Of a stretch of 64,000 nucleotides of DNA, positions 1 through 64,000 are shown one piece after another; the first letter of the stretch is position 1, and every line of letters begins with the position of its first letter. Position numbers and translations under genes: made by a program. The notes under the pieces were generated by a model. The model was given only the letters and a program-made list of their open reading frames with translations, did no database searches and had not been told where the DNA came from. Source of the stretch: Flavobacterium sp. AED (GTDB taxonomy: Bacteria; Bacteroidota; Bacteroidia; Flavobacteriales; Flavobacteriaceae); contig NZ_JSYM01000001.1 of NCBI RefSeq assembly GCF_000812945.1, forward strand, positions 248,001 through 312,000, written 5' to 3'.

Positions 1-692
1 TTGGAATGCGTGGGCAACAAGGAAAATTGAAAGAGATTGTTGCTATGAAGCAAAAATACAATTTCCGTTTGCTTGTAGATGATGCGCATGGTTTTGGAAC
101 TCTTGGAGCAACAGGAGCAGGAGCAGGTGAGGAGCAAGGAGTGCAGGATGATATTGATGTTTATTTCTCGACTTTTGCAAAATCTATGGCTAACATTGGT
201 GCTTTTGTGGCTGCCGATGCAGCAATCATTGATTACCTAAAATACAATTTGCGTTCGCAAATGTTTGCTAAAGCTTTACCAATGATTCAAACTATTGGTT
301 CGTTGAAAAGATTGGAATTGTTGCGAAATTCATCTTCATTAAAAGATAAACTTTGGGTAATCGTTAATGCGTTACAAGGCGGATTGCGTTCTAAAAATTT
401 CAATATTGGTGATACGAATACTTGTGTTACACCAGTTTATCTTGAAGGAAGTGTGCCGGAAGCAATGGTTATGGTCAATGATTTGAGAGAAAATTACGGA
501 ATTTTCTTGTCGATTGTTATTTATCCTGTGATTCCAAAAGGGATTATTTTATTAAGAATGACACCTACAGCTTCACATACTTTGGCAGATATTGATGAAA
601 CATTAACTGCTTTTGAAGCAATCCGTGAAAAATTAGAAAACGGAACCTATAAAGAAATTGCATCACGAACTAAAGTTGATTTGGACGCTTAG
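1..692 (+). CDS. PLP-dependent alpha-oxoamine synthase, probable serine palmitoyltransferase (C-terminal part)
   Basis: The frame is open to the left edge (first full codon at base 3), so the N-terminal half is missing. The visible 229 residues are fold-type I PLP enzyme: DDAHGFGTLG carries the cofactor-contacting Asp and His, and STFAKSMA holds the lysine expected to bind PLP. Enzymes of this family condense an amino acid with an acyl-CoA; the Bacteroidota branch with GMRGQQGKL upstream of the Asp motif is usually called serine palmitoyltransferase, the first step of sphingolipid synthesis. KBL or BioF (glycine or alanine substrates) cannot be excluded from this fragment. A strong terminator follows 20 bases after the stop, so it ends its transcript. 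Confidence 0.8.
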   Translation, partial: GMRGQQGKLKEIVAMKQKYNFRLLVDDAHGFGTLGATGAGAGEEQGVQDDIDVYFSTFAKSMANIGAFVAADAAIIDYLKYNLRSQMFAKALPMIQTIGSLKRLELLRNSSSLKDKLWVIVNALQGGLRSKNFNIGDTNTCVTPVYLEGSVPEAMVMVNDLRENYGIFLSIVIYPVIPKGIILLRMTPTASHTLADIDETLTAFEAIREKLENGTYKEIASRTKVDLDA

Positions 693-712
693 TTCCGTGT
701 TTAGTTTTATAT

Positions 713-745
713 AAAAATCCACCAGTCTTGACTGGTGGATTTTTT
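713..745 (+). terminator. Rho-independent terminator
   Basis: AATCCACCAGT and ACTGGTGGATT form a stem of at least 11 bp around a 4-nt loop, extended by flanking A/T pairs and followed by eight T. It closes the palmitoyltransferase-like gene. Confidence 0.85.
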
Positions 746-799
746 TTGGAATGAATTTAGCTATGAATTCGTACATTTATAAAACTAAAATGGATATTT

Positions 800-1267
800 A
801 TGAAAAAAGTAATTGTATTAGGAGTCGTTTTTATGAGTGTTCTGATTTCTTGTAAAAAAGAAAAAGAAGGAGCTCCAGCTGCATCAGAAAAAATAGCTGT
901 TGAAGAACCTGTATCCGAAGAATGTTATAGCGCAATTATAAAAAAGGATACGATTTCAATGACTTTGGATATAAAGGGAGATCAATTGACTTCGGGGAAA
1001 TTGAGTTATAATTTCTATGAGAAAGATAAAAGCTTTGGAACATTAGTTGGGAAAATAAAAGGTGATACGCTTTTTGCTGACTATGCTTTTATGTCCGAAG
1101 GTCTTGCCACTATTCGTCAAGTTGTTTTCTTGAAAAAAGGGAATACTTATGTTGAAGGTTTTGGTGATGTTGTAGATGATAATAAGGGAAAAGTAACTTT
1201 TAAAGACACGAAACAATTAAAATTTGACGGGAATATAGTTTTGTCAAAAGTGGATTGTAAAATGTAA
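800..1267 (+). CDS. Small lipoprotein of unknown function
   Basis: The 155-residue product starts with a type II signal peptide: MKK, a hydrophobic stretch, then the lipobox LISC with the lipidated cysteine at residue 18. A charged linker (KKEKEG) and a low-complexity segment follow. The rest is beta-rich with alternating polar and hydrophobic residues and no motif I recognise. It sits alone between two terminators, so it is probably monocistronic. It should be anchored in the periplasm or outer membrane. I do not assign a function; families of this shape in Flavobacterium are hypothetical. Confidence 0.7.
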   Translation: MKKVIVLGVVFMSVLISCKKEKEGAPAASEKIAVEEPVSEECYSAIIKKDTISMTLDIKGDQLTSGKLSYNFYEKDKSFGTLVGKIKGDTLFADYAFMSEGLATIRQVVFLKKGNTYVEGFGDVVDDNKGKVTFKDTKQLKFDGNIVLSKVDCKM

Positions 1268-1300
1268 TTTATCTTTTAAAAATTGAACTATTTAAAACAA

Positions 1301-1334
1301 AAAAAATCCATTACCCTAAGTCAATGGATTTTTT
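1301..1334. terminator. Bidirectional terminator between convergent genes
   Basis: AAAAAATCCATT and AATGGATTTTTT are perfectly complementary 12-nt arms around a 10-nt loop. The A and T tails allow it to work for the lipoprotein (+) and the GNAT-like gene (-). Confidence 0.8.
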
Positions 1335-1359
1335 AGTTTTAGTACTACAATCTAAAGTA

Positions 1360-2478
1360 CTATAAATTCTTTAAAAAAGTACATCTGCGTTTATGAACTA
1401 TCGGATTAAAATGTTTCCATAAGTTGTGAATGGCTAGGTTATCTGCTAATTCAGGAGTTCTGAAACAATTGACGACACCTTTTTCTTTGAAAGTGAGGTA
1501 GTATTCATTAAAAATTATAGCCGTTACCGCTTTGTTTTGATAATCAGGATGCACACCAATCAGATAGAAAATCATATCCTTACTTTGGTTTTTGGCTTTC
1601 AGCAAATGGAGGAATCCAAATGGGAATAATTTTCCTTTTGATTTTTGCAATGCTTCCGAAAATGAAGGCATCACAATACTAAAAGCAACAATATTATGGT
1701 CTTTATCTTCTACAAATTTGATGAATTCTGGATTGATAAAACTGATGTATTTTTTCTTGAAATACTCTTTTTGAATGTCAGAAATAGCTACAAAAGACGA
1801 TAAAGAAGCATAAGATTCGTTGAATAAATCAAACATTTTATCTACATGTGGCATTACTTCTTTGGTAGTTTTGAAATTAAGCGGACTTAACTGGTATCTT
1901 CTTTTTACCAAATCATTTGCCTTTTCAAAAAATTCCGGTTTTACGTTTTCGAAAGGAAATTTACTTTCTAAGTATTTTTTTTCTACGCTATATCCCAATT
2001 GCTCAAAATGACTGGCGTAATAAGGATGATTATACCAAGTAATCATTGTTCCTATTTCGTCAAAACCTTCCGTCAAAACGCCAACTTTATCTAAATTAGA
2101 AAATCCCATTGGGCCTTCAACATGTTCTAGATTGTTTTTTCGACCTAATTCATATACTTTTTCTAAAAGTGCTTTTGTTACTTCGATATCATCGATTACA
2201 TCAAACCAACCAAAACGAACTTTCTTTTTTTGCTGATCATTTACTTCGCTCCAATTGATTATGGCAGCGATTCGGCCTACAATTTCGTTGCCTTTGTAAG
2301 CGATATAAAAGTAGGCTTCAGCATTTTCGAAAGCGGGATTTTTCGTCTTGTCGAAGGTTTCCAATTCATCAGCAATGATTGGTGGAACCCAGTATTTATT
2401 GTCTTTATATAGAGAAAAAGGGAATTTGATATAATCCGTTAACTCTTTTTTTGTTTTTGCTTCTAGTATTGTAATCAT
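1360..2478 (-). CDS. GNAT-superfamily acyltransferase-like protein
   Basis: The 372-residue protein belongs to a Bacteroidota family related to GNAT N-acetyltransferases. The first half has the short GNAT-like run NEIVGRIAAIIN, and the second half contains IFYLIGVHPDYQNKAV, which matches the beta4/acetyl-CoA pyrophosphate-loop region of GNAT folds. It is about twice the length of a single GNAT domain, consistent with two tandem half-domains as in the Fem/peptidoglycan-recognition acyltransferases. There is no signal peptide, so it is probably cytoplasmic. It is separated by 8 bases from the upstream outer-membrane protein gene and may share its transcript. The acyl acceptor is unknown. Confidence 0.65.
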   Translation of the reverse strand: MITILEAKTKKELTDYIKFPFSLYKDNKYWVPPIIADELETFDKTKNPAFENAEAYFYIAYKGNEIVGRIAAIINWSEVNDQQKKKVRFGWFDVIDDIEVTKALLEKVYELGRKNNLEHVEGPMGFSNLDKVGVLTEGFDEIGTMITWYNHPYYASHFEQLGYSVEKKYLESKFPFENVKPEFFEKANDLVKRRYQLSPLNFKTTKEVMPHVDKMFDLFNESYASLSSFVAISDIQKEYFKKKYISFINPEFIKFVEDKDHNIVAFSIVMPSFSEALQKSKGKLFPFGFLHLLKAKNQSKDMIFYLIGVHPDYQNKAVTAIIFNEYYLTFKEKGVVNCFRTPELADNLAIHNLWKHFNPIVHKRRCTFLKNL

Positions 2479-2486
2479 TATTCTTT

Positions 2487-3452
2487 TTATTGTATGTTTT
2501 CTATTTCGTCTTTGCGTTTTTTATTTTTTTTCTCTGCTTTTTTAACTGATTTCGATTTTTTATCGCCTCCACTGTCAATACTCATTCGCACTTCTTGATA
2601 ATTAGCATCATAACGCCAGGAAAAACCAACTCCACCATAAAGAACGGTTGGAGTATCTTTGAAATTAGTACTTATTGAAGCATCAATTTGCATGTCCTTA
2701 TTTAGTAAATAAGCAGCGCCTCCACGAACAATGGCATCACTGTAAAAATCACTTTTGAAGCCTTGATTTTCTATAAATCCGGACCATTTGTCATTAAATC
2801 CTCTTGTTAAGGTTAATACGTAACCATAACTAGGATAATCAGTCGAAATATAATCGGCTATGATATTGGTTACAAAAACCCATTTTCCGTCCCCTAAATG
2901 GTTTTGTGTAATCAACATGATTTTTGGGGATATGCTGGATTTTGGAGAAAATGAATATGGATTGTCTGCCATTGTAAAATTAGCTCCCGCAAATACGGAA
3001 ACAGCGGGAATTAATTGATGCCAATTGAAAGCATGGTTGGCTTTCCAACTGTAAACATTTATCTTTTTTTCGTAATTTTTAAAAGGATCGTAAATTAGGT
3101 ATTTAGCTCCTAAAACCGTTTGTTTCAAAGCGGATCGATTCGTATTGTTGAATAGTGTGGTAAATTTCTCGTTTTGGTATTGTAAATCAGCAACCAATTC
3201 TAATTTTTCCATGAACAATCCCCATCTTAATGTGGCGTCAATCCCAAAGCCATTAGCGTCATAATTCAATAAATTATGTTTTTCTTTGATGCCGTAAATA
3301 CCTGTTTCTATTTGGATTACTGATTTTCCAACTGCAAAAGCTGACATGGTTTCACCGGGTCTGTTAGAGTTGATTTGATCCGTATGCTGTCCATAATGAA
3401 TACTCGGAATCATAAAAAGTGCAGCTAAAAATAAGATTTTGATTTTGAACAT
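2487..3452 (-). CDS. Outer-membrane beta-barrel protein, MetA-pathway/transporter-like
   Basis: The 321 residues begin with a Sec signal peptide (MFKIKILFLAALFMIPSIHYG, cleavage near residue 21). The motif TDQINSNRPGETMSA directly after it is typical of the Bacteroidota barrel family grouped with the phenol-degradation MetA-like porins. The body consists of alternating amphipathic strands ending in aromatic residues (for example WRGLF-like, YGGVGFSWRYD). The C terminus is a lysine-rich tail of about 35 residues (KKSKSVKKAEKKNKKRKDE), unusual for a barrel, which normally ends in an aromatic residue. The substrate is unknown. The GNAT-like gene follows within 8 bases. Confidence 0.65.
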   Translation of the reverse strand: MFKIKILFLAALFMIPSIHYGQHTDQINSNRPGETMSAFAVGKSVIQIETGIYGIKEKHNLLNYDANGFGIDATLRWGLFMEKLELVADLQYQNEKFTTLFNNTNRSALKQTVLGAKYLIYDPFKNYEKKINVYSWKANHAFNWHQLIPAVSVFAGANFTMADNPYSFSPKSSISPKIMLITQNHLGDGKWVFVTNIIADYISTDYPSYGYVLTLTRGFNDKWSGFIENQGFKSDFYSDAIVRGGAAYLLNKDMQIDASISTNFKDTPTVLYGGVGFSWRYDANYQEVRMSIDSGGDKKSKSVKKAEKKNKKRKDEIENIQ

Positions 3453-3575
3453 ATTATTTTTTTTGGGTTAAAAAGTAATAACGCTTTTCAAATGTACTAT
3501 ATTTTATTATTTATTTAAGAATGATATTTTAATTTTGAATGTTGGATTTGTTAATTTTGCAAAAAATATTTGATT

Positions 3576-3857
3576 ATGCAAACAGCTTCTTTTACGGGTT
3601 TTATAGAAACGATATTTTATATTCTGGCTTTCTATTACATTTTTAAATTTTTGGCAAAGTTATTCTTGCCTTTATTAGTTAAGAAAGTAGTGGAGAAAGC
3701 GGGTCAAAATTTTCAACAGCAACAACAATATTCACAGGATAATTCTTGGAAAACAACGCAAAGTAAAGACGAAGTGATTTACAATGCTGCGAATGCCAAA
3801 AATCCTCGTGAAACCAAAAAAGTAGGAGATTATGTCGATTACGAAGAAATAGATTAA
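3576..3857 (+). CDS. DUF4834 family small membrane protein
   Basis: The product is 93 residues from the ATG at 3576; a TTG six bases earlier is a less likely start. Residues 8-35 form one long hydrophobic segment (GFIETIFYILAFYYIFKFLA), followed by a basic stretch and a Q-rich linker. The C terminus ends in KKVGDYVDYEEID, the conserved acidic end typical of DUF4834 proteins of Flavobacteria. It is a single-pass inner-membrane protein of unknown role. A -7-like TAATTTTG lies at 3552-3559, which would give a very short leader. The YfhO-like gene follows 49 bases downstream and may be cotranscribed. Confidence 0.75.
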   Translation: MQTASFTGFIETIFYILAFYYIFKFLAKLFLPLLVKKVVEKAGQNFQQQQQYSQDNSWKTTQSKDEVIYNAANAKNPRETKKVGDYVDYEEID

Positions 3858-3906
3858 ATTTGCCGTAAAACTAAGATCTCAATACTTTAAACCAAACTTT
3901 CAAAAA

Positions 3907-6339
3907 TTGAAAATAATAAATAAGTTCTATCCGCATGCGCTGGCCATATTTGGCTTTGTGCTCACATCTCTAATATATTTTTATCCTGTGTTGCAAGGAA
4001 AACAAATTTCCCAATCGGATATTGCTCAATACACTGGAATGGCAAAGGAGCAAAATGATTTTAGAGCCTCAGATCATGTGGAACCTTATTGGACAAACTC
4101 AGCTTTTGGAGGAATGCCAACTTATCAGCTTGGTGCTAATTATCCTCATGATTATATTGGGAAAATTGATGATGCTTTACGGTTTTTACCTCGTCCTGCC
4201 GATTATTTATTCCTGTACTTTCTTGGTTTTTATGGGTTAATGTTAGTATTAAAAATAGATCCTTTGAAAGCCTTTTTCGGTGCATTGGCTTTTGGTTTTT
4301 CTACTTATTTGATTATTATACTAGGTGTTGGGCATAATGCGAAAGCGCATGCTATTGCTTATATGCCGCTCGTTATTGCTGGTTTTATTTTAGTTTTTCG
4401 AAAAAAATACATTTCAGGCGGTTTGCTGACCATGTTTGCTGTGGCATTAGAAATTAATGCCAACCACTTTCAAATGACGTATTACTTGTTGATTTTCTTA
4501 TTAATCCTTTCTGGTTATTTTATTTATCAGGCAATAAAAGAGCAGGAATATAAATCACTGTTGTATTCTTTTGGTGTTTTGGTGGTTGCCGGGATTTTTG
4601 CTTTGGGTGCCAATGCGACTAATTTATTGGCAACAGCCGAGTATACTAATTTTAGTATTCGAGGTAAAAGCGAATTAACCTTTAATCCTGATGGGTCAAA
4701 AACGACGAGTAATAGTGCAATGACGCATGATTATATTACAGAATACAGTTATGGGATAGCCGAAAGTTTCAATCTTATTGCTCCAAGACTTTTTGGGGGA
4801 TCAAATCATGAAGCGTTAGGTCAAGATAGCGAAATGTACAACTTCATGATCGGTAAAGGTGTACCCGAAGCACAGGCTAACGATTTTGTTTCAGGAATGC
4901 CAACCTATTGGGGTGATCAACCTATTGTTGCTGCACCTGCTTATATTGGAGCTGTAGTTTTCTTTTTAGGAATCTTAGCTTTGTTTACTGACAAACGAAA
5001 AATTAAATATGTATTTCTTTCGGGAGCACTTGTGGCATTAGTGCTTTCTTGGGGTAAAAATTTCCCTGCTTTGACGGACTTTTTTATTGATCATGTTCCC
5101 ATGTATGATAAGTTTAGAGCAGTTTCCTCGATACAGGTAGTTTTGGAGTTATGCTTTCCTGTTCTTGCCATTATGGGATTACAATCTTTTTTCAAATTAG
5201 ATAAAACGATTCCAAAACTGCAGGAAAAAGCGTTATTAGAAACTGGCGTTTTTAGTTTGGGAGTGATTTTGATTTTGTTCTTATGCAAAGGCCTGTTTAG
5301 TTTTTCAGGTGGTAGTGACGAGTATTATTTGCAAAATTATGGACCGGATTTTATAAACGCACTCAAAGAAGACAGAAAGAGTTTATATTCAGCAGATTTA
5401 TTGCGTTCTGGTTTCTTTATTTTGCTTTCAGCAGGTGTTTTGTGGTTGTTTATAAAAAATAAATTCACTCAGAATACAGCTATCATTTTGGTAGGTATTT
5501 TAATGATTTTTGATTTATTTTTTGTTGATAAAAAATATGTTTCAGGTAAAGATTTTGTCAACGGAAGAGAAGTAGAAGTACCTTTTCAGGAAACACCTGC
5601 AGATGCCCAAATCCTAAAAGATACTACTAATTACAGAGTTTTTGAAGTGGGTGATTTATTAGGCGCCAGAACTTCTTATTTCCATAAATCGATAGGTGGT
5701 TATAGTGCTGTGAGGCCTCAAAGAATGCAGCAATTAATTGATTACCAAATTGCCAAAAATAATATGGAAGTTCTTAATATGCTTAATGTTAAGTATGTAA
5801 TTCAAAAAGATACCACAGGTAATTCTATCCCAACTCAAAATCCTAACACTAATGGAAACGCTTGGTTTGTAAGTCAGGTAAAATTAGTCCCTTCTACTGA
5901 TGAAGAAATGAAAGCATTGGATAAATTAGATTCTAAAAATGTGGCAGTTGTCAATCAAAAAGAATTCGAAATTGAAAATAAGGCTTTCGCCAAAGACAGT
6001 TCGGCTACATTAACTTTGGATTCATACAAACCCAATGATTTAAAATATACTTCGAATAATGGAAATGAAGGCTTAGCTGTTTTCTCTGAAATTTATTATG
6101 GAAAAGGTTGGAATGCTTATATAGATGGTAAAGTAACCCCTCACATACGTGTAGATTATACGCTACGAGCACTTGTTGTTCCTGCAGGAAAGCATGCTGT
6201 TGAATTCAAGTTTGAACCACAAGTTATAAAAACAGGAAGTATAATTGCACTTTTTAGTTCGATTGGAATGCTGTTACTTTTAATTGGTGGAATTTATTTC
6301 GAGCAGAGAAGAAAGCAAGTAAATGAGAATAGAATATAA
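3907..6339 (+). CDS. YfhO family polytopic membrane protein (probable glycosyltransferase)
   Basis: The 810-residue protein has about a dozen membrane helices in residues 10-540 and a last one near 785-803. Between these is a soluble extracytoplasmic region at about 545-780. The early loop with SDIAQYTGMAKEQNDFR and the WTNSAFGGMPTYQ motif are typical of YfhO in Bacteroidota. YfhO proteins are GT-C-like membrane enzymes; in Firmicutes members decorate teichoic acids with sugars, while the Bacteroidota acceptor is unknown. The start is TTG at 3907, chosen because the N terminus MKIINKFYPHALAIFGF matches the family's first helix. It precedes other glycan genes (GT4, flippase), consistent with envelope glycan work. 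Confidence 0.8.
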   Translation: MKIINKFYPHALAIFGFVLTSLIYFYPVLQGKQISQSDIAQYTGMAKEQNDFRASDHVEPYWTNSAFGGMPTYQLGANYPHDYIGKIDDALRFLPRPADYLFLYFLGFYGLMLVLKIDPLKAFFGALAFGFSTYLIIILGVGHNAKAHAIAYMPLVIAGFILVFRKKYISGGLLTMFAVALEINANHFQMTYYLLIFLLILSGYFIYQAIKEQEYKSLLYSFGVLVVAGIFALGANATNLLATAEYTNFSIRGKSELTFNPDGSKTTSNSAMTHDYITEYSYGIAESFNLIAPRLFGGSNHEALGQDSEMYNFMIGKGVPEAQANDFVSGMPTYWGDQPIVAAPAYIGAVVFFLGILALFTDKRKIKYVFLSGALVALVLSWGKNFPALTDFFIDHVPMYDKFRAVSSIQVVLELCFPVLAIMGLQSFFKLDKTIPKLQEKALLETGVFSLGVILILFLCKGLFSFSGGSDEYYLQNYGPDFINALKEDRKSLYSADLLRSGFFILLSAGVLWLFIKNKFTQNTAIILVGILMIFDLFFVDKKYVSGKDFVNGREVEVPFQETPADAQILKDTTNYRVFEVGDLLGARTSYFHKSIGGYSAVRPQRMQQLIDYQIAKNNMEVLNMLNVKYVIQKDTTGNSIPTQNPNTNGNAWFVSQVKLVPSTDEEMKALDKLDSKNVAVVNQKEFEIENKAFAKDSSATLTLDSYKPNDLKYTSNNGNEGLAVFSEIYYGKGWNAYIDGKVTPHIRVDYTLRALVVPAGKHAVEFKFEPQVIKTGSIIALFSSIGMLLLLIGGIYFEQRRKQVNENRI

Positions 6340-6379
6340 GAATTAGTCGAAATGTTTTTCTAAAATTGTACATTTGAAT

Positions 6380-6538
6380 ATGAAATCTTTATATAAAAAG
6401 GAAAATAGATTGATACAAAAAGAAATTGAAACTTCTGATTTGCAAAAGTTGTACTCTGAAAGAATAGAAAGATTTATGGCTTTGGTTGAGATTTCGTATG
6501 CCTTAAAAACTGCGCCAAGAATTATTCAGAAAAAATAA
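6380..6538 (+). CDS. Small ORF (52 aa) translationally coupled to a nucleotidyltransferase
   Basis: An ATG at 6380 opens a 52-codon frame (MKSLYKKENRLIQKE..., ending APRIIQKK) whose TAA stop overlaps the ATG of the next gene in TAATG. The peptide is basic at both ends with a predicted helix LYSERIERFMALVEISYAL in the middle. The overlap implies translational coupling. Small helical proteins directly before minimal nucleotidyltransferases occur in Bacteroidota and often look like toxin-antitoxin pairs, but I see no recognised antitoxin motif. That it is a real gene is inferred from the overlap and the family-like arrangement. Confidence 0.55.
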   Translation: MKSLYKKENRLIQKEIETSDLQKLYSERIERFMALVEISYALKTAPRIIQKK

Positions 6539-6999
6539 TGCTTCAAGAAATTTTAGACATTTGGGAAAAACTCAACGAAAACAATGTTCGTTATCTAACC
6601 ATTGGTGGATTGGCAGTAAATATTTATGGTTATACCAGAAATACTGGGGATATTGATATATTGATTGACGATACTATTGAAAATAGAAAAAATCTTCGTC
6701 TCGCTTTTGCAGCAATTGGAATTGGAGATTTTGCATCACTTGAAACCATGCAATTTGTTACTGGATTTACAGATTTTACTATTTCTTATGGCTTGAGATT
6801 AGATGTGATGACTTCTATTAAAGGGTTAGAAGATGAAAAATTTGACAGTTTGCTACAAAATTCAACGATTGTTATCTTAAAAGAAATTCCTGTGTATTTT
6901 TTAGATTATGATAATTTGATAAAAGCTAAAAAAGCTACAAACAGACCCAAAGATATTTTAGATATTGAAGAGTTAGAAAAGCTAAATAAAAAAAAATGA
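6538..6999 (+). CDS. Minimal nucleotidyltransferase (AbiEii/DUF6036-like)
   Basis: The 153-residue protein has the pol-beta-type nucleotidyltransferase signature: GG at residues 23-24 (IGGLAVNIYGYTRNTGD), then D38-x-D40 (DIDILID) and a third acidic residue at D89 (LRLDVM). All three metal ligands are therefore present. The C-terminal PKDILDIEELEKL is the usual end of AbiEii/DUF6036-like enzymes. Related proteins are toxins that transfer nucleotides to tRNA ends, or are part of abortive-infection systems; others have unknown targets. It overlaps the upstream 52-aa ORF by one base. The pair interrupts a run of envelope-glycan genes, which suggests insertion as a unit. Confidence 0.75.
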   Translation: MLQEILDIWEKLNENNVRYLTIGGLAVNIYGYTRNTGDIDILIDDTIENRKNLRLAFAAIGIGDFASLETMQFVTGFTDFTISYGLRLDVMTSIKGLEDEKFDSLLQNSTIVILKEIPVYFLDYDNLIKAKKATNRPKDILDIEELEKLNKKK

Positions 7000-7045
7000 T
7001 TGAAGATTGTTGATTAACGATTTTTGACTTCAGAAGTTTTAATTT

Positions 7046-7096
7046 AAACTTCTAAACCTTAAACTTCTAAACCTTAAACTTCTAAACCTTAAACTT
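7046..7096 (+). repeat. Three perfect 15-bp tandem repeats before a TTG start
   Basis: AAACTTCTAAACCTT occurs at 7046-7060, 7061-7075 and 7076-7090 and is followed by a partial copy AAACTT. The last partial copy overlaps the TTG start of the glycosyltransferase. An inverted partner AGAAGTTT lies just upstream (about 7032-7039). Related strings occur before the starts at 8421 and 62330. Confidence 0.9.
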
Positions 7097-8378
7097 GGAA
7101 CCAAAGAAACTCTTAATAATCACCTACTATTGGCCACCGGCTGGAGGACCAGGCGTTCAACGTTGGCTTAAATTTGTCAAATATTTACCCGACTTTGGAA
7201 TTCAACCTATTGTATATATTCCTGAGAATCCTACGTATCCAATTGTTGATAAAAATTTAGTAAAAGAAGTTTCGGAAAAGGTAATTATTTTAAAACAGAA
7301 AATTTTTGAACCGTATCAATTAGCTTCGTTTCTTTCGAAAAACAAAACCAAAAAAATCAGTTCGGGAATTATTCCCAATAAGAAGAAACAAAGTTTTCTT
7401 GATAAAACCTTTCTTTGGATTCGAGGGAATCTTTTTATTCCGGATGCCCGTGTTTTTTGGGTAAAACCATCGGTTGCTTATCTAGAGAAGTATATTGTGG
7501 AGAATAATATTGATACGATTGTTACTTCGGGGCCGCCGCACAGTTTACATCTTATAGGACTAGAATTAAAACAAAAATTAAATCTAAAATGGTTTGCTGA
7601 TTTCAGAGATCCGTGGACAACTATTGGGTACCATAAATCCTTGCGATTATCTAATTATGCAGCCAAAAAACACAAAAAATTAGAACAACAGGTTTTGAAT
7701 GCTGCCGATACGATTATTGTAACCAGTAAAACTACAAAAACCGAATTTGAAGCCATTACAACCAAACCAATTGCTGTTATAACCAATGGTTATGATACGG
7801 AGAATGTTGAAAAACAAACTTTAGATTCTAAATTTAGTTTGGCTCATATTGGTTCTTTTCTTTCGGAAAGAAATCCTTTGATTCTATGGAAGAGTTTGGT
7901 TGAATTGCTTGAAGAAATCCCAGATTTTAAATCCCATTTAGAAATAAAATTAATTGGAGCCGTAAGTCAGGAAGTATTGGAAACTATTACCCAATTTGGA
8001 TTAAATGGGTATTTGAATAATTTAGGCTACGTTTCCCATGCGGAGGCAATTGCTCATCAAAGAAGATCACAGGTTTTATTGCTTGTAGAAATTGATTCTG
8101 AGGATACGAAAAGCATTATACCGGGAAAATTATTCGAATATATGGTTTCTGGAAGACCAATTGTTGCGATTGGACCCAGCGGTTCTGATTTTGCCGAAAT
8201 CATAACTGAAACGAATACAGGTGTGTTTTTTGATTATTCTGAAAAAGTGAAACTAAAAAGTGTAATTTTGGACTTTTATAATCAGTTTTTGGCAGGAAAA
8301 TTACAATCGAATGGAGTGGGTTTGCAAAAATATTCCAGAAAGAATCTTACCAAAGAATTAGCACAATTGATTAATTAA
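7095..8378 (+). CDS. Glycosyltransferase family 4 (GT-B fold)
   Basis: The 427-residue protein begins KKLLIITYYWPPAGGPGVQRW, the glycine-rich N-terminal loop of a GT-B glycosyltransferase of the WcaI/WbuB-like GT4 type in Bacteroidota. The first Rossmann half runs to about residue 215 (FADFRDPWTT, then VTSKTTKTEFE). The second half contains IGSFLSERNP and IIPGKLFEYMVSGRPIVAIGPSGSDFAEI, the E-containing nucleotide-sugar loop. No membrane helix is present, so it is cytoplasmic or peripheral. The start is TTG at 7095: an in-frame TAA lies 12 bases upstream. The flippase gene follows 42 bases downstream. The sugar is not predictable. Confidence 0.85.
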   Translation: MEPKKLLIITYYWPPAGGPGVQRWLKFVKYLPDFGIQPIVYIPENPTYPIVDKNLVKEVSEKVIILKQKIFEPYQLASFLSKNKTKKISSGIIPNKKKQSFLDKTFLWIRGNLFIPDARVFWVKPSVAYLEKYIVENNIDTIVTSGPPHSLHLIGLELKQKLNLKWFADFRDPWTTIGYHKSLRLSNYAAKKHKKLEQQVLNAADTIIVTSKTTKTEFEAITTKPIAVITNGYDTENVEKQTLDSKFSLAHIGSFLSERNPLILWKSLVELLEEIPDFKSHLEIKLIGAVSQEVLETITQFGLNGYLNNLGYVSHAEAIAHQRRSQVLLLVEIDSEDTKSIIPGKLFEYMVSGRPIVAIGPSGSDFAEIITETNTGVFFDYSEKVKLKSVILDFYNQFLAGKLQSNGVGLQKYSRKNLTKELAQLIN

Positions 8379-8420
8379 AAGATTAGTCTTTTTTGCAACT
8401 TTAAACCTTAAACTCCTAAA

Positions 8421-9890
8421 ATGGGAATAGTATTAAATCAGTCTTTAAAGAATACAATAATAACTTATATCGGTTTTGGAATTGGGGCTATAAATACACT
8501 TTATTTATATCCTGTTTTTCTTGGAGCAACATATTATGCGTTGACGAATTATGTTCTATCGGCTGCAAATGTTATTATGCCTTTATTTGCGATTGGTATG
8601 CAAAATACTCTTGTGAAATTTTATGCACAATATGAAACTGAAGAGGAGCGATCTCAGTTTCTATCTTTTACAATATTATTCCCATTATTAATGTGTATTC
8701 CTTTAGGAATAATTGGATTCTTTTTCTTTGATGAGATTTCATTTTTTATTTCTAAGAAAAATGCTGTAGTGAAAGATTTTATTTGGCTTATCCCGTTTAC
8801 AGGATTGTGCATGGCTTATTTTGAAATATTTTATGCTTGGGCAAGAGTGCATATGTTTTCTGTTTTTGGGAATTTTATCAAGGAAGTTGGTCTGCGTTTA
8901 TTTTCTTTATTTATATTGATTGGAGTTTACTTTCATTGGATTACGGTTGTTGATTTTGTATATATTACTGCCGGTATTTATTTCCTAGCTTTTATTGTTA
9001 CGATGCTATATGCATTTTATATAAAGAAGCCTGTTTTTCAATTTTCGATTCCACACAATGTAAAAGGGATAATGGAGTACACTTTTTATATCATTTTATC
9101 CGGAAGTGTGGCTAATTTACTTTTGGATGGCGATAAAATTATTTTGAACCAATACATGAAGATTGAGAATATTGCATATTATTCTGTTGCTACTTATATA
9201 GCTTTGGTCATATCAGTTCCAAGCCGTGCCATGCATCAAATTGTTTATCCAATTACTGCAAAGTTAATGCACGAGAATAAACACGACGAACTAAATAGTT
9301 TGTATAAAAAAACATCAATCAATCTGCAAATTGTGGGTGGTTTTGTAATGTTGTGCATTTTTGTAAATATCAATCAATTGTATGAAATGGTGCCAAAAGA
9401 ATATAGTGGCGGTATTTTGGTCGTTTTTATGATTGGAATTTCTAAATATTTTGACTTGATGTTGGGTAATAACAATGCTATAATATTTAATACTAAATAC
9501 TACAGAGCGGTATTGTTTTTAGGCGTTTTTTTAGTGATTTTGACTATAGGATTGAATATGATTTTTATTCCAATATATGGAATTATCGGATCAGCTTTTG
9601 CCACTTTATTATCAATTACTTTGTACAGTTTAGCCAAATTACTTTTTGTGGTCAAACGCTTGGATCTGTTTCCTTTCACGGACCAAACATTGCATTCTAT
9701 GGCAATTACTTTTGTTTTGTTCTTGTTGTTTTATTTTTGGGAATTTCCTTTAAATCCAATAATTGCTATTGGATTAAAATCTGTTTTGGTAACTATTTTA
9801 TATGTTTATCTTAATTATAAATTTGTTGTTTCAACTGAAATAAATCAAGTTCTTGATGCTGTTTTGAAAAAGTTGAAAATAAATATATAA
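8421..9890 (+). CDS. Wzx-like oligosaccharide flippase (MATE/MOP superfamily)
   Basis: The 489 residues contain roughly 12-14 hydrophobic helices with short loops, the profile of polysaccharide-biosynthesis exporters. The N terminus (SLKNTIITYIGFGIGAINTLYLYPVFLG) is the usual first helix pair of this family. There is no signal peptide or soluble domain. Such proteins flip lipid-linked oligosaccharides or O-antigen units across the inner membrane. The ATG at 8421 follows a TTTAAACCTTAAACTCCTAA string related to the repeat at 7046-7096. It probably forms an operon with the GT4 gene. No polymerase or ligase gene is seen nearby. Confidence 0.85.
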   Translation: MGIVLNQSLKNTIITYIGFGIGAINTLYLYPVFLGATYYALTNYVLSAANVIMPLFAIGMQNTLVKFYAQYETEEERSQFLSFTILFPLLMCIPLGIIGFFFFDEISFFISKKNAVVKDFIWLIPFTGLCMAYFEIFYAWARVHMFSVFGNFIKEVGLRLFSLFILIGVYFHWITVVDFVYITAGIYFLAFIVTMLYAFYIKKPVFQFSIPHNVKGIMEYTFYIILSGSVANLLLDGDKIILNQYMKIENIAYYSVATYIALVISVPSRAMHQIVYPITAKLMHENKHDELNSLYKKTSINLQIVGGFVMLCIFVNINQLYEMVPKEYSGGILVVFMIGISKYFDLMLGNNNAIIFNTKYYRAVLFLGVFLVILTIGLNMIFIPIYGIIGSAFATLLSITLYSLAKLLFVVKRLDLFPFTDQTLHSMAITFVLFLLFYFWEFPLNPIIAIGLKSVLVTILYVYLNYKFVVSTEINQVLDAVLKKLKINI

Positions 9891-9901
9891 TAAAATTAAG
9901 A

Positions 9902-9922
9902 GTTCTTTTGCTCTAAAAGAAC
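9902..9922 (+). terminator. Weak hairpin after the flippase gene
   Basis: GTTCTTTT and AAAAGAAC form an 8-bp stem around GCTCT, 11 bases after the flippase stop. No T-run follows, so termination is uncertain. Confidence 0.35.
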
Positions 9923-10382
9923 AATTCAATAGCTGAAATACTCCACCGTTTATGTTAAATAAACAAAGAAAAAGAAAGGTGCTTTAACTGAAGTGTTTTT
10001 TTGAATACTAAAAGAAATAATTTTTTTTTCAAGTATAACCTAATTCATACTTGAATTATATTTTCTCCTTATTTAATCCATATTATTATTCATAAATGTC
10101 ATATTTCTAATCTTCTAGTTTAGAATGTTTTTTGATTTTAATAGTGTGAATTTTATAAGTTTATCCAAATATTTTGTAATGCTTTAACATTTTATTAAAA
10201 ATACATTTGTAGTGTATTTTGATAGTTAGAGAATGAGATTTTAAGTGTTTAGCATTTGGGCAAATATCACTAAAAGTGGGTATTGTACAAATTAGATTGA
10301 ACTCCTAATTTTGTTTTTAATTATTTGAATTAATTAATTGGAGTAAAATAGGATTAATTGGCTAATAATAAAAACAGAAATT
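9923..10382. other. 460-bp AT-rich intergenic stretch
   Basis: No reading frame with gene-like composition and no RNA gene could be seen here. The sequence is very AT-rich with several TTTG and TATTTTG-like strings, so promoters for the 99-aa gene downstream probably lie in the right half. I could not single out one convincing pair. Confidence 0.5.
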
Positions 10383-10682
10383 ATGAAAATTAACCACATG
10401 ACTAACGAAGAAAATTTACAAAAATTTTCAAATATCATTGCTAATAAAATTCATAATGGATTTATTATTACAGAAAGAAATGATAAATTACCTTTTGCGA
10501 TTTTATCAAAAGGAGGGAAAGAAGTAGATCACACTTTTAATTTTTTACTTTTTTGTCTGACATTAGGATTATGGTCTGTAGCTTGGGTTTATTTAACCTA
10601 TGTAGCTTCTAAAGAAAAAAAGATATTGATTGCCATCGATGAAGATGGAAATACCTTTGAAGAAAAATGCTATTCAGAATAG
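10383..10682 (+). CDS. Small single-pass membrane protein of unknown function
   Basis: The 99-residue protein has a polar N-terminal half and one hydrophobic helix at about residues 54-75 (FNFLLFCLTLGLWSVAWVYL). A short acidic C-terminal tail follows (LIAIDEDGNTFEEKCYSE). The arrangement HxFNFLLxxLTxGLWxxxW resembles small membrane proteins found in many bacteria that have one helix after a basic loop. An internal ATG at 10398 is an alternative start. The terminator hairpin begins inside the last codons. I do not recognise a function. Confidence 0.6.
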   Translation: MKINHMTNEENLQKFSNIIANKIHNGFIITERNDKLPFAILSKGGKEVDHTFNFLLFCLTLGLWSVAWVYLTYVASKEKKILIAIDEDGNTFEEKCYSE

Positions 10683-10690
10683 CTTTTTTT
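10669..10690 (+). terminator. Terminator overlapping the end of the 99-aa gene
   Basis: GCTATT and AATAGC form a 6-bp stem with a CAG loop, followed by seven T. The stem contains the stop codon of the 99-aa gene and the T-run reaches the stop codon of convergent uvrA. Confidence 0.65.
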
Positions 10691-13487
10691 ATAATTTTTC
10701 CTTTAGGTATTTTCCAGTAATTGATTTTTTTATTTTTACAATTTCTTCAGGTGTTCCCACAGCCAATAATTTACCTCCATTTTCTCCTCCTTCGGGACCT
10801 AAATCAATAATCCAGTCTGCACATTTTATAAGGTCAAGATTATGTTCGATCACAATTATCGAATGACCTTTGTCTATTAAAGCATCAAATGAAGCCAATA
10901 GTTTCTTGATGTCATGAAAATGCAATCCTGTTGTAGGTTCGTCAAATACAAAAAGCGCTTTGTCTTTTGTAGCTCCTTTCACTAAGAATGAAGCCAGTTT
11001 TATACGTTGTGCCTCACCACCTGATAATGTAGAAGAAGATTGCCCTAGTTGTACATATCCCAATCCAACATCTTGCAACGGTTGTAACTTTTGAGTGATT
11101 TTAGCTTGCTTATTAGCTATAAAAAATGCAATGGCATCATCAATAGTCATAGTAAGTATATCATGTATATTTTTGCCTTCAAAAGCTACTTCCAAGACTT
11201 CTTTCTTAAAGCGTTTTCCATTACAGGTTTCACAAGGTAATTGTACATCAGCCATGAAAACCATTTCCACATTTATAGAACCTTCTCCTTTGCAGGTTTC
11301 ACATCTTCCACCGTCAACATTAAAAGAAAAATGTTTGGCCTGATATCCTCTTATTTTTGATAATTTTTCTTTGGCATACAATTCTCGAATATCATCATAA
11401 GCTTTGATATATGTCACCGGATTAGAACGAGAACTTCTTCCTATTGGGTTTTGGTCTACGTATTCAATGTGTTTAATTTGAGAAAATGAACCGGTCATTT
11501 CAGTAAATTGACCCGCTTTTTCGCCTGCATTTTCCAGTTTTTTTTGCATAGCCGGAAACAAAATTTTCTTTACAAGCGTACTTTTTCCACTTCCAGAAAC
11601 TCCTGTAATAACCGTTAATACGTCCAAAGGAAACGTAACATCAATATTTTGCAGATTGTTTTCTCTGGCGCCTTTTATTTCTATAAAATTCTTGAAGGGT
11701 CTTCGTTTTTTGGGAACAGTAATTTCTAAATCGCCATTCAGATATTTTGCCGTCAGTGAAGTTGATTTTAGGATTTCGTCATACGTTCCTTGGGCAACTA
11801 AATTTCCGCCTAAAGTTCCCGCCTCAGGACCAATATCTATAATCATATCAGCGGCCTTCATAATGTCTTCATCATGTTCGACTACGATAACAGTATTGCC
11901 TAAATCGCGTAATGATAATAATACTTTTATGAGGCGTTCAGTGTCTTTTGGATGTAAACCAATGCTGGGTTCGTCCAGAATATACATAGACCCAACCAAG
12001 CTGCTTCCTAATGAGGTCGCTAAATTGATACGTTGAGATTCTCCACCGGAAAGTGTTGCTGAATTTCTATTTAAAGTAAGATAATCTAATCCAACTTCGG
12101 TTAAAAACGATAATCTATTATTAATTTCCAGCAATAGTCGTTTTGCAATTTGCTTTTCGTAAAGATCTAAAGCAATACTTTCAAAAAAAGCAACCAAATG
12201 CTTAATAGGTAAATCAACTAAATCAGAAACAGTTTTGTCATTAATTTTTACGTAAGAAGCTTCTATTCGCAAGCGTTTTCCTTTGCAGGAATGGCATTTG
12301 GTTTTACCTCGATAACGAGAAAGCATTACACGGTTTTGAATCTTATAATTTTTTTCTTCCAATTCCTTAAAGAAATCATTCAGACCTTGAAAATAGGTGT
12401 TTCCATTCCAAATCAATTCTTTTTGATCTTCAGATAATTGATAAAAAGGTTTGTGGATAGGAAAGTCAAATTTGTAAGCGTTGTTTACTAATTCATCTCT
12501 AAACCAACTCATACTTTCACCTCTCCATGGGAAAATAGCGTTCTCAAATACGGATAAAGTCGTATTTGGCACGACTAATTCGGCATCAATTCCTATTATA
12601 TTTCCGTACCCTTCACATACTGGGCAAGCCCCATAAGGATTGTTGAAACTGAATAAGTGTACATTAGGTTCTAAGAAAGTAATTCCATCCAATTCGAAAT
12701 TATTAGAATAAGAAAACCTTTTATCCGAATTTAATTCCTGTAAATAACAAATTCCTTTTCCTTCAAAAAAAGCGGTTTGAACAGCATCAGCCAATCGATT
12801 GTAGAATTCTTCTTCTCCCGAAGTTTCGGGATTGATAACAATTCGATCAATAATGAGTTTTATGTCTTTATTGTCTAAAGAATGTTGATCGATTTCATCT
12901 AAACGGACCATTTCATTATCAACTTGAATCCTGGCAAAACCTTGTTGTAAAAGTACCTTTAGTTTGTCTTCCAGTTTTCGGCCTTCTTCCAGATGAATAG
13001 GAGCAAGTAGCAACCATTTGCTGTCAATGTCAAATTTTTTCACATCGTTTACCACATCGGTAACCGTATTTTTCTTCACTTCTCGACCAGAAATTGGTGA
13101 ATAAGTGCGTCCAATTCTAGCAAATAATAATTTTATATAATCGTAAATTTCTGTTGAAGTACCAACTGTAGAACGTGCATTTGTTGTGTTTACTTTTTGT
13201 TCAATAGCAATTGCAGGAGCAATTCCTTTGATGTATTCCACTTTTGGTTTGTCTAACCTACCAAGAAATTGTCGTGCATAGGATGATAAACTTTCTACAT
13301 AACGACGTTGTCCTTCGGCATATAAAGTATCAAATGCCAGACTTGATTTCCCTGATCCGGAAAGTCCTGTGATAACAACTAATTTATTTCGAGGAATCGC
13401 AACATCTACATTTTTTAAGTTATGTACTTGTGCGCCTTTAATAATAATATTTTTTTTAGGATCTAATGTAGAAAGGTCAACTTGCAT
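10689..13487 (-). CDS. uvrA: UvrA, excinuclease ABC subunit A
   Basis: The 932-residue product has the normal length for UvrA, the damage-recognition ATPase of nucleotide excision repair. The first Walker A ([12 protein letters not shown]) lies at residues 41-52, and a second (GVSGSGKST) in the C-terminal half. Both ABC signatures (LSGGESQRI and LSGGEAQRI) and both Walker B regions ([22 protein letters not shown]) are present. Zinc-binding CxxC pairs are visible: [17 protein letters not shown], and CETCKGEGS with CETCNGKR. The highly conserved N-terminal run [19 protein letters not shown] confirms the family. It stands alone on the minus strand with no uvrB nearby. A -7-like CAAAAGTA lies at 13506-13513. 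Confidence 0.98.
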
Positions 13488-13917
13488 AAAAACAATTAAT
13501 TTTCACAAAAGTAATCAATTTTCATCGGAGAAAAGAGTTTGAACAAATCACAAATTTAGGATTATTAATGAAAGGAAATCAGAAATGCTGTTCTCAGAAC
13601 ATTTTGTATCTATTAAATTTCTTGTTAAATATTTTTTTTAGTTGTATTTATTTAATCTTTCAAATAACATTTTTTTAATTGGAACAAGCTTTTATCTGAT
13701 AATACCATTGCTTTTACCCCTTCAACGTAAAAACTGCGTATATATTTTAACATTTTTATTCTTGAGATGTTAATTTTTCTTAATTTAATTTGCTTGTTAA
13801 AATAATTATTTGCTAAATTTGAAGAATATATTAACCCTAATTAAGCATTAGCCTATACTACAAAACTACTTTTTAGAGAAAAATCTCCATTTTAATTAAA
13901 AACTAAAAAGTATAACT
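13488..13917. other. 430-bp divergent intergenic region between uvrA and the ECF sigma gene
   Basis: No gene is visible. The right half carries the promoter described at 13789-13821. The middle holds AT-rich sequence with a run of ATTTTTTTAGTTG-like strings. The left end probably contains the uvrA promoter. Confidence 0.6.
13789..13821 (+). promoter_or_regulatory. Bacteroidota-type promoter for the ECF sigma gene
   Basis: TTTG at 13789-13792 and TAAATTTG at 13814-13821 are separated by 21 bases, matching the TTG-N(17-23)-TAnnTTTG consensus of the Flavobacterium primary sigma factor. The transcript would start near 13828, giving a leader of about 90 bases. Confidence 0.6.
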
Positions 13918-14502
13918 ATGGCTAATACACAACTTCCAGACGCATTATTGGTGCAGGATTATGTTGCAGGTAATGAAGATGCCTTAGCTTCATTAATCAA
14001 AAGACACGAATCTAAAATTTATGGTTTTATATATTCAAAAATCTCCGATAGAGATATTTCGAATGATATTTTTCAAGATACCTTTATTAAGGTAATAAGA
14101 ACCTTAAAATCAAATTCTTATAATGAAGAAGGAAAGTTCTTACCATGGGTAATGAGAATTTCTCATAATCTTATTGTAGATCATTATCGAAAAACAAAAA
14201 AAATGCCCATGTTTAGAGAAACAGAGGAATTTTCTATTTTTTCAATAATGTCTGATGATTCTCTTACAATAGAAAATAAGCTAATCGCGGAGCAAGTCGA
14301 AATGGATTTGAAGAAACTTATTGAAGAACTTCCAATTGACCAAAAAGAAGTCTTGGTCATGCGAATGTATCAGGATATGAGTTTTAAAGAAATTTCTGAG
14401 GTAACAGGTGTAAGTATAAATACTGCTTTGGGTAGAATGCGTTATGCATTAATGAATATGAGGAAAGTTATTGATAAACATCAAATTGTTTTGACTAATT
14501 AA
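13918..14502 (+). CDS. ECF-type RNA polymerase sigma factor
   Basis: The 194 residues show the two-domain ECF layout. Region 2 lies at about residues 25-90, with NDIFQDTFIKVIRTL (2.1-2.2) and FLPWVMRISHNLIVDHYRKTKK (2.3-2.4). Region 4 lies at about 130-185, with LPIDQKEVLVMRMYQDMSFKEIS and the helix-turn-helix VTGVSINTALGRMRYAL. There is no adjacent FecR-like or zinc anti-sigma gene. The next gene is a 47-residue ORF 51 bases downstream. Groups like this in Bacteroidota are often transcribed constitutively; a primary-sigma-type promoter is visible upstream, so expression does not appear to depend only on itself. Confidence 0.92.
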   Translation: MANTQLPDALLVQDYVAGNEDALASLIKRHESKIYGFIYSKISDRDISNDIFQDTFIKVIRTLKSNSYNEEGKFLPWVMRISHNLIVDHYRKTKKMPMFRETEEFSIFSIMSDDSLTIENKLIAEQVEMDLKKLIEELPIDQKEVLVMRMYQDMSFKEISEVTGVSINTALGRMRYALMNMRKVIDKHQIVLTN

Positions 14503-14553
14503 CAATAAATTGAAACTTGTTCCGTTGTAATATAAAAACAAATTTATTACAAT

Positions 14554-14697
14554 ATGGCAAAAATTTACTCTAAAAAATCATTAGTTTCTAAGAAGATGAA
14601 GCCCGAGAAAGAAATCGTTTCTTTTTTATTGAATTATTCAAAAGCGTTAAGCATAATAAAAATAGAAGATAAAAATTTCGAAATTATAGCGAATTAA
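14554..14697 (+). CDS. Small conserved-looking protein (47 aa) after the sigma factor gene
   Basis: An ATG at 14554 opens a 47-codon frame ending in TAA at 14697. The product starts MAKIYSKKSLVSKKMKPEKE and ends FEIIAN. It is strongly basic at the N terminus and has a central amphipathic helix (IVSFLLNYSKALSII). It lies 51 bases after the sigma gene, and a strong terminator follows 69 bases later, so the two genes form one transcriptional unit. I believe similar peptides follow this sigma gene in other Flavobacteria, but that is from memory. The function is unknown; a sigma-binding or regulatory peptide is one possibility. Confidence 0.6.
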   Translation: MAKIYSKKSLVSKKMKPEKEIVSFLLNYSKALSIIKIEDKNFEIIAN

Positions 14698-14766
14698 AAA
14701 CAGTCAATTTAGGTATTGATGTTATTGTATTGAAAAAATTTAAGCTACAATTTTAGTACTTGAAAT

Positions 14767-14808
14767 AAAAAATTGCACTAATTTTATTTAAAATTAGTGC
14801 AATTTTTT
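14767..14808. terminator. Bidirectional terminator between the sigma operon and nth
   Basis: AAATTGCACTAATTTTA and TAAAATTAGTGCAATTT pair perfectly around a 2-4 nt loop, with A and T tails on both sides. Its right end overlaps the nth stop codon. Confidence 0.88.
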
Positions 14809-15472
14809 ATTTAGAAATGGGATGTTTTTTATAATAATCATCTAAAACTGATTTTCTTCCAATCGTTTTGGTTATAATATCTTTATCTAAATCCCAGCCA
14901 CGCGCTGGTGAATATTCCCGACCATACCAAATGATTTCTAAATGCAGATCATTCCATAATTCCTCCGGGAAAATCCGTTTAGCATCTTTTTCCGTTTGAA
15001 CCACATTTTTTCCATTGGTCAAATTCCATCGATACATCAATCGGTGAATATGGGTGTCTACAGGAAAAGCTGGAACACCAAAAGCCTGAGACATTACTAC
15101 ACTTGCCGTTTTGTGTCCCACAGCCGGTAATTCTTCTAAAAATTCAAAACTTTGGGGTACTTTCCCACCGTGTTTGTCAATTAAAATATGGGATAAGCCA
15201 TGAATTCCCTTTGATTTCATTGGCGATAAGCCACAAGGTCGTATGATTTCCCTAATTTCTTCCACTGACATTTTAATCATATCATATGGATTGTCAGCTT
15301 TTGCAAAAAGCAAAGGCGTAATTTGATTCACACGAACATCAGTACATTGCGCCGAAAGTAAAACCGCAATCAGTAAAGTGTAAGGATCTTTATGGTCTAA
15401 CGGAATAGGAATCGTTGGATATAATTCTTTTAACGTATTTATAACAAACGTTACACGTTCTTGTTTATTCAT
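14807..15472 (-). CDS. nth: Endonuclease III-like DNA glycosylase/AP lyase without the Fe-S cysteines
   Basis: The 221-residue protein has the HhH-GPD fold of endonuclease III, which removes oxidised pyrimidines and cuts at abasic sites. LEELPAVGHKTASVV (residues 112-126) is the helix-hairpin-helix with catalytic Lys121, and FPVDTHIHR holds the catalytic Asp139. The N-terminal LLIAVLLSAQCTDVRVNQ is typical of Nth. The C-terminal four-cysteine cluster motif (C-x6-C-x2-C-x5-C) is absent: the corresponding region reads WYGREYSPARGWDLDKD with no cysteine after residue 80. The enzyme therefore belongs to a cluster-less form. It is divergent from bcp, and a terminator overlaps its stop. Confidence 0.9.
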   Translation of the reverse strand: MNKQERVTFVINTLKELYPTIPIPLDHKDPYTLLIAVLLSAQCTDVRVNQITPLLFAKADNPYDMIKMSVEEIREIIRPCGLSPMKSKGIHGLSHILIDKHGGKVPQSFEFLEELPAVGHKTASVVMSQAFGVPAFPVDTHIHRLMYRWNLTNGKNVVQTEKDAKRIFPEELWNDLHLEIIWYGREYSPARGWDLDKDIITKTIGRKSVLDDYYKKHPISK

Positions 15473-15487
15473 TATTCATTAAATTTG
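15461..15487 (+). promoter_or_regulatory. Candidate promoter for bcp
   Basis: TTG at 15461-15463 and TAAATTTG at 15480-15487 are 16 bases apart, one short of the usual Bacteroidota spacing. The TTG lies inside the first codons of nth on the other strand. Confidence 0.4.
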
Positions 15488-15561
15488 ATTTGTAAAGAAA
15501 AACAATTTCAATCTCAATAACAAAATTCAATTTCAATTCAAACAAATAAAAAATATAAATA

Positions 15562-16014
15562 ATGACAACATTAAAAAAAGGAGATAAAGCACCTGATTTT
15601 TCTGCTCTTGATCAAGATGGGAAATCGCATCAATTAGCTGATTATAAAGGGAAAAAATTAGTTGTTTTCTTTTATCCAAAAGCGAATACACCAGGATGCA
15701 CCGCTGAAGCCTGTGATTTAAGAGATAATTTTGAACGTTTCAAAGTGAATAATTATGAACTACTTGGCGTAAGCGCTGATCCACAAAAAGCTCAAGCAAA
15801 GTTCAAGGAGAAATATGATTTCCCTTTTCCATTATTGGCTGATGAAGATAAATCTGTAATTCAGGCGTTTGGAGTTTGGGGACCTAAAAAATTCATGGGA
15901 AAAGAATATGACGGAATTCATAGAACAACTTTTGTAATTGATGAAAATGGTATTATCGATGACGTAATCTCTGATGTTAAAACCAAAGCACATGCTGCCC
16001 AGATATTAAAATAA
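15562..16014 (+). CDS. bcp: Thioredoxin-dependent thiol peroxidase (Bcp/PrxQ)
   Basis: The 150-residue peroxiredoxin reduces hydrogen and organic peroxides with thioredoxin-supplied electrons in the cytoplasm. FYPKANTPGCTAEACDLRD carries the peroxidatic cysteine (residue 47) in the PxxTxxC context and the resolving cysteine five residues later, as in atypical two-Cys PrxQ. The C-terminal HRTTFVIDENG is the standard Arg/Thr region. Length and start are normal. The gene stands alone: a strong terminator follows and nth is divergent, so it is a base-damage/oxidative-stress pairing by position only. Confidence 0.95.
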   Translation: MTTLKKGDKAPDFSALDQDGKSHQLADYKGKKLVVFFYPKANTPGCTAEACDLRDNFERFKVNNYELLGVSADPQKAQAKFKEKYDFPFPLLADEDKSVIQAFGVWGPKKFMGKEYDGIHRTTFVIDENGIIDDVISDVKTKAHAAQILK

Positions 16015-16029
16015 GTTTTAATATTTCAG

Positions 16030-16073
16030 AAAAAAAGCCAAGAAAGTAATGAAATACTTCCTTGGCTTTTTTA
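16030..16073 (+). terminator. Terminator of bcp (probably bidirectional)
   Basis: AAAAAAGCCAAG and CTTGGCTTTTTT flank an inner AAGTA/TACTT pairing, giving a long stem with A and T tails. Confidence 0.85.
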
Positions 16074-16111
16074 TTTATTAAGATTTCAATTTGAAATCTG
16101 TGATCTGAATA

Positions 16112-17575
16112 TTAGTTGTTACTTTCATTCAAAACTTTACTTGGGTCATACCCAAAAAGATGGTGCTCTTTAATAATTTCTGCAATACCAGAAGGAAGCA
16201 TGCTTTCCCATCCTGCTTTTCCATGACTGATCATTTTTAGAACTTCACGAGAGAAAACTTCAAGATTTTCAGGATCATAGTCATTAATGTCAACCACTTT
16301 ACCATTAAATTTAAAGAATTTATATAATTCTTTCATTCGTGGATGTACTTTTAAAGTATCTGATGTAATAACTTCGCCGTTTTCCCCTATCATTGGATAC
16401 AAGAATACTTTCATATCGCGATAAAATAATTTTCCGAAAGCTTCCAGAATTCCACCACTTAAATGACGGTAGTATTTCTCATCAAATATATCAACCAAGT
16501 TATTTACACCCATGGCTAATCCCATTCTGGCTTTAGTATAATTGGCAAAATATTCAACTACTTTATAGTATTCTTGAAAATTAGAAATCATTACCGTTTG
16601 TCCCAGTGAACAAAGTAATTCAGCTCTGTCCATGAAATCTCTTTCGTCAATTTCACCATCCGAACGTAAGTTGGACAAAGTAATTTCAAAGATTACAAGT
16701 GTGTTTTCTTTTTCAACTTTATTTTCTTCAAGGAACATTTTTAATGATTTCTCATACATGTCCATGTTAACTTTAGTAACAGGACGAAAACTTCCTCTTA
16801 AAGCGAGTATATTTTTTTTGTAAAGAATAGCAGCAGGAAGTATGTTTTTGCCTTCAGGATCAAACATAACCGCATCAGTCATTCCATTTTTCACTAATTG
16901 TAAACTCATCAAACGATTGTCTACATCAGCAAAACGGGGACCGGAAAAATTAATAGTATCTATTTCCAGCTGATCTTTATCTAAATGGTCATATAAATAG
17001 CGCAATAAGCGTTTAGGATCATTGTATTTATAATAAGCACCATAGATTAAGTTTACGCCAAGAATACCAAGGGTCTCTTGTTGTAATCTCGCATCGGTTT
17101 CTTTGAAACGAATGTGAAGGATTATTTCGTTGTAAGCTTCGTCTGGTTCAATTTGATATCGAATACCTACCCAGCCGTGACCTTTAAATTGTTTGGCAAA
17201 GTCTATCGTAGCTACAGTATTAGCATAACTAAAAAACATTTTATTAGGATGTTTTTCTCTGCTTAACCGTTCTTCGATTAATTGCCCTTCAAAAGTTAGC
17301 ATTTTTTTAAGTCGACTTTCCGTTACATAACGTCCATCACCTTCTATACCGTAAACAGCATCACTAAAATCTTTGTCATAGGCTGACATCGCTTTTGCTA
17401 TAGTACCAGAAGAACCTCCCGATCTAAAAAAATGTCTTACAGTTTCTTGTCCAGCACCAATTTCTGCGAAGGTTCCGTAAATATTTTCATTTAAATTAAT
17501 ACGGAGTGCTTTGTCTTTTATGGAAGGAATTTGCTCGATGACTTTGTCACCTTTTAGTTTTATTTCAGTACCCAT
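16112..17575 (-). CDS. Conserved protein of unknown function (487 aa)
   Basis: I recognise this as a highly conserved long Bacteroidota protein but cannot name a function. The N terminus MGTEIKLKGDKVIEQIPS is followed by EIGAGQETVRHFFRSGGSSG, a glycine/serine-rich conserved block near residues 37-56. Later conserved blocks include NFSGPRFADVDNRL and GGILEAFGKLFYRDM. There is no signal peptide and no transmembrane helix, so it is cytoplasmic. I see no Walker, Rossmann or nucleotidyltransferase signature and no barrel, so any name such as adenylyltransferase or receptor would be unsupported. It is monocistronic and divergent from the MBL operon. Confidence 0.75.
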   Translation of the reverse strand: MGTEIKLKGDKVIEQIPSIKDKALRINLNENIYGTFAEIGAGQETVRHFFRSGGSSGTIAKAMSAYDKDFSDAVYGIEGDGRYVTESRLKKMLTFEGQLIEERLSREKHPNKMFFSYANTVATIDFAKQFKGHGWVGIRYQIEPDEAYNEIILHIRFKETDARLQQETLGILGVNLIYGAYYKYNDPKRLLRYLYDHLDKDQLEIDTINFSGPRFADVDNRLMSLQLVKNGMTDAVMFDPEGKNILPAAILYKKNILALRGSFRPVTKVNMDMYEKSLKMFLEENKVEKENTLVIFEITLSNLRSDGEIDERDFMDRAELLCSLGQTVMISNFQEYYKVVEYFANYTKARMGLAMGVNNLVDIFDEKYYRHLSGGILEAFGKLFYRDMKVFLYPMIGENGEVITSDTLKVHPRMKELYKFFKFNGKVVDINDYDPENLEVFSREVLKMISHGKAGWESMLPSGIAEIIKEHHLFGYDPSKVLNESNN

Positions 17576-17670
17576 TTTATTTTAAATATGGCTAATATGT
17601 TACAAAGTTAGTTAAATAGGTTTCTAATGAAAGATAATTAACCCTATTTTTGTAAAAAAAAATAATAGAG

Positions 17671-18435
17671 TTGAAGGTATATTTTTTAGGCACTGGTACA
17701 TCACAAGGAATTCCAATCATTGGGAGTAATCATCCAGTATGTAAAAGCACTGATTTTAAGGATAAAAGGCTTCGGGTTTCAGTTTGGGTTTCATGGGAGA
17801 ATCATTCATACGTAATCGATTGCGGACCTGATTTTAGACAGCAAATGCTTTCTTCAAATTGCCAAAAAGTAGACGGAATCCTATTTACGCATGAACATTC
17901 AGATCATACTGCTGGTTTGGATGATATTCGTCCCTTCAATTTTAAACAAGGTGAGATTCCAATTTATGCCCATCAAAGGGTAATTGATAATCTAAAAAGA
18001 CGTTTCGATTATGTTTTTGAGACTGTAAATAGATATCCAGGTGCGCCATCTGTAAGTACAATTGAAGTGATCAATAACCAACCTTTTTCCATTGGCAACA
18101 AAACTGCGATTCCTATAGATGTGATGCATGCAGGTCTTCAGGTTTTTGGGTATAGAATAGATGATTTTGCCTATTTGACTGATGTGAAAACAATTGAAGA
18201 AAGCGAAATAGAAAAACTAAAAAATCTAAAAGTATTGGTAATAAACGCTTTGCGCGAAGAATCTCATATTGCGCATTTCAATTTACAGGAAGCATTAGAT
18301 TTTATAACTTTGGTTCAACCCGAAAAAGCCTATATTACTCATATCAGTCACATTCTTGGTTTTCATGAAGAAGTACAAAAAAGACTTCCAAAAAATGTTT
18401 TCCTTGCTTATGATAATCTACAAATCACAATTTAA
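17671..18435 (+). CDS. MBL-fold metallo-hydrolase (PhnP/RNase Z-like)
   Basis: The 254-residue protein starts with MKVYFLGTGTSQGIPIIG, the first strand-loop of PhnP-type metallo-beta-lactamase fold enzymes. HEHSDH (in LFTHEHSDHTAGLDDIRPFN) is the HxHxDH metal motif, VMHAG and THISHI supply further ligands, and YLTDVK the bridging Asp. Such enzymes hydrolyse phosphodiesters; the cyclic substrate is unknown. The start is TTG at 17671, the only one fitting the first strand. A -7-like TATTTTTG at 17645-17652 would give a leader of about 12 bases. It heads a three-gene operon with a membrane-anchored protein and a lipoprotein. Confidence 0.85.
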   Translation: MKVYFLGTGTSQGIPIIGSNHPVCKSTDFKDKRLRVSVWVSWENHSYVIDCGPDFRQQMLSSNCQKVDGILFTHEHSDHTAGLDDIRPFNFKQGEIPIYAHQRVIDNLKRRFDYVFETVNRYPGAPSVSTIEVINNQPFSIGNKTAIPIDVMHAGLQVFGYRIDDFAYLTDVKTIEESEIEKLKNLKVLVINALREESHIAHFNLQEALDFITLVQPEKAYITHISHILGFHEEVQKRLPKNVFLAYDNLQITI

Positions 18436-18447
18436 TTAATCTTAAAA

Positions 18448-18948
18448 ATGAAAAAATCATTATTTCTTTACGCTCTTATTCTTGCTATACTTATGAATAT
18501 TTATACTTATATGTTCTTGAGTAAGGAAGTAACTTTTGAACAGGATAGATATAAAAAAGTGACTACAAAGTTGAAAGACAGCTTGAATTCACTTAAAGAT
18601 AAATTAGTGGATGCCAATTATTTTTCTTTAGAAAAAAATGAAAATGCCCAAAATTATTTTGAATCTTCAAATTCAGGAAAGATAATTCAATATGAAAAAT
18701 TGATTCCTGTTGTTACAGAAAAATTATTGGACTATAATTCAAATCCTAATGGAAATCCTTACGTAGGTCAGGATAAAATAGGTGCTAATAAATTTATTAT
18801 CAATAAAGTTAAAATTCTAAATCATCGTTGGATTATAGCTGATTTTAGTGATGGTGAAAATTGGGGAGAAGTATTATTGAAATACTTTGTCAACCCAGAT
18901 GATAGTATTTCTTTTGAAGTGAATCAATCGCTTTTATATCAGAAATAA
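18448..18948 (+). CDS. Membrane-anchored protein of unknown function
   Basis: The 166-residue product has an N-terminal hydrophobic anchor (residues 4-24, LFLYALILAILMNIYTYMF). A predicted coiled coil follows at about residues 32-56 (YKKVTTKLKDSLNSLKDKLVD), then a compact C-terminal domain ending in WGEVLLKYFVNPDDSISFEVN. It would sit in the periplasm facing away from the inner membrane. The start lies 12 bases after the hydrolase stop and the lipoprotein gene begins 2 bases after its stop, so all three are one operon. The C-terminal portion resembles small hydrolase-accessory proteins of Flavobacteria only in general shape; I assign no function. Confidence 0.7.
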   Translation: MKKSLFLYALILAILMNIYTYMFLSKEVTFEQDRYKKVTTKLKDSLNSLKDKLVDANYFSLEKNENAQNYFESSNSGKIIQYEKLIPVVTEKLLDYNSNPNGNPYVGQDKIGANKFIINKVKILNHRWIIADFSDGENWGEVLLKYFVNPDDSISFEVNQSLLYQK

Positions 18949-18950
18949 TT

Positions 18951-19382
18951 ATGAAAAAGCTATTATTATTTTTAAGCATTATTCTAGCTTTTTCTTGTGC
19001 AAGGCAAATGAATTCCAATACGGAATCTACTAAAACAGTAATAACACCAATAGTTGGTGATGACGTCGAGGAGCATGGCTGTAAAGCATCTGCTGGATAT
19101 ACTTGGTCAGTATTAAGAAATGAATGTGTTCGAATTTTTGAAATCGGGATACGATTAGATCATTACGAACAAGTAGACAAGGCTGCAACTACAGCTGCGT
19201 TTGTAGTTTTTGAAACCAATAATGGAAACAAAGCTGAATTGTTTTTAGATACAGAGAAAAAGCCAATCATTTTAGTCCGTAAAAACGAAGGCCAACCATG
19301 GGTTAAGGATGATTGGCAATTGATTCCTTGGAAAGGATATGTTTTAAAAAAAGCAAATGAAATTAAATATACAGGAAAATAA
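18951..19382 (+). CDS. Lipoprotein of unknown function
   Basis: The 143-residue product has the signal MKKLLLFLSIILAFSC with the lipidated cysteine at residue 16. It keeps two further cysteines (HGCKASAGYTWSVLRNEC), probably a disulfide in the periplasm. The block CKASAGYTWSxLRNECVR is reminiscent of a short repeat seen in secreted Bacteroidota proteins. The rest resembles a small beta domain ending in PWKGYVLKKANEIKYTGK. It is the last gene of the MBL operon and converges on the esterase gene with only 2 bases between stops. No function is recognised. Confidence 0.7.
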   Translation: MKKLLLFLSIILAFSCARQMNSNTESTKTVITPIVGDDVEEHGCKASAGYTWSVLRNECVRIFEIGIRLDHYEQVDKAATTAAFVVFETNNGNKAELFLDTEKKPIILVRKNEGQPWVKDDWQLIPWKGYVLKKANEIKYTGK

Positions 19383-19384
19383 GA

Positions 19385-20032
19385 TTAGTTATTTTCTAAC
19401 CAATTCTTGAAGTCATAAAAATTTTGTGGGGCTACTCCATGACCTACAGGATACTCTTTGTAGGTAGAATGGATGCCTAATTTTTCTAAAAATGGTTTTG
19501 TTTTTCGGGCCCATTCCACAGGGATTACTTGGTCTACAGTTCCGTGTGAATGGAATATTTTAAGTTTTGTAAAATCATTTCTTAGATAATTTTCTTCCAA
19601 AATAGGTTCGCTTACATAACCGCTCAATGCAACTACCCTTTGCACTTTATCAGGATGCGACAATGCGATTGCATAACTTAAAATGGAGCCTTGGCTGAAG
19701 CCAACCAAAGTCACATTTTTAGCATCTATTGGATAGGTTTGAATTAATTCGTCAATAAATTGAGCGATTAAATCTCTAGAAACTTTTGCCTGTTCATGAT
19801 CTGAAAATTTATTTTGGTCAGCATCAAAATTGATGGCGTACCATGCATAAGCTCCATATTGCATGTTATACGGAGCTCTTGCTGAAATTATGTAATATTC
19901 TTCAGGAAGTTCAGTTGCAAATGAAAATAAGTCTTCCTCGTTGCTGCCGTAACCATGTAATAAAAGTAAAAGCGGGTTTTTGTCTAATTTTATTTTTGGT
20001 TCTCGTATTTTATATTCTAAAGATAAATTCAT
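19385..20032 (-). CDS. Alpha/beta hydrolase, phospholipase/carboxylesterase family
   Basis: The 215 residues match the short cytoplasmic carboxylesterase (YpfH/LypA-like) family. LLLHGYGSNEEDLFSFA is the oxyanion-loop region, GFSQGS contains the nucleophilic serine, SHGTVDQVIPVEWA the acid, and PVGHGV the histidine. No signal peptide is present. Such enzymes hydrolyse short acyl esters and lysophospholipids; the natural substrate is not known. The gene is the second of a pair: the DUF4870/Tic20-like gene ends 4 bases before its start. Confidence 0.88.
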   Translation of the reverse strand: MNLSLEYKIREPKIKLDKNPLLLLLHGYGSNEEDLFSFATELPEEYYIISARAPYNMQYGAYAWYAINFDADQNKFSDHEQAKVSRDLIAQFIDELIQTYPIDAKNVTLVGFSQGSILSYAIALSHPDKVQRVVALSGYVSEPILEENYLRNDFTKLKIFHSHGTVDQVIPVEWARKTKPFLEKLGIHSTYKEYPVGHGVAPQNFYDFKNWLENN

Positions 20033-20036
20033 TTGA

Positions 20037-20363
20037 TTATGATATGTTTTTAAGCCATTTTTGGAAATAAGTCCCTAGTAAGGGAACCGGTTTTGTTTCG
20101 CCTTTTATAGCACTGGTAATACCATAGGACCATAAAACAAATACAAAAATCCACATAGGGGCAGAAATCATTAAGCTGTCAAAATTATTGACAATTAATC
20201 CTAATGATATAAAGGTTAAAGTGAGTCCTAATCCCTGGCGGATGTGGAATGAAGCAAAAGTATTTTTGTCTTCGGAATTCATTGACATCGCTATAAATAC
20301 ACCAATTCCTAAGATATAACTTGTAATTGCAGCAGTTTTTCCTGCTTCGATAATGTTATTCAT
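20037..20363 (-). CDS. DUF4870/Tic20-like small membrane protein
   Basis: The 108-residue protein has four hydrophobic segments: near residues 9-26 (TAAITSYILGIGVFIAMSM), 45-60, 64-85 and 68-90 in overlapping stretches, with the conserved FASFHIRQGLGL between the first and second helix. The motif of an aromatic/His-Arg-Gln pair before a helix is the mark of DUF4870/Tic20-like proteins, small inner-membrane proteins of unknown role. It lies 4 bases upstream of the esterase gene and is cotranscribed with it. The upstream gap contains a dispersed CTTTGTGTCTTTGCGAGA string. Confidence 0.75.
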   Translation of the reverse strand: MNNIIEAGKTAAITSYILGIGVFIAMSMNSEDKNTFASFHIRQGLGLTLTFISLGLIVNNFDSLMISAPMWIFVFVLWSYGITSAIKGETKPVPLLGTYFQKWLKNIS

Positions 20364-20377
20364 GTTTTTTATTTTTT

Positions 20378-20403
20378 CTCACTTTGTGTCTTTGCGAGAT
20401 TTT
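20378..20403. repeat. Dispersed CTTTGTGTCTTTGCGAGA string
   Basis: CTCACTTTGTGTCTTTGCGAGA flanked by T-runs in the gap between the DUF4870-like and dihydroorotase-like genes. I know this as a frequently recurring intergenic string in Flavobacteria; only one copy is obvious in this window, so the repeat status rests on memory. Confidence 0.4.
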
Positions 20404-20408
20404 TTTAT

Positions 20409-21662
20409 TTAGGCTAAAATTAATTTTCCTTGATTCACAATCCCGTGAACTTTTCCCTTAATTTCTGTTCCCAGAAAAGCGGAGTTTTTCGATTTTGATA
20501 AAATGGATGATTTTGTAAAAATGCTTTTTGGTTCCGGGTTGAATAGGGTAATGTTAGCTTTTGAGCCTTCATTAATGGTTTGTATATCGATACCAAAAGT
20601 TGATTTTCCCGATGTTAATTTCTCTATTACAGTTTCTAATGGTAGTACTGTCATCAAAGCACCAAACGCACTTTCTAAACCGATTGTTCCATTTTTGGCG
20701 GTGTCAAACTCCATTTTTTTATGTTCAATATCAATTGGATTATGGTCGGAAGTAATCATATCAATAGTTCCGTCTTTTATTCCTTTCAACAACGCTTTTC
20801 TATCGGTTTCTGTTCTGAGTGGTGGAGAAACTTTATATCTTGTATCGAATTCTTCTAGTTTTTCATCTGTTAAAACCAAATTATGCACTGCAACACTACA
20901 CGTTACATTTAATCCATTGGCTTTAGCGTCTTTGATTAATTGTACTGATTTTTTAGTCGAAATCGTTGGAATGTGTAATTTTCCTCCAGTGTATTCTAAT
21001 AGAAACAGATTTCTTGCGATTTGTAATTCTTCGGCAAGATTTGGAATTCCTTTCAAACCTAATCGCGTAGAAACTATACCTTCATTAGCTACTCCGTTTC
21101 CTTTTATGTTTTCGTCTTGAGCAAATGCAATGACTAATCCATCGAAATCCTGAACGTATTGCAATGCTATTTTCAGCAAATTAGCATTGTTCAAACTTTT
21201 AGTATAATCACCAAAAGCAATTGCCCCCGCTTTTTTCATATCATACAATTCCGCCATGTCTTTTCCTTCGCTTTGTTTTGTCAAAGCGCCAATCGGGAAA
21301 AGTTGTGTAGCAAATCCATATGCTTTGTTTACCACAAAATTTACTTGGGATTGATTGTCAATAATAGGGAAGGAATTGGGTTGTAATGCAATTGCAGTAA
21401 AACCGCTTTTGGCGGCTACATCAAGTCCGTTTGCAATGGTTTCTCTATCTTCAAAACCAGGTTCTCCAAGCGAAACACTACTGTCAAACCAGCCTTGTGA
21501 GGCATGCAAATTATCGAGTTTTACTTCATCTGCTTTTTCTAAATTGGGAAGCGATTTACCAATTTTTTTTATAAAACCATCAACAATTAAAATATCTACA
21601 GTCTTGTTATGAAAAGGACTTTTCGAATCGATAATTTTTGCTTCTCTGATGATTATATTCAT
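20409..21662 (-). CDS. Dihydroorotase-like amidohydrolase lacking metal ligands (PyrC paralogue)
   Basis: The 417-residue protein aligns over its full length with dihydroorotases, the third step of pyrimidine synthesis. The metal-binding sites are degraded. The usual DxHxHLREPG reads DSSVSLGEPG at residues 60-69, so both histidines are serine (S62, S64) and the substrate Arg is Gly. The AHCED histidine aligns with Ala181 (FAQDE) and the HVST histidine with Thr233 (HIPTIST). Only Asp152, and Asp306-His307 in TSDHNP, remain. It is therefore probably not a metal-dependent dihydroorotase; comparable inactive PyrC-like proteins serve as structural partners of aspartate carbamoyltransferase. It is 30 bases downstream of the BatA/VWA gene. 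Confidence 0.85.
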   Translation of the reverse strand: MNIIIREAKIIDSKSPFHNKTVDILIVDGFIKKIGKSLPNLEKADEVKLDNLHASQGWFDSSVSLGEPGFEDRETIANGLDVAAKSGFTAIALQPNSFPIIDNQSQVNFVVNKAYGFATQLFPIGALTKQSEGKDMAELYDMKKAGAIAFGDYTKSLNNANLLKIALQYVQDFDGLVIAFAQDENIKGNGVANEGIVSTRLGLKGIPNLAEELQIARNLFLLEYTGGKLHIPTISTKKSVQLIKDAKANGLNVTCSVAVHNLVLTDEKLEEFDTRYKVSPPLRTETDRKALLKGIKDGTIDMITSDHNPIDIEHKKMEFDTAKNGTIGLESAFGALMTVLPLETVIEKLTSGKSTFGIDIQTINEGSKANITLFNPEPKSIFTKSSILSKSKNSAFLGTEIKGKVHGIVNQGKLILA

Positions 21663-21692
21663 AATGATTGTTTAATTATTTGAAATTCGGCT

Positions 21693-23621
21693 TTACTTCA
21701 CGAACCGTATAATTGCCATTTCAGTTAGTAGAAATAACAGTGCAAAGATAACAAACCATTTCCAAATTTGATTATCAGTTCTGTCAGTTTGTAAAGTGTC
21801 AAAAAATGATGTTATGGATTCCGTTGTTTTATAATTAGAAATGATATTTTCATTGGCTGCAGCCAAATTACTTTCGGTTCTATTGTAATTAAAACTGATG
21901 TTTTCTAACCATGTTTTTTTATTGTAAATACTATAATTCCCAGCTTGTTCCGGATAATCATTGAAAATCATTTTCACTTTATTATTCAGAATTTGTTGGA
22001 TAGGAATAAATTGTTCGTCTGAGCCTTTAACAGTTAAAATATCGTCTTTATTTAAAGAAGCGTCTGTCAGATGTGGATTTTTATTTCCTATTATGAAAGC
22101 ACTTATGCCATTGTTTTGATTATTCATCGCCATTTTATAAAAAACTGGTACAATCAATGGTGATTGTTGGAAATTTGAATTTAGCGTATTAATTGGTGCT
22201 GAGAAAACTGAAACTGCAGCAACTGAATTTGTTAATGAAGTCAGGAAGATACTTTGGTCTTCATAGGATAAAGCGGCAGGACTTGAACTTGATAAAGCAA
22301 AAGAACTTTTTGTTTTTGGATATTGAAAATTAGTGACTTTATTTTCGAAAACAGTATTGAATATGGGATGATTAAAATTGATTTTAGCAATCAGTTTTTC
22401 TTTGTTTTCTAATGAGTTGAATTTTAGATTTCCAAAGTTCATCAAAAATGAATTCAAATTAGCAACCGAAGCTACTACTGAAGGAATCATAATTAAATTC
22501 CCGCCTTTTTCCACAAAAGATTTTAAAGTGGTTTGAAGCGCTTGGGGAATTTCATCCAGTTCATTTAAAACAATCGCATTTTGCTCTTCCAGTTTGTTAT
22601 AATCCAGTGACCCTAGAGTGTAATTATTGAAATTGAATTCTTCATTGGTATAAATTCGGGAAAGAAAGTTGCTTTTTTCTGGTTCACCAATGCTGATTAC
22701 ATTCGTTTTCTTCGTTTTTGAAATGCTAAAAAACAAAGTGTTGTCATAACTCAAACCATTATCAATAATAGAAACATAACCATGAAAAGCTTGTTTTGGA
22801 ATTGTAAAATTGATGTTTTTTTTCTTTGAGTCTAAAGTTACTATTGTCTTCGCAATAAGTTTGTTGTCATTGTATAAAGAAATAGGAATTGGATTGAATT
22901 CTTCACCATAACTGGATAGTTGGACACTAATTTCATAAAAATTATCTTGTGTTTTATTGATAAAAACACTGTCAATGGAAACGTTATTTTTTTGTTCCGC
23001 TTTTGGAATTATGAATTGAGGGGAGTTTTCTTTGTCACTATTTTTTAATTGTTTTTCATCAAGTCCTACAGCATCCGTAATGATAACAATATCTTTTTTA
23101 AAAGCGGATTTATGTGCTTTTATTTTTGCCATTATAGAAGTAAGCTGAAAAGGCGCAGCACTGTATTTTAGGTTTTGTAAAGAACTTCGAACCGACTTTA
23201 TATCAGTATTCCAATAATTATCAGAATTGGTTAGCAAAGAAAAATTTACATTTTCAGGTGTTTCTTCCAGTAGTTCCTGAACGGCTCTTTTTAGCAATTC
23301 ACCTTTTTTTCCTTTGGCTTGCATACTAAAGGAATTATCCAAAATAATATACAATTCATTAGTAGCGTTTTTGCTGTCTTTTGAATCAAAAAAAGGCTGT
23401 GCAAATGCTACAATAATGCAAGTGAGCAATAATAAACGGCAGGTTAGAAGCAACCATTTTTTGATTTTAGAGCTTTTTCTGGTTTGTATTGAAAGTGCCT
23501 TTAAAAAACGAACATTAGTAAAATATTCTTTTTTGAAACGACGTAATTGAAATAAATGAACCAAAATTGGTACAATCAATAAGAATAGAAAGTATAGAAT
23601 TTCGGGATGTTTAAAATGCAT
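21693..23621 (-). CDS. BatA-domain/VWA-like membrane protein
   Basis: The 642-residue protein starts with the BatA N-terminal helix pair (ILYFLFLLIVPILVHLFQLRRFKKEYFTNVRFLKAL, then KKWLLLTCRLLLLTCIIVAFAQPFF). A von Willebrand A-like segment follows (ELYIILDNSFSMQAKG, the DxSxS metal site, residues about 87-190). The central and C-terminal parts are extracytoplasmic beta-rich sequence, ending in one C-terminal helix (WFVIFALLFLLTEMAIIRF). Proteins of this shape occur next to aerotolerance (Bat) or sphingolipid-linked genes in Bacteroidota but their role is unknown. It is first in a unit with the dihydroorotase-like gene. Confidence 0.85.
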   Translation of the reverse strand: MHFKHPEILYFLFLLIVPILVHLFQLRRFKKEYFTNVRFLKALSIQTRKSSKIKKWLLLTCRLLLLTCIIVAFAQPFFDSKDSKNATNELYIILDNSFSMQAKGKKGELLKRAVQELLEETPENVNFSLLTNSDNYWNTDIKSVRSSLQNLKYSAAPFQLTSIMAKIKAHKSAFKKDIVIITDAVGLDEKQLKNSDKENSPQFIIPKAEQKNNVSIDSVFINKTQDNFYEISVQLSSYGEEFNPIPISLYNDNKLIAKTIVTLDSKKKNINFTIPKQAFHGYVSIIDNGLSYDNTLFFSISKTKKTNVISIGEPEKSNFLSRIYTNEEFNFNNYTLGSLDYNKLEEQNAIVLNELDEIPQALQTTLKSFVEKGGNLIMIPSVVASVANLNSFLMNFGNLKFNSLENKEKLIAKINFNHPIFNTVFENKVTNFQYPKTKSSFALSSSSPAALSYEDQSIFLTSLTNSVAAVSVFSAPINTLNSNFQQSPLIVPVFYKMAMNNQNNGISAFIIGNKNPHLTDASLNKDDILTVKGSDEQFIPIQQILNNKVKMIFNDYPEQAGNYSIYNKKTWLENISFNYNRTESNLAAANENIISNYKTTESITSFFDTLQTDRTDNQIWKWFVIFALLFLLTEMAIIRFVK

Positions 23622-23803
23622 TTTTATTTCAAGTTTACTTCACTGGATTTTATTTTCAATGGAGTTCATTGAATTTTATGAATCAAAAATACAAATTTGT
23701 TGACAGTTTTGGGAGATGTTGTTATAATTTTTCAAAGGAACAAACAATTGGCATTGATTCTAAAATATTTATGTATTTTAGCTTTTCAATAAAATTTAAA
23801 AAC

Positions 23804-24916
23804 ATGAAAAATTCGTATGTTGTTCTTCTTTTAATTTTCATTTTAACAAGCGTGCAAGCACAAAAAAACAAATTCAATTTGCTAATTGGAACCTATACCA
23901 ACAGCTGTGAAAGTAAAGGAATTTACACCTATGATTTTGATACAAATACTGGAGGTTTTAATCTTAAAAGCGCCACTGAAAATGTTGTAAATCCAAGTTA
24001 TTTGACGGTTTCAAAGAATAATAATTATGTTTATTCAGTAAATGAAAATGGAGCTGAAAGTACAGTAAGTTCTTTTGGTTATAATGCTTCAAGTGGAAAA
24101 TTAAGCTTAATCAATAAACAAAGTTCCAAAGGAGCTGATCCTTGTTATATTATTAATGATGATAAAAATGTCATTGTGGCTAATTATTCTGGGGGTAATA
24201 TTTCAGTTTTTAGTAAAAAGAGCGATGGAAGTATTTCTGAAGCAAAGCAGGTAGTACAACATTTTGGGAAAGGAATTAATGCACAAAGACAAGAAGGTCC
24301 TCACGTTCACATGGTTCATTTTTCTCCAGATAAAAAGTTTGTTTTATCTAATGATTTAGGGACTGATAAAGTGTATTCATATCAATACAATCCTAATGCT
24401 GCCAATGAAATTTTGAAAATAAAAGATAGTATTTCAGTAAAATCAGGAAGTGGGCCAAGACATTTAACGTTTAGTAATGACGGAAAATTTGTTTACTTAT
24501 TGCAAGAATTGGACGGAACGTTAACTGTTTTCAGTTATTCAAACGGATTGTTGAAAAAAATAGAAGAGACTACCATTTTAGCAAAAGATTTTAAAGGAAC
24601 TTTTGGGTCTGCGGATATTCACATTTCGCCTGACGGTAAATTTTTATATGCTACAAATAGAGGAGAAGCAAATACTATTTCAATCTTTAAAATTCTAAAA
24701 AACGGAAAATTACTGTCAAAAGGACAAACAAGTACTTTAGGAAAAGGACCTAGGAATTTCGTAATTGATCCAACTGGAAAATTTCTTTTGGTTGCGCATC
24801 AATATACAAATGATGTTGTGATTTTTAAAAGAAATGTAACTACGGGAGTGCTTACTGATACAGGAAAAAGAATCGCTTTATGTTCTCCGGTTTGTTTAGT
24901 TTTTACAAAGAATTAA
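23804..24916 (+). CDS. Lactonase family protein (6-phosphogluconolactonase-like beta-propeller), exported
   Basis: From ATG 23804 the product is 370 residues, with a signal peptide (MKNSYVVLLLIFILTSVQAQ, cleavage after residue 18-20). The frame stays open further upstream, but that stretch lacks a signal-like start, so I reject it. The mature protein is a seven-bladed propeller of the Pgl type: LLIGTYTNSCESKGIYTYDFD, NPSYLTVSKNNNYVYSVNE, GPHVHMVHFSPD and GSGPRHLTFSNDGKFVYLL repeat the blade motif. Cytosolic Pgl hydrolyses 6-phosphogluconolactone; the exported form here must act on an extracytoplasmic lactone or be non-enzymatic. A terminator follows directly. Confidence 0.85.
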   Translation: MKNSYVVLLLIFILTSVQAQKNKFNLLIGTYTNSCESKGIYTYDFDTNTGGFNLKSATENVVNPSYLTVSKNNNYVYSVNENGAESTVSSFGYNASSGKLSLINKQSSKGADPCYIINDDKNVIVANYSGGNISVFSKKSDGSISEAKQVVQHFGKGINAQRQEGPHVHMVHFSPDKKFVLSNDLGTDKVYSYQYNPNAANEILKIKDSISVKSGSGPRHLTFSNDGKFVYLLQELDGTLTVFSYSNGLLKKIEETTILAKDFKGTFGSADIHISPDGKFLYATNRGEANTISIFKILKNGKLLSKGQTSTLGKGPRNFVIDPTGKFLLVAHQYTNDVVIFKRNVTTGVLTDTGKRIALCSPVCLVFTKN

Positions 24917-24940
24917 ACTTGAAAATTCAATAAAATTTAT

Positions 24941-24986
24941 AAAAAAAGGGTTGAAAAATGGAAATCATTTTTCAACCCTTTTTTAC
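24941..24986. terminator. Bidirectional terminator after the lactonase gene
   Basis: AAAAAAGGGTTGAAAAATG and CATTTTTCAACCCTTTTTT pair perfectly around GAAAT. It also lies about 70 bases downstream of the convergent helicase stop. Confidence 0.88.
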
Positions 24987-25054
24987 TATTTATTTTTGTT
25001 TTTATCTTTTGTCCTCGATGTTCAGAAAAAATATCAGGATTTAGAAACTGAATA

Positions 25055-26407
25055 CTATTTGTTCTTGTCTTTTCTCTTTTTATCTCTGGTTTTTAGCATA
25101 TTTCTATTCACAGAACCATGCGTTTTTTTCTTAGTTACACCTGGTCCACCCAAATTGACTTTCTTATTCTTTTTACTTTTCTCTTGAAAAGCGCCATCTC
25201 CGTCAAGCTTCTGTTTTTTCATCATAAACTTAATCGGTTGTCTGTCTTTTTCAGGTTCGATTAATTTTGATGAAACTTCAACTGTTTCTGGGAAAGCTTC
25301 GATGGCTAATTCCATGTTCATTAGCACTTCAATCTCGACTTTAGATTCTTCTTCACGAGGTGCTATAAGACTTATTGCTGTTCCTGTTGCATCGGCACGA
25401 CCGGTTCGACCAATTCTGTGCATATACAATTCAGGCATTTCGGGCATTTCAAAGTTGATAACATGGGTAATATTGGAAATATCCAAACCTCTTGCCATAA
25501 TATCAGTAGTAATCAAACCACGTAAATTTCCTTCTTGAAACGAAGCCATCGTGCTCAAACGATAATTTTGTGATTTATTAGAGTGAATTACTCCAAACTG
25601 TCCTTCAAAATCTTCTTCGATACGTTCGTGAACCATATCTGAAATCTTCTTGTTATTGACAAAAACCAAAACACGACTCATGTCTTCGTTGTTTTGCAAT
25701 AAGTGTTTTAGAAGGTTTATTTTAGTATTAAAGTTAGGAACTTGATAGGTGATTTGTTTGATGTTTTCCAATGGTGTCCCTGATGCCGAAAGCGTAACTT
25801 CTTCTGGATAATCAAAATAGTCATTCAAAATAGCATCTACTTCATCCGTCATAGTTGCCGAAAAAAGTATGTTTTGACGTTTTTTAGGCATCATGGCCAA
25901 AATAGCTGTCAATTGGGTGCGGAAACCTAAATTAAGCATTTCGTCAAACTCATCTATGACAAGTTTTTGCATTTCTTCAAAACGAATCACATTATCTAGC
26001 GTTAAGTCCATGATTCTTCCAGGAGTTCCCACTAGTATGTCGCAGCCTTGATAAACGGTTGTTTTTTGAGTATTGATGTTGACCCCTCCAAAAATACCAA
26101 CGGTACGAACTGACATGTATTTTGTCAGTTTTTCTACTTCTTCCACTACTTGCACTACAAGTTCACGCGTAGGAACCAGAATTACTATTTTAGGGGTATG
26201 TCCCGGAGTAAATTTATATAATTTTAATAAAGGTAATAGATAGGCAAATGTTTTACCAGTACCGGTTTGTGCAATTCCCATCATATCTCTTCCAGACATT
26301 ATCACAGAAAAAGTTTTTTCCTGGATGGGAGTTGGAGAAGTAAATCCTAAATCATCTATTGCTTTTTGTACAGATTTAGGGAGATTGAATTGTTCGAAAG
26401 TACTCAT
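25055..26407 (-). CDS. DEAD-box RNA helicase with DEFD motif II
   Basis: The 450-residue protein has all helicase motifs of the DEAD-box family: the Q motif (FNLPKSVQKAIDDLGFTSPTPIQ), Walker A AQTGTGKT (residues 47-54), PTRELVVQV, TPGR, SAT as FSATM, and HRIGRTGR. Motif II reads DEFD (residues 152-155) instead of DEAD; both catalytic acids are kept and Ala is replaced by Phe. The C terminus is a basic tail (SVNRNMLKTRDKKRKDKNK) of RhlE type that binds RNA non-specifically. It probably acts in ribosome assembly or RNA decay. It is monocistronic; a terminator lies downstream. Confidence 0.92.
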   Translation of the reverse strand: MSTFEQFNLPKSVQKAIDDLGFTSPTPIQEKTFSVIMSGRDMMGIAQTGTGKTFAYLLPLLKLYKFTPGHTPKIVILVPTRELVVQVVEEVEKLTKYMSVRTVGIFGGVNINTQKTTVYQGCDILVGTPGRIMDLTLDNVIRFEEMQKLVIDEFDEMLNLGFRTQLTAILAMMPKKRQNILFSATMTDEVDAILNDYFDYPEEVTLSASGTPLENIKQITYQVPNFNTKINLLKHLLQNNEDMSRVLVFVNNKKISDMVHERIEEDFEGQFGVIHSNKSQNYRLSTMASFQEGNLRGLITTDIMARGLDISNITHVINFEMPEMPELYMHRIGRTGRADATGTAISLIAPREEESKVEIEVLMNMELAIEAFPETVEVSSKLIEPEKDRQPIKFMMKKQKLDGDGAFQEKSKKNKKVNLGGPGVTKKKTHGSVNRNMLKTRDKKRKDKNK

Positions 26408-26484
26408 TTGCTTAAATTTTGTGCAAAGATAGTCTTTTTGAGAGGAATGTTAAGTTTTGATGCTAAACTTCAATAATGTACCCT

Positions 26485-27750
26485 CTATTTGAATCTTATT
26501 TCCCACGATAAATTAAGGGAATAGATCCAAAAGTAGTTTCCTGGGTCAAATATTATTTCTTGGTGCGTTATTGCAAATTGCGTTCCCCAAGCGTTTTGTT
26601 TGTTTGACGTCGTGAAATAATATCCAACATTAAATTTTTGGGACTTTAAATTTAGGATTGAAGCTTCGTTTCCACTAAAATTAAATTGATTTGTTTCAGG
26701 TGAAAACCCAATTCCTAAAGCAAGACCTAAATAATTATCTGCATCACTTCGGTATTTTCGGTATGTAAGGGTTCCAGAACTACTAGTTCCAGCGCCGCCA
26801 GGTGTTATATAAGGACGAAATGACCAATAGCTGTTTCCATAATACCAACCTATAGAGCCAGTATATATTGTAGTGGTTGTACTGTATTTTAAAGTTCGGA
26901 ACCCTAAGGAAACTTCAAAACTTTTAGGTAAAGATTTGTATAATTCTGCACCAAATCTAACATCTGGAAAGAGAAAAGAATTGGACAGACCAACATTAAC
27001 ATAGGCATAAAATCCTTTTGAAATTTTTGGGTATAAATCGACTTCATACTGTAACCCATTTTCTTTGAATCTTCTATTGAAATTTACTTTCGCTATTATA
27101 CTTCCATATTTTGTTTGGCGGCCATATTTTAAAGTGTGATACTGCATTGGATCAAATACATCCGAATATAAATCAACAGTTGAATTAATTCCAATAGAAT
27201 TTTGACTAAGTATTTTATTTAAACTTACTTTATAATCCTTTGCTTTTTGGTCTTCTGGATTTTTATCCAAAATCAATTGAACTGTATGTAATGCTTCTAT
27301 TGGGTTGTTTGTGCTTTCTAATGCACTAGCTTTTAAATACAAAATTTCAGCATCATCAGGAAATTTTTTCAAAGCTTCTGTAGTCATTTCTAAAGCTGCA
27401 AATGGCATATCTGCCCACGATTCATTTTTAATTGCGGCTATCCAGGTATTTTTATCTTTTGAATCTTTCTCTAAAATATAAGTAAATTCTTTTCGGGCTT
27501 TTTTATATTCTCCATCCCAAGAATAGGTTGTTGCCAAAAAAGAACGAATTTCGTGATAATCTGGATATTTAGTTAGAATAGAAAGCAAAGTATCCTGTGC
27601 TTGTTTACGCTGTTTATTAAAAGCTAAATTACGTGCTGTCTCAAAGGAAGTGTCTGGATCTCCATTGTATCTTTTCTCTTGTCCTGACACTTGTAACGGG
27701 CCTAAAAATGTCCAAATGCAAATAAGTGTTATGGCTATTTTTGAAGTCAT
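26485..27750 (-). CDS. yaiO: YaiO-type outer-membrane protein: TPR domain plus beta-barrel
   Basis: The 421 residues begin with a signal peptide (MTSKIAITLICIWTFLGPLQVSG). A periplasmic TPR domain follows at about residues 35-180 (ARNLAFNKQRKQAQDTLL, TTYSWDGEYKKARKEF, PDDAEILYLKASALE). Then comes a barrel of alternating strands to the C-terminal aromatic end (YSLNLSWEIRFK). TPR plus barrel is the layout of PgaA-like exopolysaccharide exporters and of YaiO. The ATG overlaps the sulfatase stop by 4 bases, so it is translationally coupled. It is the last gene of the five-gene exopolysaccharide-type operon; I infer a role in outer-membrane export or scaffolding. Confidence 0.85.
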   Translation of the reverse strand: MTSKIAITLICIWTFLGPLQVSGQEKRYNGDPDTSFETARNLAFNKQRKQAQDTLLSILTKYPDYHEIRSFLATTYSWDGEYKKARKEFTYILEKDSKDKNTWIAAIKNESWADMPFAALEMTTEALKKFPDDAEILYLKASALESTNNPIEALHTVQLILDKNPEDQKAKDYKVSLNKILSQNSIGINSTVDLYSDVFDPMQYHTLKYGRQTKYGSIIAKVNFNRRFKENGLQYEVDLYPKISKGFYAYVNVGLSNSFLFPDVRFGAELYKSLPKSFEVSLGFRTLKYSTTTTIYTGSIGWYYGNSYWSFRPYITPGGAGTSSSGTLTYRKYRSDADNYLGLALGIGFSPETNQFNFSGNEASILNLKSQKFNVGYYFTTSNKQNAWGTQFAITHQEIIFDPGNYFWIYSLNLSWEIRFK

Positions 27751-30137
27751 TTTTTTAAGGATTTTTTAAAAGTTAAATAGTTGTTATTGTTAGGATATAT
27801 CTTTAAAAGGCTGTCAATGGTTTTATTTGCATCTTTAAGATTACTCATTCTATTGTAAGCTTGTGCCAATTTATAAGCCAATTCAGGCTCATCTATTTGA
27901 TTGCTTAATGCTTTTTTACCAATTGCAACAGCTTTTTTATTTTGGCCAGACCACCAATATACATCCATTAATGCGGAGTATGAATCACCATAAAAAGGCG
28001 TTCTGTTTATAGCATCCAGTAATTCTATTTCTGCATTTTTATAATCGCCATCCCAAGCTAATGTTCGGCCTTTCAAAGTTCTTACGTCGCCATAATTAGG
28101 TAGGTCATTCAAAACATAATTACATAATAATCTTGCTTTTTCACGCTCTTTTTTGAATGCTAAATCTCTGGCGAGAAAAAAAATCTGATCACGATCCAAT
28201 CCTTTTGTTAATTTTTTGATTATCGAAAGTTGCTCAGGTGTAAACACATAAGAAGGTTTTGTAAAGCTGGCAGCAATATTAGTGATTTTATTTTTTGTAG
28301 TTAAGTATACATTTAATTTTTTAAAATCATTAAAGGAAGCGGTTATGGTATCCATCATGTCGTTGTTTGCTTCGCTAAGATTGAAATTTTCATCAATTTT
28401 AGAGAGGCTTCCATCTGAATAAAAATAGTCCTTATAAATATAATCATTAATACTCCCTTTGTATCTCATTAAAGGAATAGTGTGAATATTTCTAAATTCT
28501 CTAACGGTGTCCAAACCTTGGCCTATCCAGGTAGTTTTTTGAATTTTTTTGAATTTATAATTATTCATTAAAAAGGAAACTAGACTTGGCGTTACATCAG
28601 TATGTGAAGAAATGGATTTAAATTTTGCTGTCTTCTTCAGCATGGGGCTGTAAATGTAAAGAGGAACATGAAAACGAGATAAATTATCTTTTTGTGGAAC
28701 AGGAATTAACCTATGATCTCCTGTAATTACAAAAATAGTATTTGCATAATCGGGTCTTTTAGAATAAGCTTCCATAAAACTTTGAAGAGAATTATCAGTG
28801 TATAAGAGACAGGCAAAAATGTCTTTGTATTCACTCATTTTATTTTGTTCTAAATATGACTTTGTTTTTAGAATACGTTCTACCTTTTCTAGGTACACTT
28901 TTTTAGAAGGAAAGTCGAATGGTTCGTGATTGGTAAGAGTCATTATGATATCCAATCGAGGTTCTTTTTTATCTTTTAACTCTGTTAATGTTTTTCGGTA
29001 TATTTCGGCATCAGGATAACCCCAAGAAAAACCACCAGCGTTTTCCTTAGTCTTAACATATCCAGGACCAAATTTATTGATGTCTATGATTTTATCGATG
29101 CCATTATATTCTAAAAAATTACTTTTTCTATCAAATGTTGATTCATCGCCAGAATAATAAGTAGTGGTATACCCGTTTGATTTTAAAATACTGATTAAAG
29201 AATTATGTTTAGGTAACGGATTCAATTCCATAAATCCATTTTCTCCAAATGGTAACGAACCAATTAAAGAAGGTAGTGCGCCAAATGTTCGTCCTGCATT
29301 ACTTACGAAATTCTCCCAATAAAGTGATTTTGACGTCAACGCGTCCAAGTAAGGAGTAAACCCTTTGTATTCACCATCATCGGTAAAATCACTTCCCAGT
29401 CCTTCCATAATAATAAAAACAACATTTGGTTTTTCTTTTTGAATATTGAAAAATGGACCCAATACATCTTTTGTGCTTTCTGATGTTTTTTCCAGAGGAA
29501 ATTCTTTTTTGAAAGTGAGACTGCCTTCAGAAGCCAAAGCTTTATCATTTTCAGCTCTTATGATGTCGCTCAATAAGAAATTTAATTTGTTTTGAGAAGC
29601 AGTTTTCTTTGTACTGGCAATTACAAAAGTTAGACTTCCAAAAAAGAAGATAGCCAAAAGTAAAATTTTGGTATTGATTTTATGCCCAAATGAATTGAAT
29701 AGCCAAATCAATCCCAAATAAACAATTGGTAATATTATGAACGGTAAAAGCATCAGAAAGGACAGCGATAAAGAGGCAGTTACAGTTGTGTACATGTCAT
29801 CTAAAGAATAGCCTAAAAGATCGGCTCCAAGATTGATATGGGTAGTAAGGCTGTATCCTATCAATCCAAGTTGAATGATTGCAATAATAGAGAATAGTAC
29901 TTTAATAACAATTATTCCTAAAGGGTTTTTAATGTATTTTAATACTAAATACAGGGGAAAAAACAATAATCCGATTAGTAATCCCGTAAAAAAATCATTT
30001 AATAATTTATAGGTAAATAACTGTAAATCAAATTTTTTGAATAATTCGATTAAGCTTAACAGGCAAAAAATAATTATCAGTGAAATTGTGGCGTAAATAT
30101 ATTCTAAACTGTTATAGTAAGAAAATTTCTCTTTCAT
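27747..30137 (-). CDS. LTA-synthase-like sulfatase/phosphotransferase fused to a TPR domain
   Basis: The 796-residue protein has about five N-terminal membrane helices (residues 15-175). A large extracytoplasmic alkaline-phosphatase-fold domain follows, with KPNVVFIIMEGLG (metal Glu245), NAGRTFGALPSL (nucleophile Thr284 of the LtaS/MdoB type) and VITGDHR. These enzymes transfer phosphoglycerol or phosphoethanolamine to glycans or lipids. A C-terminal extension from about residue 650 carries TPR repeats (ARDLAFKKEREKARLL, GRTLAWDGDYKNAEIEL) very like those of the YaiO protein next door. It lies 17 bases after the GT2 gene and overlaps yaiO by 4 bases. It probably modifies the GT2 product. Confidence 0.85.
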   Translation of the reverse strand: MKEKFSYYNSLEYIYATISLIIIFCLLSLIELFKKFDLQLFTYKLLNDFFTGLLIGLLFFPLYLVLKYIKNPLGIIVIKVLFSIIAIIQLGLIGYSLTTHINLGADLLGYSLDDMYTTVTASLSLSFLMLLPFIILPIVYLGLIWLFNSFGHKINTKILLLAIFFFGSLTFVIASTKKTASQNKLNFLLSDIIRAENDKALASEGSLTFKKEFPLEKTSESTKDVLGPFFNIQKEKPNVVFIIMEGLGSDFTDDGEYKGFTPYLDALTSKSLYWENFVSNAGRTFGALPSLIGSLPFGENGFMELNPLPKHNSLISILKSNGYTTTYYSGDESTFDRKSNFLEYNGIDKIIDINKFGPGYVKTKENAGGFSWGYPDAEIYRKTLTELKDKKEPRLDIIMTLTNHEPFDFPSKKVYLEKVERILKTKSYLEQNKMSEYKDIFACLLYTDNSLQSFMEAYSKRPDYANTIFVITGDHRLIPVPQKDNLSRFHVPLYIYSPMLKKTAKFKSISSHTDVTPSLVSFLMNNYKFKKIQKTTWIGQGLDTVREFRNIHTIPLMRYKGSINDYIYKDYFYSDGSLSKIDENFNLSEANNDMMDTITASFNDFKKLNVYLTTKNKITNIAASFTKPSYVFTPEQLSIIKKLTKGLDRDQIFFLARDLAFKKEREKARLLCNYVLNDLPNYGDVRTLKGRTLAWDGDYKNAEIELLDAINRTPFYGDSYSALMDVYWWSGQNKKAVAIGKKALSNQIDEPELAYKLAQAYNRMSNLKDANKTIDSLLKIYPNNNNYLTFKKSLKK

Positions 30138-30154
30138 TTGGATGTTTTATAGTA

Positions 30155-31591
30155 TTAGGCTTTGGTCATTCCTTTTCGTGTCATAGCTCCCCATTTCTTT
30201 TTTTTGTTAAAATAGTAATCTATATTTCCACTAATTGCGGCATACAAAATAACCGGATGGTTTACAAAAGGTTCTAAAAAAGCAATCTTTAATAGGTTGA
30301 AACCTGTTCCTTTCTTTTTATATTGATGATAAGTAAGTTCTTCTGTAATTATGGCAACTATTGAAAACAAAACTGAAAATAAATAAGCAAAAATAATAAA
30401 GACTAATGAATAATCCCATCTCACATGATTTAGTGCAATAAGAATTCCAAAATAAATTATACCGGCTACTTCTATAATTGGAGCCATTCTTTCGAAAAAA
30501 AACCAATACGGATAGCTGATAAGTCCCAAGGATTTATATTTTGGATTAAACCCTATTTTACGGTGTTTTCTAAGTGTTTCGATTGTTCCACGAGTCCATC
30601 TGTTTCTTTGGGAAATAAATATTTTATAGCTGTCTGGCGCTTCTGTCCAGCATAGTGGATCAGGAATATAAGCTACTTTGTATTTTTGTTTCCCCTCTTC
30701 CATATACCTTCTCATTCGCACAATAATTTCCATATCTTCCCCTACGGTATTTGTATCGTAACCGCCCACTTTAATGGCTATTTTTTTATCAAATAAACCA
30801 AAGGCACCCGAAATTACTAACAAACCATTTAGTCTGCTCCATGCCATTCTTCCTAATAAAAAGGCTCTCAAATATTCTAAAATTTGACCTTGTTCCAGCC
30901 ATGTTTTAGGAAAGTTTATATCGAGTAATTTACCATCCTTAACAGTGCATGAATTGGCTATTCTTATTACTCCACCTGCTGCAATTACTTTGGCATCGGT
31001 TGTTTCTAGAAATGGTTTAATCATTTTTTGAAGAGCATCTTCTAATAACAAACAATCCACATCTATACAAGCAACATATTTGTTTTTGCTTATATTCAGT
31101 CCCATATTTAAAGCATCAGCTTTTCCTCCGTTTTCTTTGTCAATTACCGTTAATTTGTCAAATGCAGGATTTATAGATTTATAAATGCCTTTTCTTAGTG
31201 GTTTTGTTTTAATCTGTTCATTGATATGATGGCTTATTTGAACTAAGTCATAGGCTTCAATAAGTTTGCTTAAACTATCATCTTTACTTCCATCATTTAC
31301 AATGATAACATCATAATTTACATAATGACTCGATAATAAGGAACGTACATTTTCAACAATATTTAAACTTTCATTGTATGCAGGTGCTATAATTGAAATT
31401 GAAGGAGAAAAAGTCGAAGATAATATTTCCTTGTAATTAACAAAGCTATTTTTCTTTACATACTCAATTGTTTCGATAGCTGAAATTACTGCTAATATGA
31501 TATAAGATGCAATTGCAATTGCAGAAAAAATAAAAAATAAATAAGGAATGATTGACATTATAATTTGTAAAGTACTTGCATCCATAGTCAA
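30155..31591 (-). CDS. Processive family 2 glycosyltransferase (PgaC/hyaluronan-synthase-like)
   Basis: The 478-residue membrane protein has two N-terminal helices (residues 10-40). The GT2 domain contains APAYNES, VNDGSKDDS, the DxD residues D177-V-D179, GED at 284-286, and Q328-RN-R331-W332 (the QxxRW motif of processive synthases). Two to three C-terminal helices (about 358-425) form the likely translocation channel. Proteins of this layout polymerise UDP-sugars such as GlcNAc while extruding the chain across the inner membrane. The sugar is not predictable from sequence alone. It follows the HEAT gene by 6 bases and precedes the sulfatase gene by 17. Confidence 0.9.
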   Translation of the reverse strand: MTMDASTLQIIMSIIPYLFFIFSAIAIASYIILAVISAIETIEYVKKNSFVNYKEILSSTFSPSISIIAPAYNESLNIVENVRSLLSSHYVNYDVIIVNDGSKDDSLSKLIEAYDLVQISHHINEQIKTKPLRKGIYKSINPAFDKLTVIDKENGGKADALNMGLNISKNKYVACIDVDCLLLEDALQKMIKPFLETTDAKVIAAGGVIRIANSCTVKDGKLLDINFPKTWLEQGQILEYLRAFLLGRMAWSRLNGLLVISGAFGLFDKKIAIKVGGYDTNTVGEDMEIIVRMRRYMEEGKQKYKVAYIPDPLCWTEAPDSYKIFISQRNRWTRGTIETLRKHRKIGFNPKYKSLGLISYPYWFFFERMAPIIEVAGIIYFGILIALNHVRWDYSLVFIIFAYLFSVLFSIVAIITEELTYHQYKKKGTGFNLLKIAFLEPFVNHPVILYAAISGNIDYYFNKKKKWGAMTRKGMTKA

Positions 31592-31597
31592 TTGGTT

Positions 31598-32698
31598 TTA
31601 GGCTGTTAGCATTTTTTTTAATTCAATCTCATATAAAGTATATTCTTCAAAATTAATATGCTTCAATATCTCCATTACCAACAACTTAATTTCAAAATTT
31701 TTGTGATGTATATGTTCCAGTAAAAAAGGCTTATCACTATTCTCATACACATTTCCCATCATTTTTAGAAAAGCGATTTGTTCTTCATGACTGCGCTCAT
31801 TAAAATTGTTTTTCAAAATGTTTTTTGCTTCAAAGATATTCAAATGGCTTAATGCAGAAATTGCATTAACTCTTACGTCTTCACTTTTATGATTTAACAG
31901 TTTAATAAGCTCATCTTTTGCTTCAAATTGATTGTAGACTTTAGCGAGTTTTAAAGTAAAAATAACTACAGAATCATTTGAAGATTTCAGCCATGGCCTA
32001 ATGTCTGCAATTTGTGGGTCATTGTTAAGTTGAAGGATTTCCAATAATTGGATCTGATCCCATTCAGATAGAGACGTTTCTAAAATATTCAAAAATTCAA
32101 GGCCCTTGAAAGCATATAAATGGACCAGGTATAATTGCATTTCTTTGCGAACTTCTTTTTTAGGATGGTTGATGTTATTCATTATTATTTTATGAACTCC
32201 CTTTATTTTAAATTGTGTAAGCTCTCTAATTCCGATAGCGATAATATCCCATTTTTCATTTCTTAGTTTGGCTAATGAGTAACGTAAAAGCCCCAATTTA
32301 ATAAAGAGTTTATCAATAGATTCCGCTATTTCGCCAGAAATCTCATTTCTTAATTTTAATAATGTTGAAATAATAATTTTTCTTTTAAAAGGATCAGCTA
32401 CATATTTTTTTAATTCGTTGATAATTAATTGTTGGTCAGAACTAAAGCTTCCATCTTCATTTCCGGAATATAAATAGGTAACAAGATAAGATTCGTATTC
32501 CTCTTGATATTTAGCCTTAATCTTTTCATTCTCCCTTAAATTGTTCCTTAAATGTATCAGATACATTATCAGCATCGCAATAATTATTAAAAAAATGCAG
32601 CTAAAGCTCCATGCCAATTGGATTATTGGTGAAGAATGTTTTAAAAATTCTAAAAGGTAAAGATTCCTGTTCATAACTAGATGCTTTAAGTTATTCAT
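31598..32698 (-). CDS. Membrane-anchored HEAT-repeat protein
   Basis: The 366-residue product has one helix near residues 26-48 (LAWSFSCIFLIIIAMLIMYLI). A cytoplasmic alpha-solenoid follows in which HEAT-like repeats are visible, for example KLLNHKSEDVRVNAISALSHL, NNINHPKKEVRKEMQLYLV and LEHIHHKNFEIKLLVMEIL. Such proteins are scaffolds or adaptors; nothing enzymatic is seen. It lies between the response regulator (8 bases upstream) and the glycan synthase (6 bases downstream), so a regulatory link between them is plausible. The start could be a later Met (MNRNLYLLEFLKHS at residue 9). Confidence 0.8.
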   Translation of the reverse strand: MNNLKHLVMNRNLYLLEFLKHSSPIIQLAWSFSCIFLIIIAMLIMYLIHLRNNLRENEKIKAKYQEEYESYLVTYLYSGNEDGSFSSDQQLIINELKKYVADPFKRKIIISTLLKLRNEISGEIAESIDKLFIKLGLLRYSLAKLRNEKWDIIAIGIRELTQFKIKGVHKIIMNNINHPKKEVRKEMQLYLVHLYAFKGLEFLNILETSLSEWDQIQLLEILQLNNDPQIADIRPWLKSSNDSVVIFTLKLAKVYNQFEAKDELIKLLNHKSEDVRVNAISALSHLNIFEAKNILKNNFNERSHEEQIAFLKMMGNVYENSDKPFLLEHIHHKNFEIKLLVMEILKHINFEEYTLYEIELKKMLTA

Positions 32699-32706
32699 TC
32701 GAAATA

Positions 32707-33075
32707 TTAAATGAGCAATCGTTTTACCCTGATTACTAATTCATGTGGACTAAAAGGCTTACTCATAAAATCAGTTGCTCCCAAGTCAAATGCTTTAAGC
32801 ACGATTTCTTCCTGTCCAGCTGATGAAAAAACTACAATTGGAGTTTGCGCATTCAATTTGTTTCTTACATGACTGATTACTTCTAATCCGCTGACAAAAG
32901 GCATCATAATATCGGTTAAAATTAATTCTGGACTGTGCTCTTCTATTAATTCGATTGCTTGCTTTCCGTCAATAGCGATAAGAAGTTTATAACCTTCTTT
33001 TTCTAATCTAAACTTTAGTAGTAATGAGAGAACTGAATTATCTTCGGCTAGAACAATTTTTTTAATTTTATTCAT
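32707..33075 (-). CDS. Single-domain (CheY-like) response regulator
   Basis: The 122 residues are one receiver domain without an output domain. The acidic pocket is E11-D12 (LAEDNS), the phosphoacceptor is D55 (LILTDIMMPF), and the switch Ser (VVFSSAGQ) and Lys (MSKPFSP) are present. There is no histidine kinase or effector gene adjacent, so the kinase is elsewhere. Its position as first gene of the glycan operon suggests that it controls the synthase post-translationally, perhaps through the HEAT protein; that is an inference. Confidence 0.9.
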   Translation of the reverse strand: MNKIKKIVLAEDNSVLSLLLKFRLEKEGYKLLIAIDGKQAIELIEEHSPELILTDIMMPFVSGLEVISHVRNKLNAQTPIVVFSSAGQEEIVLKAFDLGATDFMSKPFSPHELVIRVKRLLI

Positions 33076-33518
33076 TTGTTTGGTAGTTTGAATTAGGTTA
33101 ATAATTCAGATTTAAAATATCATAAATCATTTGTTAATAGCTTCAATAATTTTATTCTTTGCTTTCTTGTAAATTAGATTCGATTTGTTCGAATTTTGAA
33201 TTTTTATGTAGTTGTCACTTTTTTAATTCTAAATTTTGTGTTTTTTTAACTCTAATTTATTAGTAATTTTATTAACCAAATGTAATCTAATTTTTTTTCA
33301 AAATATTCGATAAAGTGCATATAAAACGGATAAAGTGCGTAAAAACAATTAAATATAAGACAAATAGTACAATATTTAAAAATAAAAATTACTATATATG
33401 GCTTAAATTGTTTATAAAAGAGAGGATTGTAAAAAATAAAATAGTATTTCAATCAATTTCTAATGTTTCAAGAAAACTGAAGTAATCTATTTTGATTAGG
33501 TAAACTTTGAAGTAAAAA
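33076..33518. other. 443-bp intergenic region upstream of the exopolysaccharide-type operon
   Basis: There is no gene-like frame; the only long frame (33252-33452, minus) has a biased hydrophobic composition and no recognisable start context. The region contains the tandem repeat at 33308-33346, a -7-like CAAATGTA at 33277-33284 (minus strand) and a palindrome ATTCGA/TCGAAT at 33178-33194. It should hold the operon promoter. Confidence 0.55.
33308..33346 (-). promoter_or_regulatory. Tandem direct repeat, candidate operator
   Basis: GATAAAGTGC occurs twice, with the TAAAGTGC cores at 33311-33318 and 33331-33338, exactly 20 bp apart (two helix turns). Each is followed by a related AT-rich tail ending in AAAAC. 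It lies 25-50 bases upstream of a -7-like element for the operon reading left. A transcription-factor site is inferred. Confidence 0.4.
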
Positions 33519-34283
33519 TTAAAATCCCTCGAAAACGCCCAATCCAAATAATGCGAAGTCATATTTTACTGGATCATTTACATCAAATTCCCGAAGTTTT
33601 TTATCTAGTTCTGCTAGTGCTTTTCCATCATTTTGTTTCCTTGTAAGCAATCCTAATTTTCGGGCTACATTACCGGAATGCACATCCAAAGGACAGGATA
33701 AAGAAGCAGGGGAAATACTTTTCCATATTCCTAAATCAACTCCTTTATTGTCTTGACGCACCATCCATCGGAGAAACATATTGATTCGTTTTGCTGCCGA
33801 ATTATTCAATGGATCCGAAATGTGTTTTTGGGTTCTATACTGATGTGGAATTTCGAAGAATGTCTTTTTGAATTCCGAGATGCTTTTTTGCATAGTTGCT
33901 AATTCTTGGTTTTTAGCATATACGGATTCTAAGCCATTATGGTTTTGATAAATGTTTTTTAAGCTTCTTATAAAACTGGTAAAATCCTGTCCGTTAAAAG
34001 TTCTATGGACAAAAGTTTCTAGTCGTTCCAAATCATTTTCGGAATGAGACATAACAAAATCATAAGGTGCATTCCCCATTAAATCCATCATTTTATGGGA
34101 ATTTTTGATAATCATTTTGCGATTTCCCCAAGCAATTGTAGCACTTAGGAAACCAGCAATTTCCATATCTTCTTTTTGTGAAAATAAATGCGGAATTTGG
34201 ACTGGATCACTTTCTATGAATTCGAGTGTATTGTATTGTATGACTTTTTCGTCTAGGAATGATTTTAATTCGGAATGATTCAT
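33519..34283 (-). CDS. TIGR02757 family protein
   Basis: The 254-residue protein matches a family (TIGR02757/DUF2400) known in many bacteria but with no established function. Recognisable blocks are AGFLSATIAWGNRKMIIKNS, NDLERLETFVHRTFNGQDF, RINMFLRWMVRQDNKGVDLG and CPLDVHSGNVARKLGLL. The HhH-GPD-like region (DVHSGNVARKLGL) has led some to compare it with DNA glycosylases, but catalytic residues are unproven. It starts 4 bases after the ABC ATPase stop, so the two are cotranscribed. Confidence 0.85.
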   Translation of the reverse strand: MNHSELKSFLDEKVIQYNTLEFIESDPVQIPHLFSQKEDMEIAGFLSATIAWGNRKMIIKNSHKMMDLMGNAPYDFVMSHSENDLERLETFVHRTFNGQDFTSFIRSLKNIYQNHNGLESVYAKNQELATMQKSISEFKKTFFEIPHQYRTQKHISDPLNNSAAKRINMFLRWMVRQDNKGVDLGIWKSISPASLSCPLDVHSGNVARKLGLLTRKQNDGKALAELDKKLREFDVNDPVKYDFALFGLGVFEGF

Positions 34284-34287
34284 TTTT

Positions 34288-34950
34288 TTAATTACTAATC
34301 AATCCATCTACCATTACTAATTTTCTATCGGCCATATTAGCTAATTCTTCATTATGGGTTACAATCACAAAAGTTTGTCCCAATTCGTCCCGTAATTTGA
34401 AAAATAATTGGTGTAGGTTTTCGGCTGAAGCGGTATCGAGATTTCCCGAAGGTTCATCTGCAAAAATGATTGCGGGTTTGTTGATTAAGGCTCTTGCGAC
34501 TGCCACGCGTTGCTGTTCTCCACCGGAAAGTTCATTGGGTTTGTGGTTCATGCGATGTGAAAGGCCGAGGTAAGTTAGGAGTTTTTCGGCTTCTATTTCT
34601 GTTTCCACTTTGGATTTATTAGCAATAAAAGCGGGAATGCAAACATTTTCCAAGGCTGTAAATTCAGGTAATAATTGATGAAATTGGAATATAAAACCTA
34701 AATTTAAATTTCTGAATTTGGACAAATTTTTGTCGTTCATGGTCAAAATATCTTCATCATTAATGCGCAATTCGATCCCGTTTTCGGCCGTTGGTTTGTC
34801 TAAAGTTCCAAGGATTTGCAAAAGTGTAGTTTTACCAGCACCCGAAGCACCTACGATAGAGACAATCTCCCCTTTTTGAATATGTAAATCAACTCCTTTC
34901 AACACATGTAGTTGATCGTAATATTTATGTAGATTTTTGACTTGTATCAT
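34288..34950 (-). CDS. ABC transporter ATP-binding protein, LolD/FtsE-like
   Basis: From the ATG at 34950 the ATPase is 220 residues; an ATG at 34977 adds a non-family MFLCENSFK extension and I reject it. Walker A is [12 protein letters not shown], the Q-loop [14 protein letters not shown], the signature [15 protein letters not shown], Walker [13 protein letters not shown], and the H-loop [14 protein letters not shown] and GNLDTASAE are typical of the MacB/LolD export class, which extracts lipoproteins or peptides from the inner membrane. No permease gene is adjacent, so its partner is elsewhere. It lies 4 bases upstream of the TIGR02757 gene. Confidence 0.9.
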
Positions 34951-35123
34951 TTTGAAACTATTTTCACAAAGAAACAAAGATTTTAATGATTATTTCCCTT
35001 CGCAAATTATAAACTTTAGTTAATAAGGAATAATCACTTCCGATTATTAGATTAAATTTGGTTTTAAATTATTGGTTATAATAAACTAAACTCAAATTTT
35101 TTTGTAAACGAATAAACTAATAA

Positions 35124-35672
35124 ATGAAAATGGAACAAGGATTGGAAGTTGCCACTTTTGCAGGCGGTTGTTTTTGGTGTACCGAAGCGGTTTTTTTAGA
35201 ATTGAATGGAGTGAATACAGTGGTTTCGGGATATATAGGCGGAGATACAATTAATCCAACCTATAAGGACATTTGTAATGGCGATACAGGTCACGCAGAG
35301 GCTATTCAAATTACTTTTGATTCCAATAAAATAAGTTTTGGGGAATTGTTGGAAATATTTTTTGCAACGCATGATCCAACTACTTTGAACCGTCAAGGAA
35401 ATGATATTGGTACTCAATACCGCAGCGAGATATTCTATAATAATGAAAATCAGAAAGATCTAGCCGAAGCATACATTGCTTTAATGACGAGAGAAAATAC
35501 GTTTGGTGAACCAATTGTTACCTTAGTTTCACCAGCTACACTATTTTATGAAGCAGAGGATTATCATCAGAATTATTACAATCAAAATAAATTGCAAGGC
35601 TATTGTAGTTATGTAATTACGCCAAAAGTCGAAAAATTGAAAAAAATATTTAAAGACAAACTCAAGAATTAA
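35124..35672 (+). CDS. msrA: Peptide-methionine (S)-S-oxide reductase
   Basis: The 182-residue protein repairs oxidised methionine. The catalytic motif GGCFWCTEAVF is at residues 14-24 (nucleophilic Cys in GCFW). The downstream HAEAIQITFDSNKI, DPTTLNRQGNDIGTQYRS and EDYHQNYY with conserved Tyr/Asp/His confirm MsrA. Recycling cysteines appear near the C terminus (LQGYCSYVI). There is no signal peptide and no MsrB fusion. The gene has a -7-like TAAATTTG upstream at 35053-35060 and a small membrane-protein gene 49 bases downstream. Confidence 0.96.
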   Translation: MKMEQGLEVATFAGGCFWCTEAVFLELNGVNTVVSGYIGGDTINPTYKDICNGDTGHAEAIQITFDSNKISFGELLEIFFATHDPTTLNRQGNDIGTQYRSEIFYNNENQKDLAEAYIALMTRENTFGEPIVTLVSPATLFYEAEDYHQNYYNQNKLQGYCSYVITPKVEKLKKIFKDKLKN

Positions 35673-35721
35673 TTGGCATTAGATTTGTATGTTTTGTAAT
35701 AAACAATTCTAAAATAGAATA

Positions 35722-36018
35722 ATGGAAAAAATACAAGTTGGCGAAACAGATAATAAAAGCAGAAATTTTTTACTGGGTTTATTATTTGACGGAATTGGGA
35801 TGTTATCGTTTACCGTTCCTTTCGTTGGAGAATTCTCTGATGTGGTTTGGGCACCCATTGCAGGATATTTAATGACAATAATGTATAAAGGAACTGTAGG
35901 TAAAGTAGGCGGAGTCGTTACTTTTTTAGAAGAAATTTTACCATTTTCAGATGTTATTCCCACATTTACCTTGACATGGATTTATAATTATTGGATAAAA
36001 AACAAAAACGCTTCATAA
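35722..36018 (+). CDS. Small two-pass membrane protein of unknown function
   Basis: The 98-residue product starts with a polar 14-residue segment, followed by a hydrophobic stretch from about residue 15 to 50 (LLFDGIGMLSFTVPFVGEFSDVVWAPIAGYL) containing two possible helices. It ends with an amphipathic helix (FTLTWIYNYW). I do not know a family for it. It follows msrA by 49 bases without a terminator between. Its own terminator is nested in its last codons. Weak coding evidence: good start context and a composition like its neighbours. Confidence 0.6.
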   Translation: MEKIQVGETDNKSRNFLLGLLFDGIGMLSFTVPFVGEFSDVVWAPIAGYLMTIMYKGTVGKVGGVVTFLEEILPFSDVIPTFTLTWIYNYWIKNKNAS

Positions 36019-36031
36019 TTGAAGCGTTTTT
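36004..36031. terminator. Terminator nested in the ends of two convergent genes
   Basis: AAAAACGCTTCA and TGAAGCGTTTTT pair perfectly around TAAT. The left arm encodes the last residues of the 98-aa gene, whose stop is in the loop, and the right end is the stop codon of the DUF6787 gene on the other strand. Confidence 0.85.
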
Positions 36032-36333
36032 TATTCTTTAAAAAGAAATCCTAATCCCATCCGTTTTAGCATTTTCTTTTCGAATGCCCAAAAGAATTTG
36101 AATTGTCCGAAAATAAATCCTATTAAGACTAAAAGTACTTGGTATAATGGAAAAATCAATAATAATCGGACGGGTGTAAACCAATGACCTAAGTCTGATT
36201 TTGTAATTCCCAACCAAAAGCAAAAAGGTTTTGATAACCAAGCTGAAGCGGAACCCGTAATTGCAAAAACAATAAATATAATTGTGAGTTGTAAATTGGT
36301 TTCAATTCCCCAACGTTTTTTTAAATCGCTCAT
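36031..36333 (-). CDS. DUF6787 family membrane protein
   Basis: The 100-residue protein has two membrane helices (residues 17-38, LTIIFIVFAITGSASAWL, and 54-76, LLLIFPLYQVLLVLIGFIFG). The second is followed by the conserved FKFFWAFEKKMLKRMG. The N-terminal KKRWGIETNLQ and this C-terminal motif are what I know as DUF6787, a Bacteroidota family of unknown function. It ends in a terminator shared with the convergent gene. A lipoprotein gene lies 32 bases upstream on the same strand and may be cotranscribed. Confidence 0.72.
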   Translation of the reverse strand: MSDLKKRWGIETNLQLTIIFIVFAITGSASAWLSKPFCFWLGITKSDLGHWFTPVRLLLIFPLYQVLLVLIGFIFGQFKFFWAFEKKMLKRMGLGFLFKE

Positions 36334-36365
36334 CTTTATTTATAATGATTACAAATATAGTGACA

Positions 36366-36800
36366 TTATCTTGAGGGAACATAACCAAAGAGTTTTTGTT
36401 TGTAGGTATTTTGAAAATAAATCATATAATTATAAATTAGATAATTAACCTCATACCCATAATTAATATTTGAATCATAACTAATTGACATTTCATAAAG
36501 ATTAGGGTCATATCGTTGTGGTTGCAAAACGCGGCTGTTCCACTCGCTAACGTACAATTGATTTTTGTTTTCTAAGTAACTTTGGGAATGATAGCCTCTT
36601 GGATAAGCTCTTGAATTAAGCCAAGTACTGAAACCTGGGTCGATTATAATTACTTCGTATTGCAGTTCATCATTGGCAATTCTAACGGTATCACTTTGCG
36701 TTGGAATTGTTTTGTCAGTTTTCGAAAAAGTAGGTTTAGAAGTTTTACAACTAAAAAGAGAAACTAAAATAATTGCTAATATGTAAATACTATTTTTCAT
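36366..36800 (-). CDS. DUF6146 family lipoprotein
   Basis: The 144-residue lipoprotein has the signal MKNSIYILAIILVSLFSC, with the lipidated cysteine at residue 18. The mature part contains the conserved blocks YEVIIIDPGFSTWLNSRAYPRGYHSQSYLENKN (residues about 48-80) and NYGYEVNYLIYNYMIYFQNTY. I recognise these as the Bacteroidota DUF6146 family. No enzymatic residues are obvious. The DUF6787 gene follows 32 bases downstream, so the two probably form a small operon. Confidence 0.75.
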   Translation of the reverse strand: MKNSIYILAIILVSLFSCKTSKPTFSKTDKTIPTQSDTVRIANDELQYEVIIIDPGFSTWLNSRAYPRGYHSQSYLENKNQLYVSEWNSRVLQPQRYDPNLYEMSISYDSNINYGYEVNYLIYNYMIYFQNTYKQKLFGYVPSR

Positions 36801-36910
36801 GATAAAAAATGAATATTAAAGTTACGAAATTAAAAGGTTAATTATTAGTGTTTTAACAAAAAAATCATCTACTAAGAGTAAATGATTTTATATGAATATT
36901 TCGATTTCTA

Positions 36911-37474
36911 TTATTTTCCAAAGAGTTTACCAAGTATGCTTCCAAGTCCGCCACCTTTTTGGGTTACTGCCGACATAGCATCGCTTATATCTACCTTACC
37001 ATCTGCATTTTGGTCTAAACCAAATTGGCCACCATATTTTGAAATAGCCTCCATAATACCAGTATTTTGCCCGCTATTACCAGAAATAGCTCCAATAATA
37101 TCAGAAATTTGAAAACTGGAATCATTCGGATCTTTGGCCTTATTGACTAAAGAACTCAATATTTGAGGGATTAAGCTTCCCGCTACTCCTGAGGCAGTTT
37201 CATTATTTATACCAAATTTTTCACCCAGACTTCCAGTAAGTTGTTCCGTTAATTTTTGAACTACAGGATTCGAACTGTCTTGCGCATTATTTCCTTGAAA
37301 TAAACCTGCAAGTTGATCAGCTCCACCTTCTGAGACTATTTTTTGTAATCCGGAAATAATAGAACTGCTAGCTTCAGTCATTACAGCTTCATTATGCTCG
37401 TTTGGAATAGCGTTATTTTTAACAACGGATTCGACACCAAACTGTTGTGCTAATTGTGTTAATTGTTCAAACAT
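36911..37474 (-). CDS. DUF937 family protein with a C-terminal EF-hand-like loop
   Basis: The 187-residue soluble protein has the small helical DUF937 domain (VSEGGADQLAGLFQGN, VAGSLIPQILSSLV), with helix repeats rich in Ala, Gly and Ser. Near its C terminus (about 151-165) DQNADGKVDISD fits the DxDxDG calcium-loop pattern D-x-N-x-D-G-x-x-D of EF-hand and dockerin loops. A glycine-rich tail follows (GGGLGSILGKLFGK). No signal peptide is present. The role of DUF937 is unknown. A promoter is proposed at 37498-37530. It is monocistronic after the serA terminator. Confidence 0.75.
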   Translation of the reverse strand: MFEQLTQLAQQFGVESVVKNNAIPNEHNEAVMTEASSSIISGLQKIVSEGGADQLAGLFQGNNAQDSSNPVVQKLTEQLTGSLGEKFGINNETASGVAGSLIPQILSSLVNKAKDPNDSSFQISDIIGAISGNSGQNTGIMEAISKYGGQFGLDQNADGKVDISDAMSAVTQKGGGLGSILGKLFGK

Positions 37475-37497
37475 GTCATTTGATTTAGATTAGAAAT

Positions 37498-37530
37498 CAA
37501 ATTTAATAAAAAAAGGGATTCATTAAACAA
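37498..37530 (-). promoter_or_regulatory. Promoter of the DUF937 gene
   Basis: On the minus strand, TTG (37528-37530) and TAAATTTG (37498-37505) are 22 bases apart, within Bacteroidota spacing. The TTG lies in the loop of the serA terminator, so terminator and promoter overlap. Confidence 0.5.
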
Positions 37531-37549
37531 TGTTAATGAATCCCTTTTT
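37510..37549 (-). terminator. Terminator of serA
   Basis: AAAAAGGGATTCATTAA and TTAATGAATCCCTTTTT are 17-nt complementary arms around ACAATG, with a T tail on both strands. It lies 20 bases after the serA stop. Confidence 0.85.
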
Positions 37550-37568
37550 ACTATTTAATGCAAAAAAA

Positions 37569-38519
37569 CTAGCCTAATATGCTAATAATTTGTGAAGCTA
37601 ATTCAGTACCAATTCTATCTTGTGCTTCTCCTGTTGCAGCTCCAATATGTGGAGTCATTGAGATTTTATGATTCATCAAAATAGTCATTTCAGGAGTTGG
37701 TTCGTTTTCAAAAACATCCAATCCAGCGAACAATACTTTTCCGCTGTCTAATGCTTTTACTAATGCAACTTCATCGATAACACCACCACGAGCACAGTTT
37801 ACAATACCTACACCGTCTTTCATAATAGCCAATTCTTTCTCTCCAATGATGTAACCATCTTGAGCAGGAACGTGTAATGTTATGAAATCAGCTTCTTTGA
37901 ATAAAGATTCCAATGATTGAGAAACGATAGTTGTTGTGATAGATTGACCATCAAAAAATTCAACTTTAACGTCAACTTGTGGGATAAACATATCTGCAGC
38001 AATCACTTTCATGCCTAAACCTAATGCCATTTTAGCAGTAGCTTGACCAATACGTCCAATTCCTACAACACCAAGAGTTTTTCCTCTTAATTCGATTCCG
38101 TTTGCATATGCTTTTTTCAAACCTTCAAAGTTTGTATCTCCTTCAAGAGGCATATTTCTGTTAGAATCATGTAAAAAACGTACACCAGAAAATAAATGTG
38201 CAAAAACCAATTCTGCAACTGATTCTGATGAAGATGCTGGAGTGTTGATTACATGAATTCCTTTGCTTTTAGCATAGTCCACATCAATATTATCCATACC
38301 TACACCACCACGACCAATAATTTTTAATCCTGGGCAAGCATCTATAATGTCTTTACGAACTTTGGTAGCACTACGCACCAAAACAACGCTCACATTGTTT
38401 TCATTTACAAAGTTAGCCACTTGTTCTTGTGCTACTTTTGTAGTTATAACTTCAAATCCACCTTTTTCTAAAGCTAGAATTCCACTTTTAGAAATTCCGT
38501 CATTGGCTAATACTTTCAT
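37569..38519 (-). CDS. serA: D-3-phosphoglycerate dehydrogenase (short form)
   Basis: The 316-residue D-2-hydroxyacid dehydrogenase has VGIGRIGQATAKMALGLG (NAD-binding Gly-rich loop, residues about 150-168). It also has the catalytic Arg in CARGGVIDE, the Glu in VFENEPTP, and the His in TPHIGAATGEAQDRIG. GRGGVGMDNIDVDYAKSKGI is typical of phosphoglycerate dehydrogenase. It lacks the C-terminal ACT domain of the long form, so no serine feedback site is expected. Phosphoglycerate is the probable substrate because serC follows upstream on the same strand, separated by 189 bases that hold repeat elements. Confidence 0.9.
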   Translation of the reverse strand: MKVLANDGISKSGILALEKGGFEVITTKVAQEQVANFVNENNVSVVLVRSATKVRKDIIDACPGLKIIGRGGVGMDNIDVDYAKSKGIHVINTPASSSESVAELVFAHLFSGVRFLHDSNRNMPLEGDTNFEGLKKAYANGIELRGKTLGVVGIGRIGQATAKMALGLGMKVIAADMFIPQVDVKVEFFDGQSITTTIVSQSLESLFKEADFITLHVPAQDGYIIGEKELAIMKDGVGIVNCARGGVIDEVALVKALDSGKVLFAGLDVFENEPTPEMTILMNHKISMTPHIGAATGEAQDRIGTELASQIISILG

Positions 38520-38521
38520 TT

Positions 38522-38556
38522 TTTATGTCATTGCGAGGAATGAAACAATCCCATCC
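38522..38556. repeat. TGTCATTGCGAGGAATGAAACAATCC-type dispersed repeat fragment
   Basis: The core TGTCATTGCGAGGAATG is followed by AAACAATCCC immediately upstream of serA. This is the widespread GTCATTGCGAGGAA...GCAATC motif that I know from Bacteroidota intergenic regions. Only this copy is obvious in the window. Confidence 0.5.
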
Positions 38557-38587
38557 TCATATTTAATTTATTATTTTATTTTTCTGG

Positions 38588-38670
38588 AGCTATTTCCCGC
38601 TTTCCATTGCAATCTTTTATGTTTTTAAAGAAAAAACATAAAAGGATTTCCATTTCAATCGGGGCTAGGT
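38588..38670. repeat. Interspersed hairpin repeat, copy 1
   Basis: GCAATCTTTTATGTTTTT, AAAG, AAAAACATAAAAGGATTTCC form a 13-bp hairpin (arms 38614-38626 and 38632-38644), flanked by GGAGCTATTTCCCGC and CAATCGGGGCTAGG. The reverse complement of the element at 59371-59460 matches it, so this is one family. Confidence 0.65.
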
Positions 38671-38708
38671 ATCCAGAATTCAATTGGCATTTTTTGCGAA
38701 ACTGAAAA

Positions 38709-39779
38709 CTAAACTTTAGCTTCCAATGCTGCCATTACATCAACCAATACTTGAACGCTTTCTAATGGAAGCGCATTGTACATAGAAGCTCTGTAACCAC
38801 CTACTGAACGGTGTCCAGGTAATCCAGAGATTCCCGCAGCTTTCCACATTGCATCAAATGTTTCTGCATGAGAAGCATCATTCAATAAGAAAGTGGCATT
38901 CATGTTAGAACGATCTTCAATAGCAGCAGCTCCTTTGAATAATGGGTTTCTGTCAATTTCTCCATAAAGTAATGCAGCTTTAGCATTATTTATTTTTTCA
39001 ATTGCAGCAACACCTCCTAGGTTTTTCAACCATTGTAATGTCAATAAAGATGCGTAAACAGGGAAAACAGGTGGAGTATTATACATACTTTCTGCTTTGA
39101 TATGTTTAGTATAATCCAACATGCTTGGGATTATTCTGCTATTTTTACCTAAAATTTCCTCTTTCACAACAACCAAAGTAGTTCCTGCTGGACCCATATT
39201 TTTTTGAGCTCCTGCATAAATCAAATCAAATTTTGAAAAATCCAATTCTCTTGAAAATATATCAGAACTCATATCACATACAATTGGCATATCAAGTGAT
39301 GGGAATTCCTTCATTTGTGTACCAAAAATAGTGTTGTTACTGGTGCAATGGAAATAATCAGCATCTGAAGGTACAGTGTATCCTTTTGGAATATGATTGT
39401 AATTTTCTTCTTTTGATGAAGCGACAATGACAGTATCACCAAAAAGTTTGGCTTCTTTTATAGCTGCTGATGCCCATGTTCCTGAATCAAGATAAGCAGA
39501 TTTCCCACCTTCTTTCATCAAGTTATAAGGAGCCATAATAAATTCTAAACTAGCTCCGCCAGCAAGAAATAAAGCTTGATATCCTTTGCCTTCAAGGCCT
39601 AAAAGTTCAATAACAAGAGCTCTTGCTTCATCCATAACGGCAACGAAGTCTTTGCTTCTGTGCGAAATTTCTAAAATGGATAAACCAGAATTGTTGAAAT
39701 TTAAAATAGCTTGAGCTGATTTTTCAAAAACTTCTTGTGGTAAAATACAAGGTCCTGCGCTGTAGTTGTGTTTTTTCAT
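38709..39779 (-). CDS. serC: Phosphoserine aminotransferase
   Basis: From the ATG at 39779 the protein is 356 residues; a longer frame to 39812 would add a non-family extension. The start MKKHNYSAGPCILP is diagnostic of SerC. AGAQKNMGPAG holds the PLP lysine, NNTIFGTQ and SSDIFSRELDFSKFDLIYAG are conserved, and the C-terminal SGLPGHRSVGGYRASMYNALP matches. It makes phosphoserine (or phosphohydroxythreonine for vitamin B6). The LuxC-like reductase lies upstream with a 93-base gap. Together with serA, this strand carries serine synthesis without serB. Confidence 0.95.
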   Translation of the reverse strand: MKKHNYSAGPCILPQEVFEKSAQAILNFNNSGLSILEISHRSKDFVAVMDEARALVIELLGLEGKGYQALFLAGGASLEFIMAPYNLMKEGGKSAYLDSGTWASAAIKEAKLFGDTVIVASSKEENYNHIPKGYTVPSDADYFHCTSNNTIFGTQMKEFPSLDMPIVCDMSSDIFSRELDFSKFDLIYAGAQKNMGPAGTTLVVVKEEILGKNSRIIPSMLDYTKHIKAESMYNTPPVFPVYASLLTLQWLKNLGGVAAIEKINNAKAALLYGEIDRNPLFKGAAAIEDRSNMNATFLLNDASHAETFDAMWKAAGISGLPGHRSVGGYRASMYNALPLESVQVLVDVMAALEAKV

Positions 39780-39872
39780 GGTGTAGTTTAAGTCCAAAAA
39801 ATTAAAGTGCAAATTTCGGTAATAGGAGTTTAAAAAGCGTTAAATAATTCGAAAAAATTAAACAATTTTAGA

Positions 39873-40931
39873 CTATATTGTTAACAAAAACGAAATAGTA
39901 TCCACGTTATCTGCGTAATTCCATAATTTAGGTTTTTGGGTTTGTCCAAAATCAATGCTGTTTTCTATGATGTTATCACTTACAATACACTGAATTTGCT
40001 CACTTTCAGATTGTAATCGTATTTGTAAATCAGTGATGTCATCGTAAAATTCATAAAACACACTAGAAATTGGGGAGGCATGGCTTTTATCTTCTTTTAT
40101 GGTCAAAAATCCATTATCCAATAATTTAAAATTACTCATCAGGAAAACGGCTTTGTTGTAATCATAATTGTTAGCATATTTTTCATAATGAATAACATCC
40201 TGATACTCAAATATGGCTTCAAAAAAACCATCGAAAATATACCCTTTTGGAACAAAAATTTTAGAGACATTGCGACATCCTAAACCAAAATATCTAAAAA
40301 TATCTTCACCTAAAGCGCTTAATTGTTCTTTGGTTTCTTTTCCATTCAAAACAGCAATTGAATTCCTGCTTTTTCGTATTATGGAAGGTTTGTCTTTAAA
40401 GTAATATTCAAAATAGCGAGCGGTATTATTACTTCCAGTTGCTATTACGGCATCAAAATTTTCTAGTTTTCCTTCAACAAAAGTTATTCTATTAGCCAAT
40501 TCAGAATCAACGGATACGATGTATTTAGCTAAAAAAGGTAATAAATGTTGGTCATTTGAGGATGTTTTTATCAATACATTATGCCCAGTGATTAAAACCG
40601 ACAAGAAATCATGAAACCCAACCAGCGGAATATTTCCGGCAAGAATTAAGGCGATATTTTTAGGTTCGTTTATTTGAAAATTATAAGCAGAGAGCCATTG
40701 ATTTAAATTTTCTTCAGTTAGTGCTTCTGCCCAAGATTGAATAGAAAAATAAACTTGTTCAGGCGTATACCATCCATTATGCGATTGTGATAATGTGATC
40801 AATTTGATAAAATCATCAAAAAATAAATCGTTATGTAAAACAGTAGGATTGATAGAAGAATTATCCTCGGAAAATTGACTTAAAAATTTTCCTAATTCAA
40901 TAAAACTTCTTTTTTTTTCGTTTTGTAACAT
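39873..40931 (-). CDS. LuxC-like acyl-CoA reductase
   Basis: The 352-residue protein is an aldehyde-dehydrogenase-fold relative of LuxC-type acyl-CoA reductase. SWAEALTEENLNQWL and GHNVLIKTSSNDQHLLPF are conserved in the Bacteroidota form, GSNNTARYFEYYF is the NADPH loop, and GLGCRNVSKIFVPKG carries the catalytic cysteine (about residue 217). It would reduce an acyl-CoA to an aldehyde; no alcohol or lipid partner is adjacent. Its position next to serC and opposite ferredoxin is conserved-looking. It has a promoter overlapping that of the ferredoxin gene (40939-41003). Confidence 0.82.
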   Translation of the reverse strand: MLQNEKKRSFIELGKFLSQFSEDNSSINPTVLHNDLFFDDFIKLITLSQSHNGWYTPEQVYFSIQSWAEALTEENLNQWLSAYNFQINEPKNIALILAGNIPLVGFHDFLSVLITGHNVLIKTSSNDQHLLPFLAKYIVSVDSELANRITFVEGKLENFDAVIATGSNNTARYFEYYFKDKPSIIRKSRNSIAVLNGKETKEQLSALGEDIFRYFGLGCRNVSKIFVPKGYIFDGFFEAIFEYQDVIHYEKYANNYDYNKAVFLMSNFKLLDNGFLTIKEDKSHASPISSVFYEFYDDITDLQIRLQSESEQIQCIVSDNIIENSIDFGQTQKPKLWNYADNVDTISFLLTI

Positions 40932-40938
40932 AAGTAAC

Positions 40939-40969
40939 TTGTATATGAATAGTTTTGATTGTAATTTTG
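40939..40969 (+). promoter_or_regulatory. Promoter of the ferredoxin gene
   Basis: TTG at 40939-40941 and TAATTTTG at 40962-40969 are 20 bases apart, matching the Bacteroidota consensus. A leader of about 90 bases would precede the ferredoxin ATG. Confidence 0.6.
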
Positions 40970-40971
40970 CA

Positions 40972-41003
40972 CAAAAATAAGCTATAATAAGTTATAAGTC
41001 AAA
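40972..41003 (-). promoter_or_regulatory. Promoter of the LuxC-like reductase gene
   Basis: On the minus strand, TTTG (41000-41003) and TATTTTTG (40972-40979) are 20 bases apart. The -7 box is directly abutted by the ferredoxin -7 box with only 2 bases between, so the two polymerases cannot bind at once. Confidence 0.6.
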
Positions 41004-41043
41004 AGAGAAAAAATCTTAAGTTGTTTTATCTCAATAGGCATAG

Positions 41044-41418
<375 letters not shown>

Positions 41419-41430
41419 TGTGTAAATTCA

Positions 41431-41480
41431 ATAACATAAAAAAAATCCTGAGTTAGTTCTCAGGATTTTTTTTATGTTAT
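41431..41480. terminator. Very strong bidirectional terminator (22-bp perfect stem)
   Basis: The arms at 41431-41452 and 41459-41480 (core TCCTGAG/CTCAGGA with A8 and T8 and flanking ATAACAT/ATGTTAT) are perfectly complementary around a 6-nt loop. The right arm contains the stop codon of the convergent methyltransferase gene. Confidence 0.9.
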
Positions 41481-42217
41481 TTTTTTCTTGCTACAATTAC
41501 ATATGTATCGTAAGCATACGTTTTTCTGTCAATTGTTTTGATGATTTCAAAATCATTTAAATATAAAAATAATTGTATCTCATTTAAGGTAAATACACGC
41601 AATGTAGAAAAATCGTCTGCAATTATTTCTTTTTCACCATTTTTTAAAGTGTAGTATTGTGCAGTCCACTCCAGCATAAAATTTTCTGAGGAAGTTGTTT
41701 TCCAATTACTGTTTCTATAATACAGTATTCCATCATATTCCGCTTTGTGAATTATAACTTTATTTTCTGTAGTAAAAGGAATAAAGCGATTAGCGTCTAT
41801 AAAGTCAAAAATGAGAATTCCATTTTCTGTTAAATTTTTGTAAATGGATTCAAAAGTGCTGTTTACGTCTTCATTTGTAATCAAATAACTAGTGGAACGC
41901 CCCGTAATTAGTATTGAATCAACGGGCTTTTCAAGTTCAAATTGTCTCATGTCACCGTGAATGAAAGTACAGCTCTTATTTCTTTCCTTGGCGATAGCTA
42001 TCATACTTTGGCTATAATCCAGGCCAATATATTCTTGATTATTTTGCTGAAATCTTTTGGCTAGGTTACCGGTACCACTACCAACTTCTAGTATGGATGT
42101 GCAGTTATTTTCTTTAATTAAATGGTTGTAGAATTGGTATTCTTCATCATAATCAATGAAGGTTTGGTACATGGCATCAAAAATTGCAGCCATTTTTCCG
42201 TCATAAAGATTTGTCAT
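41477..42217 (-). CDS. Class I SAM-dependent methyltransferase
   Basis: The 246-residue enzyme has the SAM-binding motif ILEVGSGTGNLAKRF (residues about 40-54) and the acidic motif II YIGLDYSQSMIAIAKE. The later FIHGDMRQFELEKPVDSILITG matches motifs III-IV. The substrate is unknown; the family includes small-molecule and quinone methyltransferases. It is monocistronic: its stop is buried in the terminator shared with the ferredoxin gene. The upstream TonB-receptor gene is on the same strand, separated by a hairpin terminator. Confidence 0.8.
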   Translation of the reverse strand: MTNLYDGKMAAIFDAMYQTFIDYDEEYQFYNHLIKENNCTSILEVGSGTGNLAKRFQQNNQEYIGLDYSQSMIAIAKERNKSCTFIHGDMRQFELEKPVDSILITGRSTSYLITNEDVNSTFESIYKNLTENGILIFDFIDANRFIPFTTENKVIIHKAEYDGILYYRNSNWKTTSSENFMLEWTAQYYTLKNGEKEIIADDFSTLRVFTLNEIQLFLYLNDFEIIKTIDRKTYAYDTYVIVARKK

Positions 42218-42262
42218 GATAGTTGTAATAAAGTACTAAATTTAGGAAAAATAAACGAAATA

Positions 42263-42293
42263 AAAAAAGGGCTATCTTTCGACAGCCCTTTTA
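42263..42293 (-). terminator. Terminator of the TonB-dependent receptor gene
   Basis: AAAAGGGCT and AGCCCTTTT pair around a 10-nt loop. The A-run upstream (42262-42268) is the T tail on the minus strand. Confidence 0.7.
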
Positions 42294-42311
42294 AGTTATT
42301 CAAGAATCAAA

Positions 42312-44960
42312 TTAGAATTTATAGTTCAAAGATAAATTGAACATAGTACCTAATTGACTAAAGTGTGATCCATCATAAGTAGTATTTGCATAACGACCGT
42401 TGAAAGTAATTAAGTTGAATTGGTTCTTAACTTGTGCAGGGTCATTTAAAAGTGTTGTTCCAGCAGCATTTTCAGCTACAAATTTCCATTCTGGTAAAAC
42501 ATTTAATAAATTGTTTACATTTAGAGCTAAAGTTAATTTGTCAGTAGCTGAGAAATTAATTCCTAAATCAGTAACGATTTTTGGAATAAATTGAGTTTTT
42601 AAATTAGAATCTAAACCATCTTGATTAAAAGTAGTTTTTCCAAAATAAGTGTTGTTAAGTGAAAAATCAAATTTTCCTATTTTGTAATTTGCTCCCAAAA
42701 TCCATTTAGTATCAGGTCTTGAAGTAAACATTAAAGATTCTAATGTTTGTCCAAAATTACCACTTTTTACAGGAGAAATTCTTTCGTTTTGAAAAGTAAC
42801 ATTTCCAGATAAATTAAATCCTAATTTTCCTGTTCCTAACATGATGTTGCTGTAGTTAGCAACCACATCTAAACCGGATGTTCTAGAGTCAAATGAATTT
42901 TCAAACCAAGCTACTGTACCAAATTGAGTATCTACTTTGTCTCCTAAAACGATTCTGTCTTCAACTTTAATGTTGTAATAATCGATTGTGAAATTAAAGT
43001 TTTTACTTGGTTTTGCTCCAATTCCCACAGTAATGTTAGTTGATTTTTCTGCATCTAATGGTTTAATTCCCAATTGACGAGCTTGTGGAGAAACATTATT
43101 TATAATACCACTTACTTGAATTCCTTGACCAGGTACAAATGAGTATTGTGATTTTTGAGTATAAATTTGATGTAAAGTTGGAGCTCTGAATCCTGTAGAA
43201 AGGGAACCTCTTAGTGTAATTTTGTCGTCTGCAAATTTATATCTTGAACTTAATTTCCAAACTGTAGCTCCTCCAAAGTCACTATAATCCTCGTAACGGA
43301 CAGTTCCGTTTACTAAGAAATCTTTAGTAACATCATAAGCGACATCTAAATAAGCACCTAAGTTATAACGATTCCATTTTCCTGAATTTTCAGGTCTGTT
43401 ACCAGCAAATGAATCTGCTCCAATTCCATCCCAAGATGCTTTGTCTCCTTCCATAACTTCAAAAGTTTCTGTTCTGATTTCTGAACCAAAACCAATACTT
43501 ACTTTCTCTGATAATACTTTAGAGATATCTAAGTTACCTACAATATGGTTGAAAGAAGTTCCTCCTGGTTTAAATGCGATTGGGCTGTTTTCTAAGTAAA
43601 CGTTATTTCCATCAGCATCTTGAATGTCAGATCTGTTGAAAGAGTTCTCAACTGTATAAGTTTGTGTATTTCCACCTACTGTGATACTCGCATCAGTATT
43701 CCAATCGTTTTTTGTTGATTTATATCCTAATGTACCATTGTAATCATTTAAATCTCCAGTAAATGTTGGCACATAACCTAAATAAGAGGCAGGTGTTCCA
43801 TTTCCAAAGAAGTCTTTCAAGAAAGGATAATCAGATAAAGTTCTCCAATATGGAGTTCTATAATTTGCAAATGAGTTTACTTTTTTGTAAACATAAGCTG
43901 CGTTGTAATAGATTTGAGAAGTTTCGCTTAATTCGCTTCCACCATTAACTAAGAATTTAGCAGCAGCAGTTTCTGGCGATCCATTGATGTTTCCTGCATC
44001 TGGTTTTTTTGCAAGAAAAGCTTGAACATCTGAAAGAGAAGCTCCAAAATCTCCTGCATCTCCAGCAGCATCAACTTTACCTGGTCTGTTAGATAAATTA
44101 ACTTTAGAGAAATCTACTGTATAATTTACAAATCCTTTGTCTCCTACTGTAGAACCGTTGTTTAAACTTACGCCTAACATTTCGCCATCACCTTGAGAAG
44201 TCATTCCACTTCTTACTGTTACTGATCCACCGTTAGTATTCTTTTTTAAGATAATATTCATTACCCCTGCAATCGCATCAGAACCATATTGAGCTGATGC
44301 ACCATCACGAAGGATTTCGACTCTTTCGATAGCGTCTGTAGGAATTGCAGAAATATCTGCACCTGTTTCACCTCGTCCCGGAGAAGTTTGTACGTAAAGT
44401 AAAGAACTTAAATTTTTACGTTTTCCGTTGATAAGGATTAAAGTCCTGCTTGGTCCCATATTTCTAATTTCATAAGGGTCAAGCAATGATGTAGCATCAT
44501 TTACAGGTGTTTGAACCGTATTAAAAGAAGGAATCTTGTACTGTAACGCTTTGTCAAAAGTAGCTTGTCCAGTTGATGCTAAGTCTTTAGAGGATATTAC
44601 ATCGATAGGAAGTGCAGTCGTGGTGTTACTTCTAGGTGCTGTTCTTGTACCAGTAACCACAACTTCTTGAAGATTTTGACCACCTTCTTCTGATAATGCT
44701 ACATTTATTGTAGTACTTGTAGCTGCTCTTTCTACTTTATTGTATCCTACATAGCTAAAAATTAAAGTAGCCCCATCTTTAACTTTGATTTTGTAAACTC
44801 CGTCGATATCAGTTGAGACACCGTTGTTAGTTCCTTTTTCGATAATGTTAACGCCTGGTAATGCAGCACCGGCATTGTCTTTCACAACACCAGAGATTTC
44901 TTTTTGTGCAAAAAGAAATGTGACGTTTAGCAAGAATAATAATAATGCAAATTTTTTCAT
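42312..44960 (-). CDS. TonB-dependent receptor with carboxypeptidase-regulatory-like N-domain
   Basis: From the ATG at 44960 the protein is 882 residues; an ATG at 45023 would precede the signal sequence and is rejected. MKKFALLLFLLNVTFLFAQ is the signal peptide. The N-terminal domain (ISGVVKDNAGAALPGVNI...SYVGYNK) is the CarboxypepD_reg-like domain of Bacteroidota receptors. The plug begins LQEVVVTGTR and the barrel carries RNMGPSRTLILINGKR. The C-terminal strand ends FNLSLNYKF. No SusD-like gene is next to it, so it is not a typical SusCD pair; the substrate is unknown (siderophore, vitamin or other). Confidence 0.93.
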   Translation of the reverse strand: MKKFALLLFLLNVTFLFAQKEISGVVKDNAGAALPGVNIIEKGTNNGVSTDIDGVYKIKVKDGATLIFSYVGYNKVERAATSTTINVALSEEGGQNLQEVVVTGTRTAPRSNTTTALPIDVISSKDLASTGQATFDKALQYKIPSFNTVQTPVNDATSLLDPYEIRNMGPSRTLILINGKRKNLSSLLYVQTSPGRGETGADISAIPTDAIERVEILRDGASAQYGSDAIAGVMNIILKKNTNGGSVTVRSGMTSQGDGEMLGVSLNNGSTVGDKGFVNYTVDFSKVNLSNRPGKVDAAGDAGDFGASLSDVQAFLAKKPDAGNINGSPETAAAKFLVNGGSELSETSQIYYNAAYVYKKVNSFANYRTPYWRTLSDYPFLKDFFGNGTPASYLGYVPTFTGDLNDYNGTLGYKSTKNDWNTDASITVGGNTQTYTVENSFNRSDIQDADGNNVYLENSPIAFKPGGTSFNHIVGNLDISKVLSEKVSIGFGSEIRTETFEVMEGDKASWDGIGADSFAGNRPENSGKWNRYNLGAYLDVAYDVTKDFLVNGTVRYEDYSDFGGATVWKLSSRYKFADDKITLRGSLSTGFRAPTLHQIYTQKSQYSFVPGQGIQVSGIINNVSPQARQLGIKPLDAEKSTNITVGIGAKPSKNFNFTIDYYNIKVEDRIVLGDKVDTQFGTVAWFENSFDSRTSGLDVVANYSNIMLGTGKLGFNLSGNVTFQNERISPVKSGNFGQTLESLMFTSRPDTKWILGANYKIGKFDFSLNNTYFGKTTFNQDGLDSNLKTQFIPKIVTDLGINFSATDKLTLALNVNNLLNVLPEWKFVAENAAGTTLLNDPAQVKNQFNLITFNGRYANTTYDGSHFSQLGTMFNLSLNYKF

Positions 44961-45321
44961 AAATTGTTGGTTTTGGTTTTTGTTTGGTTTGAAATCGGTT
45001 GCAATATAAATTTTTTTTAACAAAATATTAATATTTAGTTTAAATTTTTACAAACATTTATAGAAATTTTAATAATGATTAATAAAATTCTTATTCTGAT
45101 AAATTGTTTAAAGAATAATATTGAATTGATAAAAAAAGTAAAAAAGGAGAATGCAATACATAAATGTATTGATTATGCCATCAAACATTTATTAAATCTT
45201 ATATTTGCAAACTTTTAAAGTGAATTCTAAAAACTTTTAGCAGGATACTGTTATCTGTAAACAAAAATAGCATGAAGAATGGCGGGGCCATATTTTCATT
45301 AAAAACAAATATTATCTACAT
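44961..45321. other. 361-bp divergent intergenic region (TonB receptor / ychF)
   Basis: No gene is visible. It holds a palindrome CAATACAT-AA-ATGTATTG at 45155-45172 and a -7-like TATATTTG at 45200-45207 before ychF. No -33 partner with the right spacing was found for the latter. Confidence 0.5.
45155..45172. promoter_or_regulatory. 18-bp palindrome, candidate operator upstream of ychF
   Basis: CAATACAT and ATGTATTG are perfect 8-bp arms separated by AA. It lies 28 bases upstream of the ychF -7-like box. A regulator-binding site is inferred from symmetry only. Confidence 0.35.
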
Positions 45322-46416
45322 ATGAAAGCAGGAATTGTAGGATTACCGAATGTTGGAAAATCAACATTATTCAATTGTTTATCCAATGCAAAAGCGCAAA
45401 GTGCGAACTTTCCTTTTTGTACTATTGAACCAAATATAGGTGTTGTAAATGTTCCGGATTCCAGAATAGAAAAATTGGAAGAATTGGTAAAACCAGAACG
45501 TGTGCAAATGGCAACCGTAGATATCGTTGATATTGCAGGATTGGTAAAAGGAGCAAGTAAAGGAGAAGGTTTAGGAAATCAGTTTCTAGGAAATATTAGA
45601 GAATGTAATGCGATTATTCACGTTTTACGTTGTTTTGATAACGATAACATTGTTCACGTTGATGGAAATGTAAATCCAATTCGTGACAAAGAAACGATTG
45701 ATATTGAATTGCAATTGAAAGATTTGGAGAATGTTGAAAAACGTTTAGAAAAAGTAAAACGTGCTGCTAAAACCGGAAACAAGGAAGCAATAGTAGAAGA
45801 AGCATTATTAAACAGAATTAGAGAAACATTACTTCAAGCGAAATCTGCCAGAACAATAACTCCACAGAACTATGACGAAGAAGTTTTGATGGAAGGTTTT
45901 CAATTGATTACCGCAAAACCAGTATTGTATGTTTGTAATGTTGATGAAAATTCAGCAGTTAACGGTAATAAATATGTAGACCAAGTTCGTGAATTGGTTA
46001 AGGATGAAGATGCGGAAGTTATTGTACTTTCTGTTGGTGCTGAAGCTGATATTACCGAATTAGAAAGCTACGAAGAGCGTCAGGTTTTCTTAGAAGATAT
46101 GGGGTTAAGTGAGCCAGGAGCATCTGTATTGATTCGTGCAGCTTACAAATTATTGAAACAACAAACCTATTTTACGGCAGGAGTTAAAGAAGTTCGTGCT
46201 TGGACTATTAATATTGGAGCAACTGCGCCACAAGCTGCAGGAGTTATTCATACTGATTTCGAAAAAGGATTTATCCGTGCTGAAGTTATTGCTTATGAGG
46301 ATTTCGTTAATTATGGTTCTGAATCTAAATGTAAAGAAGCAGGGAAATTCAAAGTAGAAGGAAAAGAATATATCGTAAAAGATGGTGATGTGATGCATTT
46401 TAGATTTAATGTGTAG
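45322..46416 (+). CDS. ychF: YchF, Obg-like ATPase
   Basis: The 364-residue P-loop protein has the normal YchF length. G1 is GLPNVGKST (residues 7-15) and the G3-type VDIVDIAGLVKGASKGEG follows. YchF lacks the G4 Asp that gives GTP specificity (NVDE in NVDENSAVNGNK), in line with ATP use. The C-terminal TGS-like domain ends in VKDGDVMHFRFNV, the universal last residues. It binds ribosomes and is linked to oxidative stress. It is monocistronic with a terminator at 46456-46487. Its 5' leader of more than 100 bases contains no recognised riboswitch. Confidence 0.96.
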   Translation: MKAGIVGLPNVGKSTLFNCLSNAKAQSANFPFCTIEPNIGVVNVPDSRIEKLEELVKPERVQMATVDIVDIAGLVKGASKGEGLGNQFLGNIRECNAIIHVLRCFDNDNIVHVDGNVNPIRDKETIDIELQLKDLENVEKRLEKVKRAAKTGNKEAIVEEALLNRIRETLLQAKSARTITPQNYDEEVLMEGFQLITAKPVLYVCNVDENSAVNGNKYVDQVRELVKDEDAEVIVLSVGAEADITELESYEERQVFLEDMGLSEPGASVLIRAAYKLLKQQTYFTAGVKEVRAWTINIGATAPQAAGVIHTDFEKGFIRAEVIAYEDFVNYGSESKCKEAGKFKVEGKEYIVKDGDVMHFRFNV

Positions 46417-46455
46417 TTTCTAGAAAATAGAGAAAAGAATAAAGAAAATAGAAAG

Positions 46456-46487
46456 AAACCTGCAAGAGTAATTTTGCAGGTTTTTTT
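46456..46487 (+). terminator. Terminator of ychF
   Basis: AAACCTGCAA and TTGCAGGTTT pair around an 8-nt loop, followed by a T-run ending at 46487. Confidence 0.82.
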
Positions 46488-46495
46488 ATGGACCT

Positions 46496-46640
46496 AATCC
46501 AGCTTTTTTGCTACAAGATTTCCCTGTAACGCTTATTTTTTCTAAGACCATAAAAGAGCTTCCTCTAGTCGCTCTTTTTGGTCAAGAAAAAATAAGTGTT
46601 AAAGAAAAATGCTTTTCAATGCTATCTGGGGTAAAATCAA
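46496..46640. repeat. Long imperfect hairpin, possible divergent copy of the interspersed repeat
   Basis: Arms 46528-46559 and 46571-46600 form a 73-nt hairpin. The outer part AACGCTTATTTTTTCT/AGAAAAAATAAGTGTT pairs with one mismatch and the inner AAAAGAGC/GCTCTTTT is perfect. Flanks GCTACAAGATTTCC and GCTATCTGGGG resemble the flanks of copies at 38588 and 59371. It lies between ychF's terminator and the next gene, so an RNA element is also possible. Confidence 0.55.
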
Positions 46641-46707
46641 GATTGCGATTAAATTAAATTTATAATTTTATATGTAATTTCACTTTAAAATTTTATCGGC
46701 ATTCAAA

Positions 46708-47376
46708 ATGAAAAAGTACTTTTTAGTTCTAGGATTATTATTTGTTGTTTCTTGTAAAAAAGCTGATGCATCAGAAGTTGATGGACTTAATCTTTATTTT
46801 GAAACTCCACAGCCTATAAATGATTCTGAATTATCAAAAATTCCAAATAAATTAAGGGGTGTATTTATGAATTCGGATTCTATTTTTATTAATATCAAAG
46901 AAGATGTAATTTTGAGGGAAAGCTATTCTAAATTTCGATTTCATAAAAAACAAATGGATTCTCTAAAACAAGAATTCGATTTCTCCGACGGAAAGGGCAT
47001 TTTAAAAATAAATCGACAAGTATTTGATTGTAAAAAAAATGGAGATTCGTTAGAACTTTCAAGCAAAGATGTAGATACCATTTTTGTTTTTTCGAATACC
47101 CAAAAAGCAAAACGAATTAATGGGCAATTAGTTTTAAATACAAAAGATTCTATTTTTTGGAAAATTAAAATAATTCAACTAGATAAAAATTTACTTAAAA
47201 TAAAATATATTTCTTCTGAAGAAGATTTAAAAAGAATAGATTCAATTACTAGAGTAAAGTCTAAAATGATTGATTCGTCTTCTTTTGTTCTTAAGCCGAG
47301 CCGAGGAGAATTTAAAAAAATTATAAATTTAAAACATTTAGGTGAAGGTCGAGAATTTAAAAAAACGGTCAAATAA
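46708..47376 (+). CDS. Lipoprotein of unknown function
   Basis: The 222-residue product has the signal MKKYFLVLGLLFVVSC with the lipidated cysteine at residue 16. A KKADASEVDG stretch follows. The rest is a repetitive lysine/isoleucine/aspartate-rich sequence with probable beta structure, and the C terminus LKHLGEGREFKKTVK is basic. No recognised domain is present. It is 80 bases upstream of the FMN reductase start, and no terminator is seen between them. The composition is like its neighbours. Confidence 0.65.
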   Translation: MKKYFLVLGLLFVVSCKKADASEVDGLNLYFETPQPINDSELSKIPNKLRGVFMNSDSIFINIKEDVILRESYSKFRFHKKQMDSLKQEFDFSDGKGILKINRQVFDCKKNGDSLELSSKDVDTIFVFSNTQKAKRINGQLVLNTKDSIFWKIKIIQLDKNLLKIKYISSEEDLKRIDSITRVKSKMIDSSSFVLKPSRGEFKKIINLKHLGEGREFKKTVK

Positions 47377-47455
47377 TTTCATAATCTGTGAATCAGAGGT
47401 TAATTATTTTTGTAGCAGTACTAAATTTAATTACTTTAGTAAAAAACAAATTTTT

Positions 47456-47977
47456 ATGAAAATCATAGCCTTTGGCGGAAGCCCCAGTAAAAACTCCATC
47501 AATAAAAAATTAGCAACTTATGCTGCAAATCTTTTTGAAAATGCCGAAGTAGAGGTGTTGGATTTGAATGATTTTAAAATGCCTTTGTTTAGTGTTGATA
47601 TAGAAGTGGAGATTGGTCAGCATGAACTTGCCAAAGCGTTTCTGGCTAAAATTGCCTCAGCTGATATTTTAGTAGTTTCGCTTGCAGAAAATAATGGAAA
47701 TTATTCTGCGGCTTTCAAGAATGTGTTTGATTGGTGTTCCAGAATTAATGGAAAAGTTTTTCAGGAAAAACCAATGTTGCTTATGGCTACTTCGCCAGGC
47801 GGTAGAGGTGGGTCGTCTGTATTAGAAATTGCAAAAAATGCTTTTCCTCGTTATGGTGCAGTTATAAAAGCGACTTTTTCGTTACCAAGTTTCGATGCTA
47901 ATTTTGATGTTGAAAACGGTAAAATTTCTAATCCTGAATTGGATAAACAGTTGAAGGAAATTATTAAGAATTTTTAA
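47456..47977 (+). CDS. NADPH-dependent FMN reductase (flavodoxin-like fold)
   Basis: From the ATG at 47456 the protein is 173 residues: a frame opening at 47342 extends into the preceding gene and is rejected, also because TATTTTTG at 47405-47412 looks like a -7 box. MKIIAFGGSPSKNSINKKLATYA is the flavin-binding loop (GGSPxxxS). VVSLAENNGNYSAAFKNVFDW corresponds to the E-x-N-xx-YSxxxKN-xxDW block, and MATSPGGRGGSSVL is the second flavin loop. It would reduce FMN with NADPH, supplying flavin or quinone reduction. It probably shares no transcript with parE. Confidence 0.88.
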   Translation: MKIIAFGGSPSKNSINKKLATYAANLFENAEVEVLDLNDFKMPLFSVDIEVEIGQHELAKAFLAKIASADILVVSLAENNGNYSAAFKNVFDWCSRINGKVFQEKPMLLMATSPGGRGGSSVLEIAKNAFPRYGAVIKATFSLPSFDANFDVENGKISNPELDKQLKEIIKNF

Positions 47978-48034
47978 ATTTTGGTAACCTTAACGATACG
48001 CATATTCTGAAATCTAAAATCTGTAATCTTTTTT

Positions 48035-48062
48035 TTTGTCAATATCATTCTTAATAACTTTG
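48035..48062 (+). promoter_or_regulatory. Candidate promoter of parE
   Basis: TTTG at 48035-48038 and TAACTTTG at 48055-48062 are 16 bases apart, one short of the usual Bacteroidota spacing. Confidence 0.45.
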
Positions 48063-48126
48063 ACGGCTTCCTGTTTTAAATTTTATCGAATTACACTACA
48101 TTAGCACAAAATCCACAAAATTTACA

Positions 48127-49989
48127 ATGTCCGATCAAAATCAATATACCGAAGATAATATTCGGTCGCTCGACTGGAAAGAACATATTCGCATGCGTCC
48201 CGGAATGTATATCGGGAAATTGGGAGATGGTTCCTCTCCAGATGATGGTATTTATATTCTTCTAAAAGAAGTACTCGATAACTGTATCGATGAATTTGTC
48301 ATGGGTGCCGGTAAGACAATTGAGGTGACGATTAAAGATAAAACGGTTACTGTTAGGGATTATGGTCGCGGAATTCCATTAGGAAAAGTAATTGATGTAG
48401 TCTCTAAAATGAATACGGGTGGAAAATACGATTCTTTGGCATTTAAGAAATCCGTTGGTTTAAATGGAGTAGGAACAAAAGCCGTGAATGCTTTGTCTAA
48501 TTATTTTCGTGTAGAATCCGTTCGGGACGAAAAACAAAAAGCGGCTGAATTCTCGGCTGGAAATCTAGTTCTTGAAGAAGATATTATAGATACAACTAAA
48601 CGAAAAGGAACTAAGGTTACTTTTATTCCAGACGAAGCAATTTTTAAAAATTACAAATTCAGATATGAATATGTAATCAAAATGCTCAAAAACTATTGCT
48701 ACTTAAACAATGGTTTGACCATTTTATTCAATGGCGAAAAATATTTCTCTGAAAATGGTCTGAAAGATTTATTGGAAGAAACCATTCATGCCGATGATTT
48801 GGAATATCCAATTATTCACCTAAAAGGAGAGGATATTGAGATTGCTTTGACGCACAGTAAAACACAATACAGCGAAGAATACCATTCCTTCGTGAATGGA
48901 CAAAATACCACACAAGGAGGAACGCATTTAGCAGCGTATCGGGAAGCGATTGTAAAAACCATTAGAGAGTTTTATAATAAAAGTTTCGAAGCTTCAGATG
49001 TACGTAAATCCATTGTAAGTGCGGTAAGTATTAAGGTTATGGAGCCTGTTTTTGAGTCGCAAACCAAAACTAAATTGGGATCGACTGATATGGGTTCTGA
49101 GCCAGGAATGCAGTCAGTTCGTACTTTTGTAAATGACTTTGTGAAAACGAAATTAGATAATTATTTGCATAAAAATACAGCAACTGCAGATGCATTATTG
49201 CGTAAAATTCTTCAAGCCGAAAGAGAGCGAAAAGAATTATCAGGGATTCGAAAATTAGCTACTGATCGTGCCAAAAAAGCAAATCTTCACAATAAAAAAT
49301 TAAGGGATTGTAGAGCCCATCTTACGGATACCAAGAATCCTAAAAGTCTGGAGAGTACGCTTTTTATCACTGAGGGAGATTCCGCTTCCGGGTCGATTAC
49401 TAAATCGCGAGATGTGAACACTCAAGCAGTTTTTAGTTTGCGTGGTAAGCCTTTGAATTCCTACGGAATGAGCAAGAAAATTGTTTATGAAAATGAAGAA
49501 TTCAATTTATTGCAAGCAGCGCTTGATATTGAGGATGGTTTAGAAAAATTGCGGTATAATAATATTGTAATTGCAACGGATGCCGATGTTGATGGAATGC
49601 ACATTCGGTTGTTGTTAATTTCTTTTTTCTTGCAATTTTTTCCTGAATTAATAAAAGAAGGGCATTTGTATATTTTACAAACACCTCTTTTTAGAATCCG
49701 AAATAAGAAAGAAACGATTTATTGTTATTCGGAAGAAGAGCGAAAAGAGGCAATGGAAAAATTAAAACCAAAACCAGAAATCACCCGATTTAAGGGATTG
49801 GGGGAAATATCTCCGGATGAGTTCAAAAATTTTATTGGAGAAACCATTCGTCTTGACCCAATTATGATGGATAAAAATACTTCGATTGAGCAATTATTAT
49901 CCTTTTATATGGGGAAAAATACACCAGACCGACAGGAATTTATCATCAAGAATTTGAAGGTAGAATTAGATGTTTTGGAAAAGGAGTAG
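48127..49989 (+). CDS. parE: DNA topoisomerase IV subunit B
   Basis: The 620-residue GHKL/TOPRIM protein has the ATP-binding N terminus ([32 protein letters not shown] and GRGIPLGK) and [11 protein letters not shown]. The TOPRIM motif is [17 protein letters not shown] (the EGDSA acidic residues), with the metal DxD as [12 protein letters not shown]. Its length and the missing GyrB-type insertion point to a ParE-type subunit. The A subunit gene follows after 44 bases, so the pair is one operon. It separates replicated chromosomes and relaxes supercoils; gyrase genes are expected elsewhere. Confidence 0.93.
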
Positions 49990-50033
49990 TATAAATTAAA
50001 GAAATTATTCCAATATTATTATAGGATAAATAA

Positions 50034-52763
50034 ATGAAAGACGAAGAAGACGATAACATAATTCCAGCAAACGAAGAAAATAATTCGGAAGATCATTCTA
50101 CTGATGAAAATCAAGAAGAAAATGACTCGGATGAAATTATTAATGTAGATAAAAAATCTTTTGAAGGCCAGCATTTTTACGAAAATGAAGAAGATGAAAA
50201 TGATACCATTACCAAAGTCACAGGAATGTACAAGGAATGGTTTTTGGATTATGCATCGTATGTAATTCTGGAGCGTGCAGTTCCTGCGATTGAAGATGGT
50301 TTTAAACCTGTGCAACGTCGTATTATGCACTCTTTGAAAGAATTAGATGATGGTCGTTATAATAAAGTGGCCAATGTAGTAGGGCACACCATGCAGTATC
50401 ACCCACACGGGGATCAGAGTATTGGTGATGCAATGGTGCAAATTGGTCAGAAAGAATTGTTGATTGATTGTCAAGGAAACTGGGGGAATATCCTAACGGG
50501 AGATGGAGCTGCGGCTTCTCGTTATATTGAAGCGCGTTTATCTAAATTTGCCTTGGAAGTTTTATATTCTCCAAAGATTACCGATTGGGGCGTTTCTTAC
50601 GATGGTCGTCGTGCGGAACCTAACAATCTGCCTGTAAAATTTCCATTATTATTGGCTTCTGGAGCTGAGGGAATTGCAGTTGGTCTTTCGACGAAAGTCT
50701 TGCCTCATAATTTTAATGAACTAATTGATTCGTCAATAAAAATTTTAAAAGGAAAACCATTTACGTTATATCCTGATTTTTTGACACAAGGTATTGCTGA
50801 TGTGTCTAATTATAATGATGGATTGCGTGGTGGACGTGTACGTGTACGTGCCAAAATCGCGCAGCTTGACAAGAATACCTTGGTGATTACCCAAATTCCG
50901 TTTTCGACTAATACGACCACTTTGATTGACAGTATTTTGAAAGCGAATGATAAAGGGAAAATAAAAATCAAGAAAATTGAGGACAATACCGCTGCTGAGG
51001 TAGAGATATTAATTCATCTTTTTCCAGGAGTTTCACCAGATAAAACAATTGATGCATTGTTTGCTTTCACGGCTTGTGAAACTTCGGTAGCTCCTTTGGG
51101 GTGTGTTATTGAGGATAACAAACCACTGTTTATTGGGGTTTCGGATATGTTGAAAATTTCAACAAACAGGACTGTTCAGCTCTTAAAAAGCGAACTTGAA
51201 ATCCAGTTAGGTGAATTGGAAGAACAATGGCATTTTCTTTCTTTGGAGCGTATTTTTATAGAGAATAAAATATACCGTGACATTGAAGAAATGACGACCC
51301 GAGAAACGGTAATTAAGGCGGTTGATGATGGTTTGAAACCGCATACTAAACACTTAAAACGCGCTGTTACCGAAGAAGATATTCTGCGTTTATTGGATAT
51401 CCGAATCATGCGTATTTCCAAATTTGACAGCAACAAGGCGCAAGATAAAATTGAAGCCCTTGAAGGCGATATCGAACAGGTAAGACACAACTTAGAACAT
51501 CTGATTGATTTTGCAATTGCCTATTTTACTAAGTTAAAAGAGAAATATGGAAAAGGGCGGGAACGTCAAACTGAACTACGTATTTTTGATGATATCGAAG
51601 CTACAAAAGTGGTTTTAAGAAATACCAAATTATATGTCAATAAAGAAGAGGGATTTGTTGGAACAAGCTTGAAAAAAGACGAATACGTTACGGATTGCTC
51701 TGATATTGATGATGTAATTGTATTCCTTCGTGACGGTAAAATGATGATTACCAAAGTAGATGCTAAAACGTTTGTGGGTAAGGACATTATTCACATTGCT
51801 ATTTTTGACAAAAGTGATAAGCGTACGATTTACAATATGATTTACCGTGATGGAAAATCAGGTCCTTCTTATATCAAACGATTCAATGTTTCTGGAGTTA
51901 CTCGTGATAAAGCCTACGATTTAACCAATGAAACTGCAGGTTCTCAAGTAGTGTATTTCTCTTGTAATCCAAATGGGGAAGCCGAGGTGATTACGATATT
52001 ATTGCGCCAAGTTGGTAGTGTGAAAAAATTGAAATTCGATATCGACTTTGCCAGTTTAGCAATTAAAGGACGCGCTTCCAAAGGGAATTTGGTGACCAAA
52101 TATCCAATCAAGAAAATTGAACTGAAAGAAAAAGGGATTTCGACATTATTGCCACGAAAAGTCTGGTTTGATGATACTGTCCAAAGACTTAACGTTGATG
52201 GAAGAGGTGAGTTGTTGGGCGAATTCAGACCAAGTGATAAGATTCTGATTATATCGCAATCTGGAAAAATAAAAGTAATTACGCCTGAATTATCGACACA
52301 TTTTGATGAAGATATGGTAGTTTTAGAAAAATGGGTTCCTAAAAAACCAATTTCAGCGATTTATTATGATGGTGAAAAAGAGCGCTATTATATCAAACGT
52401 TTTTTGGTAGAAACAGAGAACAAAGAGGAAAGTTTTATCACGGAACATTCTAATTCACATCTCGAAATTGTAGCTACGGATTATCGCCCTGTGGCCGAAC
52501 TAGTTTTTGCGAAAGTAAAAGGAGTTCAAAAAGAAAATATGAAGGTGGATATTGAATCCTTTATTGCTTTAAAAGGATTTAAAGCTTTAGGAAACCAATT
52601 GACAACTGATAAGTTGAAACAAGTAAATCTATTAGAATCGTTGCCTTACGAAGCTCCTGAGGAGGTTATTGCAGAAGAATTAGAAGTAAAAGGAGAAACA
52701 GATGCTGATGATGTGGATATTCAATTGGATGATGACGGTCAAATAACATTATCTTTAGAATAA
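50034..52763 (+). CDS. parC: DNA topoisomerase IV subunit A
   Basis: The 909-residue subunit has an acidic N-terminal extension (residues 1-58, rich in Asp/Glu/Asn) before the catalytic domain. DYASYVILERAVPAIEDGFKPVQRRI, the QRDR-region HPHGDQSIGDAM (residues 123-134), and AAASRYIEARL with the catalytic Tyr164 are clear. The usual Ser at the quinolone position after HPHGD is Gln128. A coiled-coil tower and C-terminal beta-pinwheel repeats follow, and the end is an acidic tail (ADDVDIQLDDDGQ). It is cotranscribed with parE. A terminator follows immediately. Confidence 0.93.
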   Translation: MKDEEDDNIIPANEENNSEDHSTDENQEENDSDEIINVDKKSFEGQHFYENEEDENDTITKVTGMYKEWFLDYASYVILERAVPAIEDGFKPVQRRIMHSLKELDDGRYNKVANVVGHTMQYHPHGDQSIGDAMVQIGQKELLIDCQGNWGNILTGDGAAASRYIEARLSKFALEVLYSPKITDWGVSYDGRRAEPNNLPVKFPLLLASGAEGIAVGLSTKVLPHNFNELIDSSIKILKGKPFTLYPDFLTQGIADVSNYNDGLRGGRVRVRAKIAQLDKNTLVITQIPFSTNTTTLIDSILKANDKGKIKIKKIEDNTAAEVEILIHLFPGVSPDKTIDALFAFTACETSVAPLGCVIEDNKPLFIGVSDMLKISTNRTVQLLKSELEIQLGELEEQWHFLSLERIFIENKIYRDIEEMTTRETVIKAVDDGLKPHTKHLKRAVTEEDILRLLDIRIMRISKFDSNKAQDKIEALEGDIEQVRHNLEHLIDFAIAYFTKLKEKYGKGRERQTELRIFDDIEATKVVLRNTKLYVNKEEGFVGTSLKKDEYVTDCSDIDDVIVFLRDGKMMITKVDAKTFVGKDIIHIAIFDKSDKRTIYNMIYRDGKSGPSYIKRFNVSGVTRDKAYDLTNETAGSQVVYFSCNPNGEAEVITILLRQVGSVKKLKFDIDFASLAIKGRASKGNLVTKYPIKKIELKEKGISTLLPRKVWFDDTVQRLNVDGRGELLGEFRPSDKILIISQSGKIKVITPELSTHFDEDMVVLEKWVPKKPISAIYYDGEKERYYIKRFLVETENKEESFITEHSNSHLEIVATDYRPVAELVFAKVKGVQKENMKVDIESFIALKGFKALGNQLTTDKLKQVNLLESLPYEAPEEVIAEELEVKGETDADDVDIQLDDDGQITLSLE

Positions 52764-52791
52764 AAAAAAGCTCCATCAGGAGCTTTTTTTT
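52762..52791 (+). terminator. Terminator of parC
   Basis: AAAAAAAAGCTCC and GGAGCTTTTTTTT pair around ATCA, directly after the parC stop codon. Confidence 0.9.
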
Positions 52792-52807
52792 ATGAGTTTT
52801 ATCATTT

Positions 52808-53470
52808 TTATTTGAACAACTGTTTTAACGTAAGTCCCTTTTTATTTCTTAATTTATTTAGAATTTTCAAAAAAGCAATTGCTGTAATATAAGCATCGCC
52901 CATTGCGGTATGCCTGTCTTTTTGTGAAATATCAAATTTATCGGCAAGTTCGTCTAAACTGTAGTTGTCTTTACGTTCCAATAAATGAGAAACTAACAGC
53001 GTTTTTTTATATAGCACTGCCGTGTCCAAAGTCTTGTTTGTTAATTTTGGCAATCCATTTCTCTCCAATGCATTATTAATCATAGTAATGTCAAATATTG
53101 TATGATGTGCAATTATAATGGAGTCTCCTAAAAAGGCCAAAAACTGTTGTAAAGCTTCTAATTCAGTGGGGCGGTCTATGATATATTCTTTCAGAATTCC
53201 ATGAATTTTTGCTGTAGCTTTATCATAATGTTCCTGTTGAATAAAAACTTCAAAACTATCATGAATGGGAATCGTATTATTTTGCAGGACGATAGCCCCA
53301 ATACAAAGTATTCTGTCATTTGTATAATCAAATCCTGTGGTTTCCGTATCTAAAACAACAAAACGAGTTGTATCAATATCATTTAACAGTTCTTCATCGG
53401 ATAATGTTTCTGATTTACCCAAAAAATTAAATAAAACGGCTTTACTTTTTTCTAATAAGTTAATCATCAT
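52808..53470 (-). CDS. DnaQ-like 3'-5' exonuclease (DEDDh)
   Basis: The 220-residue exonuclease has DTETTGFDYTNDRILCIGAIV (Exo I, residues about 37-57), HHTIFDITMINNALERNGLPK (Exo II) and HTAMGDAYITAIAFL (Exo III with the DEDDh histidine). It has no polymerase domain. Free-standing DnaQ proteins proofread or degrade DNA or RNA ends; the substrate here is unknown. Its start overlaps the stop of the DUF294 gene by 4 bases (ATGA), so the two are translationally coupled. The same adjacency is known in other bacteria. Confidence 0.9.
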   Translation of the reverse strand: MMINLLEKSKAVLFNFLGKSETLSDEELLNDIDTTRFVVLDTETTGFDYTNDRILCIGAIVLQNNTIPIHDSFEVFIQQEHYDKATAKIHGILKEYIIDRPTELEALQQFLAFLGDSIIIAHHTIFDITMINNALERNGLPKLTNKTLDTAVLYKKTLLVSHLLERKDNYSLDELADKFDISQKDRHTAMGDAYITAIAFLKILNKLRNKKGLTLKQLFK

Positions 53471-55386
53471 AATATGTTTGAAGGGTTAAATCGGATGGTA
53501 ATAAGTTCCTGAAGTTCCTTAATGGTTTTGAAAGTTCGCTTCAGTTTTATTTTTTCTAATTTGGACAAAGTTTCTAAGGCAATAAACTGACCGGAATCAT
53601 GATGTAAAAGGCCTTGTTTGGTTCTGAACTTCAATAATGCTTTATAGGAATAGGAACAAGCTAAATACAATTCGCTGTTATGAGGCTCTAATTCTGACAA
53701 TTTTTCAAAACGTTCCGGAGTATTGCTAATAGATTTCACTGAATGGGAGAGAATCAATACTCTTGCAGCATCAGTCAAAGGCATTAAAGCCCGTCTTTTT
53801 ATGTCAAAAAAGTCTTTGTGGGCACCATCTTGTTCTACAAGAAGTTGTCTAAAGAATCCAGTAGGAGAGGGACTTTGTAGCGCACCACTTACTAAATGAA
53901 TATAAAATACAGGATTGGCTTTTATATTTTCAAAAATAAAATCAGACAGATTATTTACGAGTTCCCTATCGCCATAAGAAAGGCTATAATCAAAAAATAT
54001 AAAGGATAATAATACTTCATTTTTTCCTGGGTTGGTAATCCAATGGTAAACCAGACTTTCCCATTCGCCAAGGCTCAAACACCATTTTGGATTGGAAGCC
54101 ATCATTTCTGCAGGACAATAATCATAACCAATTTCAAAAAGCCCTTTATTGACATGAGTAGCCAATTCTAAAAAATAGTTCTTAGTAGCTTCTTTTAATT
54201 CTTCTGGGACATCCTCATAAACTAAGGCATTATCTTGGTCAGTATGTAGCAATTGTTCACTTCTCCCTTGACTTCCTAATGCCAACCATGCAAATTTTAC
54301 AGGAGGAGGCGTTTTCATCTTTTTTAACGCTATTTCTATTATTTGCTTAATGCAGACATCATTTAATTCGGTAATTATTTTAGAAGTCAGTGTCATGGGG
54401 ATGTTTTGGTCTAAATATCCTTGTAACAATTGCATTATGCTGTCTCGTATTGGCTTTATCTGTTTGGCTTTTTTAGCTCTTTTTACCGCTTTTATCAATA
54501 CTGCAGGATTATTGCCAAGTTCCACCATGACATCATGTTTGGATAGGATTCCAACAGCTTTGGAATTTGCAGTACCATCTTTTGTAAGACATAAATGGCT
54601 GATGTTGCTTTTCATCATTGCCATTTGTGCCTGAGTAACGGTCATTTTCTTGGGATAAGTAATAACGGGAGTCGTCATTATCAGTCCAGCAGTTGTGGTG
54701 ATTGGAAATTCTCCTGTCACAATCTTGTTCCTTAAATCCTTATCTGTAATGATACCAATAGGAAGTTTATCTTCTATAACAAGAACGGCGCCCACATTTT
54801 TTTTAGTCATGATCTCAGCAATTTCTTTTGCTGTAGTAGTGGAAAAACAGGTTATCAGTTTTTTTGAATATTTTACTGGCTGTATGTCCAATAGGTTTTT
54901 ATCAATGTCCAAAGTTTCACTACCTATAGTTTCACCATATAATTTTCCGCTATGACTTTTGGAATAAGGATTGCGTGTATTTGAAGCAAAGCTTTCTATT
55001 AAAAAATTTCCTATAGCTCTGTTTTCTAATGCGTAAGGTTTAAATATGCTGATAGGAACGGCATAAAGAATACTTTCTTCATAGGTTCGGGCTTCCATCT
55101 GATAGTTCTCATTGGCGATAAGCGGTCTCAACCCGAAAATATCTCCTTCATCACACCTATCCAAAACATCATTTTCTTGGCTGTTTCTTAATGTTACAGC
55201 TCCTTTATGAACTACATAAAAACAGTTGTGTGTTTCTTCGTTTTCGGCAAATACCAAACTATCTTTTTCTTTGTAAATAATGGATATTTGTTCAGAAAGA
55301 GTTTCAATGTCTTTTTGATGCAAAAAGTTGAATGGAGGGAAATTTTTTAAAAAGTCTGCGACTCTATGAGAGATGGTATTTTTCAT
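53467..55386 (-). CDS. cNMP-binding / CBS / DUF294 nucleotidyltransferase-like regulator
   Basis: The 639-residue protein has three parts. A cyclic-nucleotide-binding-like domain spans about 1-140 (CFYVVHKGAVTLR, EGDIFGLRPLIANENYQMEART). A CBS pair spans about 165-300 (VGAVLVIEDKLPIGIITDKDLRNKIV, AVGILSKHDVM). The GlnD-like DUF294 domain at about 360-490 has WLALGSQGRSEQLLHTDQDNAL (GS-GR...DxD) and a C-terminal helical domain. CBS and cNMP domains sense adenine nucleotides and the transferase may modify a protein. No membrane helix is seen. It is cotranscribed with the DnaQ-like exonuclease. Confidence 0.88.
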   Translation of the reverse strand: MKNTISHRVADFLKNFPPFNFLHQKDIETLSEQISIIYKEKDSLVFAENEETHNCFYVVHKGAVTLRNSQENDVLDRCDEGDIFGLRPLIANENYQMEARTYEESILYAVPISIFKPYALENRAIGNFLIESFASNTRNPYSKSHSGKLYGETIGSETLDIDKNLLDIQPVKYSKKLITCFSTTTAKEIAEIMTKKNVGAVLVIEDKLPIGIITDKDLRNKIVTGEFPITTTAGLIMTTPVITYPKKMTVTQAQMAMMKSNISHLCLTKDGTANSKAVGILSKHDVMVELGNNPAVLIKAVKRAKKAKQIKPIRDSIMQLLQGYLDQNIPMTLTSKIITELNDVCIKQIIEIALKKMKTPPPVKFAWLALGSQGRSEQLLHTDQDNALVYEDVPEELKEATKNYFLELATHVNKGLFEIGYDYCPAEMMASNPKWCLSLGEWESLVYHWITNPGKNEVLLSFIFFDYSLSYGDRELVNNLSDFIFENIKANPVFYIHLVSGALQSPSPTGFFRQLLVEQDGAHKDFFDIKRRALMPLTDAARVLILSHSVKSISNTPERFEKLSELEPHNSELYLACSYSYKALLKFRTKQGLLHHDSGQFIALETLSKLEKIKLKRTFKTIKELQELITIRFNPSNIL

Positions 55387-55498
55387 GACGCTTATTTGTG
55401 TCTAAGATAAATTATAAAAAAATAAAATAAAAAGAAAAAGATCAAATTTGGGTCTTTTTAGTGTTTCCTTATTTAGGGAGGGTATAAATTTTCAGAAT

Positions 55499-55525
55499 AT
55501 AAAAAAAGCTCCCGAAAAGGAGCTT
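55499..55525 (-). terminator. Terminator of the terC-containing unit
   Basis: AAGCTCC and GGAGCTT form the stem around CGAAAA; the A-run at 55501-55507 is the T tail on the minus strand. It lies 20 bases downstream of the TerC gene stop. Confidence 0.75.
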
Positions 55526-55546
55526 CTTTATCAAAAAATAGTTTGA

Positions 55547-56317
55547 TTACTTATTTTTCTTCATTTTCATATTCAATACTTCAACTAATAAAGAGAAAGT
55601 TATAGCAAAATACAAATAGCCTTTTGGTACTGGTGTAACATGATTTCCAAAGATTAAAGCATTAGATAAATGAGCACTTTCAGTAAGTAGCATCATTCCA
55701 ATTAAAATTAAAAAGGATAATCCCAGAATTTGAATAGACGGGTGTTTGTTGACAAAATTCCCAACAGGAACAGCAAATTGCATCATAATTAATACTGAAA
55801 TGACCACTGCCGTAATCATGATATAAATAGCACCTTCAACACCATTAGTCATACCTACCGCAGTAAGAATACTGTCAAAAGAGAATACTAAATCAATCAT
55901 AATGATTTGTAAAAGCACATTTTGAAATGATTTTGTAGCCGCTTTGCTTAATTCTTTTTCTTCATGTCCTTTTTCGTCTACTTTCTCCCGAATCTCATTT
56001 GTACTTTTATAAATTAAAAATAATCCTCCTAATAACAGAATGATACTTTGACCCGTAATTCCCGCAGAAAACCAACTCAAATCGATACGAAACCAAGGTT
56101 CTTTCATTTGAATCAATAAATTAATTCCAAATAAAAGTCCAATTCTCATAAACATTGCAAGAAACATTCCCACTTTGGTAGCTTTTTTGCGTTGTTCAAC
56201 GGGTAATTTTCCAGTAGCAATCGATATGAAAATAATGTTGTCTATTCCTAATACAATTTCCAAAAAGGTCAATGTTAATAAGGCAATCCAAGCATCGGGA
56301 TTTAAAAATACTTCCAT
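55547..56317 (-). CDS. TerC family membrane protein
   Basis: The 256-residue protein has about seven membrane helices. The start WIALLTLTFLEIVLGIDNIIFISI with acidic residues in helices (E21, D26) and the later QIIMIDLVFSFDSILTAVGM (D147, D154) are the TerC hallmarks: paired acidic metal-coordinating residues. VGMFLAMFMRIGLLF and ITAVVISVLIMM also fit. TerC proteins export manganese in some bacteria and relate to tellurite resistance. No tellurite genes are adjacent. The upstream lipoprotein gene is 39 bases away on the same strand, and a terminator lies downstream. Confidence 0.9.
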   Translation of the reverse strand: MEVFLNPDAWIALLTLTFLEIVLGIDNIIFISIATGKLPVEQRKKATKVGMFLAMFMRIGLLFGINLLIQMKEPWFRIDLSWFSAGITGQSIILLLGGLFLIYKSTNEIREKVDEKGHEEKELSKAATKSFQNVLLQIIMIDLVFSFDSILTAVGMTNGVEGAIYIMITAVVISVLIMMQFAVPVGNFVNKHPSIQILGLSFLILIGMMLLTESAHLSNALIFGNHVTPVPKGYLYFAITFSLLVEVLNMKMKKNK

Positions 56318-56356
56318 TTTATTTAGTTATGATTTGTAAGTTTTAATTTGAAATTA

Positions 56357-56731
56357 TTAATCAGCAATCTTGGTGACAGTCCCTTTTTGTTTCGTGTCAA
56401 TACCAACCATTCCAAATTCAAAGGTATAGGAATTTTTTGATGTTGTCAAAATTTTCATGTCGATTGCCTTTTCTTCGGCCATGTTTTTGGGATGTAATTT
56501 CTGCAAAATATACTCACAATCATTCACCCATCGAATCGAAGCAGTGTCTGTTTTTCCTTCAAATGTTTCAATTTCCAGGCTGTCATTTCGCTCAAAAACG
56601 GTTGTTTTTTTTACGCCATTAACTTCGTGTTCAAATTTGAATTTCCCGGTTTTAAAATCCTTGCAATTGCGCTCCACATTGTAACATGACATTAGTAACA
56701 GTATTGGGAGAAGAAGTATTATTTTTTTCAT
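56357..56731 (-). CDS. Lipoprotein of unknown function
   Basis: The 124-residue lipoprotein has MKKIILLLPILLLMSC with the lipidated cysteine at residue 16. The mature sequence contains a further cysteine pair (CKDFKTG and NDCEYILQ). The shape, DFKTGKFKF...FERNDSLEIETFEGKTDTASIRWVNDCEYIL, looks like a small beta-sandwich lipoprotein of Flavobacteria, but I cannot name the family. It precedes the terC gene by 39 bases and is probably cotranscribed. Confidence 0.7.
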   Translation of the reverse strand: MKKIILLLPILLLMSCYNVERNCKDFKTGKFKFEHEVNGVKKTTVFERNDSLEIETFEGKTDTASIRWVNDCEYILQKLHPKNMAEEKAIDMKILTTSKNSYTFEFGMVGIDTKQKGTVTKIAD

Positions 56732-56796
56732 TTCTTTAGTGCGTTTATTTTTGATTTTTTAAGTTTCATCAATCTTGGACAATACGATTTGGTTAA

Positions 56797-57375
56797 TTAT
56801 TTCGATAATCGTTTCAATTCGTCATCCGTAAAATTCTTGATGCTTTTTTCTTGTGCAAATTTAGTAGCATTGTAACTATCAGATTTATTTTTAGGAATAG
56901 ATAAACTTTCCCAATCGCTATTCTTTAATTGTTTGGCATAAAATACGATTTGTCCAACATGATATGGATAATGAGCCAGTTGTCTGTTGATGGCTTCCAC
57001 AACCGTATGACCTTCATTTCTAATATATATTATTTGTGAAAGTTGTTCGGGTTGTAATCCGTTTAAAGCATCAAATAAACAATTCCAACCTTTATTCCAA
57101 GCATTTAAAACAGCTTCTTTTGATTCCAAATCATTTTCAAACTCTCCATCGCGGTGGCGCCATTCTTTCTCTCCATCGCTAGTCAGGAATTCTGTCCAAC
57201 GAGAAAGCATATTTCCCGAAAGATGTTTTACTATCGTGGCAATGCTATTCGTATCTTCATTTACACCCACAAAAAGTTGCTCTGGTTCGAGTTGTTCCAT
57301 CGCTTTTTCTCCGAGCGTTTTATAATACAAAAACTGTTTTTTTGCACTTTCAAGATAGAGAACACTTGTTTCCAT
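56797..57375 (-). CDS. DUF1572/DinB-like four-helix protein
   Basis: The 192-residue protein has the DinB-type four-helix fold: HLSGNMLSRWTEFL (first His), then later AHYPYHVGQIVFYAKQL with two His (HYPYH). These give the three-histidine metal site of DinB/YfiT proteins. I assign it to the DUF1572 branch because of the length and the EPEQLFVGVNEDTNS start region. Such proteins may be thiol-dependent S-transferases, but no function is proven. It is the last gene of the murQ operon, 2 bases after the pentapeptide-repeat gene. Confidence 0.8.
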   Translation of the reverse strand: METSVLYLESAKKQFLYYKTLGEKAMEQLEPEQLFVGVNEDTNSIATIVKHLSGNMLSRWTEFLTSDGEKEWRHRDGEFENDLESKEAVLNAWNKGWNCLFDALNGLQPEQLSQIIYIRNEGHTVVEAINRQLAHYPYHVGQIVFYAKQLKNSDWESLSIPKNKSDSYNATKFAQEKSIKNFTDDELKRLSK

Positions 57376-57377
57376 AA

Positions 57378-57950
57378 TTACACAATTTTAATGTCGTATT
57401 TGTCCAAAAGTCCAATGATTCCTTGTGTAGAAAATTTGGCTTTTTTCATGGGATTGAATTCGGGATCAATTTTAAAATTAGTTGCTTTTGAAAAATCGGC
57501 CCCGGCTAATTGGGTATTGTTAAAAATAGCACCATCCAAGTTACTGTTGTCAAAAATGGAACTCGTAAGATTGGTTCCAACAAAACTTACCTCTCTCAAT
57601 GCGCAGGAATTGAATTTTGTCTTTGGCATCTTTTTATTCGCAAATGATGAATAATCCAAAACGCATTCTTGAAAATTGACATTAAACAAGAAATCGTCGC
57701 ATTCCTCAAATTGAATACCCAGTAATTTGCAGTTTTTAAATTGTATTCCTTTTAAGCTTGTTCCTGATAATTTGGTCATCGCCAGATTACAATCTATAAA
57801 TTCGCAATCCATGAAACTACTATATGAGAAGTCACTATTTGATAAATCGCAGTTTTTAAAAACGCAATCTTCAAATTCTCGGTTGTTTACTTTTTTATCG
57901 ACGTAAACAATTTTTTCAAATGTTTTTTGAACGTGAATTAGGTTTTCCAT
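57378..57950 (-). CDS. Pentapeptide-repeat protein
   Basis: The 190 residues contain tandem A(D/N)LxX repeats. Examples are CDLSNSDFSYSSFMDCEFIDCNL, LSGTSLKGIQFKNCKL and NLTSSIFDNSNLDGAIFNNTQLAGADFSKA, which form a right-handed quadrilateral beta-helix. There is no transmembrane segment. Pentapeptide proteins can mimic DNA (Qnr) or act as scaffolds; this one has no further domain and I do not assign a function. Its start overlaps the DUF6095 stop by one base (TAATG), so it is translationally coupled. Confidence 0.85.
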   Translation of the reverse strand: MENLIHVQKTFEKIVYVDKKVNNREFEDCVFKNCDLSNSDFSYSSFMDCEFIDCNLAMTKLSGTSLKGIQFKNCKLLGIQFEECDDFLFNVNFQECVLDYSSFANKKMPKTKFNSCALREVSFVGTNLTSSIFDNSNLDGAIFNNTQLAGADFSKATNFKIDPEFNPMKKAKFSTQGIIGLLDKYDIKIV

Positions 57951-58171
57951 TAGTCATTAAATAAGCTTTTCATAATTGTTTTTAATCCCAAATACATCAG
58001 AAACATGGCGGCAAGACAAGCGATAATTCCTATTGCTAAAACTAAATAATGCCATATATTTTGTTGATTCATAAAGGCATTATAAATCACCGCAGGACCT
58101 ATAAATAGCAACGGTAAAGCACCTGCTAAATATTTAATTCCTTTGGATAATAGTTCTTTGTTTGTTGCCAT
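57950..58171 (-). CDS. DUF6095 family small membrane protein
   Basis: The 73-residue protein has two hydrophobic helices (residues 13-33, AGALPLLFIGPAVIYNAF, and 40-63, WHYLVLAIGIIACLAAMFLMYLG), with a short loop containing QNIWHY. The tail LGLKTIMKSLFND closes it. I know this as the Bacteroidota DUF6095 family, of unknown function. It is translationally coupled to the pentapeptide gene by a one-base overlap, and lies 10 bases after the Dabb gene. Confidence 0.75.
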   Translation of the reverse strand: MATNKELLSKGIKYLAGALPLLFIGPAVIYNAFMNQQNIWHYLVLAIGIIACLAAMFLMYLGLKTIMKSLFND

Positions 58172-58181
58172 AATTTAATAA

Positions 58182-58484
58182 TTAAAATTCATAATCCACA
58201 CAATATCTCAAATCTCTAATTTTACCTATCCATTCAGCAACAACATTATGTGTTGGATGATTTTGGTATTTTTCTAATGTTTCAAACGAATTAAAATAGG
58301 AGTGTAGAACGGCATCAAAGTTTGAATATTCACTTTCAATATTTAATCCTACCCGTATTTCAACTATTTCAGGAATATCCTTTTTTAAACCTTCAAGTCT
58401 CTCTTTTAGAATAATTGCATTTTCGGCTTTGCTTTTGCCTTCTGCAAAATCTTTTAATTTCCACATTACTATATGGTGAATCAT
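58182..58484 (-). CDS. Dabb (stress-response A/B barrel) family protein
   Basis: The 100-residue protein starts MIHHIVMWKLKD, with the conserved His pair of the Dabb family. It continues with LKKDIPEIVEIRVGLNIES and the last beta-strand motif HNVVAEWIGKIRDLRYCVDYEF. These small dimeric alpha/beta barrels bind small molecules or act as scaffolds; no catalytic function can be inferred. It is 6 bases after the murQ stop, inside the operon. Confidence 0.88.
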   Translation of the reverse strand: MIHHIVMWKLKDFAEGKSKAENAIILKERLEGLKKDIPEIVEIRVGLNIESEYSNFDAVLHSYFNSFETLEKYQNHPTHNVVAEWIGKIRDLRYCVDYEF

Positions 58485-58490
58485 CGTTGT

Positions 58491-59303
58491 TTATTTTTTA
58501 AAATTATCAACAGCTTTCCTTACACTTCCGTGTTTTTTTAATAATTCGGCACCTTCTTCATAGGAAACAGGAATTTCTCCCATAATCATTTTCACGCCAC
58601 GATCGACCAGCTTGCTATTGCTCAATTGCATATCGACCATTTTGTTGCCTTTCACTTTTCCCAGTTGAATCATGGTGGCGGTAGTAATCATATTCAGTAC
58701 CAGTTTTTGTGCTGTTCCGGCTTTCATACGGGAACTTCCGGTTACAAATTCTGGTCCCACAACCACTTCGATAGGGAATTTTGCAGTTTGCGAAAGAGGA
58801 CTTCCTGCATTGCAAGAAATACTTCCTGTGGTTATATTGTTCTCGTTGCAAGTTTGCAATCCTCCAATAACATAAGGTGTTGTACCTGAAGCGGCAATTC
58901 CTACAACGACATCATTTTCATTTATATTGAAAGCTTTCAAATCAATCCAAGCTTGTGTTGCGTTGTCTTCGGCATTTTCTACGGCTCTACGAATGGCGGT
59001 GTCGCCACCGGCAATAATCCCAATTACTAAATCGAAAGGAACGCCAAATGTTGGTGGACATTCTGAAGCATCAAGAATTCCCAATCGTCCTGAAGTTCCT
59101 GCGCCAATGTAAAATAATCGGCCGCCTAATTTCATTTTGGCAACGATTTCAGTCACTAAATTTTCTATTTGTGGCAAGGCTTTTTCAACGGCAAGCGGCA
59201 CGGTTTTGTCTTCCTGATTGATATTAGAAAGCAATTCTTGAACCGACATTTTTTCTAAATGGTCGTATTTTGAGGATTGTTCGGTGGTTTTTGTAAAAGT
59301 CAT
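58491..59303 (-). CDS. murQ: N-acetylmuramic acid 6-phosphate etherase
   Basis: The 270-residue SIS-fold enzyme cleaves the lactyl ether of MurNAc-6-phosphate, giving GlcNAc-6-phosphate in cell-wall recycling. GAGTSGRLGILDASECPPTFG (residues about 69-90) is the diagnostic MurQ motif. IAASGTTPYVIGGL and FVTGSSRMKAGTAQKLVLNMI follow. It is shorter than the E. coli enzyme (about 300) because the C-terminal helices are reduced. It begins an operon with Dabb, DUF6095, pentapeptide-repeat and DinB-like genes. No MurK-type kinase is seen here. Confidence 0.95.
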   Translation of the reverse strand: MTFTKTTEQSSKYDHLEKMSVQELLSNINQEDKTVPLAVEKALPQIENLVTEIVAKMKLGGRLFYIGAGTSGRLGILDASECPPTFGVPFDLVIGIIAGGDTAIRRAVENAEDNATQAWIDLKAFNINENDVVVGIAASGTTPYVIGGLQTCNENNITTGSISCNAGSPLSQTAKFPIEVVVGPEFVTGSSRMKAGTAQKLVLNMITTATMIQLGKVKGNKMVDMQLSNSKLVDRGVKMIMGEIPVSYEEGAELLKKHGSVRKAVDNFKK

Positions 59304-59370
59304 TTTTTTGAGGTTCTAAGTTGCAAAGATTCAAAGTTACAAGTTTTATAGGAGGGGACAATTCATCAGT

Positions 59371-59460
59371 AATCCCCGATTATTTTGCGTGAGGGATAGC
59401 AGCGGAAATCCTTTTTATTTTTTCTTTAAAAATAAAAAGATTGCAGCGAATAGCCCGACC
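59371..59460. repeat. Interspersed hairpin repeat, copy 2
   Basis: GCGGAAATCCTTTTTATTTTT and AAAATAAAAAGATTGCAGCG form a hairpin (about 59410-59440) flanked by GAGGGATAGC and GAATAGCCCG. The reverse complement matches the copy at 38588-38670. A small perfect hairpin CCGCC-TTTTC-GGCGG follows at 59459-59473. Confidence 0.65.
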
Positions 59461-59485
59461 GCCTTTTCGGCGGACACGCCCAAAC

Positions 59486-60154
59486 TCAAATAAAATACGC
59501 CAAGGCAATTCCTAAAATTATCATCGAAACTTTGGCAATATTGAACTTGTGTCCTTCGCTGGTTTCAAAAATAATAGTGGATGAAATATGAAATAAGATT
59601 CCTATTACAATGGCTGTGATTTCAGTATAATATACGTTTAAGATGGGCATGTAATCAGACAAAAATGTTCCTAACGGTGTCATAATTGCAAATGTTACCA
59701 TGAAGAAAAGTATCGCTTTTTTATCCAGACTCGCATTGATGAAAAAGGTAGTCAATATTATGGCGATTGGTAAATGATGAATGGCAATTCCTACCGCTAA
59801 ATCATGGTGATGGCTTACGGGAAATCCTTCCAGAAAGGCATGAATGCAAAGACTGATGAACAGTAACCACGGGATTTGAGTCATTATTTCATGTCCGTGA
59901 ACGTGACCGTGTTCAGCACCTTTGGAGAAAAATTCCAATATGATTTGAAACAAGATTCCCAGCATGATGAAAATCCCAATTTTTGGATTAGCGCTTTCGT
60001 AGACTTCGGGTAATAAATGCATTACCGTTAAAGAAAGTAAAAAAGAACCGCTAAATGCCAATAAAAGCTTTAAGTTGGTTTTGTTTTTTGGTTTTAAAAT
60101 CAATGCGATGATATATCCTATAAGTACGGAAAGTAAAGGTAAAAGATAATTCAT
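59486..60154 (-). CDS. ZIP family metal transporter
   Basis: The 222-residue membrane protein has about seven to eight helices. The third-to-fourth region carries HAFLEGFPVSHHHDLAVGIAIHHLP, the conserved HxxxE and His-rich metal-site residues of ZIP transporters. A His-rich loop (EHGHVHGHE) precedes it. It probably takes up zinc or another divalent metal into the cytoplasm. No Zur-like gene is adjacent. The upstream gap (60155-60246) has low-complexity TTCGTTTAACCGTTTAATTG-like sequence. Confidence 0.85.
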   Translation of the reverse strand: MNYLLPLLSVLIGYIIALILKPKNKTNLKLLLAFSGSFLLSLTVMHLLPEVYESANPKIGIFIMLGILFQIILEFFSKGAEHGHVHGHEIMTQIPWLLFISLCIHAFLEGFPVSHHHDLAVGIAIHHLPIAIILTTFFINASLDKKAILFFMVTFAIMTPLGTFLSDYMPILNVYYTEITAIVIGILFHISSTIIFETSEGHKFNIAKVSMIILGIALAYFI

Positions 60155-60246
60155 ATTTTTTGTTGAATCGTTTATTTGTTTATTCGTTTAACCGTTTAAT
60201 TGTTAATCTGTTACTCGATTAAACACATAACCGATTAATCGATCAA

Positions 60247-61011
60247 CTATTTGAAAATCATGATTAGTCGTTCACTATCTGTTTTGTGGAATTTTTTCAA
60301 TTTGTAATCGCCAAAAATATCCAATAAGTAAATTCCGGCTTCTTCCATTAATTCTTCAAAATCTTTTAGCGTAAGCGCTTTAACTTTTTCGGTAAAATGA
60401 AATTTTTGACCTTTGTCTTCAAAGTCAATTTCTTTGTAAATATGACCGTCTTTTAGATAGCGTTTGATGTGAAAATCGATTCCTTCGACAGTTTTTGTTT
60501 CTTCTGGAACTAATGTTTCCAGGACGTGAGCAACATTCATGAAATCAATCACGGCAAAACCATATTCCGAAAGGCTTTCTTTGATGGCTTTTAATGTGGT
60601 TAAATTGTCTTCGTCATTTTCGAAATAACCAAAACTGGTAAATAAGTTGAAAATGGCATCATATTTTTCTTCAAAAGGTTCGCGCATATCGTGAACTTTG
60701 AAATGTAGTGTTTCATTAGTGTTTTTTGAAGCTTCAGCAATACTGTTTTCAGATAAATCAGCGCCAAGTACATCAAATCCTAATTGGTTCAAATAAATAG
60801 AATGGCGGCCTTTGCCGCAAGCTAAATCTAATACTTTTGCTTTTTCAGGAAGATTAAGATAATGGGTAAGATTATCCATAAAAACCTGGGCTTCTCTGTA
60901 GTTTCGTTCTTTGTAAAGAATGTGATAATAAGGAGAGTCAAACCAAGAGGTATACCAGTTTTCAGTTGATTTCGGTTGATTTTCAGTTGGTGGATTTTGT
61001 GCTGCAGACAT
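60247..61011 (-). CDS. Class I SAM-dependent methyltransferase
   Basis: The 254-residue enzyme has VLDLACGKGRHSIYLNQLG (motif I, residues about 58-76) and DVLGADLSENSIAEAS (motif II), with DAIFNLFTSFGYFEND as motif IV. The N-terminal WYTSWFDSPYYHILYKERN is conserved in this Bacteroidota group. The substrate is unknown. It is divergent from the THUMP methyltransferase; the 45-base gap to that gene contains two opposing -7-like boxes, CAAATTTA (61041-61048, minus) and TATTTTTG (61052-61059, plus). Confidence 0.85.
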   Translation of the reverse strand: MSAAQNPPTENQPKSTENWYTSWFDSPYYHILYKERNYREAQVFMDNLTHYLNLPEKAKVLDLACGKGRHSIYLNQLGFDVLGADLSENSIAEASKNTNETLHFKVHDMREPFEEKYDAIFNLFTSFGYFENDEDNLTTLKAIKESLSEYGFAVIDFMNVAHVLETLVPEETKTVEGIDFHIKRYLKDGHIYKEIDFEDKGQKFHFTEKVKALTLKDFEELMEEAGIYLLDIFGDYKLKKFHKTDSERLIMIFK

Positions 61012-61080
61012 TTATTCTTTTTCAATTAATTCGATTGATGCAAATTTAGTGTATTTTTGCACCGAATACTTGATTTTACA

Positions 61081-62271
61081 ATGGAAAATAATTATAAAAT
61101 GATTGCCAAAACCTTTTTTGGTTTTGAAGAAATATTAGCGAAAGAATTGCAAATGCTTGGTGCACAAAACGTGGAGCAAGGTGTAAGAATGGTGAGTTTT
61201 AAAGGAGATAAAGGGTTTATGTACAAAGCAAATTTAGCGTTGCGTACCGCTTTGAAAATCTTGAAACCTATTTATTTTTTCAAGGCAAATAATGAACAGG
61301 CTTTATACAAAGGCATTTCGAGTATGAACTGGTCTAAATTATTGAATGCCAATCAGACTTTTGTGATTGATACAACAGTGCATTCGGAATATTTTAATCA
61401 CTCGGAATTTGTTTCCCAGAAATGTAAAGATGCAATTGTCGATCAGTTCAGAGAAAGAACTGGTCAGCGACCAAGTATTGATAAAGTACATCCTGATTTA
61501 AGAATCAATATTCACATCGATAAAGACCAAGTTTCTGTTGCACTGGATACTTCCGGGAATGCATTAAATCAACGTGGGTATAGAACCGCTACTAATATTG
61601 CTCCTATAAACGAGGTATTGGCTGCAGGAATTCTATTGCTTTCCGGTTGGGACGGTCAAACTGATTTCTTGGATCCAATGTGTGGTTCCGGAACATTTCT
61701 AGCTGAAGCGGCGATGATTGCCTGTAATATTCCGGCAAACATCAATCGTAAAGAATTTGCCTTCGAAAAATGGAATGATTGGGACAATGATTTGTTCGAT
61801 GCTATTTCTGATAGTTTGTTGAAACGAATTAGGGAGTTTCATTACACTATAAAAGGCTATGATAAAGCACCAAGTGCGGTTCAAAAAGCGAAAGACAATA
61901 TCAAAAACGCTAATCTTGATGAGTACATTACTATCGAAGAAAAAAACTTTTTTGATACTGAAAAAACTTCCGAAGGGAAATTGCACATGGTTTTCAACCC
62001 GCCGTATGATGAGCGATTGGATATTCACATGGAAGAATTCTACAAAAGTATTGGCGATACCTTAAAGAAAAATTACCCAGGAACAAATGCTTGGTTAATC
62101 ACGGCTAATCTGGAAGCTTTGAAATATGTTGGACTAAAACCTTCAAGAAAAATTAAACTTTTCAATGCTGGTTTAGAAGCACGATTGGTAAAATACGAAA
62201 TGTACGAAGGAAGTAAGAGAACCAAATTTCAGGTATCAGAAAGCAACGATCAGATTTCAGATATTAGTTAA
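61081..62271 (+). CDS. THUMP-domain rRNA methyltransferase (RlmL N-terminal-half-like)
   Basis: From the ATG at 61081 the protein is 396 residues. An upstream TTG at 61057 is unlikely because the probable -7 box (61052-61059) would lie inside it. The N-terminal THUMP/ferredoxin-like domain (FFGFEEILAKELQMLGAQNVEQG) covers about 1-160. The Rossmann methyltransferase has MCGSGTFLAEAAMIACNIPAN and the catalytic NPPYDERL. Such enzymes make m2G in 23S rRNA. It lacks the C-terminal RlmK-like half of RlmL, as is usual in Bacteroidota. A small membrane-protein gene follows 58 bases downstream. Confidence 0.9.
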   Translation: MENNYKMIAKTFFGFEEILAKELQMLGAQNVEQGVRMVSFKGDKGFMYKANLALRTALKILKPIYFFKANNEQALYKGISSMNWSKLLNANQTFVIDTTVHSEYFNHSEFVSQKCKDAIVDQFRERTGQRPSIDKVHPDLRINIHIDKDQVSVALDTSGNALNQRGYRTATNIAPINEVLAAGILLLSGWDGQTDFLDPMCGSGTFLAEAAMIACNIPANINRKEFAFEKWNDWDNDLFDAISDSLLKRIREFHYTIKGYDKAPSAVQKAKDNIKNANLDEYITIEEKNFFDTEKTSEGKLHMVFNPPYDERLDIHMEEFYKSIGDTLKKNYPGTNAWLITANLEALKYVGLKPSRKIKLFNAGLEARLVKYEMYEGSKRTKFQVSESNDQISDIS

Positions 62272-62329
62272 AAAGTAATCAGATAGTTTTGATTTTAAAC
62301 TTTTTCAAACCTTAAACTTTAAACAAAAA

Positions 62330-62566
62330 ATGACCAAATTACAAGTACGTGCATTTATATACCAGTTAGGTTGTTTTGCCATATTATTTACATTATTTAG
62401 ATATATAGTGGCACATTACACTGCTTTAACTGGTTTTTTTGTTCCTTTAACGGCGTTTGCTATTGGAACACTTTTATCTCCAAAATTTCAAGCGGTGAAA
62501 ACTAAAGACGGCGAGAAATTATTTATGAAATGGATTTTCATAAAAGGACTTCGGGTTATTGGATAG
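62330..62566 (+). CDS. Small two-pass membrane protein
   Basis: The 78-residue product has hydrophobic segments at about residues 11-31 (QLGCFAILFTLFRYIVAHY) and 34-51 (TGFFVPLTAFAIGTLLSP). A basic C-terminal region follows (FQAVKTKDGEKLFMKWIFIKGLRVIG). The ATG is preceded by AAACCTTAAACTTTAAAC, related to the repeat upstream of the GT4 gene. The function is unknown; it probably shares the transcript with the THUMP methyltransferase. It has moderate coding support from codon use and start context. Confidence 0.6.
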   Translation: MTKLQVRAFIYQLGCFAILFTLFRYIVAHYTALTGFFVPLTAFAIGTLLSPKFQAVKTKDGEKLFMKWIFIKGLRVIG

Positions 62567-62614
62567 TTGTAAAAATTATGTTTTTACTTTAAAAAATATA
62601 ATAATTAGAGCATT

Positions 62615-62683
62615 CTTAAATGAACTTACATTCCTTATATGGTTTAAAATCCGCACCATATAAGGAATGTAAGTTCATTTAAG
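62615..62683. repeat. Perfect 29-bp inverted repeat
   Basis: Arms 62615-62643 and 62655-62683 are exact reverse complements of 29 bases (core TGAACTTACATTCCTTATAT) around the 11-nt loop TTAAAATCCGC. No T-run follows it, so it is not a standard terminator. It contains no gene and no IS end that I recognise. Confidence 0.9.
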
Positions 62684-62722
62684 TAAAAGTCACAGTATAT
62701 TTTTATTCATTTTACTCAAAAC

Positions 62723-62773
62723 AAAAAAATATCGCAAAGAGAATACTGTTGGTTTTCTTTGCGATATTTTTTT
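62723..62773 (-). terminator. Terminator of the DUF6048 operon
   Basis: AAAAATATCGCAAAG and CTTTGCGATATTTTT pair perfectly, with extra AGAA/TTCT pairing nearer the loop. It lies about 16 bases past the DUF6048 stop. Confidence 0.82.
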
Positions 62774-62788
62774 ATTCTAAATTCGTAA

Positions 62789-63604
62789 TTATTTCTTCTC
62801 TACTTTTTTAGTAACGACTGTAGCTGTCTTTTTCTTGTAAAAAGGGATTAAATAAGTAACGGTATAATTTAATCCTACTCCAAAAGTACCATTATAAGTT
62901 CTGTTAAAGCCCGGAATGTATAGGTTGTCAAAATTATCTGGTTTTTTATTAGAAACTAAAGTATTCAAACGAAGGCTGAAACCCACAAACACATTGTTAA
63001 AAACTTTAGCTTTTACTCCTGCTACAACTTCAATCCAGCTTGCGGTTAATCCATTGTATTTTGCCCCGGATGTTATTGCTGGTACTTCACCAAAATAAGG
63101 ATTTGCATTGTAGATTTTATAAGTATTTAATTGTTGGCTAAAACTACTCACGCCATATCGCATTCCTATCGAAATGATATTTTCCATATTCAGCCAGTTT
63201 TCATAACCATTGTAATCAAAACCTACTTTTAGATATGTCCCTTTTGCAGTGGTATTCAATCGGTCGTCATCGGTTGTTTTATTTTCGTTTCCAACTTCGG
63301 CCGCCAAAAAATATTTTTTTGTCAATCTATAATCGCCGACTAATTCTAAGCCTTTGTAGTTTTTATCATAAAAAGCACGCGTCAATTTGTATAAATCAAC
63401 ACCTACACGGAAACCATAACGATCCGTTTTTACAAGGGTATCGTTCTTTATTTCGGTGGCGTTTTTTTTAACTATAGGTTTTGGAGCTTCAGGGATAACT
63501 CCGTCCATTTTTGTTTTTTGAGTTGCATTAGTCTCTTGGGCTTGAGCCAAGAATATAGACAACATGAGGCAAAAACTAAAAAAATATTTTAATGTGTGTT
63601 TCAT
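62789..63604 (-). CDS. DUF6048 family outer-membrane protein
   Basis: The 271-residue protein starts with a signal peptide (MKHTLKYFFSFCLMLSIFLAQAQ, cleavage near 22). A proline-rich linker follows, then a barrel of amphipathic strands (YGFRVGVDLYKLTRAFYDKNYKGLELVGDY, GTYLKVGFDYNGYENW, GVGLNYTVTYLIP). I recognise it as DUF6048. The C terminus again carries a lysine-rich tail (KKKTATVVTKKVEKK). Its start overlaps the end of the DUF6452 gene by 29 bases, so both are cotranscribed. Confidence 0.8.
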   Translation of the reverse strand: MKHTLKYFFSFCLMLSIFLAQAQETNATQKTKMDGVIPEAPKPIVKKNATEIKNDTLVKTDRYGFRVGVDLYKLTRAFYDKNYKGLELVGDYRLTKKYFLAAEVGNENKTTDDDRLNTTAKGTYLKVGFDYNGYENWLNMENIISIGMRYGVSSFSQQLNTYKIYNANPYFGEVPAITSGAKYNGLTASWIEVVAGVKAKVFNNVFVGFSLRLNTLVSNKKPDNFDNLYIPGFNRTYNGTFGVGLNYTVTYLIPFYKKKTATVVTKKVEKK

Positions 63605-64000
63605 TTTCGTTTTCTATATTACTTTTTTCAACCGAGATGTATTTTATCCATTTTGTATCTGGAACCGTAGCGTCAGTATGTGTATAAGGATTTGCGGTGT
63701 TTAAAGTAAAAAGGGTTTTAAAACCGCATGCTCTTGATACAAAGACTTCTTTTCTCGTATAATCAAATTTGATATTATCTTCATTAACGAATACAGGATT
63801 AGCATTTCCATAATTTAAGGTAAAGCTATAACTGGTCGTATCTTCGTTTGTTTTCAATGGAATCGAAATCGTACTTCCGCTGGTTAGGTATTTAGAATCA
63901 TCTGTAGCAGTGGCATTAAAAATAATTCCATCAGTCATTCCTGCGCCCACAACTTTCAACTTCGTCACGGTTTTTAAAACGGAAGGATTGTCGTAATCAT
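63576..64000 (-). CDS. DUF6452 family protein (N terminus beyond the window)
   Basis: The frame is open to the right edge; the visible part is 141 residues. A GTG at 63968 could serve as a start, but the codons upstream (DYDNPSVLKT before VTKLKVVGAGMTDGI) continue the family's conserved region, so the true start lies outside. Blocks GSTISIPLKTNEDTTSYSFTLNYGN and SRACGFKTLFTLN with a conserved Cys are typical of DUF6452, probably a lipoprotein. It precedes and overlaps DUF6048 by 29 bases. In Flavobacteria a 23S rRNA uridine methyltransferase gene often lies further upstream. Confidence 0.8.
   Translation of the reverse strand, partial: DYDNPSVLKTVTKLKVVGAGMTDGIIFNATATDDSKYLTSGSTISIPLKTNEDTTSYSFTLNYGNANPVFVNEDNIKFDYTRKEVFVSRACGFKTLFTLNTANPYTHTDATVPDTKWIKYISVEKSNIENENETHIKIFF

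Follow-up and report, generated by a model that had tools for sequence, protein, structure and literature searches.

A dihydroorotase homologue with a degenerate metal site in Flavobacterium, a putative non-catalytic partner of PyrB

What does a dihydroorotase (DHO) do once the residues that bind its zinc have been replaced? The question is raised by P0001, a gene in a stretch of 64,000 nucleotides from Flavobacterium sp. AED (hereafter the window, meaning that whole stretch). A preliminary description, made from the sequence alone, had taken its product for an inactive DHO-like subunit of the kind that holds carbamoyltransferase complexes together. Our follow-up makes it likely that P0001 is a dead type-I DHO that has been kept, in the manner of the class A2 ATCases, as a non-catalytic partner of PyrB. 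We favor this reading because the active site is lost while the fold is kept, because the gene is under selection, and because its presence and absence go together with those of one PyrB lineage.

Table 1. Positions of the features discussed (window coordinates unless a locus is given; residue numbers of P0001)
Feature	Position	Strand	Basis or remark
Pseudo-DHO gene P0001 (417 aa, ATG start)	20409..21662	minus	ORF listing, Aquifex DHO homology, predicted fold
BatA-like gene (PF07584, 73.7 bits), VWA-like	21693..23621	minus	directly upstream of pseudo-DHO, 30 bases between
108-aa ORF, without Pfam match	20037..20363	minus	downstream of pseudo-DHO; 66/68 named loci
Phospholipase/carboxylesterase-like ORF (PF02230)	19385..20032	minus	downstream of pseudo-DHO; 68/68 named loci
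Ser62	21477..21479	minus	at Zn-alpha ligand position Aquifex His61; alignment
Ser64	21471..21473	minus	at Zn-alpha ligand position Aquifex His63; alignment
Gly66	21465..21467	minus	at Aquifex Arg65 position; alignment
Glu138	21249..21251	minus	Glu in 61/61 order and 35/35 class homologues; 19/43 intact orthologues
Tyr153	21204..21206	minus	at third Zn-alpha ligand position, Aquifex Asp153; alignment
Phe180	21123..21125	minus	at beta-site position Aquifex His180; alignment
Tyr224 (Aquifex 223)	20991..20993	minus	Tyr in 61/61 order and 31/35 class homologues; 17/43 intact orthologues
Thr233	20964..20966	minus	at beta-site position Aquifex His232; alignment
Asp306	20745..20747	minus	retained Aquifex Asp305; Asp in 55/61 order homologues
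Ile310	20733..20735	minus	at Aquifex His309 position; alignment
Second DHO P0002 (446 aa)	L002:1492-2832	+	PRK09236, 732.9 bits vs cut-off 535

The DHO fold is kept and the metal site is lost

P0001 has the fold and the lineage of a type-I dihydroorotase. Its residues 2-415 align end to end with residues 3-419 of Aquifex DHO (3d6n_A; E 5.9e-68), and the Aquifex chains, among them 4bjh_A (E 3.3e-68), are its best solved relatives. An AlphaFold2 model built with 46 aligned relatives reached a mean pLDDT of 95.0 and a pTM of 0.93. Foldseek matched this model to the Bacillus anthracis DHO 4yiw_A (TM 0.94) and to 3d6n_A (TM 0.93), with 33% identity in the structural alignment to the latter, which bears out the earlier statement that the fold is kept over 417 residues. 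The closest named homologues belong to Flavobacterium species and share at most 88% identity with P0001.

Which of the catalytic residues are gone? The Aquifex enzyme, as described in the accessible portion of PMC3880350, binds a single Zn through His61, His63, and Asp153, with Asp305 as a distant fifth residue. All three members of this alpha-site triad, which defines the zinc site of active type-I DHOs, are replaced in P0001 (Table 1). Among the substrate-site residues Arg65, Asn95, and His309, the first and the last are replaced (G66 and I310) and the second is kept as N96; Aquifex R282 likewise survives, as R283. The preliminary description had listed four replaced metal-site histidines, and the Aquifex alignment agrees with it on S62, S64, and T233. 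Its fourth, A181, was off by one: A181 aligns with Aquifex C181, and H180 with F180. It was also right about Gly66 in place of the substrate arginine, and it named two of the three alpha ligands but overlooked the third (D153 to Y153), as it did the change from H309 to I310.

These losses differ in what they tell us. In the same portion of PMC3880350, the Aquifex H180A/H232A double mutant has near-normal kinetics, with Vmax down 21%. Because that enzyme is active, the loss of H180 and H232 is by itself undiagnostic, and we rejected beta-site histidine loss as decisive evidence. The decisive loss is instead that of the alpha-site triple, because the Zn sits on His61, His63, and Asp153 and the beta histidines are dispensable in Aquifex. 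Family models point the same way: none of the 25 NCBIfam models listed, of 30 matched, reached its own cut-off on P0001; the best of those listed scored 327 against a cut-off of 645 bits, and TIGR00857 fell short by half a bit (278.5 vs 279.05). With the alpha triple gone and no cut-off reached among the models listed, P0001 is very unlikely, on this sequence evidence, to be an active DHO, and the earlier warning that a label to that effect would be wrong was justified.

The altered site is shared across the class

How widespread is this kind of homologue? We searched 98 genomes of the order and found a strong pseudo-DHO homologue, defined as a match at E 2.4e-66 or better, in 61 of them. The other 37 comprised 17 genomes of family f4, 18 of family f14 (genomes of 0.3-0.6 Mb without a pseudo-DHO match), and two single genomes, G003 and G068. 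Beyond the order, all 43 genomes sampled from seven other families of the class (f15-f20 and f22) had a match, at E 3.2e-122 or better.

Residues were read in 96 homologues (the 61 from the order and those of 35 of the 43 class genomes), and not one of them kept the whole triad H61, H63, and D153. Within the order, His63 and His232 were kept in none, His180 in 3, His61 in 21, and Asp153 in 27 of the 61 homologues; the corresponding numbers among the 35 class homologues were 11, 0, 5, 1, and 1. The positions of H61, H63, H180, and H232 vary through 8 to 11 letters in the 61 order homologues. Among 80 named relatives, the changed pocket is almost invariant (S, S/C, G, N, Y, F/Y, T, R, D): Ser stands at H61, Gly at R65, Thr at H232, and Asp at D305 in all 80, Tyr at D153 in 79, and Ser, Cys, or Asn at H63 in 73, 6, and 1. 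Replacement of the alpha site—Ser at H61 in 80/80 and the triad in 0/96—is thus more than chance would give. One order homologue (G058:C1:110479-111672, also L070) has an in-frame TGA inside the pseudo-DHO match.

Ancestry and selection

From what kind of enzyme did the pseudo-DHO arise? We sampled one genome from each further family of the phylum (55 genomes) and obtained the main locus in 52, of which 43 were intact, 7 were pseudo-DHO representatives of the class, and 2 were degenerate (f25 and f44). The intact loci, 42 from other classes and one from family f21 of the same class, all keep the triad; three of them lack Arg282 only. A quick maximum-likelihood tree with 85 rows groups the 32 that are pseudo-DHOs of the class in one clade (SH-aLRT 100) among intact orthologues, and the degenerate f25 and f44 sequences fall outside it; the AU test did not reject a tree with f25 constrained into the clade (P = 0.54), and the constrained tree scored slightly higher. 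Gene order adds to this picture. A pyrB gene stands directly before the DHO, in tandem, in 11 of the 43 intact loci (flanks of 1.5 kb in most), and the same tandem, with a degenerate DHO, occurs in all three genomes of f25 (L122, L291, and L292), which lies outside the class and is possibly a case of independent active-site loss. On these sequence comparisons, the ancestor of the pseudo-DHO was probably an active, pyrB-following DHO of the kind seen in other lineages of the phylum.

A comparison of 36 non-redundant pseudo-DHOs with 22 intact DHOs located the change. The sites most relaxed in the pseudo-DHOs are mostly metal or substrate ligands and include 61, 63, 65, 95, 153, 180, 232, and 309, while others (G56, P67, E193, G201, E210, R282, H306, and K314, for instance) do not vary in either set. 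A few sites are fixed in the pseudo-DHOs only, namely E138 and Y223 in Aquifex numbering (Table 1).

The gene remains constrained. Between the window gene and those of seven congeners, dN/dS was 0.057-0.103 by the NG86 method, values that are rough, as dS is often >1. Five other pairs gave 0.050-0.082, with one close pair from another family at 0.165, and PyrB in the same genomes gave 0.013-0.029. The pseudo-DHO is therefore under purifying selection and is less constrained than PyrB.

A second DHO in the same genome

If P0001 does not make dihydroorotate, another protein should, as the preliminary description had anticipated, and the genome of Flavobacterium sp. AED (3.9 Mb, 99.98% complete) does encode a second DHO, P0002, which scores well above the PRK09236 cut-off (Table 1). 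In its metal motif, DDQVHFREPG, Gln takes the place of the first metal His; the same Gln occurs in the Porphyromonas gingivalis structure 2gwn, which is annotated as a dihydroorotase, and the motif pattern recurs in 7/7 class representatives that have the pseudo-DHO. P0002 is presumably the active DHO of the cell. The genome has four other PF01979 matches besides the DHO proteins. A further DHO-family match is present in 60 of the 61 order genomes with a pseudo-DHO, although the match in one of these 60, G040, is a partial one of 681 bases. In this group, DHO activity would most likely have passed to a second DHO on an unrelated branch, of the PRK09236 type.

One PyrB lineage accompanies the pseudo-DHO

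If the protein is a PyrB partner, does it travel with PyrB? The genome has one PyrB (L003, 1480-2406), which is encoded beside pyrR and on another contig (C2) than the pseudo-DHO (C1), so that the two genes are unlinked; we take pyrB linkage to be a common but non-defining feature of class A2 pseudo-DHO subunits. A second OTCace_N match (L004) sits between two amino-acid kinase ORFs. A search of this genome for PyrI (PF01948), whose control matched in 7 of 14 genomes, found none, nor was PyrI found in any of the 98 order genomes.

In 59 of the 61 order genomes with a pseudo-DHO, PyrB is 63-100% identical to that of the window genome, and in the 43 class genomes of f15-f20 and f22 a PyrB of the same lineage is present throughout, at 64-80%. 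All 17 genomes of family f4, which lack the pseudo-DHO, have a PyrB at 39-43% (two of these matches contain TGA). PyrI turned up in six sampled genomes of the class (f23, 5/5; f24, 1/1), all of them without a pseudo-DHO and with a PyrB at 35-36%. Family f21 lacks the pseudo-DHO as well: in one genome (G161) a PyrB at 45% and an intact DHO stand in tandem, and the other two (G245 and G428) had no PyrB match. A PyrB tree, a quick one with long branches, places the partner lineage in one clade (22 rows, support 99) and the f4 PyrBs on another, long branch (5 rows, support 100). The pseudo-DHO and one PyrB lineage have thus been gained or lost jointly in about three lineages (f4; f23 with f24; and f21). 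Because these co-changes amount to about three lineages only, the genome counts are not independent, and a Fisher test (P = 3.7e-14) was set aside as evidence, the genomes being related. Family f4 (e.g., L281, L284, and L300), with its other PyrB lineage, lacks not only the pseudo-DHO but also the BatA-like neighbor and PyrI.

Several observations count against a PyrB partner. Across most of the class, as in the window genome itself, the neighbor of the gene is a BatA-like gene and not pyrB, and the window PyrB has 308 aa. There are also exceptions to the joint pattern: two genomes (G009 and G013) have the pseudo-DHO and no PyrB match even at E 1e-8, two of the f21 genomes have no PyrB match either, and a search of G068, an assembly of 260 contigs, found the partner PyrB together with the BatA-like gene but did not find a pseudo-DHO, nor is there one in the ~335 bases that follow the BatA-like gene before its contig ends. 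In family f45, moreover, two PyrI genomes also have a strong DHO match.

Comparison with known ATCase assemblies

In class A2 ATCases, the pseudo-DHO subunit and PyrB make up a complex of ~500 kDa, and ATCase activity depends on that subunit. The accessible text of PMC7053772 distinguishes class A1, in which PyrB is joined by an active DHO, from class A2, in which the DHO is inactive. According to the same text, the Pseudomonas aeruginosa pDHO is inactive yet required for ATCase activity, its PyrB chain staying a monomer without activity unless pDHO is supplied, and in Aquifex DHO dimers hold two ATC trimers. It is from the Pseudomonas and Aquifex analogy that we infer a PyrB partner here; the inactivity of P0001 as a DHO, a dodecamer and its stoichiometry, and an effect on PyrB kinetics are likewise inferred. 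DHO-fold dimers would join PyrB trimers into a larger holoenzyme, which the pseudo-DHO would stabilize or tune. The earlier suggestion of an inactive carbamoyltransferase-complex subunit gains indirect support from the co-distribution with one PyrB lineage, the alternation with PyrI, and the linkage to pyrB in relatives.

By the description in that portion of PMC7053772, P0001 resembles the P. aeruginosa pDHO in being a DHO homologue of about 45 kDa without catalytic residues, putatively inactive, with a separate DHO in the genome and a putative PyrB partner. As in class A2 ATCases, moreover, the window genome has a PyrB and no PyrI was found in it. Unlike the P. aeruginosa gene, the window gene is unlinked to pyrB and stands beside a BatA-like gene, and its PyrB has the length given above. 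The nearest solved relative is the Aquifex aeolicus class A1 DHO-ATC complex (3d6n and 4bjh), whose PyrB is also the second-best solved match to the PyrB of the window genome; unlike P0001, which keeps none of the three, the Aquifex DHO retains its Zn-alpha ligands and is active once bound to ATC (as stated in the available part of PMC3880350). The E. coli-type class B subunit PyrI (PF01948) likewise links PyrB trimers without being catalytic itself, a role that is putative for the pseudo-DHO. PyrI and the pseudo-DHO were never found together in a genome of the class (six PyrI genomes), but PyrI is of an unrelated fold and family. A defective DHO kept beside ATCase is also described for the DHO-like domain of yeast Ura2 (parts of PMC7053772 and PMC4581275), which differs in being part of a fused eukaryotic polypeptide and not a separate subunit.

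Alternative roles

Could the protein instead serve its genomic neighbor? The main rival holds that the pseudo-DHO works with the BatA-like protein, or with another envelope or stress protein, outside pyrimidine metabolism, and that lineage replacement produced the PyrB pattern as a by-product. The BatA-like gene is a probable operon partner: it adjoins the pseudo-DHO in 66 of the 68 named loci whose flanks are complete and, among loci of the order covered with longer flanks, in 25 of 31. It is the main rival because an orthologue is present in 54 of the order's 61 genomes with a pseudo-DHO and in 0 of 17 f4 genomes. The PyrB lineage is nevertheless the more constant companion (59/61 and 43/43). 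Seven order genomes with a pseudo-DHO have no BatA-like match at E 1e-20, and all seven have the partner PyrB; among the class representatives, the BatA-like gene appears within the flanks covered in only three of seven. In G020 (f8), where 2.6 kb separate pyrB from the pseudo-DHO, BatA is missing, and the degenerate DHO of f25 stands in tandem with pyrB in all three genomes. We therefore regard a BatA-type partner as improbable. In another family of the class (f16), one genome (G425) has the pseudo-DHO 9.7 kb from pyrB. The BatA-like neighbor of the window gene is conserved in most of the order, and nothing ties it to pyrimidine synthesis.

Might P0001 still be a DHO, or another amidohydrolase, with an unusual or absent metal centre? 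The whole fold is kept, as are D306, R283, and N96; the changed pocket is nearly fixed in the named relatives; and, in the portion of PMC3880350 cited above, an Aquifex DHO without its two beta histidines is active. Yet all three alpha ligands are gone, the ligand positions drift across the order, and the genome has a second DHO, and we give residual activity of this kind a very small chance, smaller than that of a BatA-type partner.

That the gene is a decaying pseudogene on its way out, as lost catalytic residues, faster evolution than in PyrB, and the in-frame TGA of G058 might suggest, is scarcely credible and was rejected, contradicted as it is by the intact 417-aa frame, the low dN/dS, and strong matches in 61 of the 98 genomes of the order and in every sampled genome of seven further families.

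A dead enzyme as a structural subunit

A non-catalytic PyrB partner thus remains the reading that we favor. A dead DHO as an ATCase subunit is already known from Pseudomonas (PMC7053772, in the portion available). Apparently new are the class-wide extent of the case in this phylum, the separation of its gene from pyrB, its probable origin from an active DHO linked to pyrB, and the way it alternates with PyrI or another PyrB. None of the papers listed by searches of the open-licence PMC literature had a title or displayed abstract describing a pseudo-DHO in Bacteroidota or Flavobacterium.

If this reading is correct, ATCase in much of the class, including Flavobacterium and its relatives, would be hetero-oligomeric, one of its subunits being a dead enzyme that similarity-based annotation would label a dihydroorotase. 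Since the real DHO is encoded elsewhere, knock-outs, gene-essentiality calls, and models of pyrimidine synthesis would then be misread. The phylum also offers a natural series for how an enzyme turns into a structural subunit: in other lineages the DHO is active and linked to pyrB, in f25 it is dead and linked, in the window it is dead and unlinked, and where another PyrB lineage is present it is absent.

A more sweeping version of the proposal, which we hold to be doubtful, would make the dead DHO the general regulatory scaffold of ATCase in the class, in place of PyrI. Its emptied pocket, nearly fixed in Flavobacteriaceae, would bind a small effector, and in about three lineages PyrB and its partner would have been swapped as a unit for PyrB-PyrI, a partner-free PyrB, or an active DHO linked to pyrB.

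PyrB itself has one further feature, a long loop of the RPIKKVPS type. We considered it as proof of an interface with the pseudo-DHO and rejected it: the Aquifex ATC of the solved complex has 18 residues there, without the long loop, and f37, which is not tied to the pseudo-DHO, also has 25. The loop measures 25 residues in 60/60 partner-lineage PyrBs and 20 in 6/6 f4 and 4/4 PyrI-type PyrBs. In the window genome it includes NRPIKKVPSLRD (residues about 33-45 of L003:1480-2406), a stretch that is nearly invariant in all 60 PyrBs of the partner lineage.
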